Positions 1 to 53,740 of a DNA stretch of 53,740 bases are shown here, one piece after another. The notes beneath the pieces were generated by a model. The model ran no database searches and was not told the DNA's origin. It was given only the letters and a program-made list of their open reading frames with translations. The stretch covers positions 1 through 53,740 of the forward strand of contig CALWNO010000014.1 in the NCBI GenBank assembly GCA_944382785.1, in the 5' to 3' direction. The DNA is from an uncultured Gemmiger sp. (lineage in GTDB: Bacteria > Bacillota > Clostridia > Oscillospirales > Ruminococcaceae). Position numbers and translations under genes: made by a program. The first letter of the stretch is position 1; each line of letters starts with the position of its first letter.

Positions 1-306
1 TTCACCGTGCGCAACTACAAAGTGGAGAACGGTTCCATCAGCTATGAGCTGGTGCCCTACGGGCTTTCCGGAAACAACGAGCTCCTCCCGGATGACGATG
101 ATCTGATCACCATGCTCAACGGCCACAGCGCCCTGTACAGCACCACCGTGGACCCCAAGACCGGCGTATGGAGCTGCCGTCTGGATTATTACGCTGCCAC
201 CGATGAGGAGCTGAACTCCATCCCCACCTGGCACTACTACTTCCAGCCCGGCTACGAGGCAGACACCGCCCACAGCCTGACCCTGCCCCTGAGCGCCGAA
301 AACTGA
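1..306 (+). CDS. C-terminal fragment of an unrecognised protein
   Basis: The reading frame is open from base 1 and stops at TGA 304-306, so the start lies outside the window and only the last 101 residues are visible. The fragment is acidic and rich in Tyr, Asp and Leu, with a run of four Asp near residue 35 and a C-terminal WHYYFQPGY segment. No transmembrane segment or catalytic motif is evident, and I do not recognise the family. A strong intrinsic terminator follows within 40 bases, so this is the last gene of its transcript. The true N-terminus could supply a signal peptide or lipobox that cannot be seen here. Confidence 0.6.
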   Translation, partial: FTVRNYKVENGSISYELVPYGLSGNNELLPDDDDLITMLNGHSALYSTTVDPKTGVWSCRLDYYAATDEELNSIPTWHYYFQPGYEADTAHSLTLPLSAEN

Positions 307-341
307 GAAGAGAATTTTCTGCCCGGGATTCTGCGCCTACG

Positions 342-381
342 AAAAGCCGCCGCCCTGCATCACGCGGGGCGGCGGCTTTTT
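342..381 (+). terminator. Intrinsic terminator after the first CDS
   Basis: An 11-bp perfect GC-rich stem, AGCCGCCGCCC (345-355) with GGGCGGCGGCT (367-377), is followed by a T run. It ends the leftmost transcript. Confidence 0.9.
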
Positions 382-418
382 GCATAAAAAACCAACAGTT
401 TGGTTTTATTTCCAAATA

Positions 419-447
419 TTGACAAATCTTCCAAAATATCGTATACT
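419..447 (+). promoter_or_regulatory. Sigma-A promoter of the AbrB-family gene
   Basis: TTGACA (419-424), a 17-base spacer, then TATACT (442-447). The predicted start near 454 gives a leader of about 110 bases. That leader contains a GC-rich stem-loop around 515-543. Confidence 0.8.
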
Positions 448-565
448 ATCCACAAGAAGTTGCGGCCGACGTCAGAAAACGACAGCAAATGTAGTTTTTC
501 GGCCCATCAATAAGGCCCGGCACCGCCTTTTGGCGCGGCGGGCATGGAGCGGGAGGGAACCCAAC

Positions 566-817
566 ATGAAATCGACAGGCATCATCCGCAATGTGGACGG
601 TCTGGGGCGCATCGTGCTGCCCAAGGACCTGCGCAAACAGTTCGGCGTCACGCCGGATACCCCTTTGGAGATCATGACCGATGCGGACTGCATCATCCTG
701 CGCAAGTATCGCCCGGCAGGCTGCTGTGAATTCTGCGGCGACGTGTCCGACGACGTGGTGGTGTTCCACGGAAAGCCCATCTGTGGGGCCTGCCGCCGGG
801 CCTTGGCTTCGATGTAA
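566..817 (+). CDS. AbrB/MazE/SpoVT-type DNA-binding regulator with C-terminal Cys4 motif
   Basis: This 83-residue protein opens with a swapped-hairpin AbrB domain (about residues 1-48), recognised by STGIIRNVDGLGRIVLPKDLRK followed by a short beta/alpha stretch. Proteins of this fold dimerise and bind AT-rich promoters as transition-state or sporulation regulators. The C-terminal third carries two CxxC pairs (CEFC and CGAC), which suggests a small zinc ribbon. The ATG is preceded by GGGAGGG at a good distance. An in-frame extension to 380 runs through the promoter and is unlikely. It is a single-gene unit facing the convergent XRE gene. Target genes cannot be told from the sequence. Confidence 0.85.
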   Translation: MKSTGIIRNVDGLGRIVLPKDLRKQFGVTPDTPLEIMTDADCIILRKYRPAGCCEFCGDVSDDVVVFHGKPICGACRRALASM

Positions 818-826
818 AATACAGGG

Positions 827-1516
827 TCAGTGGTGGGTGCCGCGCACGGCTTCCTCGCTGTTTTTGACCAGATTCATCAGGCTGGTGGCATGGCGGGGGT
901 ACTCCCGGGCCAGGCTTTCGGTGGTCATGCTGAACACCGCCGGGTCAGGCGCGGGACCGCCCTCATCCTCTCCGGCCAGCACCGCGGCCAGTTCCCCCTG
1001 CTGGGCCGCCATGGCGGAGGCCGCAGCGTGCTGCCACCGGGCCGGGCTGACCCGGAACAGACTGGCCACGTTTTTGGGCGCAGACTGGTACAGCTGGCGG
1101 AACATACCGTACACCGCCAGCATCAGATAATTGCTCACCGCTGTGACCACCCGTTTGTCCCGGCACTGGTCCAGCTTGTCAAACAGGATATCCAACGAGT
1201 TTTCGATGAGTTTTTTGTACATGGTGGGCAGTACACTGCCGCGGTAGACACTGCCGGAAGTGGAACTGCCCTCGGGCAGTTCTTCCACCGTGATGGTCTG
1301 ACCGCTGCGCTCTGCACTGCGTCCCAACAGATAATCACAGGAAACCCCGTAATAATCTGCCACCTGCACCACAAATTCCAGGCCGCATTCCCGGATGCCT
1401 TTTTCATAATGGGAAAGCTGGGCCTGGCTGATGCCCAGGTCGCTGGCTGCCTGTTTCTGGGTGATGCCACGTTCTTTTCGAAGCAGGGTAATGATTCGGT
1501 TAAATTCCATTGCCAT
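827..1516 (-). CDS. XRE-family helix-turn-helix transcriptional regulator
   Basis: The 229-residue protein has an N-terminal HTH_3/Cro-CI domain at about residues 5-63. The recognition region is GITQKQAASDLGISQAQLSH, followed by a YYGVSCDYLLGR segment typical of the family. The remaining 165 residues are a helical, Ala/Leu-rich domain of unknown function, probably for dimerisation or ligand sensing. The ATG at 1514-1516 was chosen because GAAGGA lies 10 bases upstream; the second ATG at 1508-1510 is too far from it. The upstream open frame to 1804 crosses the promoter. The gene is monocistronic, convergent with the AbrB gene, and has a dyad in its own 5' region that could serve autoregulation. 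Confidence 0.85.
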   Translation of the reverse strand: MAMEFNRIITLLRKERGITQKQAASDLGISQAQLSHYEKGIRECGLEFVVQVADYYGVSCDYLLGRSAERSGQTITVEELPEGSSTSGSVYRGSVLPTMYKKLIENSLDILFDKLDQCRDKRVVTAVSNYLMLAVYGMFRQLYQSAPKNVASLFRVSPARWQHAAASAMAAQQGELAAVLAGEDEGGPAPDPAVFSMTTESLAREYPRHATSLMNLVKNSEEAVRGTHH

Positions 1517-1532
1517 CTCGTTGCCGTCCTTC

Positions 1533-1550
1533 ACACTCTTTACACAGTGT
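1533..1550. repeat. Inverted repeat near the XRE transcription start
   Basis: ACACT (1533-1537) and AGTGT (1546-1550) are inverted across 8 bases and lie just downstream of the -10. This would suit an autoregulatory operator or a short 5' stem-loop. Confidence 0.4.
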
Positions 1551-1552
1551 TG

Positions 1553-1581
1553 ATTATATCTGCAAAAAAACGCTTTGTAAA
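1553..1581 (-). promoter_or_regulatory. Promoter of the XRE regulator
   Basis: On the minus strand, TTTACA (1576-1581), a 17-base spacer, then TATAAT (1553-1558). The start is predicted near 1546. Confidence 0.8.
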
Positions 1582-1790
1582 GACCGTTTTCCCCAATTTT
1601 TTTGCTTTTTTTCGGCTGTTTGGGCAAAATAAGGCGCCTCAAACTAGATATTGATCTTTTGCACAAACATAGGGTACAAATATTGTGGCTCCAAATTTTA
1701 CCAGTACCCATCGCCTTTTGAAATTGTAATAATTTTGTAATCTTTTGTTTTTGACAAATTTCCCTATTTTTCGCACAGGAGGAACCTATT

Positions 1791-2417
1791 TTGAAATATT
1801 TCAAGCTTCATCTGATCCGCCACGGCCTCACCGCTGCCAATCTGGAAGGCCGCTACATCGGCAGCGGCACCGACCTGTCTCTGTGTGAGGAAGGCCGGGC
1901 CGGGCTGCTGGAACTGAAGCAGCAGTTTGAATATCCCCAGGTGGGGCTGGTGTTCACCTCTCCCCTACTGCGGGCCAAGGAGACGGCGGAGATCTTGTAT
2001 CCCGGCGTGCGCACCATCGTCCTGCAGGATCTGCGGGAGATGGGCTTCGGCGTGTTTGAAAACCGCCTGCTCACCGACCTGGCCAAAGACCCGGATTTTG
2101 CCGCCTGGATGGACCCCACCAGCGAAAAAGTCCCCGAAGGTGCCGAGAGCCGTCAGGCTTTTGCCGACCGGTCCGGCGGTATGCTGATGAAACTGTTTGA
2201 GTTCATGATCAAAACCCACACCGACGAGGCTGCCTGTGTGACCCACGGCGGGGTGATCATGAACATGCTGGCCCGCCATGCCCTGCCCCAGCGGCATCCC
2301 GAGGAATGGATGACCGACCCGGGCTGCGGGTACAGTCTGCGGCTGGACACCGCCATGTGGATGCGGGACCATCTGGCCGAAGCCTATGACGTGGTCCCCC
2401 GGGGATATCTGGACTGA
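1791..2417 (+). CDS. Histidine phosphatase superfamily protein (phosphoglycerate mutase/CobC-like)
   Basis: This 208-residue protein is a 2-His phosphatase. It has the RHG motif at residues 10-12 (phospho-accepting His11), the usual downstream N..G..D..L...G pattern, SPLLRAKETA with Arg61, the acid Glu83 in LREMGFG, and the second His in THGG near residue 152. The family includes alpha-ribazole phosphatase and broad-specificity sugar-phosphate phosphatases; the substrate cannot be assigned from sequence alone. The start is TTG at 1791, supported by AGGAGGA with 7-base spacing. No cobalamin genes flank it, so a cobalamin role is not supported. It stands alone and ends at a terminator shared with the convergent DUF3048 gene. 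Confidence 0.85.
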   Translation: MKYFKLHLIRHGLTAANLEGRYIGSGTDLSLCEEGRAGLLELKQQFEYPQVGLVFTSPLLRAKETAEILYPGVRTIVLQDLREMGFGVFENRLLTDLAKDPDFAAWMDPTSEKVPEGAESRQAFADRSGGMLMKLFEFMIKTHTDEAACVTHGGVIMNMLARHALPQRHPEEWMTDPGCGYSLRLDTAMWMRDHLAEAYDVVPRGYLD

Positions 2418-2451
2418 GGATTCCCTTTTTTCCATTGCAACGCAAGAGCAG

Positions 2452-2493
2452 AAAAGCGCCCCGGCAGGCTTCGCACCTGCCGGGGCGCTTCTT
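2452..2493. terminator. Bidirectional intrinsic terminator
   Basis: A perfect 13-bp stem, GCGCCCCGGCAGG (2456-2468) with CCTGCCGGGGCGC (2476-2488). It lies between the convergent phosphatase and DUF3048 genes and can serve both. Confidence 0.85.
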
Positions 2494-2509
2494 CTGTTTC
2501 TGGTTTTCC

Positions 2510-3901
2510 TTACTCGGCGGAGGGTTCCCCTTCCGGGGCAGGGGTTTCTTCCGGTGCCGGGGTGGGGGTACCGAACACCGCCTCATAGGCAGCCTGGGCG
2601 CTGGCCAGGGCGTCATTGGCGGCGGTCAGGCGCTGCGCTGCCGCCTCATCGTCGGCAGGGTCATCGGTGGCAGCGGCATCGGTCACTGCCTGCTGGGCAG
2701 CAGCCAGTTCAGCCTGGGCTGCCAGGTAGGTGTTCTGAATCTCCTGGTTCTGGGCAGCAGCCGCAGCAGCTTCGTCGGAGACACCGCTTTCCAGCAGAGC
2801 CGGCTTCTCGGGCAGGGTCTGCTCGGTGCCGTCGGCGGCAAAAAGCTGCAGCTTCTGGCCGTAATAGCCGCCCCAAAGAGCCAGATAGGTCTTGCCCGGG
2901 TTGACGGCCAGGGTAGCGCCGGAAGCGTCGGTGAGGGACAGGGGCGCCGTGGCGTCTCCCTTGGTCCAGCTGATCTGCTCCCAACCGCCGTCGGTCAGGT
3001 ACAGGCCGACACCGCCGGACAGGTCGTACTGGCGGGTGTAGCCGTCATCCTTGATCCCGCTGGACGCATACAGAACCAGCACGTTCTTGAAGGATGCCTG
3101 CTGACCGCTGTCCGCATCCATGGATGGGGTACCGTCCAGATTGTGGCGCAGGTACAGTCCGGTGGCGGCATCGTATTTCAGCTCGGCCCCGGCTGTGTCC
3201 GAAAAGTTGATATACAGGTTGGCGCCGTTCTGGCTTGCGGGAGCCTGGCGCTCCTCAAAGTGGAACAGGGGCATGTTGGCGCCGGTGGTGTCCATGCTGT
3301 AGTTGGCCAGACCGCCGGTGATCTGGTCGGCGGTGGTATACCAGCAGTTTTCCTCCCGGTAGCCGCTGGCATAGCGGTCAGCGTCAAAGGTAAAGCCGGA
3401 GGTGCCCACGTTCAGCCCGTCCACGTCCTGGTAGGTCAGCACATTGAGCAGATTGGAGGCATAAACGGTCTTGCCGATATGCACCGGCACCGCGTTGAGC
3501 GGCAGGGTGAACTGCAGACTCAGATCGGTCACCTTACCCACCGGGCCCACCTTGCTGATATCGGTGCGAGTGGCAAAGACGGCGGTCAGGCTGGTATCAT
3601 ACCCTTCACTGACCCCTTCCACCAGCAAGTCCGCCTTGCCGATGCCCCACTGGGGGGTGGAACCGTCCCCGCTGCGCAGGGTCACGGCCACCGGGCGCTG
3701 GTTGTTGTAGTCGGTCTCGGTGGTCTGACCGGTGAGCGGGTTGGTGTTGTTGACGGGCGCCGGGGTGGGGGTAGGCTCGGCCGTAGGCGCGGCGGTCCCG
3801 CCGGCAGTTTCCCCAGTGGATTCCGGCGAGCCAGGGCTGGTACAGGCGGCCAACAGCAGGACAGACAGCACAACGGCCGCCAGGCGGATGGATTTTCTCA
3901 T
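2510..3901 (-). CDS. DUF3048 domain lipoprotein (YerB-like), first copy
   Basis: This 463-residue protein has a lipoprotein signal peptide with lipobox LAAC at Cys20. A Thr/Pro/Ala-rich linker follows, then a DUF3048 region recognisable from NPLTGQ, RPVAVTL, WGIGKADLLVEG and VGPVGKVTDL. The C-terminal 100 residues are an Ala/Gln/Asp-rich helix ending in a Pro/Glu tail. YerB-type proteins sit on the outer face of the membrane and their biochemical role is not established. The ATG at 3899-3901 has GAGGG upstream and directly begins the signal peptide; the longer frame to 3970 has no support. The gene lies 116 bases after a second DUF3048 gene on the same strand. The tail is unusual for the family and could be a cell-wall-spanning spacer. 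Confidence 0.8.
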   Translation of the reverse strand: MRKSIRLAAVVLSVLLLAACTSPGSPESTGETAGGTAAPTAEPTPTPAPVNNTNPLTGQTTETDYNNQRPVAVTLRSGDGSTPQWGIGKADLLVEGVSEGYDTSLTAVFATRTDISKVGPVGKVTDLSLQFTLPLNAVPVHIGKTVYASNLLNVLTYQDVDGLNVGTSGFTFDADRYASGYREENCWYTTADQITGGLANYSMDTTGANMPLFHFEERQAPASQNGANLYINFSDTAGAELKYDAATGLYLRHNLDGTPSMDADSGQQASFKNVLVLYASSGIKDDGYTRQYDLSGGVGLYLTDGGWEQISWTKGDATAPLSLTDASGATLAVNPGKTYLALWGGYYGQKLQLFAADGTEQTLPEKPALLESGVSDEAAAAAAQNQEIQNTYLAAQAELAAAQQAVTDAAATDDPADDEAAAQRLTAANDALASAQAAYEAVFGTPTPAPEETPAPEGEPSAE

Positions 3902-3948
3902 AGGTTTCCCTCTATAATGACAGGGCACACGCCCCGGATGATAGCCGC

Positions 3949-3994
3949 AAAGGCGCACGGCCTGCCCCATGCCGGGCGGCGGCTGTGCGCCTTT
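3949..3994. terminator. Stem-loop between the two DUF3048 genes
   Basis: AAAGGCGCAC (3949-3958) pairs with GTGCGCCTTT (3985-3994) across a GC-rich loop. On the minus strand it is followed by only a short T run, so it may be a partial terminator or processing site. Confidence 0.55.
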
Positions 3995-4017
3995 TTGGTG
4001 TTGCGGTTGTTGCGGGA

Positions 4018-5325
4018 TCAGCCGTTGATCTCGTCGAGGGTCTGGCCCAGCTCTTCGCCTTCGCCGGCCTCCACGTCGTCCTCATTCACAACGGCTTCGC
4101 TGGTGGCCGTATCCTTGGCCGCCAGGTCGTAGTCGGCCAGGGTGCCGGTCTCCAACTTTTCGGCTTCCTCAATGTCCACCACAGTGACATAGCTCTTGCC
4201 GATGTTCACATCCAGCTGCTGGTCGCTGCACTGGCCGTCCTCGGTCAGATAGTACAGGCGCAGGGCCTCCAGCGGGGTGCCTTTCTGCCAGTAGATCTTT
4301 TCGATCTTACCGCCGTAGCAGTAGTAGCCGATACCGCCGTTGCCGTAGTCCACGTTCTGGATATCGTGGCTGTCGCCGGGATAGGCGGCCATGTCGGTGT
4401 ACAGGATGACCAGGTTGGTGAAGGCCAGCTGCTGGTCGTACTCCTCGTCGATGGTATCCCGCCAGGAACCGTCGTTGGAGTAGTACTGCTGCATCTTGTA
4501 GGTGGTAGAAGCAGAGTCATACAGGAAACGGGTCTTGTAGCTCTGGGAGTGGGTGATGGCCACATACTCGCCGTTCTGCACCACAGGGCCGTACTTGTCG
4601 CTGTAGGCACTGTCCAGGCTGTTGGACAGGTCGCGCACCTCATTGGTGCGGTAGTCCACGAAGTTGAAGAAGGTGGAGTTGTAATCCCGCTTCATATCAA
4701 CATCGTTGTCCTCAATATATTCCTTGATGTTCTCGCCGCTGGTGTACATGGTGTGCTCCAGAGCCAGGCCGTTGCCGTAGCTCAGGCCCTGCCAGTTCAC
4801 ACGGTTGTAGTCACGGTAACCGTTGGCGCCGTCGTTGTTGTTCAGCAGGCCGTACTCGTATTCCTTGGCATACTGGCGCATAAAGACGCTTTCGCCCTCA
4901 TGGACGTACAGGCCCTGCCAGGGCAGAAGCAGCTGGAAGAACTGGTCACGGCCGGAGCGGACGGGTCCGATCTCCTCAATGTCGTTGTAATCGTTGAACA
5001 GGGCCATAAAGCGGGTAATGCCGCCTTCCACCTTGATCTCAAACAGCATCTGGGCACGGGACAGACCGCGCTGGGGACGGGCCACGGTGATGTTATTGAC
5101 CATGATCCCGGTAATGCGCTGGCCCACCGGGTAATCCGCATCCTGGGCTTCGCCGGTCAGAACATTGGCTTCGTAGGGAGGCAGGGTCGGTTCGGGCGTG
5201 GCCTGGGTTTCCTGGGAAGCCGCCGGCGCTTCCGAAGGGGCAGTGTCATTGCCGGACGGCTTGCAGGCTACCAGCATGGCGCACGCCGCCAGAACGGCCA
5301 GCACGCAAAGGAGGGTACGTTTCAT
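4018..5325 (-). CDS. DUF3048 domain lipoprotein (YerB-like), second copy
   Basis: This 435-residue lipoprotein has lipobox LVAC at Cys21 and a Ser/Glu/Thr/Pro-rich linker. A full DUF3048 region follows, with VLTGE, RITGIMVNN, RGLSRAQMLFEI, EEIGPVRSGRDQ and YVHEGES, then a C-terminal beta-rich half ending with DINGK-like pairing motifs. It keeps the family hallmarks much better than its downstream neighbour. The ATG at 5323-5325 has AGAGGA upstream; the frame continues to 5475 but crosses the promoter. The two proteins share architecture but only scattered motifs, so they are old paralogues. Lipid anchoring places both outside the membrane. Confidence 0.85.
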   Translation of the reverse strand: MKRTLLCVLAVLAACAMLVACKPSGNDTAPSEAPAASQETQATPEPTLPPYEANVLTGEAQDADYPVGQRITGIMVNNITVARPQRGLSRAQMLFEIKVEGGITRFMALFNDYNDIEEIGPVRSGRDQFFQLLLPWQGLYVHEGESVFMRQYAKEYEYGLLNNNDGANGYRDYNRVNWQGLSYGNGLALEHTMYTSGENIKEYIEDNDVDMKRDYNSTFFNFVDYRTNEVRDLSNSLDSAYSDKYGPVVQNGEYVAITHSQSYKTRFLYDSASTTYKMQQYYSNDGSWRDTIDEEYDQQLAFTNLVILYTDMAAYPGDSHDIQNVDYGNGGIGYYCYGGKIEKIYWQKGTPLEALRLYYLTEDGQCSDQQLDVNIGKSYVTVVDIEEAEKLETGTLADYDLAAKDTATSEAVVNEDDVEAGEGEELGQTLDEING

Positions 5326-5370
5326 AGGCTTGGTCCTCTTTTCCTTGTTTCTTTGCTGCGCGGTGCAGGG

Positions 5371-5390
5371 CACACCCGCGGCCCGGTGTG
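5371..5390 (-). other. Stem-loop in the leader of the DUF3048 transcript
   Basis: CACACC and GGTGTG form a 6-bp stem about 20 bases downstream of the predicted transcription start. It is not followed by a U tract. Confidence 0.4.
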
Positions 5391-5416
5391 TTTGTAACCG
5401 GAATGTCATAGTTCTT

Positions 5417-5445
5417 ATTGTACTTTTTTTTGCCTGTTTTGTAAA
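5417..5445 (-). promoter_or_regulatory. Promoter of the DUF3048 genes
   Basis: Minus-strand TTTACA (5440-5445), a 17-base A-rich spacer, TACAAT (5417-5422). Confidence 0.8.
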
Positions 5446-5495
5446 GGCGCCCGCCGGAATTTTACAACCCTGCAAAGCTTCCTGACAAGAAACAG

Positions 5496-5524
5496 TTGTA
5501 CAAAACCGCCGATTCTGTTACAAT
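5496..5524 (+). promoter_or_regulatory. Promoter of the YesL-like gene
   Basis: TTGTAC (5496-5501), a 17-base spacer, TACAAT (5519-5524). It is divergent from the DUF3048 promoter, with about 50 bases between the two -35 elements. Confidence 0.8.
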
Positions 5525-5560
5525 GGAGCAAGATTCATCCGCAAAGGAGACAGATGCCGT

Positions 5561-6361
5561 ATGTCCATTTTTTCTTCGTTTTTCGGGAATTACAACCATC
5601 CGGGGCCCGGTGTCCGCCCGGATGAGCCCCGCAAAAAAGGGCTCATGCGTCTTTTCGAGATCCTGGGCCGGGATTTCTGGTCCTTCTTCAAGGCCGGGCT
5701 TCTGGCCTGGGTCAGCATGCTGCCGTATCTGTTCGGCATGATTCTGGCCGTGACCACCCACGCCGTGATCTTTGTGCTGGCCGCGGGGATCATCGGCGGC
5801 ATGATCGCCGCGCCTCAGCTGTGCGGCCTGGCCGACACCATCCTGCGCAGTTTGCGGGATGAACCCGGATACTGGTGGCCCACCTACCGCCGCGCCTGGA
5901 AACGCAATGCCCGTGCCTGCCTGTTGCCCGGCGCCGTCTTCGGCCTGATCCTGGGCATGCAGGTATTTACCTTCTTCCATATGGAGACCCTGCTCACCTC
6001 GGTGGTGGGCTGGACCATCCTGATTGCCGGGCTGGTGCTGGTTTTGGGGCTGATCACCTATATTATACCCCAGCTTGCGCTGCTGGATATGCCGCTGGCC
6101 GGTATTGTAAAAAATGCCATCCTGCTGTTTTTGGGCTATCTGCCCCGCAGCGTGGGAGCCATTGCGGTACAGATCGCCTATTGGGGGCTTTTCCTGCTGT
6201 ATTTCCCCCTGTCCATGTACATTTTTCCCTTTACCAATCTGTGGCTGCCCATGGTTCCCAGCCTGCTGATCGTTTACGCTCCCATGGAAAAGAGTTTCAA
6301 TCTGGAAGCCACCATCAAAAAAATGCGGGACGAAGAACTGGAAAAGAGCTCCCAAGACTGA
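5561..6361 (+). CDS. YesL-like (DUF624) integral membrane protein
   Basis: The 266-residue protein resembles the YesL/DUF624 family. After a 28-residue Pro/Gly-rich N-terminus come FFKAGLLAWVSMLPYLFG and about five or six hydrophobic helices (roughly 45-66, 70-88, 125-148, 155-180, 195-225 and 230-250). Cytoplasmic Arg/Lys-rich loops include RRAWKRNAR. YesL relatives often lie in carbohydrate-uptake operons but have no defined activity. Here the gene stands alone, with its own promoter and terminator, so context gives no function. AAAGGAG is 11 bases before the ATG, slightly long. A terminator follows 25 bases after the stop. Confidence 0.75.
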   Translation: MSIFSSFFGNYNHPGPGVRPDEPRKKGLMRLFEILGRDFWSFFKAGLLAWVSMLPYLFGMILAVTTHAVIFVLAAGIIGGMIAAPQLCGLADTILRSLRDEPGYWWPTYRRAWKRNARACLLPGAVFGLILGMQVFTFFHMETLLTSVVGWTILIAGLVLVLGLITYIIPQLALLDMPLAGIVKNAILLFLGYLPRSVGAIAVQIAYWGLFLLYFPLSMYIFPFTNLWLPMVPSLLIVYAPMEKSFNLEATIKKMRDEELEKSSQD

Positions 6362-6383
6362 ATCCGGCTGTTCCAACTGATTT

Positions 6384-6417
6384 ACCGGGGTGCACGCAGG
6401 TGCATCCCGGTTTTTTT
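6384..6417 (+). terminator. Terminator of the YesL-like gene
   Basis: ACCGGGGTGCA (6384-6394) pairs with TGCATCCCGGT (6401-6411) apart from one mismatch, and seven T follow. Confidence 0.9.
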
Positions 6418-6550
6418 ATGCCCGGCATCATTCCCCGGGCTTTTGTATTCCAGGGGTTGCGGGCCCGCGCCGAAACGTGGCCGGTCCCGCAAAAGGCGTT
6501 CTGTTTCCCCTCTTTTCGTATCCTGGCGAGTCTCGCGTTGGGGAGACAAT

Positions 6551-6583
6551 AAAGAAGCCCCGGCCAACTGGCCGGGGCTTCTC
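6551..6583 (-). terminator. Terminator of rny
   Basis: Perfect stem AGAAGCCCCGGCC with GGCCGGGGCTTCT around a 4-base loop, followed on the minus strand by a T-rich stretch. The rest of 6418-6550, between the convergent genes, shows nothing else I can support. Confidence 0.85.
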
Positions 6584-6595
6584 TGCAACACATAT

Positions 6596-8158
6596 TTACT
6601 TGGCGTATTCGGTGGCGCGGCTTTCGCGGATGACGCTGACCTTGATCTGGCCGGGGTAATCCAGCTCGTCCTCGATCTTTTTGGCAATGCTGCGGGCCAG
6701 CAGAATGACCTGATCGTCGCCGATCTTGTCCGGCTGGACCAGAATGCGGACCTCGCGGCCTGCCTGTACAGCATAGGAGCTTTCCACGCCCTCAAAGCTG
6801 TTGCACAGGCTTTCCAGGGTCTCCAGGCGCTTGATATAGCTTTCCATATTTTCACGCCGGGCGCCGGGACGGGCCGCGCTGATGGCGTCGGCCGCCATAA
6901 TGACAAAAGCCAGGGGGGTCTTGGGCTCCACGTCGCCGTGGTGAGCCTCGATGGCATGGATGACAGCGGGGTTCTCCCGGTACTTTTTGCAGATATCCAC
7001 ACCGATCTGGACATGGCTGCCCTCGATCTCGTGGTCCAGAGCCTTGCCGATGTCATGCAGCAGACCGGCACGGCGGGCCTGCTGAACATTGAGTCCCAGT
7101 TCGCCCGCCATCAGGCCGGCCAGCCAGGCCACTTCCAGGCTGTGGCTGAGCACGTTCTGGCCATAGCTGGTGCGGTACTTCAGACGGCCGATGAGCTTGA
7201 CCAGGTCGGGATGCAGGCTGTGGATGCCCAGATCCATGACGGCCTTCTCGCCTTCCCGCTTCATCTGCAGTTCCAGTTCCCGGCGGCACTTGTCCACCGT
7301 CTCCTCGATGCGGGCCGGGTGGATACGACCGTCGGCGATCAGGCGTTCCAGAGCCATGCGGGCGATTTCCCGGCGGGTCTGGTCAAAGCTGGACAGGGTG
7401 ATGGCTTCGGGGGTATCGTCAATGATGAGATCGCAGCCGGTGGCAGTTTCCAGGGCGCGGATGTTGCGGCCCTCACGGCCGATGATACGGCCTTTCATCT
7501 CATCACTGGGCAGGGGCACCACCGAGACGGTGGCTTCGCTGGTGGCGTCGGCGGCACAGCGGGCAATGGCCTGGCCGATCATATCCCGGGCCAGACTGTC
7601 ACACTCATCCTTCATGTTGGCCTGGAAAGCGGCGACCCGCATGGCCTTTTCGTGGGTGAGCTCATCGTCGATCTGCTTGAGCAGGACGGCCCGGGCATCT
7701 TCCTGGGTCATGGCGGCGATGGTTTCCAGCTTTTCGGTCTGGCGCAGCTTGAGCTGTTCCAGTTCGTCCAGACGGGCTTCCACCAGCTCGGCCCGCTTTT
7801 TCAGGTCCTCTTCCTTGCGCTCCACGGCGGCGGTGCGCTTGTCCAGGGCCTCCTCTTTCTGGTCCATGCGGCGTTCCTGGCGGCTGACCTCGGCGCGGCG
7901 GTCCTTGATCTCCTTGTCCGCTTCACTCTTCAGCTTGAACGCTTCGTCCTTGGCTTCAATGATGGTCTCTTTCCGTTTTTGCTCGGCAGCCTTGATGGCG
8001 TCGTTGACGATGCGCTTGGCCTCTTCCTCCGCGGAGCCCAGCTTGGCCTCGGCGGTGCGCTTGCGGTAGGTCATGCCTGCATAAAAACAGATGACCCCGC
8101 ACACGGCGGCGACAACAACGACCACCAGCACCGGTACAATGATGGCGGTGATGGACAT
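6596..8158 (-). CDS. rny: Ribonuclease Y
   Basis: RNase Y is the membrane-tethered endoribonuclease that initiates mRNA decay in many Firmicutes. The 520-residue length is standard. Domains in order: an N-terminal transmembrane helix (about 5-28); a long charged coiled coil (35-200) rich in Lys/Glu/Arg; a KH domain with GREGRNIR at 227-234; and an HD phosphohydrolase domain whose metal ligands include His339 and the His368-Asp369 pair in LLHDIGK. The start is the ATG at 8156-8158 preceded by GAGGAG; the frame remains open upstream to 8299 without a ribosome site. The gene is monocistronic, with a long (over 300-base) untranslated region. Confidence 0.97.
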   Translation of the reverse strand: MSITAIIVPVLVVVVVAAVCGVICFYAGMTYRKRTAEAKLGSAEEEAKRIVNDAIKAAEQKRKETIIEAKDEAFKLKSEADKEIKDRRAEVSRQERRMDQKEEALDKRTAAVERKEEDLKKRAELVEARLDELEQLKLRQTEKLETIAAMTQEDARAVLLKQIDDELTHEKAMRVAAFQANMKDECDSLARDMIGQAIARCAADATSEATVSVVPLPSDEMKGRIIGREGRNIRALETATGCDLIIDDTPEAITLSSFDQTRREIARMALERLIADGRIHPARIEETVDKCRRELELQMKREGEKAVMDLGIHSLHPDLVKLIGRLKYRTSYGQNVLSHSLEVAWLAGLMAGELGLNVQQARRAGLLHDIGKALDHEIEGSHVQIGVDICKKYRENPAVIHAIEAHHGDVEPKTPLAFVIMAADAISAARPGARRENMESYIKRLETLESLCNSFEGVESSYAVQAGREVRILVQPDKIGDDQVILLARSIAKKIEDELDYPGQIKVSVIRESRATEYAK

Positions 8159-8497
8159 TCGTTTCAACTCCTCAAATTTAATGGGAAATGCGCGTAAACC
8201 TGAGGGTCGCAGCCATGACGGGGCTTTCCTTTTATTCGATTCGGTTGTTTGCTCAGACGCGGCCAAAGCCGGCCGCGGGCCGATGGTACACCAAAACACA
8301 CCTGCCGCAAAAGGGCGGGAGTGCGTGGTTTCCCCTTGGAAAAAGTCTTATAAAAACAACGAAAGCATGTTTATTTCAATGCAAACCTGCGTGCATGCCA
8401 TACCAAATAAAATACAGCGCCCGCCCAAGCGGCGGCCCTTCGGCGATGCGGTGCCGCCCGAACCGTGCGGTCAAACTGCATACACCGTTGTATAGTG
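8159..8497 (-). other. Long untranslated region upstream of rny
   Basis: No coding gene is supported between the rny start and the divergent thrS promoter. The stretch is GC-rich near rny and AT-rich around 8330-8420. If transcription starts near 8490, the rny leader is about 330 bases, long enough for post-transcriptional control. I recognise no named riboswitch in it. Confidence 0.4.
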
Positions 8498-8531
8498 ATT
8501 ATAGTTTATATGCATTTCAAACGGTTGTCAA
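8498..8531 (-). promoter_or_regulatory. Possible promoter of rny
   Basis: Minus-strand TTGACA (8526-8531) with TATAAA (8505-8510) at a short 15-base spacing. TATAAT also occurs at 8498-8503, but 22 bases from TTGACA. Neither arrangement is ideal. Confidence 0.35.
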
Positions 8532-8567
8532 GAAATTGTTACACAACGGGAAAGTGGCCCGGCAGGC

Positions 8568-8596
8568 TTGACTTTTGAAAACTGCCGCGCTACAAT
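8568..8596 (+). promoter_or_regulatory. Promoter of thrS
   Basis: TTGACT (8568-8573), a 17-base spacer, TACAAT (8591-8596). It drives the T-box leader. Confidence 0.85.
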
Positions 8597-8602
8597 ATCG
8601 AT

Positions 8603-8868
8603 AACTTCATCCTGATGAATGCGATGATGCGGACAAACGGAAAGGCTGACCGGCGTTTCAGAGAGAGCCGCCGCCGTACAAACGGTGGGCTGCAAGCGGC
8701 TTGGCGGACGGCGCTTTTCTTACCACCGCAGAGCGCGGGGGCGAACCCCCGCCGGGCCCGGCCCGTTACAGCCGTTACGAGAGGCAGGCGTTTGCCTGCA
8801 ATTCGGGTGGAACCGTGGAGCTTACCGCTTCACCCCGTGTTTGAATGGGGTGAAGCGTTTTTTATTTT
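8603..8868 (+). promoter_or_regulatory. T-box leader of thrS (tRNA-Thr sensing)
   Basis: The 300-base leader ends with the conserved T-box GGGTGGAACCGTGG at 8805-8818, whose TGGA bulge pairs with the NCCA end of uncharged tRNA. A terminator follows. Upstream, CAGAGAG and GGTGGGCTGCAAGC resemble stem I elements. A candidate Thr specifier codon is ACC at 8722-8724 on the 3' side of stem I; this assignment is inferred. Uncharged tRNA-Thr should favour the antiterminator and raise thrS expression. Confidence 0.88.
8826..8868 (+). terminator. T-box-controlled terminator
   Basis: CGCTTCACCCC (8826-8836) pairs perfectly with GGGGTGAAGCG (8847-8857), followed by six T. It is the regulated terminator of the thrS T-box. 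Confidence 0.9.
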
Positions 8869-8911
8869 ATTCCGGCGGCCTCGGACCGCCGCAACTAGGG
8901 AGGTTGCAAGT

Positions 8912-10672
8912 ATGAAAGTCATTTACAATGACGGCACCGTCAAGGAATGCCCGCAGGAAGAAGAACTGCACGTCATCCGTCACACCGCCGCCCACATCAT
9001 GGCCCAGGCCATCAAGCGCCTGTGGCCCGAAGCGGATTTCGCCTTTGGCCCCGCCACCGAACACGGCTTCTACTATGACGTAGACCTGGGCGACACCAAG
9101 CTCACCGACGAGGACCTGGAAAAGATCGAGAAAGAGATGAAGAAGATCTGCAAGGAGAACCTGCCGATCAAGGCCTTCACTCTGCCCCGGGAAGAGGCCG
9201 TCAAGCTCATGCAGGAGCGCGGCGAGAAGTACAAGGTGGAGCATATCGGGGATCTGCCCGAGGACGCCACCATCAGCTTCTACCAGCAGGGTGAGTATAT
9301 CGACATGTGCGTCGGCCCTCACCTGACCTACACCAAGGCCCTGAAAGCCTTCAAGATCACCCAGCAGTCCGGTGCCTACTGGCGCGGCGACAAGAACAAC
9401 AAGATGCTGACCCGCATCAACGGCATTGCCTTCCGCAACCAGGAGGAGCTGGAAGCCCACCTGAAGCTGCTGGAAGAGGCTGCCCGCCGGGATCACCGCA
9501 AGATCGGCAAGGAAATGAATCTGTTCATGTTCTGCGACGAGGGCCCCGGCTTCCCCTTCTTCCTGCCCAACGGCATGGTATTGAAGAACACCCTGATCGA
9601 CTACTGGCGTGAGATCCACCGCAAGGCGGGCTATGTGGAAGTTTCCACCCCCCTGATCATGAACCGCCATCTGTGGGAGACCAGCGGCCACTGGGATCAT
9701 TACAAGGACAACATGTACTCCACCGTCATTGACGGCGAGGACTACTGCATCAAGCCCATGAACTGCCCGGGCGGCGTTCTGGTCTACCGCAGCCAGCCCC
9801 ACAGCTACCGCGAACTGCCCCTGCGCGTGGGCGAGCTGGGCCTGGTGCACCGCCACGAGCTGCGCGGCGCCCTGCACGGGTTGTTCCGCGTGCGCTGCTT
9901 CACCCAGGACGATGCCCACATCTTCATGCGCCGTGACCAGATCTCCGACGAGATCGCCAACGTGGTGCACCTGATCAACTCGGTGTACGACAAGTTCGGC
10001 TTCAAGTACTTTGTGGAACTGAGCACCCGTCCCGAGGACTCCATGGGCTCCGATGAGGACTGGGAGGACGCCACCAACGGCCTGAAGCAGGCGCTGGAAA
10101 AACTGAACATGCCCTATATCATCAATGAGGGCGACGGCGCCTTCTACGGCCCGAAGATCGATTTCCACCTGGAGGACAGCCTGGGCCGGACCTGGCAGTG
10201 CGGCACCATCCAGCTGGACTTCCAGATGCCCCTGAACTTCCATCTGGAATATGTCAACGAGGCCGGCGAGAAGGAACGCCCCATCATGATCCACCGCGTC
10301 TGCTTCGGTTCCATCGAGCGCTTCATCGGCATCCTGACCGAGCATTACGCCGGCAAGTTCCCCACCTGGCTGGCTCCCGTTCAGGTCAAGGTGCTGCCCG
10401 TCAGCGAAAAGACCCTGGACTACGCCCGCAGCGTGGCCGAAAAGCTGGAGAACGCCGGCGTCCGCGTTGTTCTGGATGAGAGCAACGAGAAGATCGGCTA
10501 CAAGATCCGTCAGGCCCAGCAGGTGGACCGCGTGCCCTACATGCTGGTTCTGGGCGCCAAGGAAGCCGAAGCCGGTACCGTCAGCGTCCGTGACCGTAAG
10601 GGTGACACCACGACCATGTCCGCCGACGAATTCCTGAACAGCGTCAAGGAAGAGATCGCCGAGCGCCGCTGA
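8912..10672 (+). CDS. thrS: Threonine--tRNA ligase lacking the N-terminal TGS domain
   Basis: This class II synthetase charges tRNA-Thr. The order is: editing/SAD-like domain (about 25-200, with HTAAHIMAQAIKRLWP near the start and the YIDMCVGPHL segment); catalytic core with the zinc ligand Cys in MNCPGG and the RHELRGALHGLFRVRCFTQDDAH block; and a C-terminal anticodon-binding domain from about 485. At 586 residues it is some 55-60 shorter than the usual 640, because the N-terminal TGS domain is missing and the editing domain begins almost at once. The ATG at 8912 has GGGAGG upstream and follows the T-box terminator directly. An open frame to 8615 is only the leader RNA. TGS-less forms are known in Clostridia. 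Confidence 0.96.
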   Translation: MKVIYNDGTVKECPQEEELHVIRHTAAHIMAQAIKRLWPEADFAFGPATEHGFYYDVDLGDTKLTDEDLEKIEKEMKKICKENLPIKAFTLPREEAVKLMQERGEKYKVEHIGDLPEDATISFYQQGEYIDMCVGPHLTYTKALKAFKITQQSGAYWRGDKNNKMLTRINGIAFRNQEELEAHLKLLEEAARRDHRKIGKEMNLFMFCDEGPGFPFFLPNGMVLKNTLIDYWREIHRKAGYVEVSTPLIMNRHLWETSGHWDHYKDNMYSTVIDGEDYCIKPMNCPGGVLVYRSQPHSYRELPLRVGELGLVHRHELRGALHGLFRVRCFTQDDAHIFMRRDQISDEIANVVHLINSVYDKFGFKYFVELSTRPEDSMGSDEDWEDATNGLKQALEKLNMPYIINEGDGAFYGPKIDFHLEDSLGRTWQCGTIQLDFQMPLNFHLEYVNEAGEKERPIMIHRVCFGSIERFIGILTEHYAGKFPTWLAPVQVKVLPVSEKTLDYARSVAEKLENAGVRVVLDESNEKIGYKIRQAQQVDRVPYMLVLGAKEAEAGTVSVRDRKGDTTTMSADEFLNSVKEEIAERR

Positions 10673-10708
10673 TTTTTCAAAAGCCGCTCCTCAATTAGAA
10701 CACGTTGC

Positions 10709-10747
10709 AAGCCGCTGCCTGCCCTGTGCAGGCGGCGGCTTTTTGTT
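10709..10747 (+). terminator. Terminator of thrS
   Basis: GCCGCTGCCTGC pairs with GCAGGCGGCGGC (one mismatch), followed by TTTTTGTTTTT. Confidence 0.9.
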
Positions 10748-10783
10748 TTTGCACAGCTTTCGCCTCAGCGTAAAAAAATTCTC

Positions 10784-10812
10784 TTGCCTGTGCCGGTTGC
10801 AGCCGCTATAAT
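10784..10812 (+). promoter_or_regulatory. Promoter of the sodium symporter gene
   Basis: TTGCCT (10784-10789), a 17-base spacer, a perfect TATAAT (10807-10812). Confidence 0.85.
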
Positions 10813-10848
10813 AGAAAGCGGTGTTTGAAATCAGAAGGAGGAATTTTT

Positions 10849-12207
10849 TTGGAAAACCGTGAATCTTTTGCCTCGCGCCTGGGGTTCATCCTCATCAGCG
10901 CGGGCTGCGCCATCGGCATCGGCAATGTCTGGCGCTTCCCTACCGTCACCGGTGAAAACGGCGGCGGCGTGTTTGTTCTGTTCTATCTGCTGTTCCTGAT
11001 CTGTATGGGCGTGCCTGTGCTGACCATGGAGCTGGCGGTGGGCCGCGCTGGCCGCGGCAGCGCCGGCAAGGCCTACAAAGCCCTGGAGCCCAAGGGCAGC
11101 GTATGGCACCTGCATGGCTGGGCCTGTCTTTTGGGCAGTGTGGTGCTGATGATGTACTACACCACCGTCAACGGCTGGATGATCAGCTACTTCTTCAAGT
11201 TCCTGACCGGCACCTTTGAGGGTGCCACCGCCGATACCTCGGCCGCCACCTTCAACGCTATGCTGGCCAACCCCGGGGAGATGGGCCTGTTCATGGCCGT
11301 GACCGTAGTGCTGGGCTTTATTGTGTGCAGTTTCGGGCTGCGCAACGGCGTGGAGCGCATCGGCAAATGGATGATGGGTGCTTTGCTGGTGCTCATCCTG
11401 ATCCTGGTGGTGCACAGCCTGACCCTGTCCGGCGCCGCAGAGGGTCTGACCTTCTACCTGCTGCCCGACTGGAAGCGTGCCAGCGAGGCCGGCATCATCA
11501 ACGTGGCCGTGGCTGCCATGAACCAGTCCTTCTTTACCCTGAGTCTGGGCATCGGCGCCATGGAGATCTTCGGCAGCTACATGAACCGCAACTTTGCCCT
11601 GACCGGCGAGGCGGTGCGCATCTGCGCCCTGGACACCTTTGTGGCCATCTGCGCCGGGCTCATCATCTTCCCGGCCTGCTTCACCTACGGCGTCAGCCCG
11701 GACAGCGGTCCTCAGCTGATCTTTGTGACCCTGCCCAACGTCTTTGCCAGCCTGGCCGGCGGGCGCATCTGGGGTTCCCTGTTCTTCCTGTTCATGACCT
11801 TTGCCAGCTTCACCACCGTCATTGCGGTGTTTGAGAACATCATCGCCTGCCTGATGGACCAGTTCGGCCTGGATCGCCGCAAGACGGTGCTCATCGGCGG
11901 GGTGATCATCCTGATTGCCAGCATTCCCTGTGTGCTGGGCTACAATCTGTGGAGCTTCCTGCAGCCCCTGGGCCCGGGCAGCACCGTGCTGGACGGCGAG
12001 GACTTCCTGGTCAGCAACATCCTGCTCCCGGTGGGCAGCCTGATCTATCTGCTGTTCTGCGTCACCCGCTGGGGCTGGGGCTTCGACAAGTATCTGGAAG
12101 AAGCCAACACCGGCAGCGGCATCAAGATGCCCCGCTGGCTCAAGCCCTACTTCCAGTTCGTGGTGCCCATCCTGATCGTGGTCATCCTGCTGGGTGGCCT
12201 GCTGTAA
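10849..12207 (+). CDS. Neurotransmitter:sodium symporter (SNF family) transporter
   Basis: The 452-residue protein is a LeuT-fold, sodium-coupled amino-acid transporter of the prokaryotic NSS/SNF family. The first helix carries the signature SAGCAIGIGNVWRFP, with the unwound Gly-rich segment that binds Na+ and substrate. PVLTMELAVGRAGR follows helix 2. About eleven hydrophobic helices are visible, as in MhsT-like proteins. Substrate (probably a hydrophobic or aromatic amino acid, including tryptophan) is inferred only from the family. The start is TTG at 10849, placed 7 bases after AAGGAGG; the TTG at 10825 lies upstream of that ribosome site and is rejected. Monocistronic. Confidence 0.92.
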   Translation: MENRESFASRLGFILISAGCAIGIGNVWRFPTVTGENGGGVFVLFYLLFLICMGVPVLTMELAVGRAGRGSAGKAYKALEPKGSVWHLHGWACLLGSVVLMMYYTTVNGWMISYFFKFLTGTFEGATADTSAATFNAMLANPGEMGLFMAVTVVLGFIVCSFGLRNGVERIGKWMMGALLVLILILVVHSLTLSGAAEGLTFYLLPDWKRASEAGIINVAVAAMNQSFFTLSLGIGAMEIFGSYMNRNFALTGEAVRICALDTFVAICAGLIIFPACFTYGVSPDSGPQLIFVTLPNVFASLAGGRIWGSLFFLFMTFASFTTVIAVFENIIACLMDQFGLDRRKTVLIGGVIILIASIPCVLGYNLWSFLQPLGPGSTVLDGEDFLVSNILLPVGSLIYLLFCVTRWGWGFDKYLEEANTGSGIKMPRWLKPYFQFVVPILIVVILLGGLL

Positions 12208-12224
12208 CTTTCTGTTGAAACGGC

Positions 12225-12273
12225 AACAGCCGGTACCTTTCCCACCTTGGGAAACGGGTACCGGCTGTTTTTG
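12225..12273. terminator. Bidirectional terminator
   Basis: AACAGCCGGTACC (12225-12237) pairs with GGTACCGGCTGTT (12257-12269). It lies between the convergent symporter and DUF4830 genes. Confidence 0.85.
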
Positions 12274-12276
12274 TGT

Positions 12277-12873
12277 TTATTCGGTGGGGAAGGCGCTTTC
12301 GTCCACCACCTCCGCACTGGTCTGGGCGGTATCATCAGGTAAGGCGTCCGCCGTGACATCAGCGGAGGCGGCGGTCTCGGCGTCGGCGGCGTTCTGCTGG
12401 GCGGCAGAAACCAACCCGGTCACCTCCCCCGACGGCTTCGCCAGCAGGTAGGCCCCCACCGGCTTGGTCTTATACACCAGCAACACGCAGTAGGTATCGT
12501 CCTCCCCGTCGGACAGAGCCGGGCACAGGGCGGTCCACTTTTCCACCGTCTTGCCCTTGTGGCCCTCCAGGGTCAGACCGCTCTCCTCCACCACCTGGTT
12601 GAAGGCGGCAAAGCTGTCGTCCCACTGTTTGGGGATCTTCACCTTATCCACCGCCGCGGTGGCCAGGTCCACCTCAAAGCCGTAGCCGGTGAAGTAGGTG
12701 GCAATGTCCTGGGTGGTTTCAATGACCGTCTGTTCGGACACGGCGGCGGACGCGGTCACGCTGTCGTCTGCGAAGTGCACGGCGGCGGTGATGGTGCCCG
12801 CCAGGCAGACCGCACACAGGGCCAGCGCCCCGGCCTGCCGCAGCCTTGGCTTGGTAACAGTAAACAAAAACAT
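12277..12873 (-). CDS. Probable DUF4830 exported protein
   Basis: The 198-residue protein has an N-terminal signal anchor (about 12-32). An extracellular domain follows whose pattern (IATYFTGYGFEVD, KIPKQWDDSFAAFNQ, LEGHKGKTVEKWT, TYCVLLVYKTKPVGAYL) resembles DUF4830. The last 45 residues are an Ala/Asp/Thr-rich tail without structure. The family has no known function and occurs in Firmicutes, often near sporulation or envelope genes. The ATG at 12871-12873 is preceded by GAGGGGG. That ribosome site can pair with a CCCCCC run 32 bases upstream on the mRNA. It follows the GDPD gene by 70 bases and may share its transcript. Confidence 0.65.
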   Translation of the reverse strand: MFLFTVTKPRLRQAGALALCAVCLAGTITAAVHFADDSVTASAAVSEQTVIETTQDIATYFTGYGFEVDLATAAVDKVKIPKQWDDSFAAFNQVVEESGLTLEGHKGKTVEKWTALCPALSDGEDDTYCVLLVYKTKPVGAYLLAKPSGEVTGLVSAAQQNAADAETAASADVTADALPDDTAQTSAEVVDESAFPTE

Positions 12874-12943
12874 AAGCAGCCCCCTCGCTTGCCTTCCAAA
12901 ACTTTCAATGCAAGGTATGCAGGGGGGCTTCCTTTTATGCCGT

Positions 12944-13783
12944 TCAGTACCGGGGGCCCGGGGTGTACCACTGGAAAATCAGGGCGTCATACCGCCGCTG
13001 ACAGGCTTTTCGGTCGTGTTGGGGCAGAATGGTCCACTGCACCATCATGGCCCCCAGGGCCCGGCAGAGGGCCACGGCCCCGTTTTCCCGTTCCGGGCAC
13101 CAGGCAATGAAGTCCGGACGCCCCAGAAAGTTGCCGCAGCAGTGGCTGATAAGGTAGGCGTGCAGCGGCGGAACGCCCAGTTTCCGGTTGGCCCGGTAGC
13201 TGTCCGCCAGCTGCCCCCGCAGCACGCCGGGGGCCATACGGCGGATGCGCCAGACCACCCGGGGGTCGAAACTTTCGATGCAGTAGGGGCCGTGGTACCC
13301 GGCCAGTGCCTGCAGGGTGGCGGTGCACAGGGCATCCAGGTAGGCGCCGCCGTACTCCTGCCGGCTCTTGATTTCCACGATCAGGGGTACCCGGCCCCCG
13401 ATTTCCTCCAGCGCCCGGGCAAACAGGGGCGGGGTGCAGGCGGTGCCCGCCAGGGAAAGAGACTGTATCTGCTGCCAGGTGTGGTCCCGCACCCAGCCTT
13501 TGGCCCCGGTCATCCGGTCCAGGGTATCATCGTGAAAGACCACCAGCTGTTTGTCGGCGGTGAACTGCACGTCCAGCTCGATGCCGCAGCCGCAGGCTAC
13601 CGCCGCCGAAAAGGCGGGCAGACTGTTTTCCGGGACGGACTGGTCCCGGGTGAACAGGCCCCGATGGGCAAAATGATAATGCAGAAAAGGCGCCCGCAGC
13701 AAACGCCGAGGCCGTCCCGGCGCCACCAGAAAAATGGCCAGTGCCGCCAGGATCAGAACAAAACCCACAAAACACCATCCCAT
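12944..13783 (-). CDS. Glycerophosphodiester phosphodiesterase family protein, membrane-anchored
   Basis: This 279-residue TIM-barrel enzyme should hydrolyse glycerophosphodiesters to glycerol-3-phosphate and an alcohol. Catalytic signatures are clear: HRG with the acid/base His, PENSLPAF with Glu, ELDVQ with the metal-binding Glu/Asp pair, and VVFHDDTLDRMTG with the second His. A single N-terminal hydrophobic helix (about 3-22) suggests anchoring, with the catalytic domain outside or at the inner face. The ATG at 13781-13783 was chosen because the predicted transcript starts near 13829. AAAGG lies 14 bases upstream, which is far, so translation may be weak. It may be co-transcribed with the DUF4830 gene. 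Confidence 0.88.
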   Translation of the reverse strand: MGWCFVGFVLILAALAIFLVAPGRPRRLLRAPFLHYHFAHRGLFTRDQSVPENSLPAFSAAVACGCGIELDVQFTADKQLVVFHDDTLDRMTGAKGWVRDHTWQQIQSLSLAGTACTPPLFARALEEIGGRVPLIVEIKSRQEYGGAYLDALCTATLQALAGYHGPYCIESFDPRVVWRIRRMAPGVLRGQLADSYRANRKLGVPPLHAYLISHCCGNFLGRPDFIAWCPERENGAVALCRALGAMMVQWTILPQHDRKACQRRYDALIFQWYTPGPRY

Positions 13784-13805
13784 AGAGATTGATTCAGCCT
13801 TTCTG

Positions 13806-13828
13806 CGGCGGCGTGTGTAACCGGGCCG
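13806..13828 (-). other. Stem-loop at the 5' end of the GDPD transcript
   Basis: GCGGC and GCCGC pair across 12 bases, directly at the predicted transcription start. Confidence 0.35.
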
Positions 13829-13835
13829 CGTCCCT

Positions 13836-13864
13836 ATTGTAGCGCGTCCGGGCCGCCCGGGCAA
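13836..13864 (-). promoter_or_regulatory. Promoter of the GDPD gene
   Basis: Minus-strand TTGCCC (13859-13864), a 17-base spacer, TACAAT (13836-13841). Confidence 0.7.
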
Positions 13865-13884
13865 GACAGGATTCTGTAAATTTC

Positions 13885-13912
13885 GTGAAAGAGATTTTAA
13901 GAAAACTTTCAC
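13885..13912. repeat. Inverted repeat between divergent GDPD and response-regulator genes
   Basis: GTGAAAG (13885-13891) and CTTTCAC (13906-13912) are perfect inverted arms whose centres are 21 bases apart. This AT-rich element could be a binding site for the response regulator encoded downstream. Confidence 0.45.
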
Positions 13913-14031
13913 AAATCCCCCATCTGTGCGGTTTATTATGGTACTATATGAAAAAGAGCGACCGTCAGCGCCTGACCCGGACGAAATCTGCAGTTTTGCC
14001 CGGCCTGCGCTACTGTTTGGAGGGTTTTACT

Positions 14032-14715
14032 ATGGCAAAAATACTGGTCGTTGATGATGAACCGCGCATCCGGGACCTGATCCGGGAGCATCTGCAGCAC
14101 AGCGGCTATACCTGTGCCGAGGCCGGGGATGGCGCCCAGGCTCTTTCCATCCTGTCCCAGGGGGGCATTGATCTGGTGATCCTGGATATCATGATGCCAT
14201 TCATGGACGGCATGACCTGCCTGCGGGAGATGCGTTCCCGCAAGATCAACACCCCGGTGATCATGCTCACCGCCCGCAGCGAGGAATACGACAAGCTGGC
14301 CGGGCTGGAGGGCGGTGCCGACGACTACGTGGTCAAGCCCTTCTCCCCCCGGGAACTGGTGGCCCGTGTCAAGGCGGTGCTGGCCCGCACCATGCCGGCT
14401 CCTGCCGAGACCGGCGGCGTGTATACCTTCGGGGATCTGGTCATCGACACTGCCAGTCACAGCGTGAAGGTGGCCGGGAAAGAAGCGCCCCTGACCCCCA
14501 AGGAATTTGACCTGCTGGTATTTCTGGTGAACAACCGGGGGATCGCCCTGTCCCGGGAGAAGATCCTGCAAAAGGTATGGAACTACGACTATTACGGCGA
14601 GGACCGCACCGTGGACACCCACATCAAGATGCTCCGCGGCCATCTGGGACCCTGCCGCGGATACATTGTGACGGTCTGGGGCATCGGCTACAAATTTGAC
14701 CCGGACGTGCTGTAA
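14032..14715 (+). CDS. OmpR-family response regulator
   Basis: The 227-residue protein has a CheY-like receiver (1-120) with the acidic pocket VVDDE, phospho-acceptor Asp52 in LVILDIMMP, Thr80 and Lys102 in VKPF. A winged-helix DNA-binding domain follows (about 130-225) ending in HIKMLRGHL and VTVWGIGYKF. It is the output half of the adjacent two-component system; the sensor starts 15 bases after the stop. The ATG at 14032 has GGAGGG upstream. The open frame to 13885 lacks a ribosome site and overlaps the inverted repeat. One deviation is GPCRGYIVTVWGIGYK, where the wing usually reads R-G-x-GY-x-F. Confidence 0.95.
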   Translation: MAKILVVDDEPRIRDLIREHLQHSGYTCAEAGDGAQALSILSQGGIDLVILDIMMPFMDGMTCLREMRSRKINTPVIMLTARSEEYDKLAGLEGGADDYVVKPFSPRELVARVKAVLARTMPAPAETGGVYTFGDLVIDTASHSVKVAGKEAPLTPKEFDLLVFLVNNRGIALSREKILQKVWNYDYYGEDRTVDTHIKMLRGHLGPCRGYIVTVWGIGYKFDPDVL

Positions 14716-14730
14716 AAACGGAGAAACCGT

Positions 14731-16281
14731 ATGTGGAAAAAGGTGAAGTCTGCCCGCCGGGCCCCGGAAAAAGCAGTCCCTGGCATGGGACTGGGGGTCC
14801 GCGGTCAGCTGATGTTGTTTCTGTGCGCCGTGACCCTGTTCACCCTGGGGCTGGTCTGGGCGCTGATCACCTATGCCCTGGAGCCCATGTACAACCGCAA
14901 GATCCGCACCAGCCTGGAGGCCAAGGCGGATGCCGTGGTGGCCCTGATCGATGCCAACGACGGGCCGGTATCCAGCCGAATTCTGGGTAAACTGGTATTG
15001 GATGAGGATTTCTGGCTCTCCTTTCTGGAAAAGGCCATTGACGGGTCCCTGGACCTGGAAAACTGCTGCGTGGACATCAGTGACTCCACTTTGAGCAACG
15101 TCCAGTGCCTGGAAAGTCTCTATCCCTGTGTGCTGCACCAGAGCGAATACTCTTTCGGAGGCAAGATCAGCCTGAAGCAGGACACCCCCGAGGTGGTGCG
15201 GCTGCGAGGGCTGGTGTTCACCAAAAAGAGCGTATATGAGACCGTCTCCTCCGGCGGCAACCTGCAGATGGTGGTGGGCAAACTCACCGCCGACGGACAG
15301 TATGCGGTGCTGGTATCCACCAGTCTGGCCCAGATCACCACTGCCGCCGACGTGCTGCGCAGCGTGCTGCCGCCGGTGGCCCTGCTGCTCTTTGGACTGA
15401 ATGTGGTGGCGGCCATCCTGTTCAGCCGCTGGTTCACCCACCCGGTGTACCAGCTGGCCGGCGGTGCCCGCCGCATGGCCGCCGGCCGGTATGACGTGCA
15501 GGTGGAGGTCAAGCGCCGGGATGAGCTGGGGCTGCTGGCCAAGGAGTTCAATCACATGGCCCGGGCGGTGCAGCGCTCCGCCGAGCTGGAAAAGGAACTG
15601 CTGGCCAACGTGAGCCACGACCTGCGCACACCCCTGACCCTCATCAAGGGCTACGCCGAGACGGTACGGGACCTATCCGGCATGGACGAGGAGAAGCGCA
15701 CCGAACAGTGCAATATCATTGTGGATGAGACCGACCGGCTTTCGGCCTTGGTCAACAGCGTGATGGAGCTGAGCAAGGTCCAGAGCGGTGTGGAGAAGCC
15801 CAATCTGGTGGACTTTGACATGAGCGGGCTCTGCTTTGAGGTGGCAGGACTCTACGACGCCGTCTGCGAACAGAACCACTGGACCCTGCAGCTGGAAGCC
15901 GACAAGGAGTGCATGGTCCGGGCCGACCCGGCCATGATGGAGCGGGTGCTGCACAATCTGCTGGGCAATGCCACCCATCATATCGGGGAGGATGGTGTCT
16001 TTGTGCTGCGGGCCATTCCCCTGCCCGCCGGCGGCTGCCGCATTGAGGTGGAGGACCACGGCCCCGGCATTCCGCCGGAGGACCTGCCCTACATCTTCGA
16101 CCGGTACTACCGCGCCCGCAAGAATGCAGGCAAGCCCGGCACCGGGCTGGGGCTTTCCATCACCAAGGCCATTCTGCAGCAGCACGGCTTCCCCTTCGGC
16201 GTCAAGAGCGAGGTGGGCCGCGGTTCTCTGTTCTGGTTTGAGATGACCGCCCCCGACAAACAAACCCCGCCCCAAGAATAA
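14731..16281 (+). CDS. Sensor histidine kinase with extracellular domain and HAMP
   Basis: The 516-residue kinase has two membrane helices (about 25-50 and 211-232) bounding a 160-residue extracellular sensor. A HAMP domain (233-285) follows, then HisKA with phospho-acceptor His296 in NVSHDLRTPL, and an HATPase_c domain with the N-box near HNLLGNATHH, G1 EDHGPGIP and G2 TGLGLSI. The sensor contains an unusual CC pair (112-113) and Cys126 and Cys133, which could form disulfides or sense redox state. Immediately downstream of the response regulator, with GGAGA as ribosome site. The ligand is unknown. Confidence 0.95.
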   Translation: MWKKVKSARRAPEKAVPGMGLGVRGQLMLFLCAVTLFTLGLVWALITYALEPMYNRKIRTSLEAKADAVVALIDANDGPVSSRILGKLVLDEDFWLSFLEKAIDGSLDLENCCVDISDSTLSNVQCLESLYPCVLHQSEYSFGGKISLKQDTPEVVRLRGLVFTKKSVYETVSSGGNLQMVVGKLTADGQYAVLVSTSLAQITTAADVLRSVLPPVALLLFGLNVVAAILFSRWFTHPVYQLAGGARRMAAGRYDVQVEVKRRDELGLLAKEFNHMARAVQRSAELEKELLANVSHDLRTPLTLIKGYAETVRDLSGMDEEKRTEQCNIIVDETDRLSALVNSVMELSKVQSGVEKPNLVDFDMSGLCFEVAGLYDAVCEQNHWTLQLEADKECMVRADPAMMERVLHNLLGNATHHIGEDGVFVLRAIPLPAGGCRIEVEDHGPGIPPEDLPYIFDRYYRARKNAGKPGTGLGLSITKAILQQHGFPFGVKSEVGRGSLFWFEMTAPDKQTPPQE

Positions 16282-16319
16282 AATGGTACTGTTCCCAACC
16301 CGAAAAGGAGGATTCTGCC

Positions 16320-16793
16320 ATGGACGAACCCCGCCATCTGCCCGTTCCCCTGCCCGAAGAAAAGACCGCCGCATCTCCCGACGATTGGAAAGCCCGGCTG
16401 GACCGGCTGGAAGCCAAAACCGACCGCAACGCCCGCCTGCTGAAAGCCTGCATCGGCCTGCTCATCGGGTTGATTGCGGTGCTCTGCGTGGGGTTCGGGG
16501 TGCTGTTCTACCATGGCGGCATTGCCTACCGCAGCCTGCTCCAGGCCACCGAACAGGTGGATACCCTGGCCGGCACCATCCAGGACAGTCTGGACAGCAT
16601 GGAGCCCGGAGAGCTGGACCGGCTGCTGCAATCCCTGCCTGACATTGCCCAAAAGCTTTCCCAGCTGGATGTGGACGCCCTGAACCAGGTCATTGCCCAG
16701 ATGCCCGACATGATGCAGACCATGGAAGATCTGGAGCGCCAGACCAGCCAGATCACCGGCTGGTTCAGCGGTCTGGGCGGTCTGTTCCGCTGA
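16320..16793 (+). CDS. Small membrane protein co-transcribed with the two-component system
   Basis: The 157-residue protein has a charged cytoplasmic N-terminus (1-42), one transmembrane helix (about 43-65), and an external helical domain. That domain has heptad-like Leu/Ile spacing and repeated DSLDSMEPGELDRLLQ- and QKLSQLDVDALNQV-type segments, and it ends in GWFSGLGGLFR. No family is recognised. AAAGGAGG lies 9 bases before the ATG and only 38 bases separate it from the kinase stop, so it belongs to the same operon. It could be an accessory that modulates the kinase or a target of the system; this is inferred from position only. Confidence 0.75.
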   Translation: MDEPRHLPVPLPEEKTAASPDDWKARLDRLEAKTDRNARLLKACIGLLIGLIAVLCVGFGVLFYHGGIAYRSLLQATEQVDTLAGTIQDSLDSMEPGELDRLLQSLPDIAQKLSQLDVDALNQVIAQMPDMMQTMEDLERQTSQITGWFSGLGGLFR

Positions 16794-16811
16794 CCATCCT
16801 GCCTCAAATAG

Positions 16812-16862
16812 AAAAAGCCCGCTCCCCTTCCGGCGTTCTGCCGCGGGGAGCGGGCTTATTTT
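16812..16862. terminator. Bidirectional terminator
   Basis: AAGCCCGCTCCCC (16815-16827) pairs with GGGGAGCGGGCTT (16845-16857). It lies between the convergent two-component operon and the cyclophilin gene. Confidence 0.88.
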
Positions 16863-16882
16863 GTTAGATGTTGTGGGGAAAA

Positions 16883-17362
16883 TCAGTCCTCGTCGATGAT
16901 GCGCACCGTCTGCATGCGGACCGGCTTCAGGGGCTTGTCGCTCCAGTCGGTGGGGACGGAAGCGATCTCATCCACCACATCCATGCCGGAGACTACATGG
17001 CCGAAGGCCGCGTACTGGCCGTCCAGATGAGGCGCATCGGCGTGCATGATGAAGAACTGGCTGCCGGCGCTGTTGGGGTTCTGGGCCCGGGCCATGCTGA
17101 TAACACCCCGGGTATGCTTGATGGGATTGGGCACGAAGTTGGCGGAGAATTCGCCCTTGATGGTCCAGCCCGGGCCGCCGGTGCCGTTGCCCAGAGGGCA
17201 GCCGCCCTGGATCATGAAGCCGGGGATGATGCGGTGGAAGGTCAGGCCGTCATAAAAGCCCTTGCGGACCAGCTTTTCAAAGTTTTCGCAGGTGATGGGC
17301 GCGGCGCTGGGGTCCAGCTCGATGTCGATGGTCTTGCCGTTTTCCATGGTGATGCGGATCAT
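16883..17362 (-). CDS. Cyclophilin-type peptidyl-prolyl cis-trans isomerase
   Basis: This 159-residue single-domain cyclophilin catalyses prolyl isomerisation. The active-site signatures FHRIIPGFMIQGG (with the catalytic Arg) and GSQFFIMHADAPHLDGQYAAFG are intact. The usual aromatic Trp/His of the Pro pocket appears as His in the APHLDG segment. No signal peptide is present, so it is cytoplasmic. The ATG overlaps the TGA of the upstream phospholipase gene by four bases (ATGA), with AAGGAG at the right distance, so the two are translationally coupled. A longer frame to 17599 is only overlap with that gene. Confidence 0.95.
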   Translation of the reverse strand: MIRITMENGKTIDIELDPSAAPITCENFEKLVRKGFYDGLTFHRIIPGFMIQGGCPLGNGTGGPGWTIKGEFSANFVPNPIKHTRGVISMARAQNPNSAGSQFFIMHADAPHLDGQYAAFGHVVSGMDVVDEIASVPTDWSDKPLKPVRMQTVRIIDED

Positions 17363-18294
17363 GTTGTTGTCTCCTTTTCTTGGGCCGGAGCCTCCACCGC
17401 GGGCTTGGTGCTCAACTCGGTAGGGGTCCCGGTGGTATAGTCCATGCTGCCCAGCAGGCGGCACAGTTCGGATTCGGTCAGGTGGCCCATCCAGAATTCC
17501 AGGGCCGCGGTCATATACACGGCGCTGCGGCGCTCGGCCTCCCGCAGCAGGGCAAAGGCGCCCCCATGGCGGGCCTCGCCGGTGGCGGGGTCGGTCCATT
17601 CATCGGGCAGGTCCAGGCGCAGGGCTCGGGGAGATACATGCCCGGTCAGAAAGCCCCGGCCTTTCCAGAAGGTCTCCACCAGATAAAACAGGGCCTTGCG
17701 GATGCCGTGACGGCTGGGGAACAGCCGCCGCACCCGGTTGAGGTAGTAGAAGGCATCGGCCAGGCATTCCTGGGTCACATCGGCGCCGTACACTTCCTTC
17801 AGTACCGTGTGCAGCAGGGTGGCGATCTCCGCCAGATCGGTGCCCTTGGGCACCGGGGAGGCATCGTCCGCCGGGACCTGAGAAACACCGGTATCCTCCG
17901 CATGAAGGGTGGAATCCAGGGCGATTTCAAAATACCCGTGGCCCCCTTTGCCCCCATAGGGCTGACCGGGCTGGCACATGGCCACCACGTAAGGGTGAAG
18001 CACCGTGTCGGCGGCATAATGGCAGAGGAAGCCCAAAGCATATTCCACCTGAGCGCCGGTCTTGACGTGGCGGACCAGGCTGCACAGAAAAGCACCGGTG
18101 GCCTCCTCATGCATGCGGTCGCCCAAAGCGGGCAGGTCAAACCGGCGTTTGGGCTTGCTTTTCCACACCTCAAAGCTGAAAAAGCTGTCCGGACCGTTGG
18201 CACCGGCGGCAAAGGCCTCCGGGCAATGGATCTTATAATGGATGGATTCGGCTGCCCGCCGGGCGGTGCGGACATGGGTATAGCCTTCCGGCAT
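17359..18294 (-). CDS. Zinc-dependent phospholipase C family protein
   Basis: The 311-residue protein resembles the PF00882 zinc-dependent phospholipase C/S1-P1 nuclease-like fold. It starts MPEGYTHVRTARRAA, with His7 as a probable ligand, then GANGPDSFFSF, RMHEEATGAFL and GFLCHYAADTVLHPYV, which carries the His/Asp/His pattern of the metal site. The absence of a signal peptide is usual for this intracellular clostridial branch, whose substrate is undefined. The ATG at 18292-18294 has GGAGGG upstream. It is the first gene of a two-gene operon with cyclophilin. Confidence 0.82.
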   Translation of the reverse strand: MPEGYTHVRTARRAAESIHYKIHCPEAFAAGANGPDSFFSFEVWKSKPKRRFDLPALGDRMHEEATGAFLCSLVRHVKTGAQVEYALGFLCHYAADTVLHPYVVAMCQPGQPYGGKGGHGYFEIALDSTLHAEDTGVSQVPADDASPVPKGTDLAEIATLLHTVLKEVYGADVTQECLADAFYYLNRVRRLFPSRHGIRKALFYLVETFWKGRGFLTGHVSPRALRLDLPDEWTDPATGEARHGGAFALLREAERRSAVYMTAALEFWMGHLTESELCRLLGSMDYTTGTPTELSTKPAVEAPAQEKETTT

Positions 18295-18326
18295 AGAGAA
18301 ATGCCCTCCTGTTCGGATAACATAAA

Positions 18327-18359
18327 CGGGGTATGTGGGTCCAGGGACCCGCATACCCC
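18327..18359 (-). other. Strong stem-loop at the 5' end of the phospholipase transcript
   Basis: GGGGTATG/CATACCCC and GGGTCC/GGACCC form a nearly perfect 15-bp hairpin that begins at the predicted transcription start. It could also weakly terminate readthrough from the MFS gene, but no clear U tract follows. Confidence 0.6.
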
Positions 18360-18362
18360 ATT

Positions 18363-18391
18363 ATTGTACTGCCCGCCGGATGGATTGTCAA
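18363..18391 (-). promoter_or_regulatory. Promoter of the phospholipase/cyclophilin operon
   Basis: Minus-strand TTGACA (18386-18391), a 17-base spacer, TACAAT (18363-18368). Confidence 0.88.
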
Positions 18392-18407
18392 TGCGGGCAA
18401 ATTTTCC

Positions 18408-19775
18408 TTAAATTGTATGGTTTTTGCCCTTCAGGGTGCGCGGCAGCACGGCAAAAAAGAGCACACCGCCGATGCCGATGATGAGCAGGATGGACACGAT
18501 GCCGAAGGGGCTGGAGGCCGCATTGATGGCGTCGATCTGCTCGGCGGTGGCGGTCTCGGCGGTCAGACCCTGGGACTGGAGCATCCCATTGGCCACGGCG
18601 GCGCTGACCACACCCACCAGGGCCGGGCCCATGATGGAGCTGAATTTGCCGAAGATATCAAAGAAGCCGAAGAACTCGCCGCTGCGGTCCTTGTCCGGAA
18701 TCAGCTTGCCGAACATGGAGCGGGACAATGCCTGGATACCGCCCTGGCTGGTGGCGCAGAGCACCGCCAGGACCCAGAACTGCCACAGATCCCGCATGAA
18801 AAAGGCAAAGACACAGATGAACATGTACACGCAGATGCCCACCCCCACCATGAACCGGGCGCCGAATTTGGCGCTGAGGCGGATATACAGCAGGCAGAAG
18901 GGCAGGCCCAGCACCTGTACCAGCAGCAGGGCCAGCATCATGCCGGTGGAGTCCAGCCCCAGGTTGGTGCCGTAGGTGGTGGCCATGCTGATGACGGTGT
19001 GCACACCGTCGATGTAGAAGAAGTAGGCCAGGATATACACCAGCATGGGCTTGTTGGCGATGATCTCCTTGATGGTGGAACCCACGCCCCGGATATTCCG
19101 GCCCACATCCCCCTGTTCATAGGGTTTGCCGGAGGTCTGGCGGCAGTTTTTCAGCAGCGGAAGGCTGAAGCCCAGCCACCACACGGCGGTGATGGCAAAG
19201 ATCACGGCCAGACAGGTGAGCATGGGCACCCCGGCCAGGTTCATGACCAGGAAGATGACCAGCGGAATGGTGGAGCCGCCGATATATCCAAGGCCGTACC
19301 CCATGGTGGAGACCCGGTCCATCCGCTCGGGGGTGGTGATGTCGGTGAGGAAGGCGTCGTAGTAGATGGCGGAGGCGTCAAAGCCGATGACGCTGAGGAT
19401 GTACAGCACCAGGATCAGCCCGGCCACCCGGCCGGCCGCCGCGGTGGAGGAGGTGAAGTCCATGAGCGGGGTGAAGGACATGAGGGCCACGGCCACCACG
19501 CCCAGCAGCATAAAGATGGTGAACAGCCGCTTGCGCATGCCCCGGATATCCCCGAATACGCCCAGGAAGGGCGCCGCCAGGGCCACAATGGCCATGGCGA
19601 TGCTGGTGGCGTATCCCCAGGTGGACATGCTGGAAACGCTGTCCGCCGTGTACCCGGCCACCGAATCAAAGAAGATGGGCAGCAGGGTGACCACAATGAC
19701 CGAGTGGGCACTGTTGGCCCAGTCATACATCATCCAGCTGACTTCCTGTTTGGTATACCCTTTCAGAAGCCCCAT
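18408..19775 (-). CDS. MFS transporter, UMF1/Atg22-like
   Basis: The 455-residue membrane protein has about twelve hydrophobic helices and the N-terminal SWMMYDWANSAHSVIV signature typical of the UMF1 family (bacterial relatives of vacuolar effluxer Atg22). FGDIRGMRKR is the loop 2-3 motif and GVPMLTCLAVIFA lies mid-protein. Atg22 in yeast exports amino acids; bacterial substrates are not known, so an efflux role is an inference. The ATG at 19773-19775 has GGAGG 11 bases upstream. It is a single gene with a perfect dyad over its promoter. Confidence 0.88.
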   Translation of the reverse strand: MGLLKGYTKQEVSWMMYDWANSAHSVIVVTLLPIFFDSVAGYTADSVSSMSTWGYATSIAMAIVALAAPFLGVFGDIRGMRKRLFTIFMLLGVVAVALMSFTPLMDFTSSTAAAGRVAGLILVLYILSVIGFDASAIYYDAFLTDITTPERMDRVSTMGYGLGYIGGSTIPLVIFLVMNLAGVPMLTCLAVIFAITAVWWLGFSLPLLKNCRQTSGKPYEQGDVGRNIRGVGSTIKEIIANKPMLVYILAYFFYIDGVHTVISMATTYGTNLGLDSTGMMLALLLVQVLGLPFCLLYIRLSAKFGARFMVGVGICVYMFICVFAFFMRDLWQFWVLAVLCATSQGGIQALSRSMFGKLIPDKDRSGEFFGFFDIFGKFSSIMGPALVGVVSAAVANGMLQSQGLTAETATAEQIDAINAASSPFGIVSILLIIGIGGVLFFAVLPRTLKGKNHTI

Positions 19776-19790
19776 ACAGAATCATGCCTC

Positions 19791-19823
19791 CACTTATACA
19801 AATTTACAAACTATGTATAAGTG
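19791..19823. promoter_or_regulatory. Perfect 10-bp inverted repeat over the MFS promoter
   Basis: CACTTATACA (19791-19800) and TGTATAAGTG (19814-19823) are perfect arms around 13 bases. The right arm overlaps the -10 and the left arm abuts the ribosome site, so the element can act as an operator or as a 5' hairpin in the RNA. Confidence 0.65.
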
Positions 19824-19848
19824 TACCATTTTGCCGTTGAAAAAACAA
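19820..19848 (-). promoter_or_regulatory. Promoter of the MFS gene
   Basis: Minus-strand TTGTTT, a 17-base spacer, TACACT (19820-19825). The -35 lies inside the T run of the preceding terminator. Confidence 0.6.
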
Positions 19849-19882
19849 GCCGCCCGACGGCGTAAAATGCCATTGGGCGGTG
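19841..19882 (-). terminator. Terminator of the ECF sigma operon
   Basis: Minus strand: CCGCCCAATGGC and GCCGTCGGGCGG form a stem with a small internal mismatch, followed by CTTGTTTTTT. Confidence 0.8.
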
Positions 19883-19937
19883 AAATTTCTGTCAAGAACA
19901 GGAAAAATGGAAGAAAGCGCGCAGAAAGTACGTTTTC

Positions 19938-20894
19938 TCAGGAGGCGGCGGATTCAGCGGTGGCCATGTTCAGGGCAGCCATCTGCTCCTCCAGCCATTC
20001 CTCGGTGGGAGATTCCCCTAATTTGTTCTGGTAGTCCTCGATCAGGTCCTGGCGGATCATCTCCTGCTGGTAGTTGGCCATGTCCTCATAACCGGAGAAG
20101 GAATTGCCGTCGTACCAGTAGGACTGGTAGACGTTTTCAACCAGGGCATCCGTCCCCGCGGTGAGCTGCCAGGCGGTCTCCATATCGAGAGAGTAGGTCA
20201 CAGCGCCGTCGGGCACATCATGGACGTAGGTGTCAAAGCGGTACCGGTTGAAGGGCAGTCCCTCCGCCTGGCAGGTGTCCACCACCTGGCGGGCCATGGC
20301 AGCAAATTCCTGGGCCGAATTGTACCGGTTCTGGTAGACGGTGACATACAGTTCCGCCCGGTCCCCGGTCTGGACGGTCTCGGTGGCAGGGTTGGCGACG
20401 CCGTGGTTGAAGTCCAGCACCACGCTCAGGTCATAGATGTTGTCAGCCAGGCCGGGCACCTGCCGCAGGGCGGCGGTGGCCTCGTTCTGCAGCTCCTCTC
20501 CCAGGCGCATTTCGGCCACATGGGCGGAGGGGCCGTACTCGTTCCAGAGCTGGAGCAACACCGAAGAGCCCCCCACCCCGAAGAGGATCAGGATACACAC
20601 AAAAATGCTCAGTCCGTCATATCTCAGCTGGACATTGGGGCGGGCGGCGTAGATCAGTACCTCCACGCCCAGCGCAATGAGGGCCACGGGCAGCAGGCTG
20701 ACCACAAACCGCAGGTCCAGGGAGGGCATGACCGCCCGCAGAATCAGCAGGATACCGGCGGCCACCAGCAGCAGTCCGAAGGTCACCGTGCCCACACGGC
20801 GAACCTTTTTGGGCGGCTGGGGGGCGGGGTTCGGCCCTGCGGGCGCAGTCTGCGGGGCAGTCTGTTTGGTTTCCGTATTGTATTTTTCATCCAT
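19938..20894 (-). CDS. Membrane protein of the ECF sigma operon (LiaF/DUF5668-like N-terminus)
   Basis: The 318-residue protein has a Pro/Thr/Gln-rich cytoplasmic N-terminus and three closely spaced helices (about 35-55, 60-80 and 92-115). A 200-residue extracellular domain follows, containing YDLSVVLDFNHGV, AELYVTVYQNRYN and RYRFDTYVHDV segments. The helix cluster TFGLLLVAAGILLILR resembles the N-terminus of LiaF/DUF5668 envelope-stress proteins. I do not recognise the extracellular domain. The ATG at 20892-20894 has GAGGTG upstream. It is the last gene of the sigma/anti-sigma operon and is probably part of its envelope-stress output or feedback. Confidence 0.6.
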   Translation of the reverse strand: MDEKYNTETKQTAPQTAPAGPNPAPQPPKKVRRVGTVTFGLLLVAAGILLILRAVMPSLDLRFVVSLLPVALIALGVEVLIYAARPNVQLRYDGLSIFVCILILFGVGGSSVLLQLWNEYGPSAHVAEMRLGEELQNEATAALRQVPGLADNIYDLSVVLDFNHGVANPATETVQTGDRAELYVTVYQNRYNSAQEFAAMARQVVDTCQAEGLPFNRYRFDTYVHDVPDGAVTYSLDMETAWQLTAGTDALVENVYQSYWYDGNSFSGYEDMANYQQEMIRQDLIEDYQNKLGESPTEEWLEEQMAALNMATAESAAS

Positions 20895-20955
20895 ATTGAT
20901 ACACCTCGTATTGTATTGAAGCCGGCACGGCCCCTGCAGGGCCACGGAAAGCGCC

Positions 20956-21531
20956 TTACCGGGGCTGATGCGGGTCCTCCGCATGGGATTCCTGTTCCCC
21001 GGGATAGGGCGGCATGGCGTTGGCATCATTGTGGGAAGGCGTGGTGCGTCCCACCAGCTTGATGCCGAAGAAGATCAGCAGAGCCGCCACAAGAATGGTG
21101 GGCAGCTGGCCGATGAAATTGTAGTACAGGTAGGCCATGCCCATGCTGTCCAACAGGTCATACAGCATGGGGGCGATCCAGTTATCAAACAGCACCCATA
21201 CGCCGCAGGCTACCAGCACCCAACCGATAATCCGGTTGCCCCGGGGGGTGAAGGCCTTGAACCGGCCCAGATCGATGCGGTCCCCCCAGACGAAGTCATC
21301 CGGTTTGGGGCTGCCGGACACCAGATACCGGATGAGGTCGTAGGTGTCAAAGAAAGCATACATCCAGATGATGGGGGCGGCCAGCAGCACCGGCGGAATG
21401 ATGACCCCAATGCCGGAGGCCACACAGAACAGGGTGATGAGGGACAGGCCGCGGCGCATATAGCCGTAGTACATCTGCCCGGCACCCGGAATGCAGGCAA
21501 AGATAAAGGTCAGGAATGCGTTCTTTTTCAT
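20956..21531 (-). CDS. TM2-like membrane protein of the ECF sigma operon
   Basis: The 191-residue protein has about four hydrophobic helices. The N-terminal FIFACIPGAGQMYYGYMRRG resembles the first part of TM2-type proteins (the Pro-Gly-x-Gly-Q-x-Y-xG pattern). A second half, GWVLVACGVWVLF and ILVAALLIFFGIKLVGR, resembles the LiaF-like helix pairs in its neighbour. The C-terminus is polar. The ATG at 21529-21531 has GGAG at 10 bases; the GTG at 21538-21540 is too close to the ribosome site. The upstream anti-sigma gene stops 6 bases before, so the genes are coupled. Function unknown. Confidence 0.65.
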   Translation of the reverse strand: MKKNAFLTFIFACIPGAGQMYYGYMRRGLSLITLFCVASGIGVIIPPVLLAAPIIWMYAFFDTYDLIRYLVSGSPKPDDFVWGDRIDLGRFKAFTPRGNRIIGWVLVACGVWVLFDNWIAPMLYDLLDSMGMAYLYYNFIGQLPTILVAALLIFFGIKLVGRTTPSHNDANAMPPYPGEQESHAEDPHQPR

Positions 21532-21536
21532 ATTCT

Positions 21537-22079
21537 TCACTCTCCAGTGGCGGCCTCTTGGCCGTGATTTTGCCGGTTATTGTCGGAAAGCTGCGCCCAG
21601 CCGCTGAGGGCGGTGTCCTGGATGCTGCCCAGCACGTTCTGCAGTCCTTCGCTGGCGCCGTCCAGGGCGCCTTCCAGCAACTGGCTGATGCTGGCTTTGG
21701 GCCGGGCTTCCCGCATCTCCTGGGGCGCCGCAGCGGGCGTGGCGCCAAACAGGCCGAACCGCCACAGGGCCAGGGCCAGCACGATGGCCGCCGCCACCGA
21801 TACATAGCGGTTGGTCATGACCCGAAAGGTGCGCAGCCGCATAAGAGCCTGCACCTGGGGGATCAGGTCCCGCATGGGGGCCGAAAGCTGGATGGTCTCC
21901 AGCAGGGCGGTGTACCGGGCCAGGCACCGGTCGCAGAAGGTCAGGTGCTCGGCGGCTTCCAGCCGGCCCAGGTCGTCCAGGCGGTCATCCCGCAACGCTT
22001 CCAGACCACGCTGGGTCAGGCAGCCGGCGGTATCAAACAGGTTGTTGTTGTCAAAGTAAGGGGCCATGCTCTCGGTCAT
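21537..22079 (-). CDS. Zinc-finger anti-sigma factor
   Basis: The 180-residue protein has a zf-HC2-type cytoplasmic domain, with His45, Cys49 and Cys52 in EHLTFCDRC (the H-x3-C-x2-C core). One transmembrane helix (about 92-108) follows, then an external Ala/Gln-rich helical tail. This is the architecture of RsiW-like anti-sigma factors that hold an ECF sigma at the membrane until it is released by proteolysis. The gene begins 1 base after the sigma gene stop, with AAAGGAGGCAGGAG upstream. The pair and the two downstream membrane genes form a regulated envelope-stress-type module. Confidence 0.82.
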   Translation of the reverse strand: MTESMAPYFDNNNLFDTAGCLTQRGLEALRDDRLDDLGRLEAAEHLTFCDRCLARYTALLETIQLSAPMRDLIPQVQALMRLRTFRVMTNRYVSVAAAIVLALALWRFGLFGATPAAAPQEMREARPKASISQLLEGALDGASEGLQNVLGSIQDTALSGWAQLSDNNRQNHGQEAATGE

Positions 22080-22080
22080 G

Positions 22081-22620
22081 TTACTCCTGCCTCCTTTCGG
22101 TGATCTGCTTGCGCAGGATGGCTTTTGCCCGGAACAGCTGGTTCTGTACCGTGGCGGGGGGCCGCCCCAGCGCCCGGGCGATGTCCGCCACCGGCCGCTC
22201 TTCCAGAAAGTACATGGTGGCTACCCTGCCGTAGGGTTCCCGCAGGGTCCGGACCATCTCATCCAGTTCCGCAGCGTTGCTCTTTTCCAGGAACAGGTCC
22301 TGGGGATCCGGGTCGGCGGCGGCCAGGGCGCTGCCTGCCGGGGGTGTGCCTCTGGGTTCGGGCAGGCTTTCGTGGTCCTGGGCCTCCACCTTGCGCGCCC
22401 AGGCGCTTTTCAGGTGGTCCTTGCACTTGTTGGCCGCCACACGCACCAGCCACTGTTTGTAATAGGCGGGATCACATCGGTCGATGCTGGTGTAGGCGGA
22501 GAGGAAGGTGTCCTGGGTGAGGTCTTCGGCGGTGTGAGGGTCCCGGACAAACTGCAGACAGACGGTATAAATCAGTTTCTGATACTGCCGCATCAGCTCG
22601 GAAAAATCCTGATTGTTCAT
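22081..22620 (-). CDS. ECF RNA polymerase sigma factor
   Basis: The 179-residue protein has sigma region 2 (about 10-75: FSELMRQYQKLIYTVCLQFVR, TAEDLTQDTFL, then KQWLVRVAANKCKDHL). A 45-residue Pro/Glu linker follows, and sigma region 4 (about 125-175: EMVRTLREPYGRVATMYFLEE, IARALGRPPATVQNQLFRAKA). The order and length fit the ECF family. AAGGAGG lies about 15 bases before the ATG, slightly far. It is first in a four-gene operon with its cognate anti-sigma. Such operons are usually autoregulated, but I see no unambiguous ECF promoter. Confidence 0.92.
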   Translation of the reverse strand: MNNQDFSELMRQYQKLIYTVCLQFVRDPHTAEDLTQDTFLSAYTSIDRCDPAYYKQWLVRVAANKCKDHLKSAWARKVEAQDHESLPEPRGTPPAGSALAAADPDPQDLFLEKSNAAELDEMVRTLREPYGRVATMYFLEERPVADIARALGRPPATVQNQLFRAKAILRKQITERRQE

Positions 22621-22647
22621 GATGTCCTGACCCTCACCTCCTTGCTC

Positions 22648-22657
22648 GAAACGTTTC
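22648..22657. repeat. Perfect palindrome GAAACGTTTC upstream of the ECF sigma gene
   Basis: A 10-bp perfect palindrome lies 28 bases before the sigma start codon. It could be a regulator half-site pair or part of the promoter. Confidence 0.4.
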
Positions 22658-22671
22658 TATTCTATACTACG

Positions 22672-22703
22672 AAAAAGGCCCGCGGCATTTTGCAGCGGGT
22701 CCT
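22672..22703 (-). terminator. Terminator of xth
   Basis: Minus strand: GGACCCGC and GCGGGCC pair around a TGCAAAATGCC loop region (itself able to pair), followed by TTTTT. Confidence 0.75.
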
Positions 22704-22719
22704 AAAAAATGTGAATTTT

Positions 22720-23478
22720 TTACAGGTCGATCTCCAGGCGGACCGGGCAGTGGTCGCTGCCCATCACGTCGGGCAGGATATCGGCCACCCGGATCTTGTC
22801 CGCAATGCGGTTGGAGACCAGGAAATAGTCAATACGCCATCCCGCGTTCCGTTCCCGGGCGCGGAAGCGCATGCTCCACCAGCTGTAAGCGCCGGTCACA
22901 TCCGGGTGCAGGTAGCGGAAGCTGTCGGTAAAGCCGGCGGCCAGCAGCTCGGTCATCTTGCCCCGCTCCTGGTCGGAGAAGCCCGCCGCCCCCCGGTTGG
23001 GGCCGGGGTTCTTCAGGTCGATCTCCTGGTGGGCCACGTTCAGGTCTCCGCAGACGATCACCGGCTTTTTGGCGTCCAGATCCAGCAGGTAGGCGCGCAG
23101 GTCGTCCTCCCACTCCATGCGGTAGTCGATGCGGGCCAGCTCGTTCTGGGCATTGGGCACATACAGATTGACCAGGTAGAAATTCTCAAATTCCAGGGTG
23201 ATGGCCCGGCCTTCATGGCTGTGGGCCTCCACCCCAATGCCGTTCCAGGCGTTGAGGGGCTGCAGCCGGGTGTAGATCAGGGTACCGGAATAGCCCTTCT
23301 TCTCGGCGCTGTTGATGTATTCGGTGTAGCCTTCGGGCTCAAAATCGGCCTGGCCGGGCTGCAGCTTGGTCTCCTGCAGGCAGACGGCATCGGCGTCAAA
23401 GGCGGCGAAGGAATCGGCAAAGCCCTTTTTCAGGCAGGCCCGCAGGCCGTTGACATTCCAGCTGATGAATCTCTTCAT
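22720..23478 (-). CDS. xth: Exodeoxyribonuclease III
   Basis: The 252-residue enzyme is an AP endonuclease/3'-5' exonuclease of the EEP family used in base-excision repair. Motifs are complete: FISWNVNGLRA with the catalytic Asn; DAVCLQETKL with metal-binding Glu; the YVPNAQ Tyr; VIVCGDLNVAHQEIDLKNP with Asp and Asn; SWWSMRFRARERNAGWRIDYFLVS; and MGSDHCPV with the terminal Asp-His. AAAGGA precedes the ATG. It lies 26 bases downstream of the MATE gene on the same strand, so the two may be co-transcribed. Confidence 0.96.
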   Translation of the reverse strand: MKRFISWNVNGLRACLKKGFADSFAAFDADAVCLQETKLQPGQADFEPEGYTEYINSAEKKGYSGTLIYTRLQPLNAWNGIGVEAHSHEGRAITLEFENFYLVNLYVPNAQNELARIDYRMEWEDDLRAYLLDLDAKKPVIVCGDLNVAHQEIDLKNPGPNRGAAGFSDQERGKMTELLAAGFTDSFRYLHPDVTGAYSWWSMRFRARERNAGWRIDYFLVSNRIADKIRVADILPDVMGSDHCPVRLEIDL

Positions 23479-23504
23479 AGTTGTGTCCTTTCAAAATGAG
23501 TATA

Positions 23505-24869
23505 TCAGGCTGCTTTGGCCGGGGTACAGCGCTTTTTCCAGGCGCCGGAAACAAACCGGGCCACAAAGCAGGTCACACGGCAGACCCAGTCCACCACCAT
23601 GGCGATCCAGACGCCCACAGCGCCCATGCCCATCTGCACACAGAGAATGTAGGAGAATCCCAGCCGCCAGATCACCATGGACAGGATGGAGGTCATCATA
23701 GTGAACTTTACATCGTTGGCGGCGCGCAGGGCGTTGGGCAGAACAAAGCCGGCAGGCCACAGCAGGATACCGCAGCCGGCATGAATCACCACCAGCAGCC
23801 AGGCCAGCTGCCGGGTCTCCTCCGTCAGGGTGTACAGGCTGAGGAGCTGGGGCAGGAAAAACAGCACCAGGGCATTGGTGGCGCCCTGGGCGATGTAGTC
23901 CCACAGCAGAAGCTTTTTGGCAAAATAGCCGGCCTGCTGCAGGTCCCGGGCGCCCACACACCGGCCCACCACCGTGATCATGGCCAGGCCCATGGCCTGA
24001 CCCACGATGCAGCCCACGTTGTCCAGGTTGTTGGCCACCGCGTTGGCGGAGATGTGCACCGTACCGAACAGGCTGATCATGCTGACCACCACCACGCGGC
24101 CCAGCTGAAACAGGCTGTTCTCCATGGCCGATGGGATGCCGATGTACAGGATGTTGCGGGCCATGGTAGGCTGCAGGTGGCGTACACCGTCCCAGGTGAC
24201 CCGGGCAGGGTTGTCGTGGTGGGCGGCGGCCAGATACAGGATGACGGCTGCCCCCAAAGCCCGGGAGACCAGGGTGGGCACCGCCACGCCCGCCGTGCCC
24301 ATCCTGAGCACAAAGACGCACAGGGCGTTGCCCGCAATGTTGATCAGGTTCATAAAGACACTGACCTTCATGGAGATGGCGCTGTTGCCGGTGGAGCGGA
24401 AGATGGCCGCCCCGGCGTTGTACAAGGCCAGGAAGGGGTACGAAAGCCCGGTGATGGTGAAGTAGATCAGGGCTTCGTGCATGACGCTGTCGTCAATGCT
24501 GCCGAAGAAGAGCCGCAGCATGGGCGCCCGGAGCAGCAGGCAGAAGGCCGCCACCGCCACGCCCAGCAAGGCACTGAGGGTGACCAGCTGCCCGGCGCTG
24601 CGGGAGGCTTCCTCCGGCTTGCGGGCCCCCAGGAACTGGCTGGTGACCACGGCGCCGCCGGTGGCCAGGGCCGCAAAAATATTGATGATCAGGTTGTTGA
24701 TCATGTCCACCAGCGAGACGCCGGAGATGGCGGCTTCGCCTACGCTGGAGACCATGACCGTATCCGACATGCCCACCAGGATGGCCAGGGTCTGCTCAAT
24801 GATCAAAGGCCACAGCAGGCGCACCAGCTGATGGTTGGTGAACAGGGGTTCGTGTTCCAGTTTTTCCAT
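23505..24869 (-). CDS. MATE family efflux transporter
   Basis: The 454-residue membrane protein has about twelve helices in two homologous halves. The N-terminal half contains LLWPLIIEQTLAILVGMSDTVMVSSVGEAA, the family hallmark, and a matching segment begins near residue 245 (NSLFQLGRVVVVSM). MATE proteins export drugs and cationic toxins using a Na+ or H+ gradient; the substrate here is not predictable. The ATG at 24867-24869 has AGAGGA 6 bases upstream; the frame to 24890 is not used. It lies upstream of xth and downstream of the terminator of the MacAB-like operon. Confidence 0.92.
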   Translation of the reverse strand: MEKLEHEPLFTNHQLVRLLWPLIIEQTLAILVGMSDTVMVSSVGEAAISGVSLVDMINNLIINIFAALATGGAVVTSQFLGARKPEEASRSAGQLVTLSALLGVAVAAFCLLLRAPMLRLFFGSIDDSVMHEALIYFTITGLSYPFLALYNAGAAIFRSTGNSAISMKVSVFMNLINIAGNALCVFVLRMGTAGVAVPTLVSRALGAAVILYLAAAHHDNPARVTWDGVRHLQPTMARNILYIGIPSAMENSLFQLGRVVVVSMISLFGTVHISANAVANNLDNVGCIVGQAMGLAMITVVGRCVGARDLQQAGYFAKKLLLWDYIAQGATNALVLFFLPQLLSLYTLTEETRQLAWLLVVIHAGCGILLWPAGFVLPNALRAANDVKFTMMTSILSMVIWRLGFSYILCVQMGMGAVGVWIAMVVDWVCRVTCFVARFVSGAWKKRCTPAKAA

Positions 24870-24920
24870 GAAACATCCTCTTTTCCTCAATACCGGTCCT
24901 CAGTATACCACAAACCCGGA

Positions 24921-24960
24921 CAAAACAAAAGATGCCCGCCGGACAAAATGGCGGGCATGC
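24921..24960 (-). terminator. Terminator of the MacAB-like operon
   Basis: GATGCCCGCC (24931-24940) pairs with GGCGGGCATC (minus-strand reading) around 9 bases, followed on the minus strand by TTTTGTTTTG. Confidence 0.88.
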
Positions 24961-25036
24961 AGGCTGTGAAAAAAGAGGGAATCCGTTGCCATCAGCGGAC
25001 CTGTGCCGATGATGGCAGCACCGACAGGAAGATTTT

Positions 25037-26350
25037 TTATTCGTAGCGCAGGGCTTCGATGGGGTCCAGCTTGGCGGCCTTGTTGGCGGGGTAATACCCG
25101 AAAAACACCCCGATGGCCATGCTGAAGCCCACCGCAATGAGGATGGCGGTCAGGCTGGGCCGGGCCGCAAAACCGATAAGGCTGCTGAGCCCCATGCCCA
25201 GCGAAACACCCAGAGCCACCCCGATGACCCCGCCGATGAGGCAGAGGACGATGGATTCGGTGATAAACTGCAGCCGGATGGCCGAGCTGGGGGCCCCCAG
25301 AGCTTTGCGGGTACCGATCTCCCGGGTGCGCTCGGTGACCGATACGGTCATGATGTTCATGACCCCGATCCCCCCCACCAGCAGCGAGATGGCTGCAATG
25401 GCGGAGATGCCCAGAGAGATGGTGTCCAGCATTTCGGTCATGGATTCCACCAGGCTGGAAATGCTGGTGGCCTGGGCGGTCCAGGTATCGTTGCGGGTGT
25501 AGTAGCTGGCAAAGTAATCCCCCACCACATCCACAAAATTGGTCACGTCCACCCCGTTGGCCGCCACCACCGTCAGACTCTGGTAGCCCTCATCCTCCCC
25601 GGTCAGGGCACGGGCTGTCTCCAGGGGGATGTAGATGGTGGTCTGGATGGAATCGTCATCGTCACTTCCCATCAGGCTGGCATACTCATTTTCCACATAC
25701 TCGTATACCCCCGCCACATAGAAGGCGCAGGGGGAGCCGTTCACCGTGAGCACCACCCGGGTGCCCAGAGCGCCGGCGTTGGTGGTACCGATGGCCTGCT
25801 CCACGAATTTTTCCGACACAACGCAGAGATACTTGCCATCATCTCCGTCGGTGAGCCACCGCCCGGCCAGAATGGGAGTGTCCGATTCCAGGGCGTTGAG
25901 GGTGGCGGGGGACGCCCCGGTCAGGGTGGCAGAGATGGTGGTATCCGGGTCGCCGGCCTTGTCGATGGTGGCGGTGCCCGCCTCCCGGGTCAGCTCCACC
26001 CGGTCCACCTGGTCCGGGAAAGCCGCCTCAAATTCCGCAATCATGGTATCGGTGATGAGGTCGTCCCCGCTGGGGGTATCGTCCATGAACCGGCGCAAGG
26101 TCACCCCTGCCGAGGTGCCGCTGGTGTCGTCGCTGTCCTTCTGGGTCAGGCTCACCGTGATGTTGCCCACCCCCATGCCGGACATGCTGTCGGTGACGGT
26201 ACCGGTAAGGCTGCCGCCCACCGTCTCAATGGCAATGACCGCCGCAATGCCGATGATGATGCCCAGCATGGTGAGCAGGCTGCGCATCTTGTTGCTTTTC
26301 AGGCTGGTGAGGGCCATGCTGATGTTTTCCAGCAGGTTAGACAATGCCAT
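25037..26350 (-). CDS. MacB-like ABC transporter permease
   Basis: The 437-residue permease has one N-terminal helix (about 22-45), a 220-residue extracellular MacB-PCD-like domain, and three C-terminal helices (FtsX fold) around [31 protein letters not shown]. That last stretch is the signature of the MacB/LolC/FtsX family. The extracellular part contains VTLRRFMDD and many Asp/Thr residues. With the ATPase and the HlyD/MacA-type adaptor upstream it forms a tripartite-like exporter of peptides, lipids or antibiotics. It overlaps the ATPase gene by 14 bases; the ATG at 26348-26350 has AGGGGAGGGGG upstream. Confidence 0.9.
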
Positions 26351-27110
26351 CCGCCCCCTCCCCTTTCTGCTCGTCCACAATGCGCCCGTCCTTCAGGGTC
26401 AGCACCCGCTCGCATTCTTTGGCCAGGGCCGGGTTGTGGGTGATGAGCACGATGGTCTTGTGGTAACGGCGGTGCATCTCATGGAACAGGTCCATGACCA
26501 CCCGGCTGGTCTCACTGTCCAGAGCACCGGTGGGCTCGTCGGCCAGGATCAGGGCCGGGTTGTTGACCATGGCCCGGGCGATGGCCACCCGCTGTTTCTG
26601 CCCGCCGGAAAGCTCGTTGGGCTGGTGGCGCATCCGATCCCCCATGCCCACCCGGGTCAGCCAGTCTTTGGCACGGCGGGCCCGCTCACCCCCGGGAACC
26701 CCGGCGTAGAGCATGGGCAGTTCCACATTCTTCAGGGCGCTCTGCCGCCCGATGAGGTTGTAGGTCTGGAACACAAAGCCGATCTTCCGGTTGCGGATGG
26801 CGGCCAGTTCGTTGTCTTTGGCATCGTGGATGTTCACCCCGTCCAGAATGTAGCTTCCCTGGGTGGGTTTGTCCAGCACCCCGATGATGTTCATGAGGGT
26901 GGATTTGCCGGAGCCGGACTCCCCCACAATGGCCACGAACTCCCCGGGGTACACCTGCAGGTCGATGCCGTGGAGAATTTCCAGCTCATTGGGCTGGCCG
27001 ATGTAGTAGCTTTTGCGGATGCCCCGCATCTGGATGAGCGGGCGGCGGGGGATGGCCGGGGCACCGATGTGCCGGGCCACGGCCTGGGCAAACTGTCTTT
27101 TGTCGGCCAT
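26337..27110 (-). CDS. MacB-type ABC transporter ATP-binding protein
   Basis: The 257-residue ATPase has Walker [10 protein letters not shown] (63-71), Q-loop [10 protein letters not shown], signature [14 protein letters not shown], Walker [16 protein letters not shown], and switch His in LITHNPALA. It belongs to the LolD/MacB/FtsE branch. ATG at 27108-27110 was chosen because GGGAGG lies 9 bases upstream; a GTG at 27114-27116 overlaps the upstream stop but is only 3 bases from that site. An N-terminal extension (1-25) before the ABC domain is unusual and rich in Arg/Ala. Confidence 0.94.
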
Positions 27111-27112
27111 GG

Positions 27113-29122
27113 TCACATGCCTCCCGCTGCGCCGCCGGGGGCACCGCCACCGGCATTGCCGCCGGGCGCCTGGCCGCCGCCCATGTCGGTGGGTCTGTCA
27201 CCGGAGGGTGCCTGCCCGCCGCCGGGAGCGCTGCTGCCGCCCATAGCCTGCATCAGCTGCTCGGTGGGGTCGGTGGTGGTGACGATGCCCTGGGTCAGGT
27301 CGGCGCTGGAGCGGATCACATCCCCCTCCTGCAGATCGCTGCCGGAGATGGTGACGTAGTAATCGTTGGAATCGCCGGTGGTGACGGTGACCTCCTCAAA
27401 GGTCATATCCACCCCGTCGCCGCCGGTCTTGCGCAGCACATAGCTGGTACCGTTCTCGGCGGTGGCCACCGCGTCGATGGGCACCACATACACGTCGGTG
27501 ACCTGGCTCTTGATGATCTCCACCTGAGCCTGGATGCCCACCAGCAGGTCCGCGGCCTCCCCGGTGACCCGCACCTTGGCGCCGAAGGAGCCCTGGTCGT
27601 TGGCCACGGGGTCGATCTGGGTCAGGGTTCCGGCGATCTCGGTGTCGCCGGTGGCATCGGAGGTGATGAGGCAGTACATACCGGTCTCCAGCCCGGGCAC
27701 ATCATCCGCCGGGATGGTGACCTTCACCACCAGGGCGTCGGTGTCCTGGATGGTGGCCACCGTGCCCGAACACACCGAGCCCACCGTGGCGTCCAGGGCG
27801 GTGATGGTGCCGGACATGGTGGCGGTCAGGGTGCAGTCGGCCAGGGAATCCTGCAGGGTCTCCAGGGTGTCGGAGGTGCGCTGGGCCTGTTCCAGCTTGG
27901 TCTTGGCATCCTCCACCGCCTGGGCCTTGGACTTGATGGTGGAATAGTTTTTCTCGTTGTCGTAAGAATCGTGGGCGCTCTTGACCTGCTGTTCCGCATT
28001 TTCCACCTGGGACTCAGCGGTGTCCACCTGGGTCACCGCCTGGTTGTAGGCAGTCTCGGCGGCGGTCATGGCCTGTTCTGCCGCGCTTACCGCCTGTTCA
28101 ATGGCCGCGTACCCGTACAGGCCACGGGAAGTGATAGAGCAGTTGTTCTGGGCGCTTTCCAGGTCCTGTTTGGCCTGGTCGGCGGCTTTCTGCTTTTCAA
28201 TATACGTTTTGTATTCCTGTTTCTGGTCTGCATCCGGCAAGGTATTTTGCGTTTCATCCGACAGACTCGGGTCGGACGCCTTCACAGCGTTCCAGGCAGA
28301 CAGCGCCGCGTTCAGTGCATCAGAGGCGCTGTTGTAGGCATCGGTATAGCTGCTGATCTGGGCCTTGATGGTGTTGAAATCCGCCGAGATGGCATTGTAC
28401 TCATTCACCGCCGTGTCATAGGCGCTCTTGGCGGCATCCCGGCTGGATTCTGCCTCGGAAAGGGCTTTTTCCGCGTCGGCCAGGGATTCGTCCGCCTGGT
28501 CGATCTTGGCCTGCAGGTCGATGAGGTTGTTGTCGTGCTGCACCAGGGAGGTATTGTAGTCGTCCACCGCCCGGTCATAGCTTGTCTGGGCGGACTGCAG
28601 GGTATCGCTATAGCTCTGCTGGGCGTCCTCAATCTGTTTTTCCAGGTCGGTGGTATCCAGGGTGGCGATCACGTCGCCCTCCTGCACCGTGTCCCCCACC
28701 TGGGCTTCCACCGTGGCCACCGTGTAGGTCTTGACGCTGTCTGCAACGGTCACATTCGCCTCGTCCCCGGCGACTACGGTGCCGGTCACCGTCACCGAAT
28801 CGTTCAGGCTGCCCTTGGTCAGGGTGGTGGTGCGGATGTACTGGTACTCGGCCTCGGCGGAAGCCGGCACCGCCCGCATCCGCCAGGCAAGGATGCCCAC
28901 CGCAACCAGAACCACCACGGCGGCAATGACCAGCTTTTTGTGACGGGCCAGCCATCCCAGCAGACGGATGAGCACAGGGCGTTTGAGGATGATGGTATCC
29001 TCGTCATCATAGGGGACATTCTCGGTGACTTCGTCCCCCGGTTCGGGGACGGCCTCCGGCTGTTGGGTCGGTTCGGGGTCCTGTACCTCCGCCGCCTGAT
29101 CTTTTTTGAAGGGGTTGAACAT
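27113..29122 (-). CDS. HlyD/MacA-like membrane-fusion (periplasmic adaptor) protein
   Basis: The 669-residue protein has an acidic, Pro-rich cytoplasmic N-terminus (1-62) and one transmembrane helix (about 63-83). A biotinyl-lipoyl-like half follows (QVGDTVQEGDVIATLDTTDLE), then a very long coiled coil (about 160-425) with QADESLADAEKALSE-type heptads. The second lipoyl half and beta-barrel lie at TATMSGTITALDATVGS and PADDVPGLETGMYC. The last 35 residues are a Gly/Pro/Ala-rich tail. In Firmicutes such adaptors bridge the permease to the cell wall. The coiled coil is longer than in typical MacA. It is first in the exporter operon, and the ATG has AGGAGG-like AGAGAGGCAGGA upstream. Confidence 0.88.
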   Translation of the reverse strand: MFNPFKKDQAAEVQDPEPTQQPEAVPEPGDEVTENVPYDDEDTIILKRPVLIRLLGWLARHKKLVIAAVVVLVAVGILAWRMRAVPASAEAEYQYIRTTTLTKGSLNDSVTVTGTVVAGDEANVTVADSVKTYTVATVEAQVGDTVQEGDVIATLDTTDLEKQIEDAQQSYSDTLQSAQTSYDRAVDDYNTSLVQHDNNLIDLQAKIDQADESLADAEKALSEAESSRDAAKSAYDTAVNEYNAISADFNTIKAQISSYTDAYNSASDALNAALSAWNAVKASDPSLSDETQNTLPDADQKQEYKTYIEKQKAADQAKQDLESAQNNCSITSRGLYGYAAIEQAVSAAEQAMTAAETAYNQAVTQVDTAESQVENAEQQVKSAHDSYDNEKNYSTIKSKAQAVEDAKTKLEQAQRTSDTLETLQDSLADCTLTATMSGTITALDATVGSVCSGTVATIQDTDALVVKVTIPADDVPGLETGMYCLITSDATGDTEIAGTLTQIDPVANDQGSFGAKVRVTGEAADLLVGIQAQVEIIKSQVTDVYVVPIDAVATAENGTSYVLRKTGGDGVDMTFEEVTVTTGDSNDYYVTISGSDLQEGDVIRSSADLTQGIVTTTDPTEQLMQAMGGSSAPGGGQAPSGDRPTDMGGGQAPGGNAGGGAPGGAAGGM

Positions 29123-29269
29123 GGGGGATTCCTGCCTCTCTGCAATTTTTATACAATTGAGTTTTTCATTGATAGCCGTTTTCAGTGTACAGGGAAAATG
29201 TGTTGAAAGGGTGCAACAGATGTGAAAACCCTGCCGTATTCCTTGTTTTTATACAGCATTGCCGTTTCA

Positions 29270-29298
29270 ATTGTATCGGTTTGCAGGCAAATACGCAA
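29270..29298 (-). promoter_or_regulatory. Promoter of the MacAB-like operon
   Basis: Minus-strand TTGCGT (29293-29298), a 17-base spacer, TACAAT (29270-29275). The leader is about 140 bases and contains TGTTG/CAACA inverted arms around 29200-29217. Confidence 0.7.
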
Positions 29299-29347
29299 GA
29301 AAAAATCCGGCAAATTTCTGTACAGCCACCGGTAATCTTCCGCAAAA

Positions 29348-29384
29348 GGAAAATGCCTGCCGGACAATGCGGCAGGCATTTTTA
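29348..29384. terminator. Terminator of the nucleoside ABC operon
   Basis: AAAATGCCTGCC and GGCAGGCATTTT form a perfect stem around 9 bases, with T runs on both strands. It ends the BMP operon on the minus strand. Confidence 0.88.
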
Positions 29385-29405
29385 TGCAGAAATTTTGCAA
29401 CAGGG

Positions 29406-30395
29406 TCAGCGCTCTTCCCGGAAGTAGGCCAGACCCAGGTGAGCCGGGGGCTGGTCCTCCTTCTTGCGGCGCATGGACACAGCGATCAGCACCAGGATGG
29501 TGACCACATAGGGCACCATCTGCACCAGGTCGGTCATGGCGCTGGACACGGTGATGCCCAGCAGGCTGGGCAGGAACTGGTACAGCCAGTACAGGATGCC
29601 GAAGAGGTAGGCACCCCAGATGGCATTGAGAGGCTTCCAGGTGGTGAAGATGACCAGGGCCAGTGCCAGCCAGCCCAGGGCTTCGATCTGGCCGGTGGTG
29701 GCCCAGATCCCCTGGTTGTAGTCCAGCACATAGTACAGCCCGCCCACGCCGCAGATGGCGGCGCCGATGCAGGTGGCCAGGTACTTGTACTTGGTGACAT
29801 TGATGCCGGCGGCATCGGCGGTGGCGGGGTTTTCACCCACAGCCCGCAGGTTCAGGCCCGCGCGGGTGCAGTTGAAGAACCAGTGCAGCACGATGGCTAG
29901 CACGATGGCCGCATAGGCCAGGAAGCCGTAGGAGAACACCGTCTGCCCCAGCACCCCCATCTGGGAGAGCACCGGGATCTTGGCGGCAAAGGCCTTGTTG
30001 GCGATGGGGGCGGCGCTGTAGGTGGCGCCGTCCAGGATGAAAACGCCGAAGAAGTTGGCCACGCCCATGCCGAAGGTGGTCAGAGCCAGGCCGGTGACGT
30101 TCTGGTTAGCCCGCAGGCTGATGGTCAGAAAAGCGTAGATCAGACCGCCCAGAGCCGAGGCCACCAGGGCGCAGACCAGGGCGATGATGACGCTGAGGAC
30201 GGGGTTGGGGTTGGCCACGTTGTTCTCATAGAAATAGGCGCTGGCAAACCCGGCAAAGCCGCCAAGATACATGATGCCGGGCACGCCCAGATTCAGGTTG
30301 CCGGACTTTTCGGTGATGGTTTCGCCCATGGCACCGTACATGATGATGGTGCCGAAGGGGATGGCACGCATGATCCATGCAATCAGACTGCTCAT
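29406..30395 (-). CDS. Nucleoside-type ABC transporter permease (NupQ-like)
   Basis: The 329-residue permease belongs to the BPD_transp_2 family and has about ten helices. The start, IMRAIPFGTIIMYGAMGETITEKSGNLNLGVPG, is characteristic of the second permease of BMP-linked purine nucleoside importers. A conserved cytoplasmic loop includes RAGLNLRAVGENPATADAAGIN, which couples to the ATPase. With the adjacent permease, double ATPase and lipoprotein it forms a complete importer. It overlaps the other permease by four bases (ATGA) and is the last gene of the operon, followed by a strong terminator. Confidence 0.92.
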   Translation of the reverse strand: MSSLIAWIMRAIPFGTIIMYGAMGETITEKSGNLNLGVPGIMYLGGFAGFASAYFYENNVANPNPVLSVIIALVCALVASALGGLIYAFLTISLRANQNVTGLALTTFGMGVANFFGVFILDGATYSAAPIANKAFAAKIPVLSQMGVLGQTVFSYGFLAYAAIVLAIVLHWFFNCTRAGLNLRAVGENPATADAAGINVTKYKYLATCIGAAICGVGGLYYVLDYNQGIWATTGQIEALGWLALALVIFTTWKPLNAIWGAYLFGILYWLYQFLPSLLGITVSSAMTDLVQMVPYVVTILVLIAVSMRRKKEDQPPAHLGLAYFREER

Positions 30396-31501
30396 TCGCC
30401 CTTCACCTCCTTGTGGTGACCGCGCCAGATCAGGCGGTAGTTGATAAAGAACTCACTGCCCAGAATGAAGAAGAGGATGATGCCGGTGATGATGTCGGCG
30501 GCGTATTCATTCAGGCTGTAGGCGGAGGCGATCTCCGAGGCGCCCCGCTCCAGGAAGACCAGCAGGAAGGAGATCAACGCCATGTAGAAGGTGTTGAACT
30601 TGGCCAGCCAGGCCACGATGATGGCGGTGAAGCCGTTGCCCCCCGCCGAGGTGGTGGAGATGGTCTGGTCCTTGCCGGCCACGATGAGGAAGCCGGTGAG
30701 ACCGCAGATGGCGCCGCTGATGATCATGGTGCGCACCATGACACGGCGTACGTTGATGCCGGCATACCGGGCGGTGTTTTCGCTTTCGCCCACCACGGCG
30801 ATCTCATAGCCGTGCTTGGAGTATTTCAGGTAGGCGTACATGGCAAAGGTCAGCGCCAGCACCACAATGATGTTGATGGTGTACCGCTGGCCGAAGAGGA
30901 TGGGCAGCCAGCCGGCCTTGGTGGCTTTGTTCAGGGTGCCCAGGCTGGAGGCCTGGCCGCGCATGATGTTGGTGGCGCAGGCCACAATGCTGGTGGCCAC
31001 ATAGTTCATCATCAGGGTGAACAGGGTCTCGTTGGTGTTCCAGCGGGACTTGAACCAGGCGGGCACAAAGCCCCACAGGGCACCGGCAGCCAGGCTGCCC
31101 ACCACCATGGCCACAAACAGGGCCGGAGCGGGCAGGCTGTTGCCGAAGTAGACCATGATCAGGGCAGTGGCCAGACCACCCACCAGGACCTGACCTTCGG
31201 CGCCGATGTTCCAAAAGCGCATCTTGAAGGCCGGGGCCAGGGCAATGCCGATGCACAGCAAGGTGGCCAGGTCACGCATGGCCCAGGAGAAGCGGACGGT
31301 GGTGGAGAAGGTACCACCCCACATGACCACATACACGTTGATGGGGTTCAGGCCGGTGACGAAGAAGATGAACAGAGCGTCCACCACCAGAGCCAGCAGG
31401 ATGGCGGCGGCACGCACCGCGATCTTGCGGCTGAGGGGAGCGGCTTCCCGCCGGGCAATGCGCACCAGCGGTTCGGCCATATGAGTTGTTTGAGCTGCCA
31501 T
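30392..31501 (-). CDS. Nucleoside-type ABC transporter permease (NupP-like)
   Basis: The 369-residue permease has a charged N-terminus (1-28), then helices that include VNPINVY-like GLNPINVYVVMWGGTF, MRFWNIGAEGQVLVGGLATA, and WNTNETLFTLMMNYVA (all typical of the first BMP-linked permease). YEIAVVGESENTARYAGIN is the coupling loop. It heterodimerises with the neighbouring permease. It overlaps the ATPase stop by 1 base, so translation is coupled. The likely substrate class is purine nucleosides, inferred from the family and not visible in the sequence. Confidence 0.92.
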   Translation of the reverse strand: MAAQTTHMAEPLVRIARREAAPLSRKIAVRAAAILLALVVDALFIFFVTGLNPINVYVVMWGGTFSTTVRFSWAMRDLATLLCIGIALAPAFKMRFWNIGAEGQVLVGGLATALIMVYFGNSLPAPALFVAMVVGSLAAGALWGFVPAWFKSRWNTNETLFTLMMNYVATSIVACATNIMRGQASSLGTLNKATKAGWLPILFGQRYTINIIVVLALTFAMYAYLKYSKHGYEIAVVGESENTARYAGINVRRVMVRTMIISGAICGLTGFLIVAGKDQTISTTSAGGNGFTAIIVAWLAKFNTFYMALISFLLVFLERGASEIASAYSLNEYAADIITGIILFFILGSEFFINYRLIWRGHHKEVKGE

Positions 31502-33054
31502 CAGGCGCGCACCTCCTTTTTGTTACTCTGCAGGTCAGTCATGCGCAGGCCGACCTCCTCTTTCGTGGTGGTGCGGGCGTCCAGGATGCCGTTGGCCTTG
31601 CCGCCGCACAGTACCAGGATGCGGTCGCACAGTTCCAGCAGCACGTCCAGGTCCTCGCCCACATAGATGACGGCCACGCCTTTTTTCTTCTGCTCATTGA
31701 GCAGGTGATAGATGGTGTAGGAAGTGTTGATGTCCAGCCCGCGCACGGCATAAGCGGTCATGAGCACGATGGGAGAGGCGGCCAGTTCCCGGCCCACCAG
31801 GACCTTCTGGACATTGCCGCCGGACAGCTGGGAGACGGGGGTGTTCAGGCCGGGGGTGACCACGCCCAGCTCTGTCCGCACTTCCTCGGCCAGTTCCCGG
31901 GGGGACTTGCGGTCCACGATGGGAGAATGGCCCTTGCCGTAGCTCTTGAGCATCATGTTGTCGGTCATGCCCATGGAACCAACCAGGCCCATGCCCAGGC
32001 GGTCCTCCGGCACGAAGGAGAGGTGGATGCCGGCGTCCCGGATATCCTTGGGGGTCTTGCCGATGAGGGAGGTGGGCTTGTCCTCCGCCCCGGGGGCGAA
32101 GAACTGGATCTGGGCGCCGCCGTCTGCCCGCTGCAGGCCGGCGATGGCTTCCAGCAGCTCCTTCTGGCCGTTGCCGGAAATACCCGCAATGCCCAGGATC
32201 TCGCCGCCGTAGGCATCAAAGCTCACATCGTCCAGCACCCGGCCGCCCTCGGGGCCGGTGACGCTCAGGTGATGCACCGACAGACGGCGGGTGGGATTGA
32301 CGGGCAGGGGCCGCTCGATGTCCAGCTCCACCTTCTTGCCCACCATCATCTCGGTGAGCATGGCTTCGTTGGCATCCTTGGTGGCCACGTCGCCCACATA
32401 CTCGCCCCGGCGCAGGATGGCCACCCGGTCGCTGATGGTCAGCACCTCATGGAGCTTGTGGGTGATGATGACCACGGCCTTGCCGTCCGCCTTCATGTTG
32501 CGCATGACTGCGAACAGCTTGTCGGTCTCCTGGGGGGTCAGCACGGCGGTGGGCTCGTCCAGGATCAGGATGTCCGCGCCGCGGAACAGCACCTTGACGA
32601 TCTCCAGGGTCTGCTTCTGGCTGACGCTCATCTCATAGACCTTCTGGTCCAGGTCCAGGGCAAAACCGTATTTTTCACAGATGGCCCGGGCCTTGCTGCG
32701 CACCTTTTTCAGGTCGAACTTTTCCCCGGGTTCCATGCACAGGGCGATGTTTTCCAGTGCGGTGAAGACGTCCACCAGCTTGAAGTGCTGGTGAATCATG
32801 CCGATGCCCAGGCGCAGGGCATCCCGGGGGGAGCGGATGTCCACCGCCTCATCCCCCACGTAAATTTCGCCCTCATCGGGGTAATAGATACCGGCGATCA
32901 TGTTCATCAGGGTGGTTTTGCCCGACCCGTTCTCCCCCAGAAGGGAGAGGATCTCGCCGTGGTGAACCTCAAGGCTCACGTCATGGTTGGCCGTCACTTC
33001 CCCAAAGGTCTTGGTGATGTGTTCCAGCCGGATGGCATACTGGGTGTTCGGCAT
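31501..33054 (-). CDS. Tandem-domain ABC ATPase of the BMP importer (NupO-like)
   Basis: The 517-residue protein has two ABC domains (about 8-245 and 262-508). The first has Walker A GENGSGKTT, Q-loop MIHQHFKLV and Walker B ILILDEPTAVLTPQE, but a changed signature VSQKQ. The second has a degenerate Walker A GISGNGQKE, a good LSGGNVQK signature and an altered Walker B region VLMTAYAVRGLD, where the usual QPTRGLD is expected. Paired half-sites of this kind are normal for the RbsA/NupO family. AGGAG-type site precedes the ATG. Confidence 0.93.
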   Translation of the reverse strand: MPNTQYAIRLEHITKTFGEVTANHDVSLEVHHGEILSLLGENGSGKTTLMNMIAGIYYPDEGEIYVGDEAVDIRSPRDALRLGIGMIHQHFKLVDVFTALENIALCMEPGEKFDLKKVRSKARAICEKYGFALDLDQKVYEMSVSQKQTLEIVKVLFRGADILILDEPTAVLTPQETDKLFAVMRNMKADGKAVVIITHKLHEVLTISDRVAILRRGEYVGDVATKDANEAMLTEMMVGKKVELDIERPLPVNPTRRLSVHHLSVTGPEGGRVLDDVSFDAYGGEILGIAGISGNGQKELLEAIAGLQRADGGAQIQFFAPGAEDKPTSLIGKTPKDIRDAGIHLSFVPEDRLGMGLVGSMGMTDNMMLKSYGKGHSPIVDRKSPRELAEEVRTELGVVTPGLNTPVSQLSGGNVQKVLVGRELAASPIVLMTAYAVRGLDINTSYTIYHLLNEQKKKGVAVIYVGEDLDVLLELCDRILVLCGGKANGILDARTTTKEEVGLRMTDLQSNKKEVRA

Positions 33055-33136
33055 GCGCTGCCTTCTCCTTTCACAACGGGAAGGGAAGCCCGCGTAAGCG
33101 TGAGCTTCCCTCCCGAAAATTCATGTTCAGACTGGT

Positions 33137-34450
33137 TCAGGCCACCGGCTCGCTGTCCTCGACGATGCCGTCGATGTGCAGCATGAAGTAGGGGGCGCTG
33201 CGCAGGGTGCTTTCGTCAAAGTAGCCGTCATGGATGGCTTCCTTGGTTTCGCCCTGGTACACGGCCACAGCCTCGCCGCTGGAGTAATCATAGTAGCTCA
33301 GGTCGATGGGCGCGCTGGTCACGGTCTGGCCGTCCACGGTGAAGGTGGCGGTGTCGAACACATGCAGGCTACCGTCCTTCAGAGCGGCTTCCACTTCGGC
33401 GACCTTGTCGGCGGTGCCTTCGGCGCATTCAGGTCCGAGCTCGGTGATGGCAACAGCGCCGTCCTCGTAGCCCTTGGCCCAGTCGGTGGGGATCTCCTCA
33501 CCGTTCATGGCAGCGGTGAACAGTTCCTGATAGTAGACCTTCCAGACGTTGGTGGCGGAGGTCAGGGCCGCGGTGGGAGCGGTCTCCAGCATGTCGATGT
33601 TGTAACCGACGGAGTAGCAGATGGTACCGGCATCCTTCAGACGCTGGGTAGCGGCAGGAGCACCGGTGGAGTCGGCGTGCTGGCCGATGATGACGGCGCC
33701 GTTGGCGATCAGAGCCTCAGCGGCAGCGCCTTCCTTGTCGATATCGAACCAGGAGTTGGTGTACATGACTTCCATGGTGACGGTGGGGAACACGCTCTTG
33801 ACGCCCAGATAGAAGGCAGTGTAGCCGGAGATGACTTCCGCATAGGGGAAGGCGCCCACGTAGCCGATCTTGACGTTGCCGTCAGCGTCGAAGGAGTTGG
33901 GCTGGGTCTCCGGGGTCAGGGTGCCGTTGTCCACCAGTTCCTGCAGCTTCATGCCGGCCACCACGCCGGAGACGTAACGGGACTGGTACACAGCGGTGAA
34001 GGCGTTCTTGAAGTTGTCCAGACCGCTGATGGCGGCAAAGTCGCCGGTCATGGAAACGAAGGTGGTGTCGGGATACTTCTCGGCGGTTTCCACCAGGTAG
34101 GTCTGATGGCCGTAGGAGTTGGCGATGACCAGGTCGCAGCCCTGGCCCACCAGGTCCTCCGCAGCGTCGGAGCATTCGGCGCTTTCGGGGATCTTGTACT
34201 TCCAGATGATCTGATCTTCGGGCAGGCCGACTTCGGCAGCGGCTTCCTTGATGCCGTTGATGTGGGCGGCGCTGTAGCCTTCGGTCTCATCACCCACCAG
34301 GATGACGCCGACCTTCAGGTCGGTGGAAGCGGAGGTGGAGGCTTCTGCGGTGTCGCCGGTGGCGGCAGTAGAAGTGCTGCCGGCGGAGCCACAGGCTGCC
34401 AGGGACAGCATCATGGCGCCGGCCATCAGAATGCCGAGCAATTTCTTCAT
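33137..34450 (-). CDS. BMP-family substrate-binding lipoprotein
   Basis: The 437-residue lipoprotein has a signal peptide with lipobox LAAC (Cys at about 20) and a Ser/Thr-rich linker (21-45). A BMP/Med periplasmic-binding fold follows (LKVGVILVGDETEGYSAAHINGIKEAA, DLVIANSYGHQTYLVETA, VAGMKLQE, IGYVGAFPYAEVISGYTAFYLG). This is the ligand receptor of the purine nucleoside importer encoded downstream. The ATG at 34448-34450 has AAGGAG upstream. It is the first gene of the operon and is separated from the ATPase by 82 bases, a usual way to allow higher lipoprotein yield. The C-terminal 80 residues are less conserved. Confidence 0.93.
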   Translation of the reverse strand: MKKLLGILMAGAMMLSLAACGSAGSTSTAATGDTAEASTSASTDLKVGVILVGDETEGYSAAHINGIKEAAAEVGLPEDQIIWKYKIPESAECSDAAEDLVGQGCDLVIANSYGHQTYLVETAEKYPDTTFVSMTGDFAAISGLDNFKNAFTAVYQSRYVSGVVAGMKLQELVDNGTLTPETQPNSFDADGNVKIGYVGAFPYAEVISGYTAFYLGVKSVFPTVTMEVMYTNSWFDIDKEGAAAEALIANGAVIIGQHADSTGAPAATQRLKDAGTICYSVGYNIDMLETAPTAALTSATNVWKVYYQELFTAAMNGEEIPTDWAKGYEDGAVAITELGPECAEGTADKVAEVEAALKDGSLHVFDTATFTVDGQTVTSAPIDLSYYDYSSGEAVAVYQGETKEAIHDGYFDESTLRSAPYFMLHIDGIVEDSEPVA

Positions 34451-34500
34451 AAGATGGTACTCCTTCTCATTCTTTAGTTGCAAGCAAAAAAATGAAATAT

Positions 34501-34527
34501 GCGGCCCGCCGGAACCCGGCATGCCGC
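34501..34527 (-). other. Stem-loop at the 5' end of the BMP transcript
   Basis: GCGGC/GCCGC and GCCGG/CCGGC stack across a 2x2 internal loop, starting about 6 bases from the predicted transcription start. A U-rich stretch begins 8 bases later, so it is not a clean terminator. Confidence 0.5.
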
Positions 34528-34539
34528 CCTTACAGTTTC

Positions 34540-34568
34540 ATTGTAGACACCTTGGGGGCAATTTTCAA
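34540..34568 (-). promoter_or_regulatory. Promoter of the BMP nucleoside importer operon
   Basis: Minus-strand TTGAAA (34563-34568), a 17-base spacer, TACAAT (34540-34545). Confidence 0.85.
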
Positions 34569-34764
34569 TGATTTTTGACTCAAATGTAAAAAAACTGTGA
34601 ATTTGTAATTTTTATCGTCACTTTTTGGCGTCGCTCTGGAAAAAACGCACAAGGATTTTTTGTAAAAGTATGACTTTTCCGCCTTGGTACAGCTTTTTTC
34701 TGTGGAAAAAGCCCGAGATGGCGGAGCAAACAGCCAAAGATTCCCGGTTGCTCCCCTGCCGGCA
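34569..34764. other. AT-rich stretch without recognised features
   Basis: Between the BMP promoter and the terminator of the GH3/GtrA operon I see no gene, repeat or promoter that can be defended. Confidence 0.5.
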
Positions 34765-34807
34765 CAAAAAAAGGCGTCCCCGCCATAACAGACAGGGACA
34801 CCTTTTT
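34765..34807 (-). terminator. Terminator of the GH3/GtrA operon
   Basis: GGCGTCCCC and GGGACACC arms (with G-U pairing) enclose 13-15 bases, with an A/T run on both sides. Confidence 0.8.
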
Positions 34808-34845
34808 GCAGCGGGAATACCGCTGCGTATTCAGGGAAAAAACGA

Positions 34846-35412
34846 TCAGGCTTTGGCAGGTTCCGTCTTGCCGTCCGCCGACGGGAAGATGATCTTGTTC
34901 ACGAAGAAGAAGACCACCATGGAGATACCGCCGTTGAGCACGGTGGTGCCGATGTTGTAGATAAAATCGGGTACCAGCAGGCCGGCCACCGCAACCCAGA
35001 TGCAGTTGATGGAGTTGACGATGCAGGTGATGATGCAGAAAGCCACCAGGTACCAGGCGATCTGGGGCCCTAGCTTGCCCTTGGACCGGAAGACGAAGTT
35101 GCGCTGGATGGGGAAATTGATGCACTCGCCAATGACCATGGCCACCATGTAGGCGCAGAAGTAGGCCAGTCCGCCGTGGGCCTGGTCATAGCCCAGGATG
35201 TTCCACTGGAAGGACTCCCCGAACAGGGTCAGCGGAATGCCGGGCCAGCCGAAGCTGGCATCCCCCAGCCCCGCAAAGGCCGCAGGCAGGAACTGAAGCA
35301 TCAGATACTTGAAAACGGTGATCAGGTTGCTGACGATGACGAACAGTCCGCCTTCCCGCACCCACTTGGCGGCCGCCGGATGCTTGGCCGCAAAACGATT
35401 CCACACTTCCAT
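34846..35412 (-). CDS. GtrA-like membrane protein
   Basis: The 188-residue protein has four main hydrophobic helices: about 22-42 (GLFVIVSNLITVFKYLML), 85-105, 120-145 and 155-178. The ECINFPIQRNFVFRSKGK segment is the family-type loop after helix 2 (x-NF-x-x-x-RxxVF). GtrA-family proteins help flip polyprenyl-linked sugars or act in wall glycosylation; here a glycan role is inferred from co-transcription with two GH3 genes. The start ATG overlaps the GH3 stop by 1 base, so translation is coupled. An insertion of about 30 residues between helices 1 and 2 (residues 45-75) is unusual for GtrA. Confidence 0.78.
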   Translation of the reverse strand: MEVWNRFAAKHPAAAKWVREGGLFVIVSNLITVFKYLMLQFLPAAFAGLGDASFGWPGIPLTLFGESFQWNILGYDQAHGGLAYFCAYMVAMVIGECINFPIQRNFVFRSKGKLGPQIAWYLVAFCIITCIVNSINCIWVAVAGLLVPDFIYNIGTTVLNGGISMVVFFFVNKIIFPSADGKTEPAKA

Positions 35413-37847
35413 CAGTTGTCCTCCTTTTTCCGGGCCAGGCGCTTTTCCATGCTGCTGTTCTGGATGTTGTTCCTGACCAGCTCCACCAGGACCCGCAGGA
35501 TACCGATGATCCAGAAGCCTTTCAGCTCCATGACCAGGCCGTCCACCATGCCCATGCTGACCATACCGCCGGTCATCTTGGCAATGGCACGCAGCGGCAT
35601 GTTGTAGTTGAACAGCAGGTTCAGGTCCGGGTTGCCGGCTTCCAGGCTCTTGACCAGCAGATGCTTGTGGATCACATGGACCAGCCAGCCCAGAGGGCTG
35701 CGGCCATGACCGATCTCGCCCAGCGTCATGTTGCGGTCAATGGATACCGCAGGATGGGGAATGGGATGCCCCAGCAGGGTGGTGAACTCATTGTCCGGCA
35801 CATCCTGCACCTGACCGCTCACATAGTGGGGCAGAGCCTGCCCGGCATAGGGATCGGCGTCCCCGCTGGGTTCCACCGTGACGGCGGCTTCCAGGCGGAT
35901 ATCCTCACTGGAGGCACCCACCCGCACGGTGTAGCTGCCGCCTTCCACCGCCCAGTGACCGGCAGGGTCGTTCCAGTAACGGAACGCCTTGTCGTCCAGA
36001 GGGATGGAGACCGTCTTGCTCTCCCCTGCTTCCAGATGGACGCGGGCAAAGCCTTTCAGCTCCTGCATCGGGCGGAAGATTTTGGCATCCGGCTTGGAGA
36101 TGTAGACCTGTACCACCTCGTCGCCTGCCATATTGCCGGTGTTTTGCACCGTCAGGCTGACGCCGGTGGGGGTGGCCTGAAGGTCGCTGTATGCGAAGGT
36201 GGTGTAGCTCAGGCCGTAGCCGAAGGGATAGGCAACGGGTACCCCCGCCGTCTGATAGTAGCGGTAGCCCACATACAGGCCCTCGCGATATTCGACGGTG
36301 CGGCCATCCTTGCCGAAGTTGTTGTAGCTGGGGTTATCCTCACAGCGCACCGGCCAGGTTTCGGCCAGGCGGCCGGCGGGGCTGACCTTGCCGGTCAGCA
36401 CGTCCAGCACGGCGCCGGCGCCCGCCTGTCCGCCCAGCCCTGCCCAGACCAGGCCCTGGCAATGGCTTGCCCAGCCGGTCTCCACAGCGCTGCCGCAGCT
36501 GAGCACCACCACCACATGCGGGTTGGCACGATGGACCGCCAGCAGCAGATCGATCTGGTTTTTGGCCAGCTTCATATCGCTGCGGTCCAGGCCCTCGCTC
36601 TCCTTGACCTCGTCCAGGCCCAGGAAGAGCAGCACCACATCCGCCTTTTCGGCCAGGGCCACCGCCTCAGCCTGCAGGTCGGGGTTGGCTTCCCCGTTGC
36701 GTTCAAAGCCCTTGGCAAAGCCGGCCTTTTTCAGGCCGCTGGCCTCAAACACCTGGCGGAAGCTGTCCACCTTGGGGGCATTGACCAGGCTGGAACCGGC
36801 CCCCTGATGCCGGGGCTTGTCCGCAAAGTCACCGATGACGGCGATCCTGGCTTCCGGGTCCAGGGGCAGCAGGCCGCCCATGTTTTTCAGCAGAACGATA
36901 CTCTCGGCGGCTGCCTTGCGGGCCAGGGCATGGTGGGCTTCCCAGTCAATGGTCTTGGGTGCCTTTTCCAGCGCGGCGTTGGTGGAGTACACCAGGTCCA
37001 GGAATTCCTCCAGACGGGCGTTCACATCCACTTCGCTGATCTTGCCGTTTTCCACCGCCTTGACCAGTTCCCGCACCGAATCCAGGCCGGGGGCCGGCAT
37101 TTCCAGCGTAGAGCCGTTCTTGACACCCAGGGCATGGTCGTTGGACCCGCCCCAGTCGGTGACGACGGCGCCCGCATAGCCCCAGGTATCCCGCAGGATC
37201 TCCTTGAGCAGATGGGCATTCTCGTTGGCATAGGTGCCATTGACCAGGTTGTAGCTGGTCATGATGGTCTTGGGATGGCCTTCGGTGACGGCGATCTCAA
37301 AGTTGGTCAGGTACAGCTCCCGCAGTGTCCGCTCATCCACAACCGAGTCGGTGGCCATGCGGCGCAGCTCCTGGTTGTTGGCGGCAAAATGCTTGGGGCA
37401 GGCGGATACGCCGTTTTCCTGAATGCCGCAGATGTAGGAAGCAGCCATCTTGCCGGAGAGGTAGGGGTCTTCCGAGAAATACTCAAAGTTGCGTCCGCAC
37501 AGGGGGCTGCGTTTGGTGTTCAGACCAGGTCCCAGCACCACCGCCACATCCTGTGCGGCGGCCTCGGCCCCCAGGGCACGGCCGATCTCCTCCCCCAGAG
37601 CCGGGTCCCAGCTGCTGGCCACGGCGCTGGCCGTGGGGAAGCAGGTGGCCGGTTCACTGGGGTTCTGGCCCAGATGGTCCGCCGGGCCGGCCTGCTTGCG
37701 CAGACCGTGGGGGCCGTCCGAGAGCCAGATTTCCGGAATGCCGTACTGGGGCATGGAACGGGTTTTGAAGGTAGCCGCGCCGGAGAGCAAAGCGCATTTC
37801 TGTTCCAGCGTCAGTTGCTGAATGATTTCCGCGTATTTCACGTCCAA
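35412..37847 (-). CDS. Glycoside hydrolase family 3 (beta-glucosidase-like), cytoplasmic
   Basis: The 811-residue enzyme has the classical GH3 order: (beta/alpha)8 domain (1-310) with KHFAANNQE and the catalytic nucleophile Asp in VVTDWGG (about residue 231); a GH3_C domain with FLGLDEVKESEGLDR; and a fibronectin-III-like domain (about 570-650). A further C-terminal region of about 150 residues ends with a helical Lys/Arg-rich tail. No signal peptide, so intracellular. TTG at 37845-37847 was chosen because AGGAG is 7 bases upstream; GTG at 37851-37853 lies only 1 base from it. It is the second gene of the operon, starting 30 bases after the larger GH3. The exact glycoside is not visible. Confidence 0.9.
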   Translation of the reverse strand: MDVKYAEIIQQLTLEQKCALLSGAATFKTRSMPQYGIPEIWLSDGPHGLRKQAGPADHLGQNPSEPATCFPTASAVASSWDPALGEEIGRALGAEAAAQDVAVVLGPGLNTKRSPLCGRNFEYFSEDPYLSGKMAASYICGIQENGVSACPKHFAANNQELRRMATDSVVDERTLRELYLTNFEIAVTEGHPKTIMTSYNLVNGTYANENAHLLKEILRDTWGYAGAVVTDWGGSNDHALGVKNGSTLEMPAPGLDSVRELVKAVENGKISEVDVNARLEEFLDLVYSTNAALEKAPKTIDWEAHHALARKAAAESIVLLKNMGGLLPLDPEARIAVIGDFADKPRHQGAGSSLVNAPKVDSFRQVFEASGLKKAGFAKGFERNGEANPDLQAEAVALAEKADVVLLFLGLDEVKESEGLDRSDMKLAKNQIDLLLAVHRANPHVVVVLSCGSAVETGWASHCQGLVWAGLGGQAGAGAVLDVLTGKVSPAGRLAETWPVRCEDNPSYNNFGKDGRTVEYREGLYVGYRYYQTAGVPVAYPFGYGLSYTTFAYSDLQATPTGVSLTVQNTGNMAGDEVVQVYISKPDAKIFRPMQELKGFARVHLEAGESKTVSIPLDDKAFRYWNDPAGHWAVEGGSYTVRVGASSEDIRLEAAVTVEPSGDADPYAGQALPHYVSGQVQDVPDNEFTTLLGHPIPHPAVSIDRNMTLGEIGHGRSPLGWLVHVIHKHLLVKSLEAGNPDLNLLFNYNMPLRAIAKMTGGMVSMGMVDGLVMELKGFWIIGILRVLVELVRNNIQNSSMEKRLARKKEDN

Positions 37848-37877
37848 TTGCACTCTCCTATCTCACATGAATGAAAA

Positions 37878-40874
37878 TCAGTCTTTCTTTTGGGTCTTGG
37901 CAGCCTTGCGCAGTTTGTTGTCCAGAATGACGGCGCGCAGAGCCAGCACAAACAGGACAACGGCCACAACGTCGATGGCAACCACCAGCATACGCCAGTT
38001 GGCCATGGGAGCCTTGAACAGCGGGCGCAGAACGCTTTCGTCGCCGATCTGCTGGCTGTAATCCCGGTTCATCACCCGGATATGCAGGTACATGTACAGC
38101 ATATCCTTGGTGGCGCGGCGCAGAGCCTGCATGTAGCTGTTGGACTCGGTTTCGAAGGAGAGCTCGCCGCCGCCGAAGCCGGCCATCCACAGGTCACCGC
38201 CGGCACGCAGGGCAGCGTCGCCGCTCATGTACTGGTGATGGTCCGCATAGTCGGTAATGACAGCGCCGTGGAAGTTCCATTCGTTGCGCAGCACGCCGGT
38301 CAGCAGGGCTTCGCTGCCGCCGGACCACACACCGCCGATACGGTTGTAGGAGCTCATCATGCCCTGGGCGTCATAGTCTTCAATCATGATGCGGAAGGGT
38401 TCCAGATAGGTCTCACGCAGGGCCTGCTCGGTCATCCAGGTGTAGACGGAGTCACGGTAGATGCCGGACTCGCCGTCGTTGCAGACCAGGTGCTTGACGT
38501 AGCAGTAAACACCCATATCCTGGATGCCCTTGACCGCGTTGCCGCTCATCTCGCCGGAGAGGTAGCTGTCTTCGGAGTAGTATTCGTAGTTACGGCCGTC
38601 AAAGGGGCTGCGGTGCATGTTCGCAGCAGGGGCATACAGGCCGCTGTAGCCGTTCTGCAGCGCCATCTTGCCGTGGGCATGGCCCATATCCAGCGCCAGA
38701 GAGGTGTTCCAGCTCTGGGAAACGGTGGAGGCGCTGGGGAAGCCGATGGTCTTGCCGCTGGGACGACCCCAGCTGCCGACCTGGGCAGGGCCGTCGGTGT
38801 CGATGCCCTGCATCTTGTTGATGCTGTCAATGCCGACGGTGTTGCCGTAAGCGTTGATGTACATGTTTTCCATCTCGTCAACGGTCAGCTGATCCAGCAG
38901 GGCATCCCACTGGGGATCGTCGTAGTCGGCGCCCAGCTGGTAACCCAGATCGGTGGTCTGTGCGGTGTCATCCTCGATCTCCAGGCCGTTGTCGGCGCCG
39001 GTGGTGATGGGCTCGTCGGTATCGTCAATCCAGGCATCCGCCATCTCGGAAGTGTACAGGTTGGTGGCTTTCAGGTTGTCGGCCATGGGGCGGCTGTCCA
39101 CATTCTGGGTGGGGAAGGTGCCCGCAAAGTCCGCACGGGTCAGGTAGACGATGTTCTGATCGGAATCGGTGCCGTCGATGCTGATGCCGTCGATGGCGTC
39201 GGCGCCGGTGAACTTGTTGTTGACTTCCATGCCGGTCTTGCTGTCAGTGGGATACTGGGCATTGGCGGCCAGGTTCAGGGTGATGGTGGCGGCTGCGTCG
39301 TCGTCCACGGTGTGGGCGTCATGGCGCAGGGTGATCACGTAATCGCCGGCATCCAGCTCATAGCCGGTAAAGCCGTTCTTGTTGGCATCGTTGTAATCGT
39401 AGGAAGCCATATCTTCCACGGCCAGGGACAGGGGCACATCCTGGCTTTCGCCGGGCTGCAGCAGGTTGGTCTTGGCAAAGGCGCCCAGTTCCACAGCGGA
39501 CTTCTCAATGCCGCCGGGGGTGTAGGGAGCGGTGTAGTACAGTTCCACCACATCCTTGCCGGCCACGCTGCCGGTGTTGGTGACGGTGACGGTGACATCA
39601 ATGGTGCCGTCCTTATTCAGGATGGTGCCGTTGGCAGGGCCGGAGACCTTCCAGTCAAAGCTGGTGTAGCTCAGGCCGTAGCCGAAGGGATACTGCACGA
39701 CGCCGTCATAGCCGGTGCCGTGTTCATTGTTCACATCAGCCCAGAAGTTCTCTGCATCGGCGGTTTCGTACCACTTGTAGCCGATGTAGATGCCCTCGGC
39801 GTAGTCCACATAGGAGACCTGATCATACGCAAAGGCGGGATTGCCCACGTTGCCGGTGGTGGTGCCGTCGGCGGGATACATGCCCTCGGCATTGGAGTAA
39901 GCACCCACGCCGTTGGCGCCCGCATTGGCGTAGCTGGCGGCGGTGGCGAAATCATAAGCCCAGGTGTCGGCAGTACGGCCAGAGGGTTCGGTCTCGCCCC
40001 ACAGGACGGAAGGCAGAACGGCGGCGCCGTCGGAACCGGTCAGGCCGATGGCCAGGCAGGCATCCACGCCGGGGATGGTTTCCACTTCGCCCACGGCCAT
40101 GACGTTGCCGGTGTTCAGCAGAACGATCACGTTTTCATAGTTGGCGGCCACGTATTCCAGCAGGCCGACTTCTTCGGTGGACAGATCCAGATAGGTGCGG
40201 CTGTCATCTTCCACAATGTCGCCGCCCTTGGTGGTGCGCTTGTACTGCACCTGGGTGCAGTCGTTGCTTTCGCCGGACAGACGGCCGAACACCACGATGG
40301 CGGTGTTGGAGAAGGCCTTGGCATTGTCCAGCAGGGTCTGAGAGTAGTAGTTGGTATCGTCGATGCTGGGTTCATACAGGCGGCAGGACTGTTCCGGCCA
40401 GCTGGACAGCGTACCGGTGTACTCACGGCCATCCTGGAAGTTCTTGTACATGTCGGTGAGTTCGGTGTTGTACTCGATGCCGTAGTTGGTCAGAGCGGAC
40501 AGGAAGTCCACATCCACCGAGGTGACCTGGCCGGAGCCGCTGCCGCCGGCCAGCCAGGCGGTGGAAGCCCAGCCGAACACGTTCACCTTTTTCACGTCCG
40601 CGGAGAGGGGCAGGGTGTTGTCCTTGTTCTGCAGCAGAACGGTGGACTCCGCCTCCACCTGAGAGGCCAGGGCGCTGGCTTCCTGCAGGTTGATCTCCTT
40701 CTGTTCATCGCTGATCTGAACAACGGGAGTCGCAGCAAAAGCATCCACACTGTCTGCCAGAACGGTCAGAACCGCGCTTCCAACCACGGCAACAGCCAAA
40801 AGGAGGGACGCCAGCACCAGAAACACCCTGTTGCGGATGGTGTGCGGCACCCTCGTCTTCACTTGTTTTTCCAT
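37878..40874 (-). CDS. Large membrane-anchored GH3 glycosidase with permuted domain order
   Basis: The 998-residue protein has a transmembrane helix near each end (about 19-40 and 962-980), so the enzyme body would be extracellular. The usual GH3 order is reversed. The GH3_C-like sandwich comes first (70-430; ending in YPFGYGLSYTSFDW), then a fibronectin-III-like domain (430-540), and the (beta/alpha)8 barrel last (about 650-930). The barrel contains DGPAQVGSWGRP, RNYEYYSEDSYLSGEM, a KHLVCNDGE variant of the KHF motif, and nucleophile Asp875 in VITDYADHH. GGAGG precedes the ATG. It is the first gene of the GH3-GH3-GtrA operon. Reversed GH3 enzymes are known in Ruminococcus and Butyrivibrio; double anchoring is odd. 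Confidence 0.88.
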   Translation of the reverse strand: MEKQVKTRVPHTIRNRVFLVLASLLLAVAVVGSAVLTVLADSVDAFAATPVVQISDEQKEINLQEASALASQVEAESTVLLQNKDNTLPLSADVKKVNVFGWASTAWLAGGSGSGQVTSVDVDFLSALTNYGIEYNTELTDMYKNFQDGREYTGTLSSWPEQSCRLYEPSIDDTNYYSQTLLDNAKAFSNTAIVVFGRLSGESNDCTQVQYKRTTKGGDIVEDDSRTYLDLSTEEVGLLEYVAANYENVIVLLNTGNVMAVGEVETIPGVDACLAIGLTGSDGAAVLPSVLWGETEPSGRTADTWAYDFATAASYANAGANGVGAYSNAEGMYPADGTTTGNVGNPAFAYDQVSYVDYAEGIYIGYKWYETADAENFWADVNNEHGTGYDGVVQYPFGYGLSYTSFDWKVSGPANGTILNKDGTIDVTVTVTNTGSVAGKDVVELYYTAPYTPGGIEKSAVELGAFAKTNLLQPGESQDVPLSLAVEDMASYDYNDANKNGFTGYELDAGDYVITLRHDAHTVDDDAAATITLNLAANAQYPTDSKTGMEVNNKFTGADAIDGISIDGTDSDQNIVYLTRADFAGTFPTQNVDSRPMADNLKATNLYTSEMADAWIDDTDEPITTGADNGLEIEDDTAQTTDLGYQLGADYDDPQWDALLDQLTVDEMENMYINAYGNTVGIDSINKMQGIDTDGPAQVGSWGRPSGKTIGFPSASTVSQSWNTSLALDMGHAHGKMALQNGYSGLYAPAANMHRSPFDGRNYEYYSEDSYLSGEMSGNAVKGIQDMGVYCYVKHLVCNDGESGIYRDSVYTWMTEQALRETYLEPFRIMIEDYDAQGMMSSYNRIGGVWSGGSEALLTGVLRNEWNFHGAVITDYADHHQYMSGDAALRAGGDLWMAGFGGGELSFETESNSYMQALRRATKDMLYMYLHIRVMNRDYSQQIGDESVLRPLFKAPMANWRMLVVAIDVVAVVLFVLALRAVILDNKLRKAAKTQKKD

Positions 40875-40896
40875 ATTGTTTCCTCCATAATCATTT

Positions 40897-40924
40897 GGCT
40901 GTCATATTCCGGACTATGACAGCC
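40897..40924. promoter_or_regulatory. Near-perfect 28-bp palindrome upstream of the GH3 operon
   Basis: GGCTGTCATA (40897-40906) and TATGACAGCC (40915-40924) are perfect 10-base arms; the 8-base centre is also palindromic except for one pair. It lies 23 bases before the start codon and 12 bases past the ribosome site. It could be an operator or a strong 5' leader hairpin. A further ATGACA occurs at 40942-40947. Confidence 0.8.
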
Positions 40925-40949
40925 GCACCGGGATCCCTTACATGACACA

Positions 40950-40955
40950 ATTGTA
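40950..40955 (-). promoter_or_regulatory. -10 element of the GH3 operon without a good -35
   Basis: Minus-strand TACAAT at 40950-40955, embedded in the palindrome ACAATTGT. The hexamer 17 bases upstream reads CATCCG, so the promoter probably depends on an activator. Confidence 0.5.
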
Positions 40956-40986
40956 TCATTTTTATATCCGGGCGGATGGTTTGCCG

Positions 40987-41019
40987 CACAATTTGTCGGT
41001 TTTGGCACACAATTTGTCG
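40987..41019. repeat. Two direct repeats CACAATTTGTCG, 21 bp apart
   Basis: Identical 12-mers at 40987-40998 and 41008-41019 repeat with a 21-base period, two helical turns. Each contains the small palindrome ACAATTTGT. They lie upstream of the GH3 -10 element, as activator sites would. Confidence 0.7.
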
Positions 41020-41045
41020 ATTATTTCATTTTCGTCACAAAAAGT

Positions 41046-41064
41046 ACTGTGCATGTTGCACAGT
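41046..41064. repeat. Perfect 8-bp inverted repeat
   Basis: ACTGTGCA (41046-41053) and TGCACAGT (41057-41064) are separated by TGT. It lies further upstream in the GH3 regulatory region. Confidence 0.65.
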
Positions 41065-41141
41065 CTGTTTTCGATCATGCTTGTGCACCATGACAAATGT
41101 CCTATAGACAGTATCTGACTTTTCCGGACTGGTGTACCAAC

Positions 41142-41170
41142 AAAAAAGGCCGGAGCCCGAAGGCTCCGGC
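41142..41170 (-). terminator. Terminator of folT
   Basis: GCCGGAGCC (41149-41157) and GGCTCCGGC (41162-41170) form a 9-bp stem with a CGAA loop, followed on the minus strand by TTTTTT. Confidence 0.92.
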
Positions 41171-41202
41171 GCGGCAATGCTGTGGAAAAAAGGCAGGGCT
41201 TC

Positions 41203-41772
41203 TCATCGCTGCCGGGCCCGATAGCTCTCACAGGTTTTGAGCACCAGCAGCAACAGGGCCACATCGATGGGGAATTTGATGATGTTTTTCACAAAGCGCA
41301 GGCTGCTGAGCACCACAAAAGCCTGCCCGTACAGGAAATGCAGCCACAGCGGCGTGAGCAGGAAGTTGAACAGCACCACCGCCATGGCCTTGCAGGCCGC
41401 CACCCGCCACAGCTTGACGGGGCGGCGGTAATACCACAGGCCGTACAAAATCCCCGCCAGAATGGCACTGAGGGTCCACCCGGGGAAATAGGGGCCGTTG
41501 GGGCGCAGGATATAGCCGAAGAGGTCGGTGACGATGCCGGACAGTCCGGCCACCCAGGGTCCGCACATGTATCCCATGGCAGCGGTGGCCAGAAAGTCAA
41601 AGCCGACTTCCAGCAGGCCGGACACCGGGATGGTGAACTGGTTGAGGATGAGATGCAGTGCGGACAGCACCGCGGCGATGGCCAGGGTGCGGGGGCTGTG
41701 CAGTTCCTGCACGGCCTGGACGAACAGCCGGTCGTACAGGCTGCTGCGGGTGGATAGGGTGTGCTGGGTCAT
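41203..41772 (-). CDS. folT: ECF transporter S component, folate-specific (FolT-like)
   Basis: The 189-residue protein is an energy-coupling-factor substrate-binding subunit with about six helices. SPRTLAIAAVLSALHLILNQFTIP at the start and LSGIVTDLFGYILRPNGPYFPGWTLSAILAG in the middle match the FolT/HMPT group; the Ala-rich helix 1 contacts the ECF-T scaffold. It needs a shared ECF module (ATPases and T protein) encoded elsewhere. Folate specificity is supported by the THF riboswitch in its leader. The ATG at 41770-41772 has AAGGAGG at a suitable distance; the frame extends to 41982 only across the leader. Confidence 0.88.
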   Translation of the reverse strand: MTQHTLSTRSSLYDRLFVQAVQELHSPRTLAIAAVLSALHLILNQFTIPVSGLLEVGFDFLATAAMGYMCGPWVAGLSGIVTDLFGYILRPNGPYFPGWTLSAILAGILYGLWYYRRPVKLWRVAACKAMAVVLFNFLLTPLWLHFLYGQAFVVLSSLRFVKNIIKFPIDVALLLLVLKTCESYRARQR

Positions 41773-41841
41773 GGTTTTTGCCCTCCTTATACAGGCTGGG
41801 CCGCACCCGGACCGAACGCTTCCCTGCCCCGTTCCCGGGGC

Positions 41842-41901
41842 AAAAAAACAAGAGCACCCGGCGCAAAAGGCCATGCGGGGTACCCTTCTGCGGCAGCGCT
41901 C
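41842..41901 (-). terminator. Riboswitch-controlled terminator of folT
   Basis: Minus strand: a long arm GAGC...CGCAGAAGG pairs with CCTTTTGCG...GCTC around a GC-rich loop, followed by TTGTTTTTTT. It lies directly 3' of the THF aptamer. Confidence 0.78.
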
Positions 41902-41910
41902 TTTCCGTGT

Positions 41911-42007
41911 GCAGCAGTGGGATGCGGGACCCGCACCGCGCACAAGGCTTCGTCCTGCCACAACTCCCCGTTGGTCAGGCACTTAACGCGCGGGCCCCTA
42001 CTCTGCC
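41911..42007 (-). promoter_or_regulatory. Tetrahydrofolate (THF) riboswitch
   Basis: The minus-strand RNA contains the conserved THF elements in order: AGAGTAG, GCGCGTTAAGTGCC, GACGAAG, GCGCGGTG and GCATCC. The ends close as a P1 stem (GCAG/CTGC). The aptamer precedes an intrinsic terminator, so bound folate should switch off folT. Confidence 0.92.
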
Positions 42008-42012
42008 TGAAT

Positions 42013-42037
42013 GGAACGGCGGCGGCGCCGCTGTTCC
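42013..42037 (-). other. GC-rich stem-loop at the 5' end of the folT leader
   Basis: GGAAC/GTTCC and GGC/GCC arms form a hairpin that starts about 10 bases from the predicted transcription start, upstream of the aptamer. Confidence 0.55.
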
Positions 42038-42052
42038 AAACATACGTTCCCT

Positions 42053-42080
42053 ATTATACACCTGCGATGTATTTTTGCAA
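42053..42080 (-). promoter_or_regulatory. Promoter of folT
   Basis: Minus-strand TTGCAA (42075-42080), a 16-base spacer, TATAAT (42053-42058). Confidence 0.85.
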
Positions 42081-42126
42081 GATGGGCGGCAAAAATGGCG
42101 CTGTCCGCCGCAGGATGCCGCCCGGG

Positions 42127-42155
42127 TTGACAAAGCCAGAAAAACCCTGTATAGT
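42127..42155 (+). promoter_or_regulatory. Promoter of the TetR gene
   Basis: TTGACA (42127-42132), a 17-base spacer, TATAGT (42150-42155). Confidence 0.9.
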
Positions 42156-42167
42156 GAACATTGTTCA
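42155..42167 (+). promoter_or_regulatory. TetR operator, copy 1
   Basis: TGAACATTGTTCA: 6-base arms with a single central base. It overlaps the last base of the -10 and the transcription start, so binding would block the TetR promoter (autorepression). Confidence 0.82.
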
Positions 42168-42183
42168 GAATGAGGTGATGTGA

Positions 42184-42744
42184 GTGAAACCAGTGGTAAC
42201 GTCCCGACAGGAGATCCTGCAGACCAGCCGGGCCCTGATCCGGTCCCACGGGTGGGAGTCGGTGGGCATCCGCACGGTGGCCAACGCCTGCGGGGTATCC
42301 ATCGGGTCCATCTACAACTATTTTGCCAACAAGAGCGAACTGGTAGCCGCCACGGTACAAAGCGTGTGGGCGGAGATCTTTCAGCCGCCCCAGGACCGGA
42401 CGCCCTTCACCGACACCCTGGCCTGCCTTGCCTGGCTGTATGAGCGGATGGCCTACGGTGCCCAGCATTATCCCGGCTTTTTCAGCCTGCATGCGGTGAG
42501 TTTTTCCGGGGTGGGCAAGGAGGAAGGCCGGCAGCTGATGCAGCAGACCTGGCGGCGCATTCCCCGGGAGCTGTGCCGGATCATGCGCGCCGACCCCAAC
42601 GTGCGCCCCGGTGCCCTGGACGAAGGCCTGAGTGCCGAACAGTATGCGGAAGTGCTCTTTTCCATGATGTTCTGCGCCATGCTGCGGGAGGATTACGACC
42701 CCACTGCCGCCCTGGAACTGACCCGCCGTACCCTGTACCGGTAA
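42184..42744 (+). CDS. TetR-family transcriptional regulator
   Basis: The 186-residue regulator has a TetR N-terminal HTH (about 8-55): VTSRQEILQTSRALIRSHGWESVGIRTVANACGVSIGSIYNYFANKSEL, with recognition helix SIGSIYNYF. The rest is an all-helical ligand/dimerisation domain. The start is GTG at 42184 with GAGGTG upstream. Matching palindromes overlap its own promoter and precede the small membrane-protein gene downstream, which is probably its target. The ligand is unknown; regulators of this type often control transporters or membrane proteins in response to small hydrophobic compounds. Confidence 0.92.
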   Translation: MKPVVTSRQEILQTSRALIRSHGWESVGIRTVANACGVSIGSIYNYFANKSELVAATVQSVWAEIFQPPQDRTPFTDTLACLAWLYERMAYGAQHYPGFFSLHAVSFSGVGKEEGRQLMQQTWRRIPRELCRIMRADPNVRPGALDEGLSAEQYAEVLFSMMFCAMLREDYDPTAALELTRRTLYR

Positions 42745-42749
42745 GAGAG

Positions 42750-42774
42750 ACCCGCCCCCTGCGGGTTCTTTTTT
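42750..42774 (+). terminator. Terminator of the TetR gene
   Basis: ACCCGC (42750-42755) and GCGGGT (42761-42766) enclose 5 bases, followed by TCTTTTTT. Confidence 0.8.
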
Positions 42775-42783
42775 GCCGCAAAA

Positions 42784-42796
42784 TGAACAATGTTCA
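42784..42796 (+). promoter_or_regulatory. TetR operator, copy 2
   Basis: TGAACAATGTTCA, the exact reverse complement of copy 1, lies 41 bases upstream of the membrane-protein start codon. Confidence 0.82.
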
Positions 42797-42836
42797 ATTT
42801 TGCCCTTTTTCTTTGCTCATAGAAAGGAGTCCATCT

Positions 42837-43247
42837 ATGGTTAAAAAACATACCCTCCTGCTGCTGGCTTGTCTGGTGTGGACGGCAGCGGGATTCAACA
42901 TCCTGCGCATCGGCCTTGGCTGCTATCCCGGGCGGGTGACCCTTGTCAATCTGTTGCTTTCCCTGGTGGTGTTCGAGCTCTTCCGCCGGTTCATCTTCGG
43001 TCGGCTGGTTCACAAGCACACCGCCCGCATTCTGGCATACCCGCAGGAGCGGAAATGGTTCTGGAACTTTTTTGACGGCCCCTCCTTTGCCATTATGGCG
43101 GTGATGATGTCCGGCGGCATCGGCCTGCGGGTGTCGGGGCTGGCGCCGCAAGGGTTCATTGCGGTGTTCTATTCCGGTCTGGGTGCCGCTTTGCTGCTGG
43201 CCGGGGTCCTGTTCGGTGTCCGTTTTGTGCGGGCAGTGCGGGACTGA
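42837..43247 (+). CDS. Small membrane protein, probable TetR target
   Basis: The 136-residue protein has four predicted helices (about 5-24, 33-52, 78-98 and 105-130). A positively charged loop between the second and third contains FRRFIFGRLVHKHTARILAYPQERKWFW. I do not recognise a family. AAAGGAG lies about 8 bases before the ATG. It follows a TetR gene with a matching operator in its own upstream region, so it is probably induced by whatever ligand relieves the repressor. The TetR terminator lies between, so it has its own promoter, which I could not assign. Confidence 0.75.
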   Translation: MVKKHTLLLLACLVWTAAGFNILRIGLGCYPGRVTLVNLLLSLVVFELFRRFIFGRLVHKHTARILAYPQERKWFWNFFDGPSFAIMAVMMSGGIGLRVSGLAPQGFIAVFYSGLGAALLLAGVLFGVRFVRAVRD

Positions 43248-43270
43248 CCCTCCCGCAAACGAAGGTATAC

Positions 43271-43306
43271 AAAAAGCCCCCTGTCCGTTGGGACAGGGGG
43301 CTTTTG
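43271..43306. terminator. Bidirectional terminator
   Basis: AGCCCCCTGTCC and GGACAGGGGGCT form a perfect 12-bp stem with a GTTG loop, between convergent membrane-protein and HU genes. Confidence 0.92.
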
Positions 43307-43315
43307 CGTTGCTTG

Positions 43316-43591
43316 TTACCGCGCGACCTTTTCCTTCAGACGACCGCTGGCCTTGAAGCCCGGAATGGCGGTGGGCTTGAGCTGGCTGGTGACCTTGGTC
43401 TTGGGGTTGGTGAAGTTCTTGGTCTGGCGCTCGCGCATCTCAAAGCGACCAAAACCGGCGATGGTGACCTTTTCCCCATCCCGGAGGACATCCCCGATGG
43501 TACCGAAAATACCATCCATGACCTTTTCGACCTGGGCAGCGCTCAGACCGGAATCGTTGGCGACTTTGGTAATCAACTGCGATCTTGTCAT
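43316..43591 (-). CDS. hup: HU-family DNA-binding protein
   Basis: The 91-residue protein is a nucleoid-associated HU/IHF homologue that bends DNA. MTRSQLITKVANDSGLSAAQVEKVMDGIF forms the N-terminal helices, GEKVTIAGFGRFE the beta sheet, and the arms contain RQTKNFTNPKT and LKPTAIPGFKASGRLKEKV. All hallmark residues, including the Gly-Phe-Gly turn and the IPxF-like IPGFKAS tip, are kept. AGGAG lies before the ATG. Monocistronic with its own strong promoter. Confidence 0.97.
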   Translation of the reverse strand: MTRSQLITKVANDSGLSAAQVEKVMDGIFGTIGDVLRDGEKVTIAGFGRFEMRERQTKNFTNPKTKVTSQLKPTAIPGFKASGRLKEKVAR

Positions 43592-43621
43592 TTGCTTTTA
43601 TCTCCTGTTTCATCGGGCCGT

Positions 43622-43645
43622 CTGCGGGCTTTCCCTGCCCCGCAG
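43622..43645 (-). other. Stem-loop in the hup leader
   Basis: CTGCGGG and CCCGCAG form a 7-bp stem with a 10-base loop about 20 bases from the predicted transcription start. Confidence 0.45.
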
Positions 43646-43673
43646 GGGGCTTCCGTTTAGATTGTCGCTACCA

Positions 43674-43702
43674 ATTATATGAAAAATATGGCGCAGAATC
43701 AA
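43674..43702 (-). promoter_or_regulatory. Promoter of hup
   Basis: Minus-strand TTGATT (43697-43702), a 17-base spacer, TATAAT (43674-43679). Confidence 0.88.
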
Positions 43703-43752
43703 GGGATTTTGCAAAAAACGGCGGTCCGGAAACAAAAATTGTCAATTGTGAT

Positions 43753-43774
43753 AAAAAGCACCGACAAGGGTGCG
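43753..43774 (-). terminator. Terminator of the pyrimidine operon
   Basis: Minus strand: GCACC and GGTGC enclose 6 bases, followed by TTTTT. It lies 32 bases after the carB stop. Confidence 0.75.
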
Positions 43775-43805
43775 TCAAACTTTGGCGGATTGAGAAAAAT
43801 GTGTT

Positions 43806-46800
43806 TTATTTCACCATGGGATCACGGTGCAAAGTGGCGATATCCACCAGTTCCATCTTGCTGATGTCATGGTCCCCGCGCAGAGCATCCACCAGCACAC
43901 GGGCGGTGTCCAGGGCGGTGATGCAGGGGATGGAAAGCTCGGTGGCCTTACGGCGGAACTTGACCGAATCCCGGTGGGGGTCACGGCCATGGGGGCTGGT
44001 GGAGATGATGTAATCCACCAGTCCGCTTTCCAGCAGATCAATGGCGTTGGGACGTTCCCCGCTGACCTGGCGCACCACACTGCAGGGGATCATCTGGCTG
44101 TTCAGGTAACGGGCGGTACCGGCGGTGCCATAGATCTTGTAGCCGTAGTCATGCAGTTTCCAGGCCAGTTCGGCGGCTTCCTTCTTGTCCGCGTCCTTCA
44201 CCGAGATGATGACGCAGGAGCCGGGGCCGGGGGTCTTGAACTGGTAGCCGGCCGCCACCAGGCCCTTCATCATGGCCTCGTGGAAGGTGGGGGCAATGCC
44301 CAGCACCTCGCCGGTGGACTTCATTTCGGGGCCCAGCATGGTATCCACGCCGTGCAGTTTCAGGAAGCTGTACACGGGCACCTTGACGGCATAGTAGGGG
44401 CTCTTGCCGCCCCGCCACAGGCCGGTGCCGTAGCCCATGTCCTTGAGCTTTTCGCCCAGGGTGCAGCGCACGGCCAGGTCCACCATGGGCACGCCGGTGA
44501 CCTTGCTGATATAGGGCACGGTACGGGAAGAACGGGGGTTGACCTCGATGACGTAGACCTTGCCATTCTGCACCGCATACTGTACGTTGACCAGGCCCAC
44601 GACCTTCAGTTCCCGGGCGAAACGGCCGGTGTAGTCCACCAGGGTGTCGATGACGCTCTGGGGGAAGTCGTAAGGCGGGTAGACGCAGATGGAGTCGCCG
44701 GAGTGCACACCGGTGCGCTCGATCTGTTCCATAATGCCGGGGACCAGGTAGTCCTCGCCGTCGCAGATGGCGTCCACCTCACACTCGGTGCCGTAGATGT
44801 ACTTGTCCATCAGCACGGGGTGGGACATATCCACATGGGCGGTGATGACGCCCATATATTCCACCACGTCGGCGGAGTTGTAGGCCACGATCATGTTCTG
44901 GCCGCCCAGCACGTAGGAAGGACGCATCAGAACGGGATAGCCCACTTCCTCGGCAGCCTTGAGGGCTTCGTCCAGGGTAAAGACGGTGCGGCCCTCGGGA
45001 CGGGGGATGCCGCAGCGCTCCAGCAGCTCGTCGAAGCGTTCCCGGTCCTCGGCCTCGTCGATGGCGTCGGCGGGGGTGCCCAGGATGGGCAGGCCCACCT
45101 CGTCCATATGCTTGGCCAGCTTGATGGCGGTCTGGCCGCCGAACTGCACCAGGCAGGCGTCGGGCTTTTCGGTGGCAATGACGTTGTCCACACTCTCGGG
45201 GTTCAGGGGGTCGAAGTACAGACGGTCGCCGGTGTCGAAGTCGGTGGAGACGGTCTCGGGGTTGTTGTTGACCAGAATGGCCTCACAGCCGTGCTTCTTC
45301 AGGGTCCAGACAGCGTGGACCGAGCAATAGTCGAACTCGATGCCCTGGCCGATGCGGATGGGACCGGAACCAAAGACCAGCACCTTCTTGCGGGACTTGT
45401 CACTGTGGTCGGCGATGAAGCCGGCGGCCTCGTTGTCCTGGTCGTAGGTGGAGTAGAAGTAGGGGGTGCGGGCGGCAAATTCCGCCGCGCAGGTATCCAC
45501 CATCTTGAACCCGGCATGCAGGTCCTTCACCGGCAGCTCGGAGGCGCCGGACAGGCGCAGGATGGTCTTGTCCAGGAAGCCGTACTTCTTGGCTTCCAGA
45601 TACTTTTCACGGGTGAGCTCGCCCTGCTTCAGGCCCAGTTCCAGGTTGGCCAGATGCTGCATCTTGTCCAGGAACCACCAGTCGATCTTGGTGATGTCGT
45701 AGATGACCTTGTGGTCCACGCCCCGCTTGAGGGCTTCATAGACGCAGAAGGCGCGCTCGGAGTCCTGCACATGCAGATGCTCGATGACTTCCTCGGTGGA
45801 GAGCTTCTCGAAATCGGGCAGGGTCAGGGTGTCCAGGCCCAGCTCGATGGAGGAAACCGCCTTCATCAGGGCGTGTTCAAAGTTGTTGCCGATGGCCATG
45901 ACCTCACCGGTGGCCATCATCTGGGTGCCCAGGGACTTGTCCGCATAGACGAACTTGTCGAAGGGCCACTTGGGATACTTGACCACCACGTAGTCCAGGG
46001 CGGGCTCAAAGCAGGCGCAGGTCTCGCCGGTAACGTCGTTGGTGATCTCGTCCAGGGTGTAGCCCAGGGCGATCTTGGTGGCCACCTTGGCGATGGGATA
46101 GCCGGTGGCCTTGGAGGCCAGGGCGGAGGAGCGGGACACACGGGGGTTGACCTCGATGACCGCATACTCGAAGCTGTCCGGCTTGAGGGCGAACTGGCAG
46201 TTGCAGCCGCCCTCAATGCCCAGCTCGGTGATGATATCCAGGGCCGCGGTACGCAGCATCTGGTATTCCTTGTCGGACAGGGTCTGGCTGGGGGCCACGA
46301 CGATGGAGTCGCCGGTGTGCACGCCCACGGGGTCCAGGTTCTCCATGTTGCAGACGGTGATCACGTTGCCCTTGGAGTCCCGCATGACCTCGTATTCGAT
46401 TTCCTTCCAGCCGGCGATGCACTTTTCCACCAGGATCTGGGTGATGGGAGACAGACGCAGGCCGTTGGTGGCAATCTCCCGCAGCTTTTCCTCGTCCTCA
46501 CAGATGCCGCCGCCGGTGCCGCCCATGGTGAAGGCGGGACGGACGATGACCGGGTAGCCGATGGTAGCGGCGTACTCCACCGCGTCCTCCAGCTCTTCCA
46601 CCACCTTGGAGGGCACGATGGGCTGGTGCAGCTTCTCCATGGTATCCTTGAAGAGCTGACGGTCCTCGGCGCGGTCGATGGTGTCGGGGCGGCAGGCCAG
46701 CAGCCGCACGCCGGAACGGTCCAGGAAGCCGCTGCGGGCCAGTTCCATGGATAGGTTCAGGCCCATCTGGCCGCCCAGGTTGGGCAGGATGGCATCGGGC

Positions 46801-47045
46801 TTTTCCTTTTCGATGATGCGCTCCACCACCTCAGCGGTGAGGGGCTCAATATACACATGGTCGGCAATGTCGGGGTCGGTCATGATGGTAGCCGGGTTGG
46901 AGTTGACCAGCACCGTCTCGATGCCCTCGCTCTTCAGAGCGCGGCAGGCCTGGGTGCCGGAATAGTCGAACTCAGCGGCCTGGCCGATGATGATGGGGCC
47001 GGAGCCGATGACCATTACCTTCTTGATTTTCGGGTCTTTCGGCAT
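43806..47045 (-). CDS. carB: Carbamoyl-phosphate synthase large subunit
   Basis: The 1079-residue subunit makes carbamoyl phosphate from bicarbonate, ammonia and two ATP. Two homologous ATP-grasp halves are visible: the first (1-400) starts with KKVMVIGSGPIIIGQAAEFDYSG, the second (about 545-930) with KKVLVFGSGPIRIGQGIEFDYC. An allosteric MGS-like domain (about 935-1079) carries the ATxGTA-like KIYGTAGTARYLN motif that binds UMP/IMP/ornithine in other species. Full length, no breaks. The ATG has AAAGGAGGG upstream and starts 2 bases after the carA stop. It is the last gene of the pyrimidine operon. Confidence 0.98.
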   Translation of the reverse strand: MPKDPKIKKVMVIGSGPIIIGQAAEFDYSGTQACRALKSEGIETVLVNSNPATIMTDPDIADHVYIEPLTAEVVERIIEKEKPDAILPNLGGQMGLNLSMELARSGFLDRSGVRLLACRPDTIDRAEDRQLFKDTMEKLHQPIVPSKVVEELEDAVEYAATIGYPVIVRPAFTMGGTGGGICEDEEKLREIATNGLRLSPITQILVEKCIAGWKEIEYEVMRDSKGNVITVCNMENLDPVGVHTGDSIVVAPSQTLSDKEYQMLRTAALDIITELGIEGGCNCQFALKPDSFEYAVIEVNPRVSRSSALASKATGYPIAKVATKIALGYTLDEITNDVTGETCACFEPALDYVVVKYPKWPFDKFVYADKSLGTQMMATGEVMAIGNNFEHALMKAVSSIELGLDTLTLPDFEKLSTEEVIEHLHVQDSERAFCVYEALKRGVDHKVIYDITKIDWWFLDKMQHLANLELGLKQGELTREKYLEAKKYGFLDKTILRLSGASELPVKDLHAGFKMVDTCAAEFAARTPYFYSTYDQDNEAAGFIADHSDKSRKKVLVFGSGPIRIGQGIEFDYCSVHAVWTLKKHGCEAILVNNNPETVSTDFDTGDRLYFDPLNPESVDNVIATEKPDACLVQFGGQTAIKLAKHMDEVGLPILGTPADAIDEAEDRERFDELLERCGIPRPEGRTVFTLDEALKAAEEVGYPVLMRPSYVLGGQNMIVAYNSADVVEYMGVITAHVDMSHPVLMDKYIYGTECEVDAICDGEDYLVPGIMEQIERTGVHSGDSICVYPPYDFPQSVIDTLVDYTGRFARELKVVGLVNVQYAVQNGKVYVIEVNPRSSRTVPYISKVTGVPMVDLAVRCTLGEKLKDMGYGTGLWRGGKSPYYAVKVPVYSFLKLHGVDTMLGPEMKSTGEVLGIAPTFHEAMMKGLVAAGYQFKTPGPGSCVIISVKDADKKEAAELAWKLHDYGYKIYGTAGTARYLNSQMIPCSVVRQVSGERPNAIDLLESGLVDYIISTSPHGRDPHRDSVKFRRKATELSIPCITALDTARVLVDALRGDHDISKMELVDIATLHRDPMVK

Positions 47046-47047
47046 TC

Positions 47048-48178
47048 TTACAGCCCTCCTTTAACACGATTGATGCGGCGGATGTTCTGGATGAACCGGT
47101 CAAACAGGAACTCGGTGTCCCGGGGGCCGCCGCTGGCCTCGGGGTGGAACTGCACGGTAAAGCAGTTCCACTGCATATACTCCACGCCCTCGCAGGTCTT
47201 GTCGTTGGCGTTCACATGGCTCACCCGGCCCACGCCTGCAGGCAGGGTGCCGCCCAGCACGGCATAGCCGTGGTTCTGGCTGGTGATGAAGGTACGGCCG
47301 GTGGCAAAATCGGTGACCGGCTGGTTGGCGCCGCGGTGACCGTACTTCATCTTGCTGGTCTTGGCGCCGGCGGCCAGAGCGGTGAGCTGGTGGCCCAGGC
47401 AGATGCCGAAAGCCGGGATGCCGGTGTCCAGCATCTTGCGGATATTGGCGATGATCTCGGTGTTTTCCGCCGGGTCGCCGGGGCCGTTGGACAGCATGAG
47501 GCCGTCCGGCTTGAGGGCAGCCAGCTCCTCGGGGGAGGTTGTGCCGGGCAGAACGGTGACGCGGCAGCCACGCTTCTGCAGGCAGCGCACGATGTTATTC
47601 TTGCAGCCCAGGTCCAGCAGGGCCACATGCAGCACCGGACCGCCGTCCTTGGGTTCGGCGGTGGGCTCAAAGGTCTTGGGTGCGGCACAGGTGGTGGATT
47701 TCACCGCCTCGGTGACCGCATAGCCCTGGATGGAGGGCATGAGAGCGGCCATCTTTTCCGGCTCGGCCTTGGGGTCGAACTCGGTGGTGATGGCGCCGTT
47801 CATAACGCCGCTTTCCCGCAGAGTGCGGGTCAGGCTGCGGGTGTCGATGCCCTCAATGCCGATGATGTTATGCTTTTTCAGGAAAGTGTCCAGGGTCATC
47901 TCGCAGCGGAAGTTGCTGGGGGTCGTGCAGGCTTCGCGCACGATGTACCCCCGGGCCCAGATGCGGGAACTTTCCATATCTTCGCTGTTCATGCCGTAGT
48001 TGCCGATCAGCGGGTAAGTCTGGGTGATGATCTGGCCGTAGTAGCTGGGGTCGGTCAGGGTCTCCTGAAAGCCGACCATACCGGTGGCGAACACGACCTC
48101 ACCCACGGTGGTGCCCTGGGCGCCAATGCTGCTGCCAGTGAGCACCGTCCCGTTTGCCAAAATCAGATATGCCTGCAT
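47048..48178 (-). CDS. carA: Carbamoyl-phosphate synthase small subunit
   Basis: The 376-residue glutaminase subunit supplies ammonia to CarB. An N-terminal interaction domain (1-150) contains GEVVFATGMVGFQETLTDPSY. The class I amidotransferase domain follows, with the nucleophile Cys in FGICLGHQ and the catalytic His in SQNHGYAV. The second carbamoyl-phosphate channel feeds both pyrimidine and arginine synthesis. It lies between pyrE and carB, 21 bases from pyrE, on the same transcript. Confidence 0.98.
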   Translation of the reverse strand: MQAYLILANGTVLTGSSIGAQGTTVGEVVFATGMVGFQETLTDPSYYGQIITQTYPLIGNYGMNSEDMESSRIWARGYIVREACTTPSNFRCEMTLDTFLKKHNIIGIEGIDTRSLTRTLRESGVMNGAITTEFDPKAEPEKMAALMPSIQGYAVTEAVKSTTCAAPKTFEPTAEPKDGGPVLHVALLDLGCKNNIVRCLQKRGCRVTVLPGTTSPEELAALKPDGLMLSNGPGDPAENTEIIANIRKMLDTGIPAFGICLGHQLTALAAGAKTSKMKYGHRGANQPVTDFATGRTFITSQNHGYAVLGGTLPAGVGRVSHVNANDKTCEGVEYMQWNCFTVQFHPEASGGPRDTEFLFDRFIQNIRRINRVKGGL

Positions 48179-48199
48179 AGTTTGCCTCGCTTCAAAAAA

Positions 48200-48796
48200 T
48201 TACAGCTTCTGCTTTGCCTGTTCCTTCATCTTGCGGCTGCCCAGGTGAACCAGGGGCAGCTTGCCTTCCTTGCAGATGGGGCATTCATCGGGGGCATAGT
48301 TGGGCAGTTCCAGCTTCAGGGCGCTGGCCAGGATGGGAATGGGAGAGGGGGCGGCAGCGGTGGTGCGGTCCACCACGCAGACGATGCCCAGGCAGATGCC
48401 GCCGGCTTCCTCGATCACGCGCTTGGTCTCCAGACTGGACACGCCGGTGGTGACCACGTCCTCGGCGATGATGCAGCGGGTGCCGGGCTTGATCTGGAAC
48501 CGCTTGAGGGTCATGACGTTGTCCACACGCTCGGTGAAGATGGCGGGCTTGCCGCATTGACGGCCCAGCTCATAGGCATAGACGATGCCGCCCATGGCAG
48601 GACCCACGAACAGGTCCACGTTCATCTCCTTCAGCTTTTCCGCCACCGGAGCCATGACCTCGGCGCACTTGTCCGGGTACTGCTGCAGATAGGCCATCTG
48701 GCAGTAAGCCCCGGAGTGGCGGCCGCTGGAAAGAAGGAAGTGACCTTCCAGAAAAGCGCCGCATTCCTTCAGAATTTCTTTTGCATCTCTTGCCAT
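48200..48796 (-). CDS. pyrE: Orotate phosphoribosyltransferase
   Basis: The 198-residue enzyme joins orotate to PRPP to make OMP. The PRPP loop CIIAEDVVTTGVSSLET is complete, and SGRHSGAYCQMAYLQQYP carries the N-terminal substrate loop. The ATG at 48794-48796 has GGAGGG upstream; the frame to 48988 is not used. The C-terminal tail ends with CPICKEGKLPLVHLGSRK, a CxxC pair found in many clostridial homologues. An internal promoter and leader lie upstream of it, so pyrE-carA-carB can be expressed separately from pyrC-pyrD. Confidence 0.96.
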   Translation of the reverse strand: MARDAKEILKECGAFLEGHFLLSSGRHSGAYCQMAYLQQYPDKCAEVMAPVAEKLKEMNVDLFVGPAMGGIVYAYELGRQCGKPAIFTERVDNVMTLKRFQIKPGTRCIIAEDVVTTGVSSLETKRVIEEAGGICLGIVCVVDRTTAAAPSPIPILASALKLELPNYAPDECPICKEGKLPLVHLGSRKMKEQAKQKL

Positions 48797-48831
48797 CGTA
48801 AAACCCTCCATACTATGTTTCCGTATACCGG

Positions 48832-48882
48832 TTATCCTGTGCGGACACGCCCCCGAAAGCGCACGTGTCCGCTCTTTTCCAT
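48832..48882 (-). CDS. Possible Arg-rich mini-ORF in the pyrE leader
   Basis: A 17-codon frame (16 residues, with four Arg) starts at ATG 48880-48882 and stops at TAA. The start codon would lie only about 5 bases from the predicted transcription start, so it would need leaderless translation; AAGG lies 6 bases before, partly outside the transcript. CarAB also serves arginine synthesis, so an Arg leader peptide is conceivable. Very tentative. Confidence 0.2.
   Translation of the reverse strand: MEKSGHVRFRGRVRTG
48841..48872 (-). other. Strong stem-loop in the pyrE leader
   Basis: GCGGACACG (48841-48849) and CGTGTCCGC (48864-48872) form a perfect 9-bp stem with a 14-base loop. No U tract follows on the minus strand, so it is not a terminator in the pyrE direction. 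Confidence 0.7.
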
Positions 48883-48892
48883 TCTTTGCCTT

Positions 48893-48921
48893 ATGATAGC
48901 ATTGTTTGTATAATTTTGCAA
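48893..48921 (-). promoter_or_regulatory. Internal promoter upstream of pyrE-carA-carB
   Basis: Minus-strand TTGCAA (48916-48921), a 17-base spacer, TATCAT (48893-48898), in the 142-base gap between pyrD and pyrE. Confidence 0.7.
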
Positions 48922-48938
48922 TGTTATTGCATAAATTT

Positions 48939-49856
48939 TCAGTTGTTCCGGGCGCAGCCGCGGATCTCGTCCAGGCTGTGCACCCCATGGGCCTGCATCC
49001 AGTCGGCCATCTCGTTCACGATGCGGGTGCAGGCGCAGGGGTCCAGGAAGTTGGCGGTGCCCACCTGCACGGCGGCGGCGCCGGCCATGATGAATTCCAG
49101 GGCGTCCTTGCCGGTGCTGATGCCGCCCAGCCCGATGACCGGGATGTTCACGGCACCCACCGCCTGCCAGACCATGCGCAGGGCAATGGGTCGCACCGCC
49201 GGGCCGGACAGACCCGCGAAGGTGTTGGCGAACACCGGTTTGCGGCGCTCCAGGTCAATGGCGCATGCCTGGAAGGTGTTGCACAGGCTGATACCGTCGG
49301 CACCGGCGGCTTCCACCGCCTTGCACATCTCGGTCAGGTTCTCGGCCTGGGGGCTGAGCTTGACCACCAGGGGCACGGTGCAGACCTTGCGCACCGCGGT
49401 GACTACCTCGGAGGCATCCACAGCCCGGATACCGAAGGCCAGACCGCCCTGCTTGACGTTGGGGCAGCTGATGTTCAGTTCCAGGAAGTCGATGCCCGCT
49501 TCGCAGAGCATCCGGACCCCCTCCACGTTCTCCTCGATGGTGTGGCCGCCCAGGTTGGCCCAGACGGTGGTGCCCAGGGTCTTCATGGCGGGCAGTTCAT
49601 GCTCGATGAAGTGGGCCACGCCGGGGTTCTGCAGACCGATGGAATTCATCAGGCCGGAGGGGGTCTCGTACAGCCGCTCCCCGGGGTTGCCGGGCTGACC
49701 GTTGAGGGTCAGCCCCTTGCCGGAGATGCCGCCCAGAACCCGCAGATCCTGGATGTCGGCGTACTCGGGGCCGAAGCCGAAGGTGCCGGAGGCCGCGATG
49801 ACCGGGCTGGCCAGACGCTTGCCCAGCAGGTCCACATGCAGATCTACGTCAGTCAA
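48939..49856 (-). CDS. pyrD: Dihydroorotate dehydrogenase, type 1B catalytic subunit
   Basis: The 305-residue FMN enzyme oxidises dihydroorotate to orotate. GTFGFGPEY near residue 24, NISCPNVKQGG with catalytic Cys131 (type 1 enzymes use Cys, not Ser), VVKLSP and VIGLGGI are all in place. The start is TTG at 49854-49856, 9 bases after GAGGAGG, overlapping pyrK by 8 bases. The longer ORF beginning at 49880 precedes that ribosome site. Paired with PyrK, it uses NAD as electron acceptor. Confidence 0.95.
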   Translation of the reverse strand: MTDVDLHVDLLGKRLASPVIAASGTFGFGPEYADIQDLRVLGGISGKGLTLNGQPGNPGERLYETPSGLMNSIGLQNPGVAHFIEHELPAMKTLGTTVWANLGGHTIEENVEGVRMLCEAGIDFLELNISCPNVKQGGLAFGIRAVDASEVVTAVRKVCTVPLVVKLSPQAENLTEMCKAVEAAGADGISLCNTFQACAIDLERRKPVFANTFAGLSGPAVRPIALRMVWQAVGAVNIPVIGLGGISTGKDALEFIMAGAAAVQVGTANFLDPCACTRIVNEMADWMQAHGVHSLDEIRGCARNN

Positions 49857-50634
49857 GGTCGAACACCTCCTCAGCAGCAAAGACCGGGCCGTCCTTGCAG
49901 ACGGTGCGCGGTCCCACCTTGGTCATGCAGGTGCATCCCAGGCAGGCGCCCAGGCCGCAGGCCATCTTCCGCTCCAGGCTGACGATGCAGGGGGTGTTGT
50001 GCTCGGCGCAGAGCTTGTACACGCCCTTCATCATCACATTGGGCCCGCAGGCCAGGATCAGATCGAAGTTTTCGGGATGCAGGATACCGGTGACCAGGCC
50101 GTGGTAGCCCACGGCACCGGAATCGGTGGCCACGCTGACGGCGGCGCAGTAGGGCAGGAATTCTTCCAGCCCGTAGGGTTCATCCCGGAAACCCACATAC
50201 AGTTCCGGCTTGGCGCCGGCGGCGGCCAGCTCCTTGCAGAGGAGCAGTAGGGGCGCGGTGCCGATGCCGCCGCCCACCACGGCCACCCGGCCGGTGCCGC
50301 TCTTGGCGGCTGCAGCCACGTCAAAGCCGTTGCCGCAGGGGCCGGTGAGGGACAGGGTATCCCCTGCCTTCAGGGCGGACAGCTTCTCGGTGCCCTGGCC
50401 CTTGACCTGATACAGAAAGGTCAGGGTGTGGGAAGCGGCATCAAAATCATGGACACTGATGGGGCGGGAGAGCACGGGGGCTTCGTCCGCCGCCCAGCAG
50501 CGCAGCATATAGAACTGGCCGGCGTGGGGCCGGAACTCCGGCCGGGGGTCGGCCCATTCCACCGTCAGGCGGCGGATGTCGGGGGCCACGGCCTGCTGGC
50601 CGATGACCTTTGCCTTACAGTTTATCGCACTCAC
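49849..50634 (-). CDS. pyrK: Dihydroorotate dehydrogenase electron-transfer subunit
   Basis: The 261-residue subunit holds FAD and a [2Fe-2S] cluster that carry electrons from PyrD to NAD. FAD-binding RPISVHDF lies near residue 57, nucleotide-binding VVGGGIGTAPLL at about 119, and the cluster ligands C226-x4-C231-x2-C234-x11-C246 are exact. The start is GTG at 50632-50634 with GGGAGGA upstream, overlapping pyrF by 20 bases. The overlaps on both sides point to translational coupling. Confidence 0.96.
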   Translation of the reverse strand: MSAINCKAKVIGQQAVAPDIRRLTVEWADPRPEFRPHAGQFYMLRCWAADEAPVLSRPISVHDFDAASHTLTFLYQVKGQGTEKLSALKAGDTLSLTGPCGNGFDVAAAAKSGTGRVAVVGGGIGTAPLLLLCKELAAAGAKPELYVGFRDEPYGLEEFLPYCAAVSVATDSGAVGYHGLVTGILHPENFDLILACGPNVMMKGVYKLCAEHNTPCIVSLERKMACGLGACLGCTCMTKVGPRTVCKDGPVFAAEEVFDLD

Positions 50635-51481
50635 TCTGGATATCCTCCCTCATGCGGACACATTCATTATAGGCGGCCTCGGCGTAATCCACACCGGGCT
50701 GCTTCTTCCAGGCCAGCAGGATGCCGCGGCTGGAGTTGACCACGCCGCCGTTGCCCTTGTTCAGGTAGCGGGCGATGTCGGCGGCCTTGCCGCCCTGGGC
50801 GCCGTAGCCGGGGATCAGGAAGAAGGTGTTCTGGTAGGCAGCGCGGATGGCGGAAGCCTCCTCGGTATGGGTGCCGCCGATGACCAGGCCCAGGCTGGTG
50901 TAGCCGGTCTCGCCGATGTAGTCCTGGCCCAGGGCGGAGATGCTGTCCCCCACCAGGTCGTAGACGTGGCGGCCGTCGGCCAGTTTCTGGTACTCAAAGT
51001 CCTTGGCGCCGGGGTTGGAGGTGCGGCAGAGGACGAACACACCCTTGCCCTGGTCCTTGCAGTAGGGCAGGTAGGGGCTGATGGAATCCAGGCCCATGTA
51101 GGGGGCCAGGGTGATGAGGTCGGCCTCGAAGTCGCCGGTAAAGTGAGCCTTGGCGTACATCTCGGCGGTCTTGGCAATGTCGCCGCGCTTGATGTCGGCA
51201 ATCACTGGCAGGCCGGTCTCCCGCACCATGCGCAGGGTCTCGGCATAGGCGCGCATGCCGTCCAGGCCCAAGGATTCATAGTAGGCGATCTGCACCTTGT
51301 AGCAGCCCGCAGCGGACTTGGTGGCGTCGATCAGGGCGCGGTTGTAGGCCACCACGTTCTCCCCCGCCGTCTTGGTGGAATCCACGGCGGATTCGGGCAG
51401 ATAGCTCAGTTCGGTGTCCAGGCCCACGCAGACGGGACCGTTGGCGGCCACGCTGGCATACAGTTTATCCATATTGGTCAT
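50615..51481 (-). CDS. pyrF: Orotidine-5'-phosphate decarboxylase (long/class 2 type)
   Basis: The 288-residue enzyme decarboxylates OMP to UMP, the last step of the pathway. The catalytic DIKRGDIAKTAEMYAKA motif has the Asp-Lys-Asp triad. At 288 residues it is longer than the B. subtilis form (about 240) and is of the class 2 (PyrF type 2) group found in actinobacteria and some clostridia. The ATG has AAGGAGG upstream. It lies 13 bases after pyrC. Confidence 0.95.
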   Translation of the reverse strand: MTNMDKLYASVAANGPVCVGLDTELSYLPESAVDSTKTAGENVVAYNRALIDATKSAAGCYKVQIAYYESLGLDGMRAYAETLRMVRETGLPVIADIKRGDIAKTAEMYAKAHFTGDFEADLITLAPYMGLDSISPYLPYCKDQGKGVFVLCRTSNPGAKDFEYQKLADGRHVYDLVGDSISALGQDYIGETGYTSLGLVIGGTHTEEASAIRAAYQNTFFLIPGYGAQGGKAADIARYLNKGNGGVVNSSRGILLAWKKQPGVDYAEAAYNECVRMREDIQSECDKL

Positions 51482-51494
51482 GGGAAGTGCCTCC

Positions 51495-52685
51495 TTACTC
51501 TTCGCTCTGATAGGTGATCTTGCCGCCCTTGATGGTCATCTTGATGCGGCCGTACAGGTTTTCGCCGTCAAAGGGCGTATTTTTGCTCTTGCTGTGCAGC
51601 TTGTCGGCGTGCACGGTATACATGTGGTCGATGTCCACCAGCACCAGGTCAGCGTCGTAGCCGGGGCAGAGCAGCCCCTTGCGGTCGGCCATGCCCATGA
51701 CGGCGGCGGGGCCGGCGCTCATGAGGAAGCTCAGCAGTTCCAGGGGCAGGCCCTCCATCCGGCAGAGCTTGGTGTAGCAGGCGGCGAAGGCGGTTTCCAG
51801 CCCCACCATGCCCGCGGCGCCCTTTTCCTTTTCCTCGGCGGTGTGGGGGGCGTGGTCGGTGCCGATGCAGGTGACGGTGCCGTCCTTGATGGCCTCCACC
51901 AGGGCTTTCACGTCCTTGTCGGTGCGGATGGGCGGGTTCACCTTATATTGCAGGCGCTTGTCGTCGAACCACAGGTGGTGCGGGGTGACCTCGCAGGAAA
52001 CCCGGGCGCCCTTGCGGCGGCTCTGGCGCACCGCGTCCACCGCCTCGGCGGTGGAGACGTGGCACATGTGCAGCCGGGTGCCGTAGTACTCGGCCAGGTG
52101 GCAGTTGCGCACCGTCTCGATGTTTTCGGCCAGGCGGTAGTCCCAGGGGCTGATCTCCCGGTCCTCGGCGTGGGACATGACGGTGAGGCCCCGCTCGGTG
52201 GCGATGGCAAAGACCCGGGCCATGACCGCGTTGTTCATCACGCCGTTGCCGTCCTCGGTGATGAAGCGGATATCCTCCGGCAGGGTGAGCAGATGGTCGA
52301 TGGTCTTGCCGTCAAAGTCCTTGGTGATGGAGACGGTCTGGTTGGCGTCACACAGGCCGATCTCCCTAGCCTTGTCCTGCACCGCGTAGACGATCTCCGG
52401 GGTGGAGCACACCGGCTTGGTGTTGGGCATCAGGTTGACGAAGGTGTACCCACCCGCAGCGGCCGCGGCGGACCCGGTGGCGATATCTTCTTTATATTCC
52501 AAGCCGGGGGTGCGCCAGTGGCAATGGGTGTCGATGAAGGCGGGCAGAAGGGTGAGCCCGGCGGCGTCGATGACCTCGGCGTCCAGATCGGCGGGCAGGC
52601 CGACGCCCAGCGCGGCGATCTTGCCCTCTTTGACCCAGACATCACAGACGCTTCCGTTGGCGTCCTTGGCATTGCGGATCAGCAT
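51495..52685 (-). CDS. pyrC: Dihydroorotase (class I, amidohydrolase)
   Basis: The 396-residue zinc amidohydrolase cyclises carbamoyl-aspartate. The metal-binding DTHCHWRTPG keeps the HxH pair, and later ligands and the catalytic Asp lie in HMCHVSTAEA and GTDHAPHTAEEK. ATG at 52683-52685 has GGGAGG upstream; the longer frame to 52760 runs into the attenuator. It is the first gene of the pyrimidine operon. Aspartate transcarbamylase (pyrB), the step just before, is not in the window. Confidence 0.96.
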   Translation of the reverse strand: MLIRNAKDANGSVCDVWVKEGKIAALGVGLPADLDAEVIDAAGLTLLPAFIDTHCHWRTPGLEYKEDIATGSAAAAAGGYTFVNLMPNTKPVCSTPEIVYAVQDKAREIGLCDANQTVSITKDFDGKTIDHLLTLPEDIRFITEDGNGVMNNAVMARVFAIATERGLTVMSHAEDREISPWDYRLAENIETVRNCHLAEYYGTRLHMCHVSTAEAVDAVRQSRRKGARVSCEVTPHHLWFDDKRLQYKVNPPIRTDKDVKALVEAIKDGTVTCIGTDHAPHTAEEKEKGAAGMVGLETAFAACYTKLCRMEGLPLELLSFLMSAGPAAVMGMADRKGLLCPGYDADLVLVDIDHMYTVHADKLHSKSKNTPFDGENLYGRIKMTIKGGKITYQSEE

Positions 52686-52726
52686 GATACAGCCTCCCTT
52701 TTTGGTGGTTCTACGCCCGTTTGGGC

Positions 52727-52757
52727 AAAAAAAAACTTTTCCCCAATGAGGAAAAGT
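52727..52757 (-). terminator. Attenuator terminator of the pyr leader
   Basis: Minus strand: ACTTTTCC (52750-52757) pairs perfectly with GGAAAAGT (52735-52742) around 7 bases, followed by nine U. The stem begins at the stop codon of the leader ORF and ends about 40 bases before the pyrC start. Confidence 0.92.
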
Positions 52758-52846
52758 CAAAAAAGCCGCCCGAGCGCGGTGTCAGGAAAAAACACGGCAC
52801 CGTCAAAATTCAGAACGCTGGACATTCGGGCCGAGCGGAACTGCAT
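52757..52846 (-). CDS. Leader peptide of the pyrimidine operon (PyrL-like attenuator ORF)
   Basis: A 29-residue ORF (30 codons with TGA) begins at ATG 52844-52846, 7 bases after a perfect GAGGAGG. It starts MQFRSARMSSV and ends FFPDTALGRLF. Its stop codon touches the 5' arm of the intrinsic terminator. Two U6 tracts fall inside it (52787-52792 and 52759-52764), with more U in the terminator. A ribosome completing the ORF would cover the 5' arm and stop the hairpin forming. This matches the logic of enterobacterial pyrBI attenuation: low UTP makes polymerase pause, lets the ribosome catch up, and allows readthrough. The peptide itself need not be functional. Confidence 0.75.
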   Translation of the reverse strand: MQFRSARMSSVLNFDGAVFFPDTALGRLF

Positions 52847-52901
52847 GACTTTGCCTCCTCTTTTCTGACAGCTTTTACGGGGGTTTTGCATAATTTTTAT
52901 T

Positions 52902-52931
52902 ATTCTACCACGCCCCTGCCCTGCCTGTCAA
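52902..52931 (-). promoter_or_regulatory. Promoter of the pyrimidine operon
   Basis: Minus-strand TTGACA (52926-52931), an 18-base spacer, TAGAAT (52902-52907). It gives a leader of about 210 bases containing the leader ORF and attenuator. Confidence 0.85.
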
Positions 52932-53009
52932 GGCAAGAGGCCCTCCCCGACCGCCGTCTTTGGGGGCCTTTGTGGAAAGGTTTTTGGGCAATCTGACAAA
53001 GAGGAGCGG

Positions 53010-53038
53010 TTGACGGCCCCGGCGGCGGGTGGTAGGAT
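53010..53038 (+). promoter_or_regulatory. Promoter of the small hydrolase gene
   Basis: TTGACG (53010-53015), a 17-base GC-rich spacer, TAGGAT (53033-53038). Confidence 0.65.
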
Positions 53039-53041
53039 GAA

Positions 53042-53066
53042 GGAAACCCGGACCGGCGCCGTTTCC
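53042..53066 (+). other. Stem-loop at the 5' end of the hydrolase transcript
   Basis: GGAAAC (53042-53047) and GTTTCC (53061-53066) enclose a GC-rich loop that can pair further; it begins at the predicted transcription start. Confidence 0.4.
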
Positions 53067-53090
53067 GGCCCGAAAAAGGAGCTGTTTTTC

Positions 53091-53645
53091 ATGTCCGAAC
53101 CACGCAAACTGGCGGTCGTATTTCCCGGCAGAGGCTACACCTGCTCCACCGGCCTGCTGGCCGACGGCATCAACCTGTGGAAAGAACTGGGGTATGAGGT
53201 CCTGCCCCTGGATTTCTCCGCCATCCCCTTCTCCCGGATCGGCACCTTTGCCGAAGCCTTCGACCGGGTGGAGGCGGCAGCTCTGGAACAGCTGGCGGGG
53301 GTGGATCTGGTCCACTGCACCGATCTGGTCTTTTTCTCCAAGAGCATGGGCACGGTGGCGGCGGCCCGCTGCGCTGCCCGCCTGGGCCTGCGGCCCCGGA
53401 TGCTGCCCCTGACCCCTTTGCCCGAAACCCTGGACCTGACCAAACCCGGGGACCGGGTCATGGGCATGGCGGTGGGCACCGCCGACCGGTACATTGACTG
53501 GCACCGGGTACGGGCGTTCTGCAAAGAGCGGGATATCCCCTGCGTCATCGGGCAGGGAGTGGGCCATTCCCTGGCAGACAAAAACGACCCGGCCAATACC
53601 GAAGCCATCCGGCAGCAGGTGCTGGCTCTGTGCCGTCCCCTGTAA
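53091..53645 (+). CDS. Small alpha/beta hydrolase-like protein
   Basis: The 184-residue protein has features of a compact alpha/beta hydrolase: strand plus glycine VVFPGRGYTCSTG at the start (oxyanion loop), a nucleophile elbow SKSMG with Ser85, a possible acid at Asp132 and a C-terminal His159 in GQGVGHSLAD. No lid domain is visible. The substrate is unknown. AAAGGAG lies about 9-10 bases before the ATG. It has its own promoter, divergent from the pyrimidine operon. An IS-like end begins 24 bases after its stop, and no clear terminator is seen before it. Confidence 0.7.
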   Translation: MSEPRKLAVVFPGRGYTCSTGLLADGINLWKELGYEVLPLDFSAIPFSRIGTFAEAFDRVEAAALEQLAGVDLVHCTDLVFFSKSMGTVAAARCAARLGLRPRMLPLTPLPETLDLTKPGDRVMGMAVGTADRYIDWHRVRAFCKERDIPCVIGQGVGHSLADKNDPANTEAIRQQVLALCRPL

Positions 53646-53668
53646 TGTGCCTTACGGTTTAACAATCA

Positions 53669-53740
53669 AAACCACCCGTTGAACGGGTGGTTTGAACAGG
53701 CCCTATAAGGGCCTATCTCCTGTGGTAGCCCTCTAAAGAG
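53669..53740. mobile_element. Probable IS200/IS605-type element end, cut by the window edge
   Basis: A perfect 12-bp hairpin, AAACCACCCGTT (53669-53680) with AACGGGTGGTTT (53682-53693), is followed by a second hairpin, AGGCCCT-ATA-AGGGCCT (53698-53714). Consecutive short hairpins of this sort mark the ends of IS200/IS605 (TnpA/TnpB) elements. No transposase is visible, so the call rests on structure and resemblance only. Confidence 0.55.

Follow-up and report, generated by a model that had tools for sequence, protein, structure and literature searches.

In the Firmicutes, pyrimidine operons are usually controlled by RNA attenuation of the PyrR type. The pyr operon found in a 53,740-nucleotide stretch of DNA from an uncultured Gemmiger sp. 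(the window) raises the question of what takes the place of this control. A reading of the sequence alone (the sequence-only reading) had seen neither the PyrR-binding RNA loops nor a pyrR gene in the window, and had proposed a UTP-sensing attenuator resembling PyrL. Both absences were borne out: RF00515 found no match in the window leader, even at E-values up to 5, and none in the genome, and the best match to PyrR in a search of the whole genome (an assembly 93.6% complete) scored 27.7 bits against a cut-off of 138.

Leader and operon in the window

Behind the leader, the genes lie on the minus strand in the order pyrC-F-K-D-E-carA-carB, all matching their protein families above cut-off: pyrC, encoding dihydroorotase and the first gene behind the putative attenuator (51495..52685; TIGR00857, 319 bits), pyrF (50615..51481; TIGR02127), pyrK (49849..50634; NF000798), pyrD (48939..49880; NF005574), pyrE (48200..48796; TIGR01367; start placed by eye at MARDAKE), carA (47048..48178; TIGR01368), and carB (43806..47045; NF003671). 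The genome is closest to Gemmiger (NCBI family Oscillospiraceae), its PyrC sharing 98% identity with a pair of Gemmiger records, G. formicilis An812 among them. The pyrB gene of this genome lies on a separate contig, and upstream of it (L183) the detector used below registered no terminator. Such a separation of pyrB from the pyrC operon is seen in L183 (G000:C28), L193, L166, L168, L174, and L178, where pyrB follows, by eye, the end of an apparent GntR/UTRA regulator gene that is possibly a second pyrimidine regulator. Elsewhere in the window are a THF riboswitch (41913-42007, minus strand; RF01831, 83 bits) and a 184-codon ORF diverging from the pyr leader (53091-53645, plus strand), which has no NCBIfam match, a promoter-like site upstream and a downstream hairpin recognized by eye.

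The leader occupies positions 52931-52727 of the minus strand. Its sigma-A-type promoter (52902..52931), which the sequence-only reading had called strong, is near-consensus, with TTGACA at 52931-52926, an 18-nt spacer, TAGAAT at 52907-52902 and an extended TG (11/12 matches). The remaining parts described in that reading are likewise all in place: a GAGGAGG Shine-Dalgarno sequence (52860-52854) stands 7 nt ahead of the ATG at 52846, opening a 29-codon ORF (52846-52757; MQFRSARMSSVLNFDGAVFFPDTALGRLF) that ends with TGA at 52759-52757 and contains a first U6 tract (52792-52787, within GTTTTTTCCTG at 52783..52793) and a second one that runs into the stop codon (52764-52759). The terminator hairpin (52757-52735) consists of a 5' arm ACTTTTCCTC (52757-52748), an ATT loop and a 3' arm GGGGAAAAGT (52744-52735), and is followed by a U9 tract (52735-52727) and GCCC (52726-52723). 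The perfect 8-bp stem previously claimed is present as eight perfect pairs, but the stem is longer, being extended by a G-U pair and an additional C-G pair. The stop codon does lie at its base, the A of TGA being itself the first base of the stem. The whole leader folds better than its shuffled versions (z -2.44; 6 of 200 shuffles equally good). An apparent pairing of the Shine-Dalgarno sequence with the U9 tract, seen in the consensus fold of 19 Gemmiger leaders, was rejected as probably a purine tract facing a U run.

Conservation and rarity of the layout

Conservation of this layout (the device) was assessed in 54 upstream regions, comprising the window, the best 38 of 80 pyrC loci (L002-L039, in all of which a leader is seen by eye ahead of pyrC or a neighbour) and 15 regions from genomes of the same family, chosen after a device or possible device had already been noticed there; L162 (G051) and other regions lacking it lie outside the 54. 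The detector recognized a terminator overlapped by an ORF in 52 of the 54, L194 and L195 failing to pass. The stop codon of these 52 leaders is TGA in 40, TAA in 9 and TAG in 3. In 48 of them it falls at the stem base, at an offset of 0 to -2 that varies with the end pairs counted, and the four exceptions place it ahead of the hairpin (-11), inside it (+13 and +14) or beyond it (+39). The leaders are related and these counts are hence not independent, but after clustering at 50% peptide identity the stop is still at the base in 27 of 31 leaders. When the best Shine-Dalgarno-start pair is chosen blind to frame, it is open and in frame with the stem-base stop in 26 of the 27 dissimilar leaders (p 7e-12, assuming an independence that related sequences lack). 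Variable columns, on the other hand, are spread evenly over codon positions 1, 2, and 3 (51/47/57, in six close groups), so that the frame is held but selection on the peptide is not visible, and this same evenness makes sensing of the nascent peptide unlikely. The predicted combination of a conserved frame and stop-to-stem spacing with a variable peptide is thus what the aligned relatives display. A promoter with at least 10/12 matches precedes the ORF in all 27 dissimilar leaders, and the best promoter score between terminator and gene is 9/12, with no room for a promoter in 3 of the 27; the pyr gene hence seems to depend on readthrough.

In a sample of 119 genomes from across the family, the device was found in at least 17, a lower bound that rests on pyrB upstream regions from 53 PyrR-less genomes and pyrC regions from some. 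It precedes pyrC where pyrC leads the operon and pyrB where pyrB leads, the detector having located it, among 60 upstream stretches, at L160, L161, L163, L164, and L187 (pyrB) and at L213 and L214 (pyrC). Matches at L162, where the terminator lies behind an apparent ribosomal protein gene, and at L165 were judged spurious. The L195 leader (G088) was scored by eye as carrying the device, and L194 (G116), in which the ORF may run through a weak terminator, as device not found. In those pyrC loci inspected beyond the best 38, pyrC lies mostly behind another pyr gene. The exact terminator pattern, which misses other stem sequences, occurs in 3 of 295 genomes of the order, all three from the same family. 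Cultured commensals also carry the device, for example Faecalibacterium prausnitzii (L031) and, in L006, Gemmiger formicilis ATCC 27749. The space between terminator and pyrC is enlarged in L006 by about 150 bases, which contain inverted repeats (for example GGGCGAACAATGTTCGCCC) and may represent a small mobile repeat.

Within the genome itself, the layout exceeds chance. A sample of 853,740 bases, made up of 41 stretches and covering roughly one third of the 2.68 Mb, was scanned for short ORFs (ATG or GTG) that are led by a Shine-Dalgarno sequence and close at a terminator in front of a gene. The scan returned the pyr site and no second device. Terminators behind ordinary genes in the sample lie at a median of 26 nt from the stop codon, only one of 37 being within 5 nt.

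Across the 27 base-stop leaders, T makes up 40% and A 10% of the 36 nt that close the ORF, compared with 26% T in its 5' part and 20% T in the genes of the window genome. The U tracts that had been claimed are present in the window as two U6 runs, and a T run of at least four occurs in the last 36 nt of 22 of the 27 leaders, but five lack one and the L022 leader is U-poor. Among 30 leaders of the Gemmiger group, 19 carry at a fixed start a U-rich word, GYTYTTYCCYG, which in the window reads GTTTTTTCCTG and fits the G-10 Y-1 G+1 consensus for polymerase pausing (PMC9291695). Seven further leaders fit the consensus through another word nearer the stop and four do not, so that 26 of 30 match at any position, against 37.7% of shuffles. 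A U tract at fixed distance is limited to part of Gemmiger; elsewhere the densest U stretch shifts place. The first U6 tract is proposed as the UTP-sensitive pause. In the consensus fold of 19 Gemmiger leaders, the terminator alone is well conserved. RNAalifold adds a weak helix around the U tract, with two pairs showing two-sided changes; a hairpin-stabilized pause is not claimed, the stretch around the U tract having a mean z of -0.73 (sd 1.26) in 27 leaders.

Distribution of PyrR and history of the device

The device and PyrR were not found together in any of the genomes sampled. In the family sample, PyrR scores above cut-off in none of the 17 device genomes and in 55 of the 102 others, and the PyrR RNA element, found in 43 of the 119, occurs in no device genome. 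Among 19 genomes reached through their loci (L080 excluded; L024 shares a contig with G054 of the family sample), PyrR is present in 0 of 16 device genomes and in all three Bacilli controls. A Fisher test of device against PyrR gives p 9e-6 and is only indicative, because it ignores relatedness and because screening for the device was uneven, the PyrR genomes having been screened less closely, with the exact pattern and about ten pyrC loci. In the genomes of L040-L067 (Clostridium, Tissierellia, Anaerococcus, and spirochaetes), PyrR is above cut-off in 7 of 20 and the device in none of 19 pyrB leaders. Those pyrB leaders of Clostridium and Tissierellia that resemble PyrR leaders match RF00515 at E ≤0.01 in 8 of 8 cases, all below the gathering score, at which none of the Clostridium and Tissierellia leaders matched; the same permissive search matched none of six device leaders.

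A PyrC tree with 38 rows groups 14 device genomes in a single branch (support 100/98); one of these, G046, carries its stop in the loop. The other three device genomes lie outside this branch: G048 likewise has a stop in the loop, whereas in G078 and G088 the ORF stops beyond the terminator, G088 adjoining G116. The nine PyrR genomes of the tree and two Bacilli form a separate branch, and Clostridium and Tissierellia rows fall between the device branches. The device requires three changes on this midpoint-rooted tree, at least two of them forced by well-supported forks, and the tree hence establishes neither a single origin nor the ancestral form. The device clade may have replaced PyrR control.

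Proposed mechanism and known systems

The leader is quite probably a UTP-responsive, translation-coupled transcription attenuator, a Bacillota counterpart of pyrBI/pyrE control. The PyrL-like reading gains support from the conserved frame and spacing, the freely varying peptide and the absence of the PyrR element; pausing, ribosome occupancy, termination and the role of UTP as signal are inferred. RNA polymerase would start at the leader promoter and transcribe the 29-codon ORF. With plentiful UTP, it would clear the U tracts fast and leave the first ribosome lagging, allowing the hairpin to form and transcription to end at the U9 tract. With scarce UTP, it would slow at the U tracts and the ribosome would catch up; standing at the stem-base stop, the ribosome would cover the 5' arm and block the hairpin, and the pyr operon would be transcribed. 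In E. coli, termination has been reported to fall from about 90% to less than 10% when a stop codon is shifted to a position 5 bp ahead of the terminator, an effect abolished by uncoupling translation (PMC4824070), and tight coupling across pyrL has been described as required to prevent its terminator (PMC5021804).

Other readings of the same parts can be weighed against this evidence. Since stop-at-stem logic works with any slowing of the polymerase (PMC4824070), and the position of the U tract is variable outside part of Gemmiger, the leader could be a coupled attenuator responding to coupling or translation status in general, and not to UTP in particular, with U tracts serving for pausing only. 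We regard this as unlikely: among the 119 genomes, the terminator pattern marks the pyr leader in 12 and occurs at four sites elsewhere (judged by position only), and the 3' part of the ORF is high in T and low in A. Stalling of the ribosome at Phe or Pro codons, as in amino-acid-type attenuators, might be suggested by Phe at 61 of 324 of the last 12 positions in the 27 leaders, but no codon is held across them, T is abundant at every codon position, the codon positions vary evenly and the fold contains no convincing antiterminator. Amino-acid attenuators are, moreover, reported to keep the terminator more than 20 bp from the ORF (PMC4824070), and this reading is very improbable.

The presence of promoter, Shine-Dalgarno sequence, ORF, and terminator in each leader would also suit an ordinary gene for a short protein, closed by a terminator of its own and with no regulatory role. 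Such a gene is highly unlikely given the even variation over codon positions, the apparent need for readthrough into the pyr gene and the much greater distance at which the terminators of normal genes lie. A PyrR-type RNA attenuator or riboswitch-like element would be the usual expectation in the Firmicutes, strengthened by the sub-threshold RF00515 matches of the eight Clostridium and Tissierellia leaders, but it is scarcely credible here, where neither the window, the genome nor the six device leaders match RF00515, PyrR does not reach its cut-off and the terminator alone is well conserved among Gemmiger leaders.

A translation-coupled attenuator bears on how closely ribosomes follow polymerase in these bacteria. 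The Bacillota have been classed at phylum level as runaway (PMC13323073), which would make coupling in this genome unexpected, and short stop-to-stem distances have been used as a mark of runaway transcription (PMC7858274). Distances of at most 12 nt were found for 5 of 37 terminators in this genome, 26 of 58 in Vagococcus, 6 of 15 in Virgibacillus, and 5 of 17 in E. coli, with medians of 26 nt here and of 20 and 19 nt in Virgibacillus and E. coli, which do not differ. Purine excess over genes is -0.006 in this genome, 0.084 in Vagococcus, 0.110 in Virgibacillus, and 0.020 in E. coli. By these two published proxies, the window genome looks like a coupled species, on small samples with mechanically called genes; the purine measure as published takes leading-strand genes only. 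It is possible, though we hold it with some doubt, that in Gemmiger, Faecalibacterium, and their kin coupling-dependent UTP attenuation replaces PyrR, and can do so since these bacteria are coupled despite the runaway label.

The device points to a way in which pyrimidine synthesis could be controlled in these bacteria in the absence of PyrR and, as a conserved Bacillota device that should work only with the ribosome close to the polymerase, makes the coupling question directly testable. No description of a pyr leader peptide in Clostridia was found, judging by titles and the openings of abstracts, in the literature searched, most subscription journals lying outside its scope, and the leaders in the available portion of a paper on new RNA motifs are other ones. 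The PyrR/RF00515 attenuator of the Firmicutes serves the same pathway from the same position, but needs PyrR and conserved RNA loops, neither of which was found here.

In E. coli, control of the pyrBI/pyrE type serves as a textbook example of coupling between transcription and translation. As in pyrBI, with its pyrL leader, a U-rich short ORF precedes the pyr genes and has an intrinsic terminator at its 3' end; the stem and the phylum, however, are different, and the operons here are mostly led by pyrC. The pyrL terminator has U8 followed by GCCC where the window has U9 followed by GCCC. GCCC after the U tract is seen by eye in 37 of the 52 leaders. The pyrL ORF runs through its terminator, whereas most leaders here stop at the stem base and only L163 and L195 run through; the window ORF does not, and is hence classed as working like PyrL and not as a PyrL homologue. 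The 67-codon ORF of the L195 leader (273 to 70, minus strand), found by eye, ends in FNRGVFFLPAARR, strikingly like the LNRGAFFCPGVRR of E. coli PyrL, a likeness that is likely to be convergence via the U run and GCCC. In E. coli, the stop codon of wild-type rph lies just ahead of the pyrE attenuator stem, and the stop-before-stem position seen here recalls rph-pyrE more than pyrL. The position of the rph stop relative to the attenuator has been reported to link translation to pyrE expression (PMC2784333, referring to Bonekamp 1984 and Jensen 1993), but the ORF is there the long rph gene, whereas here it is a dedicated short leader.
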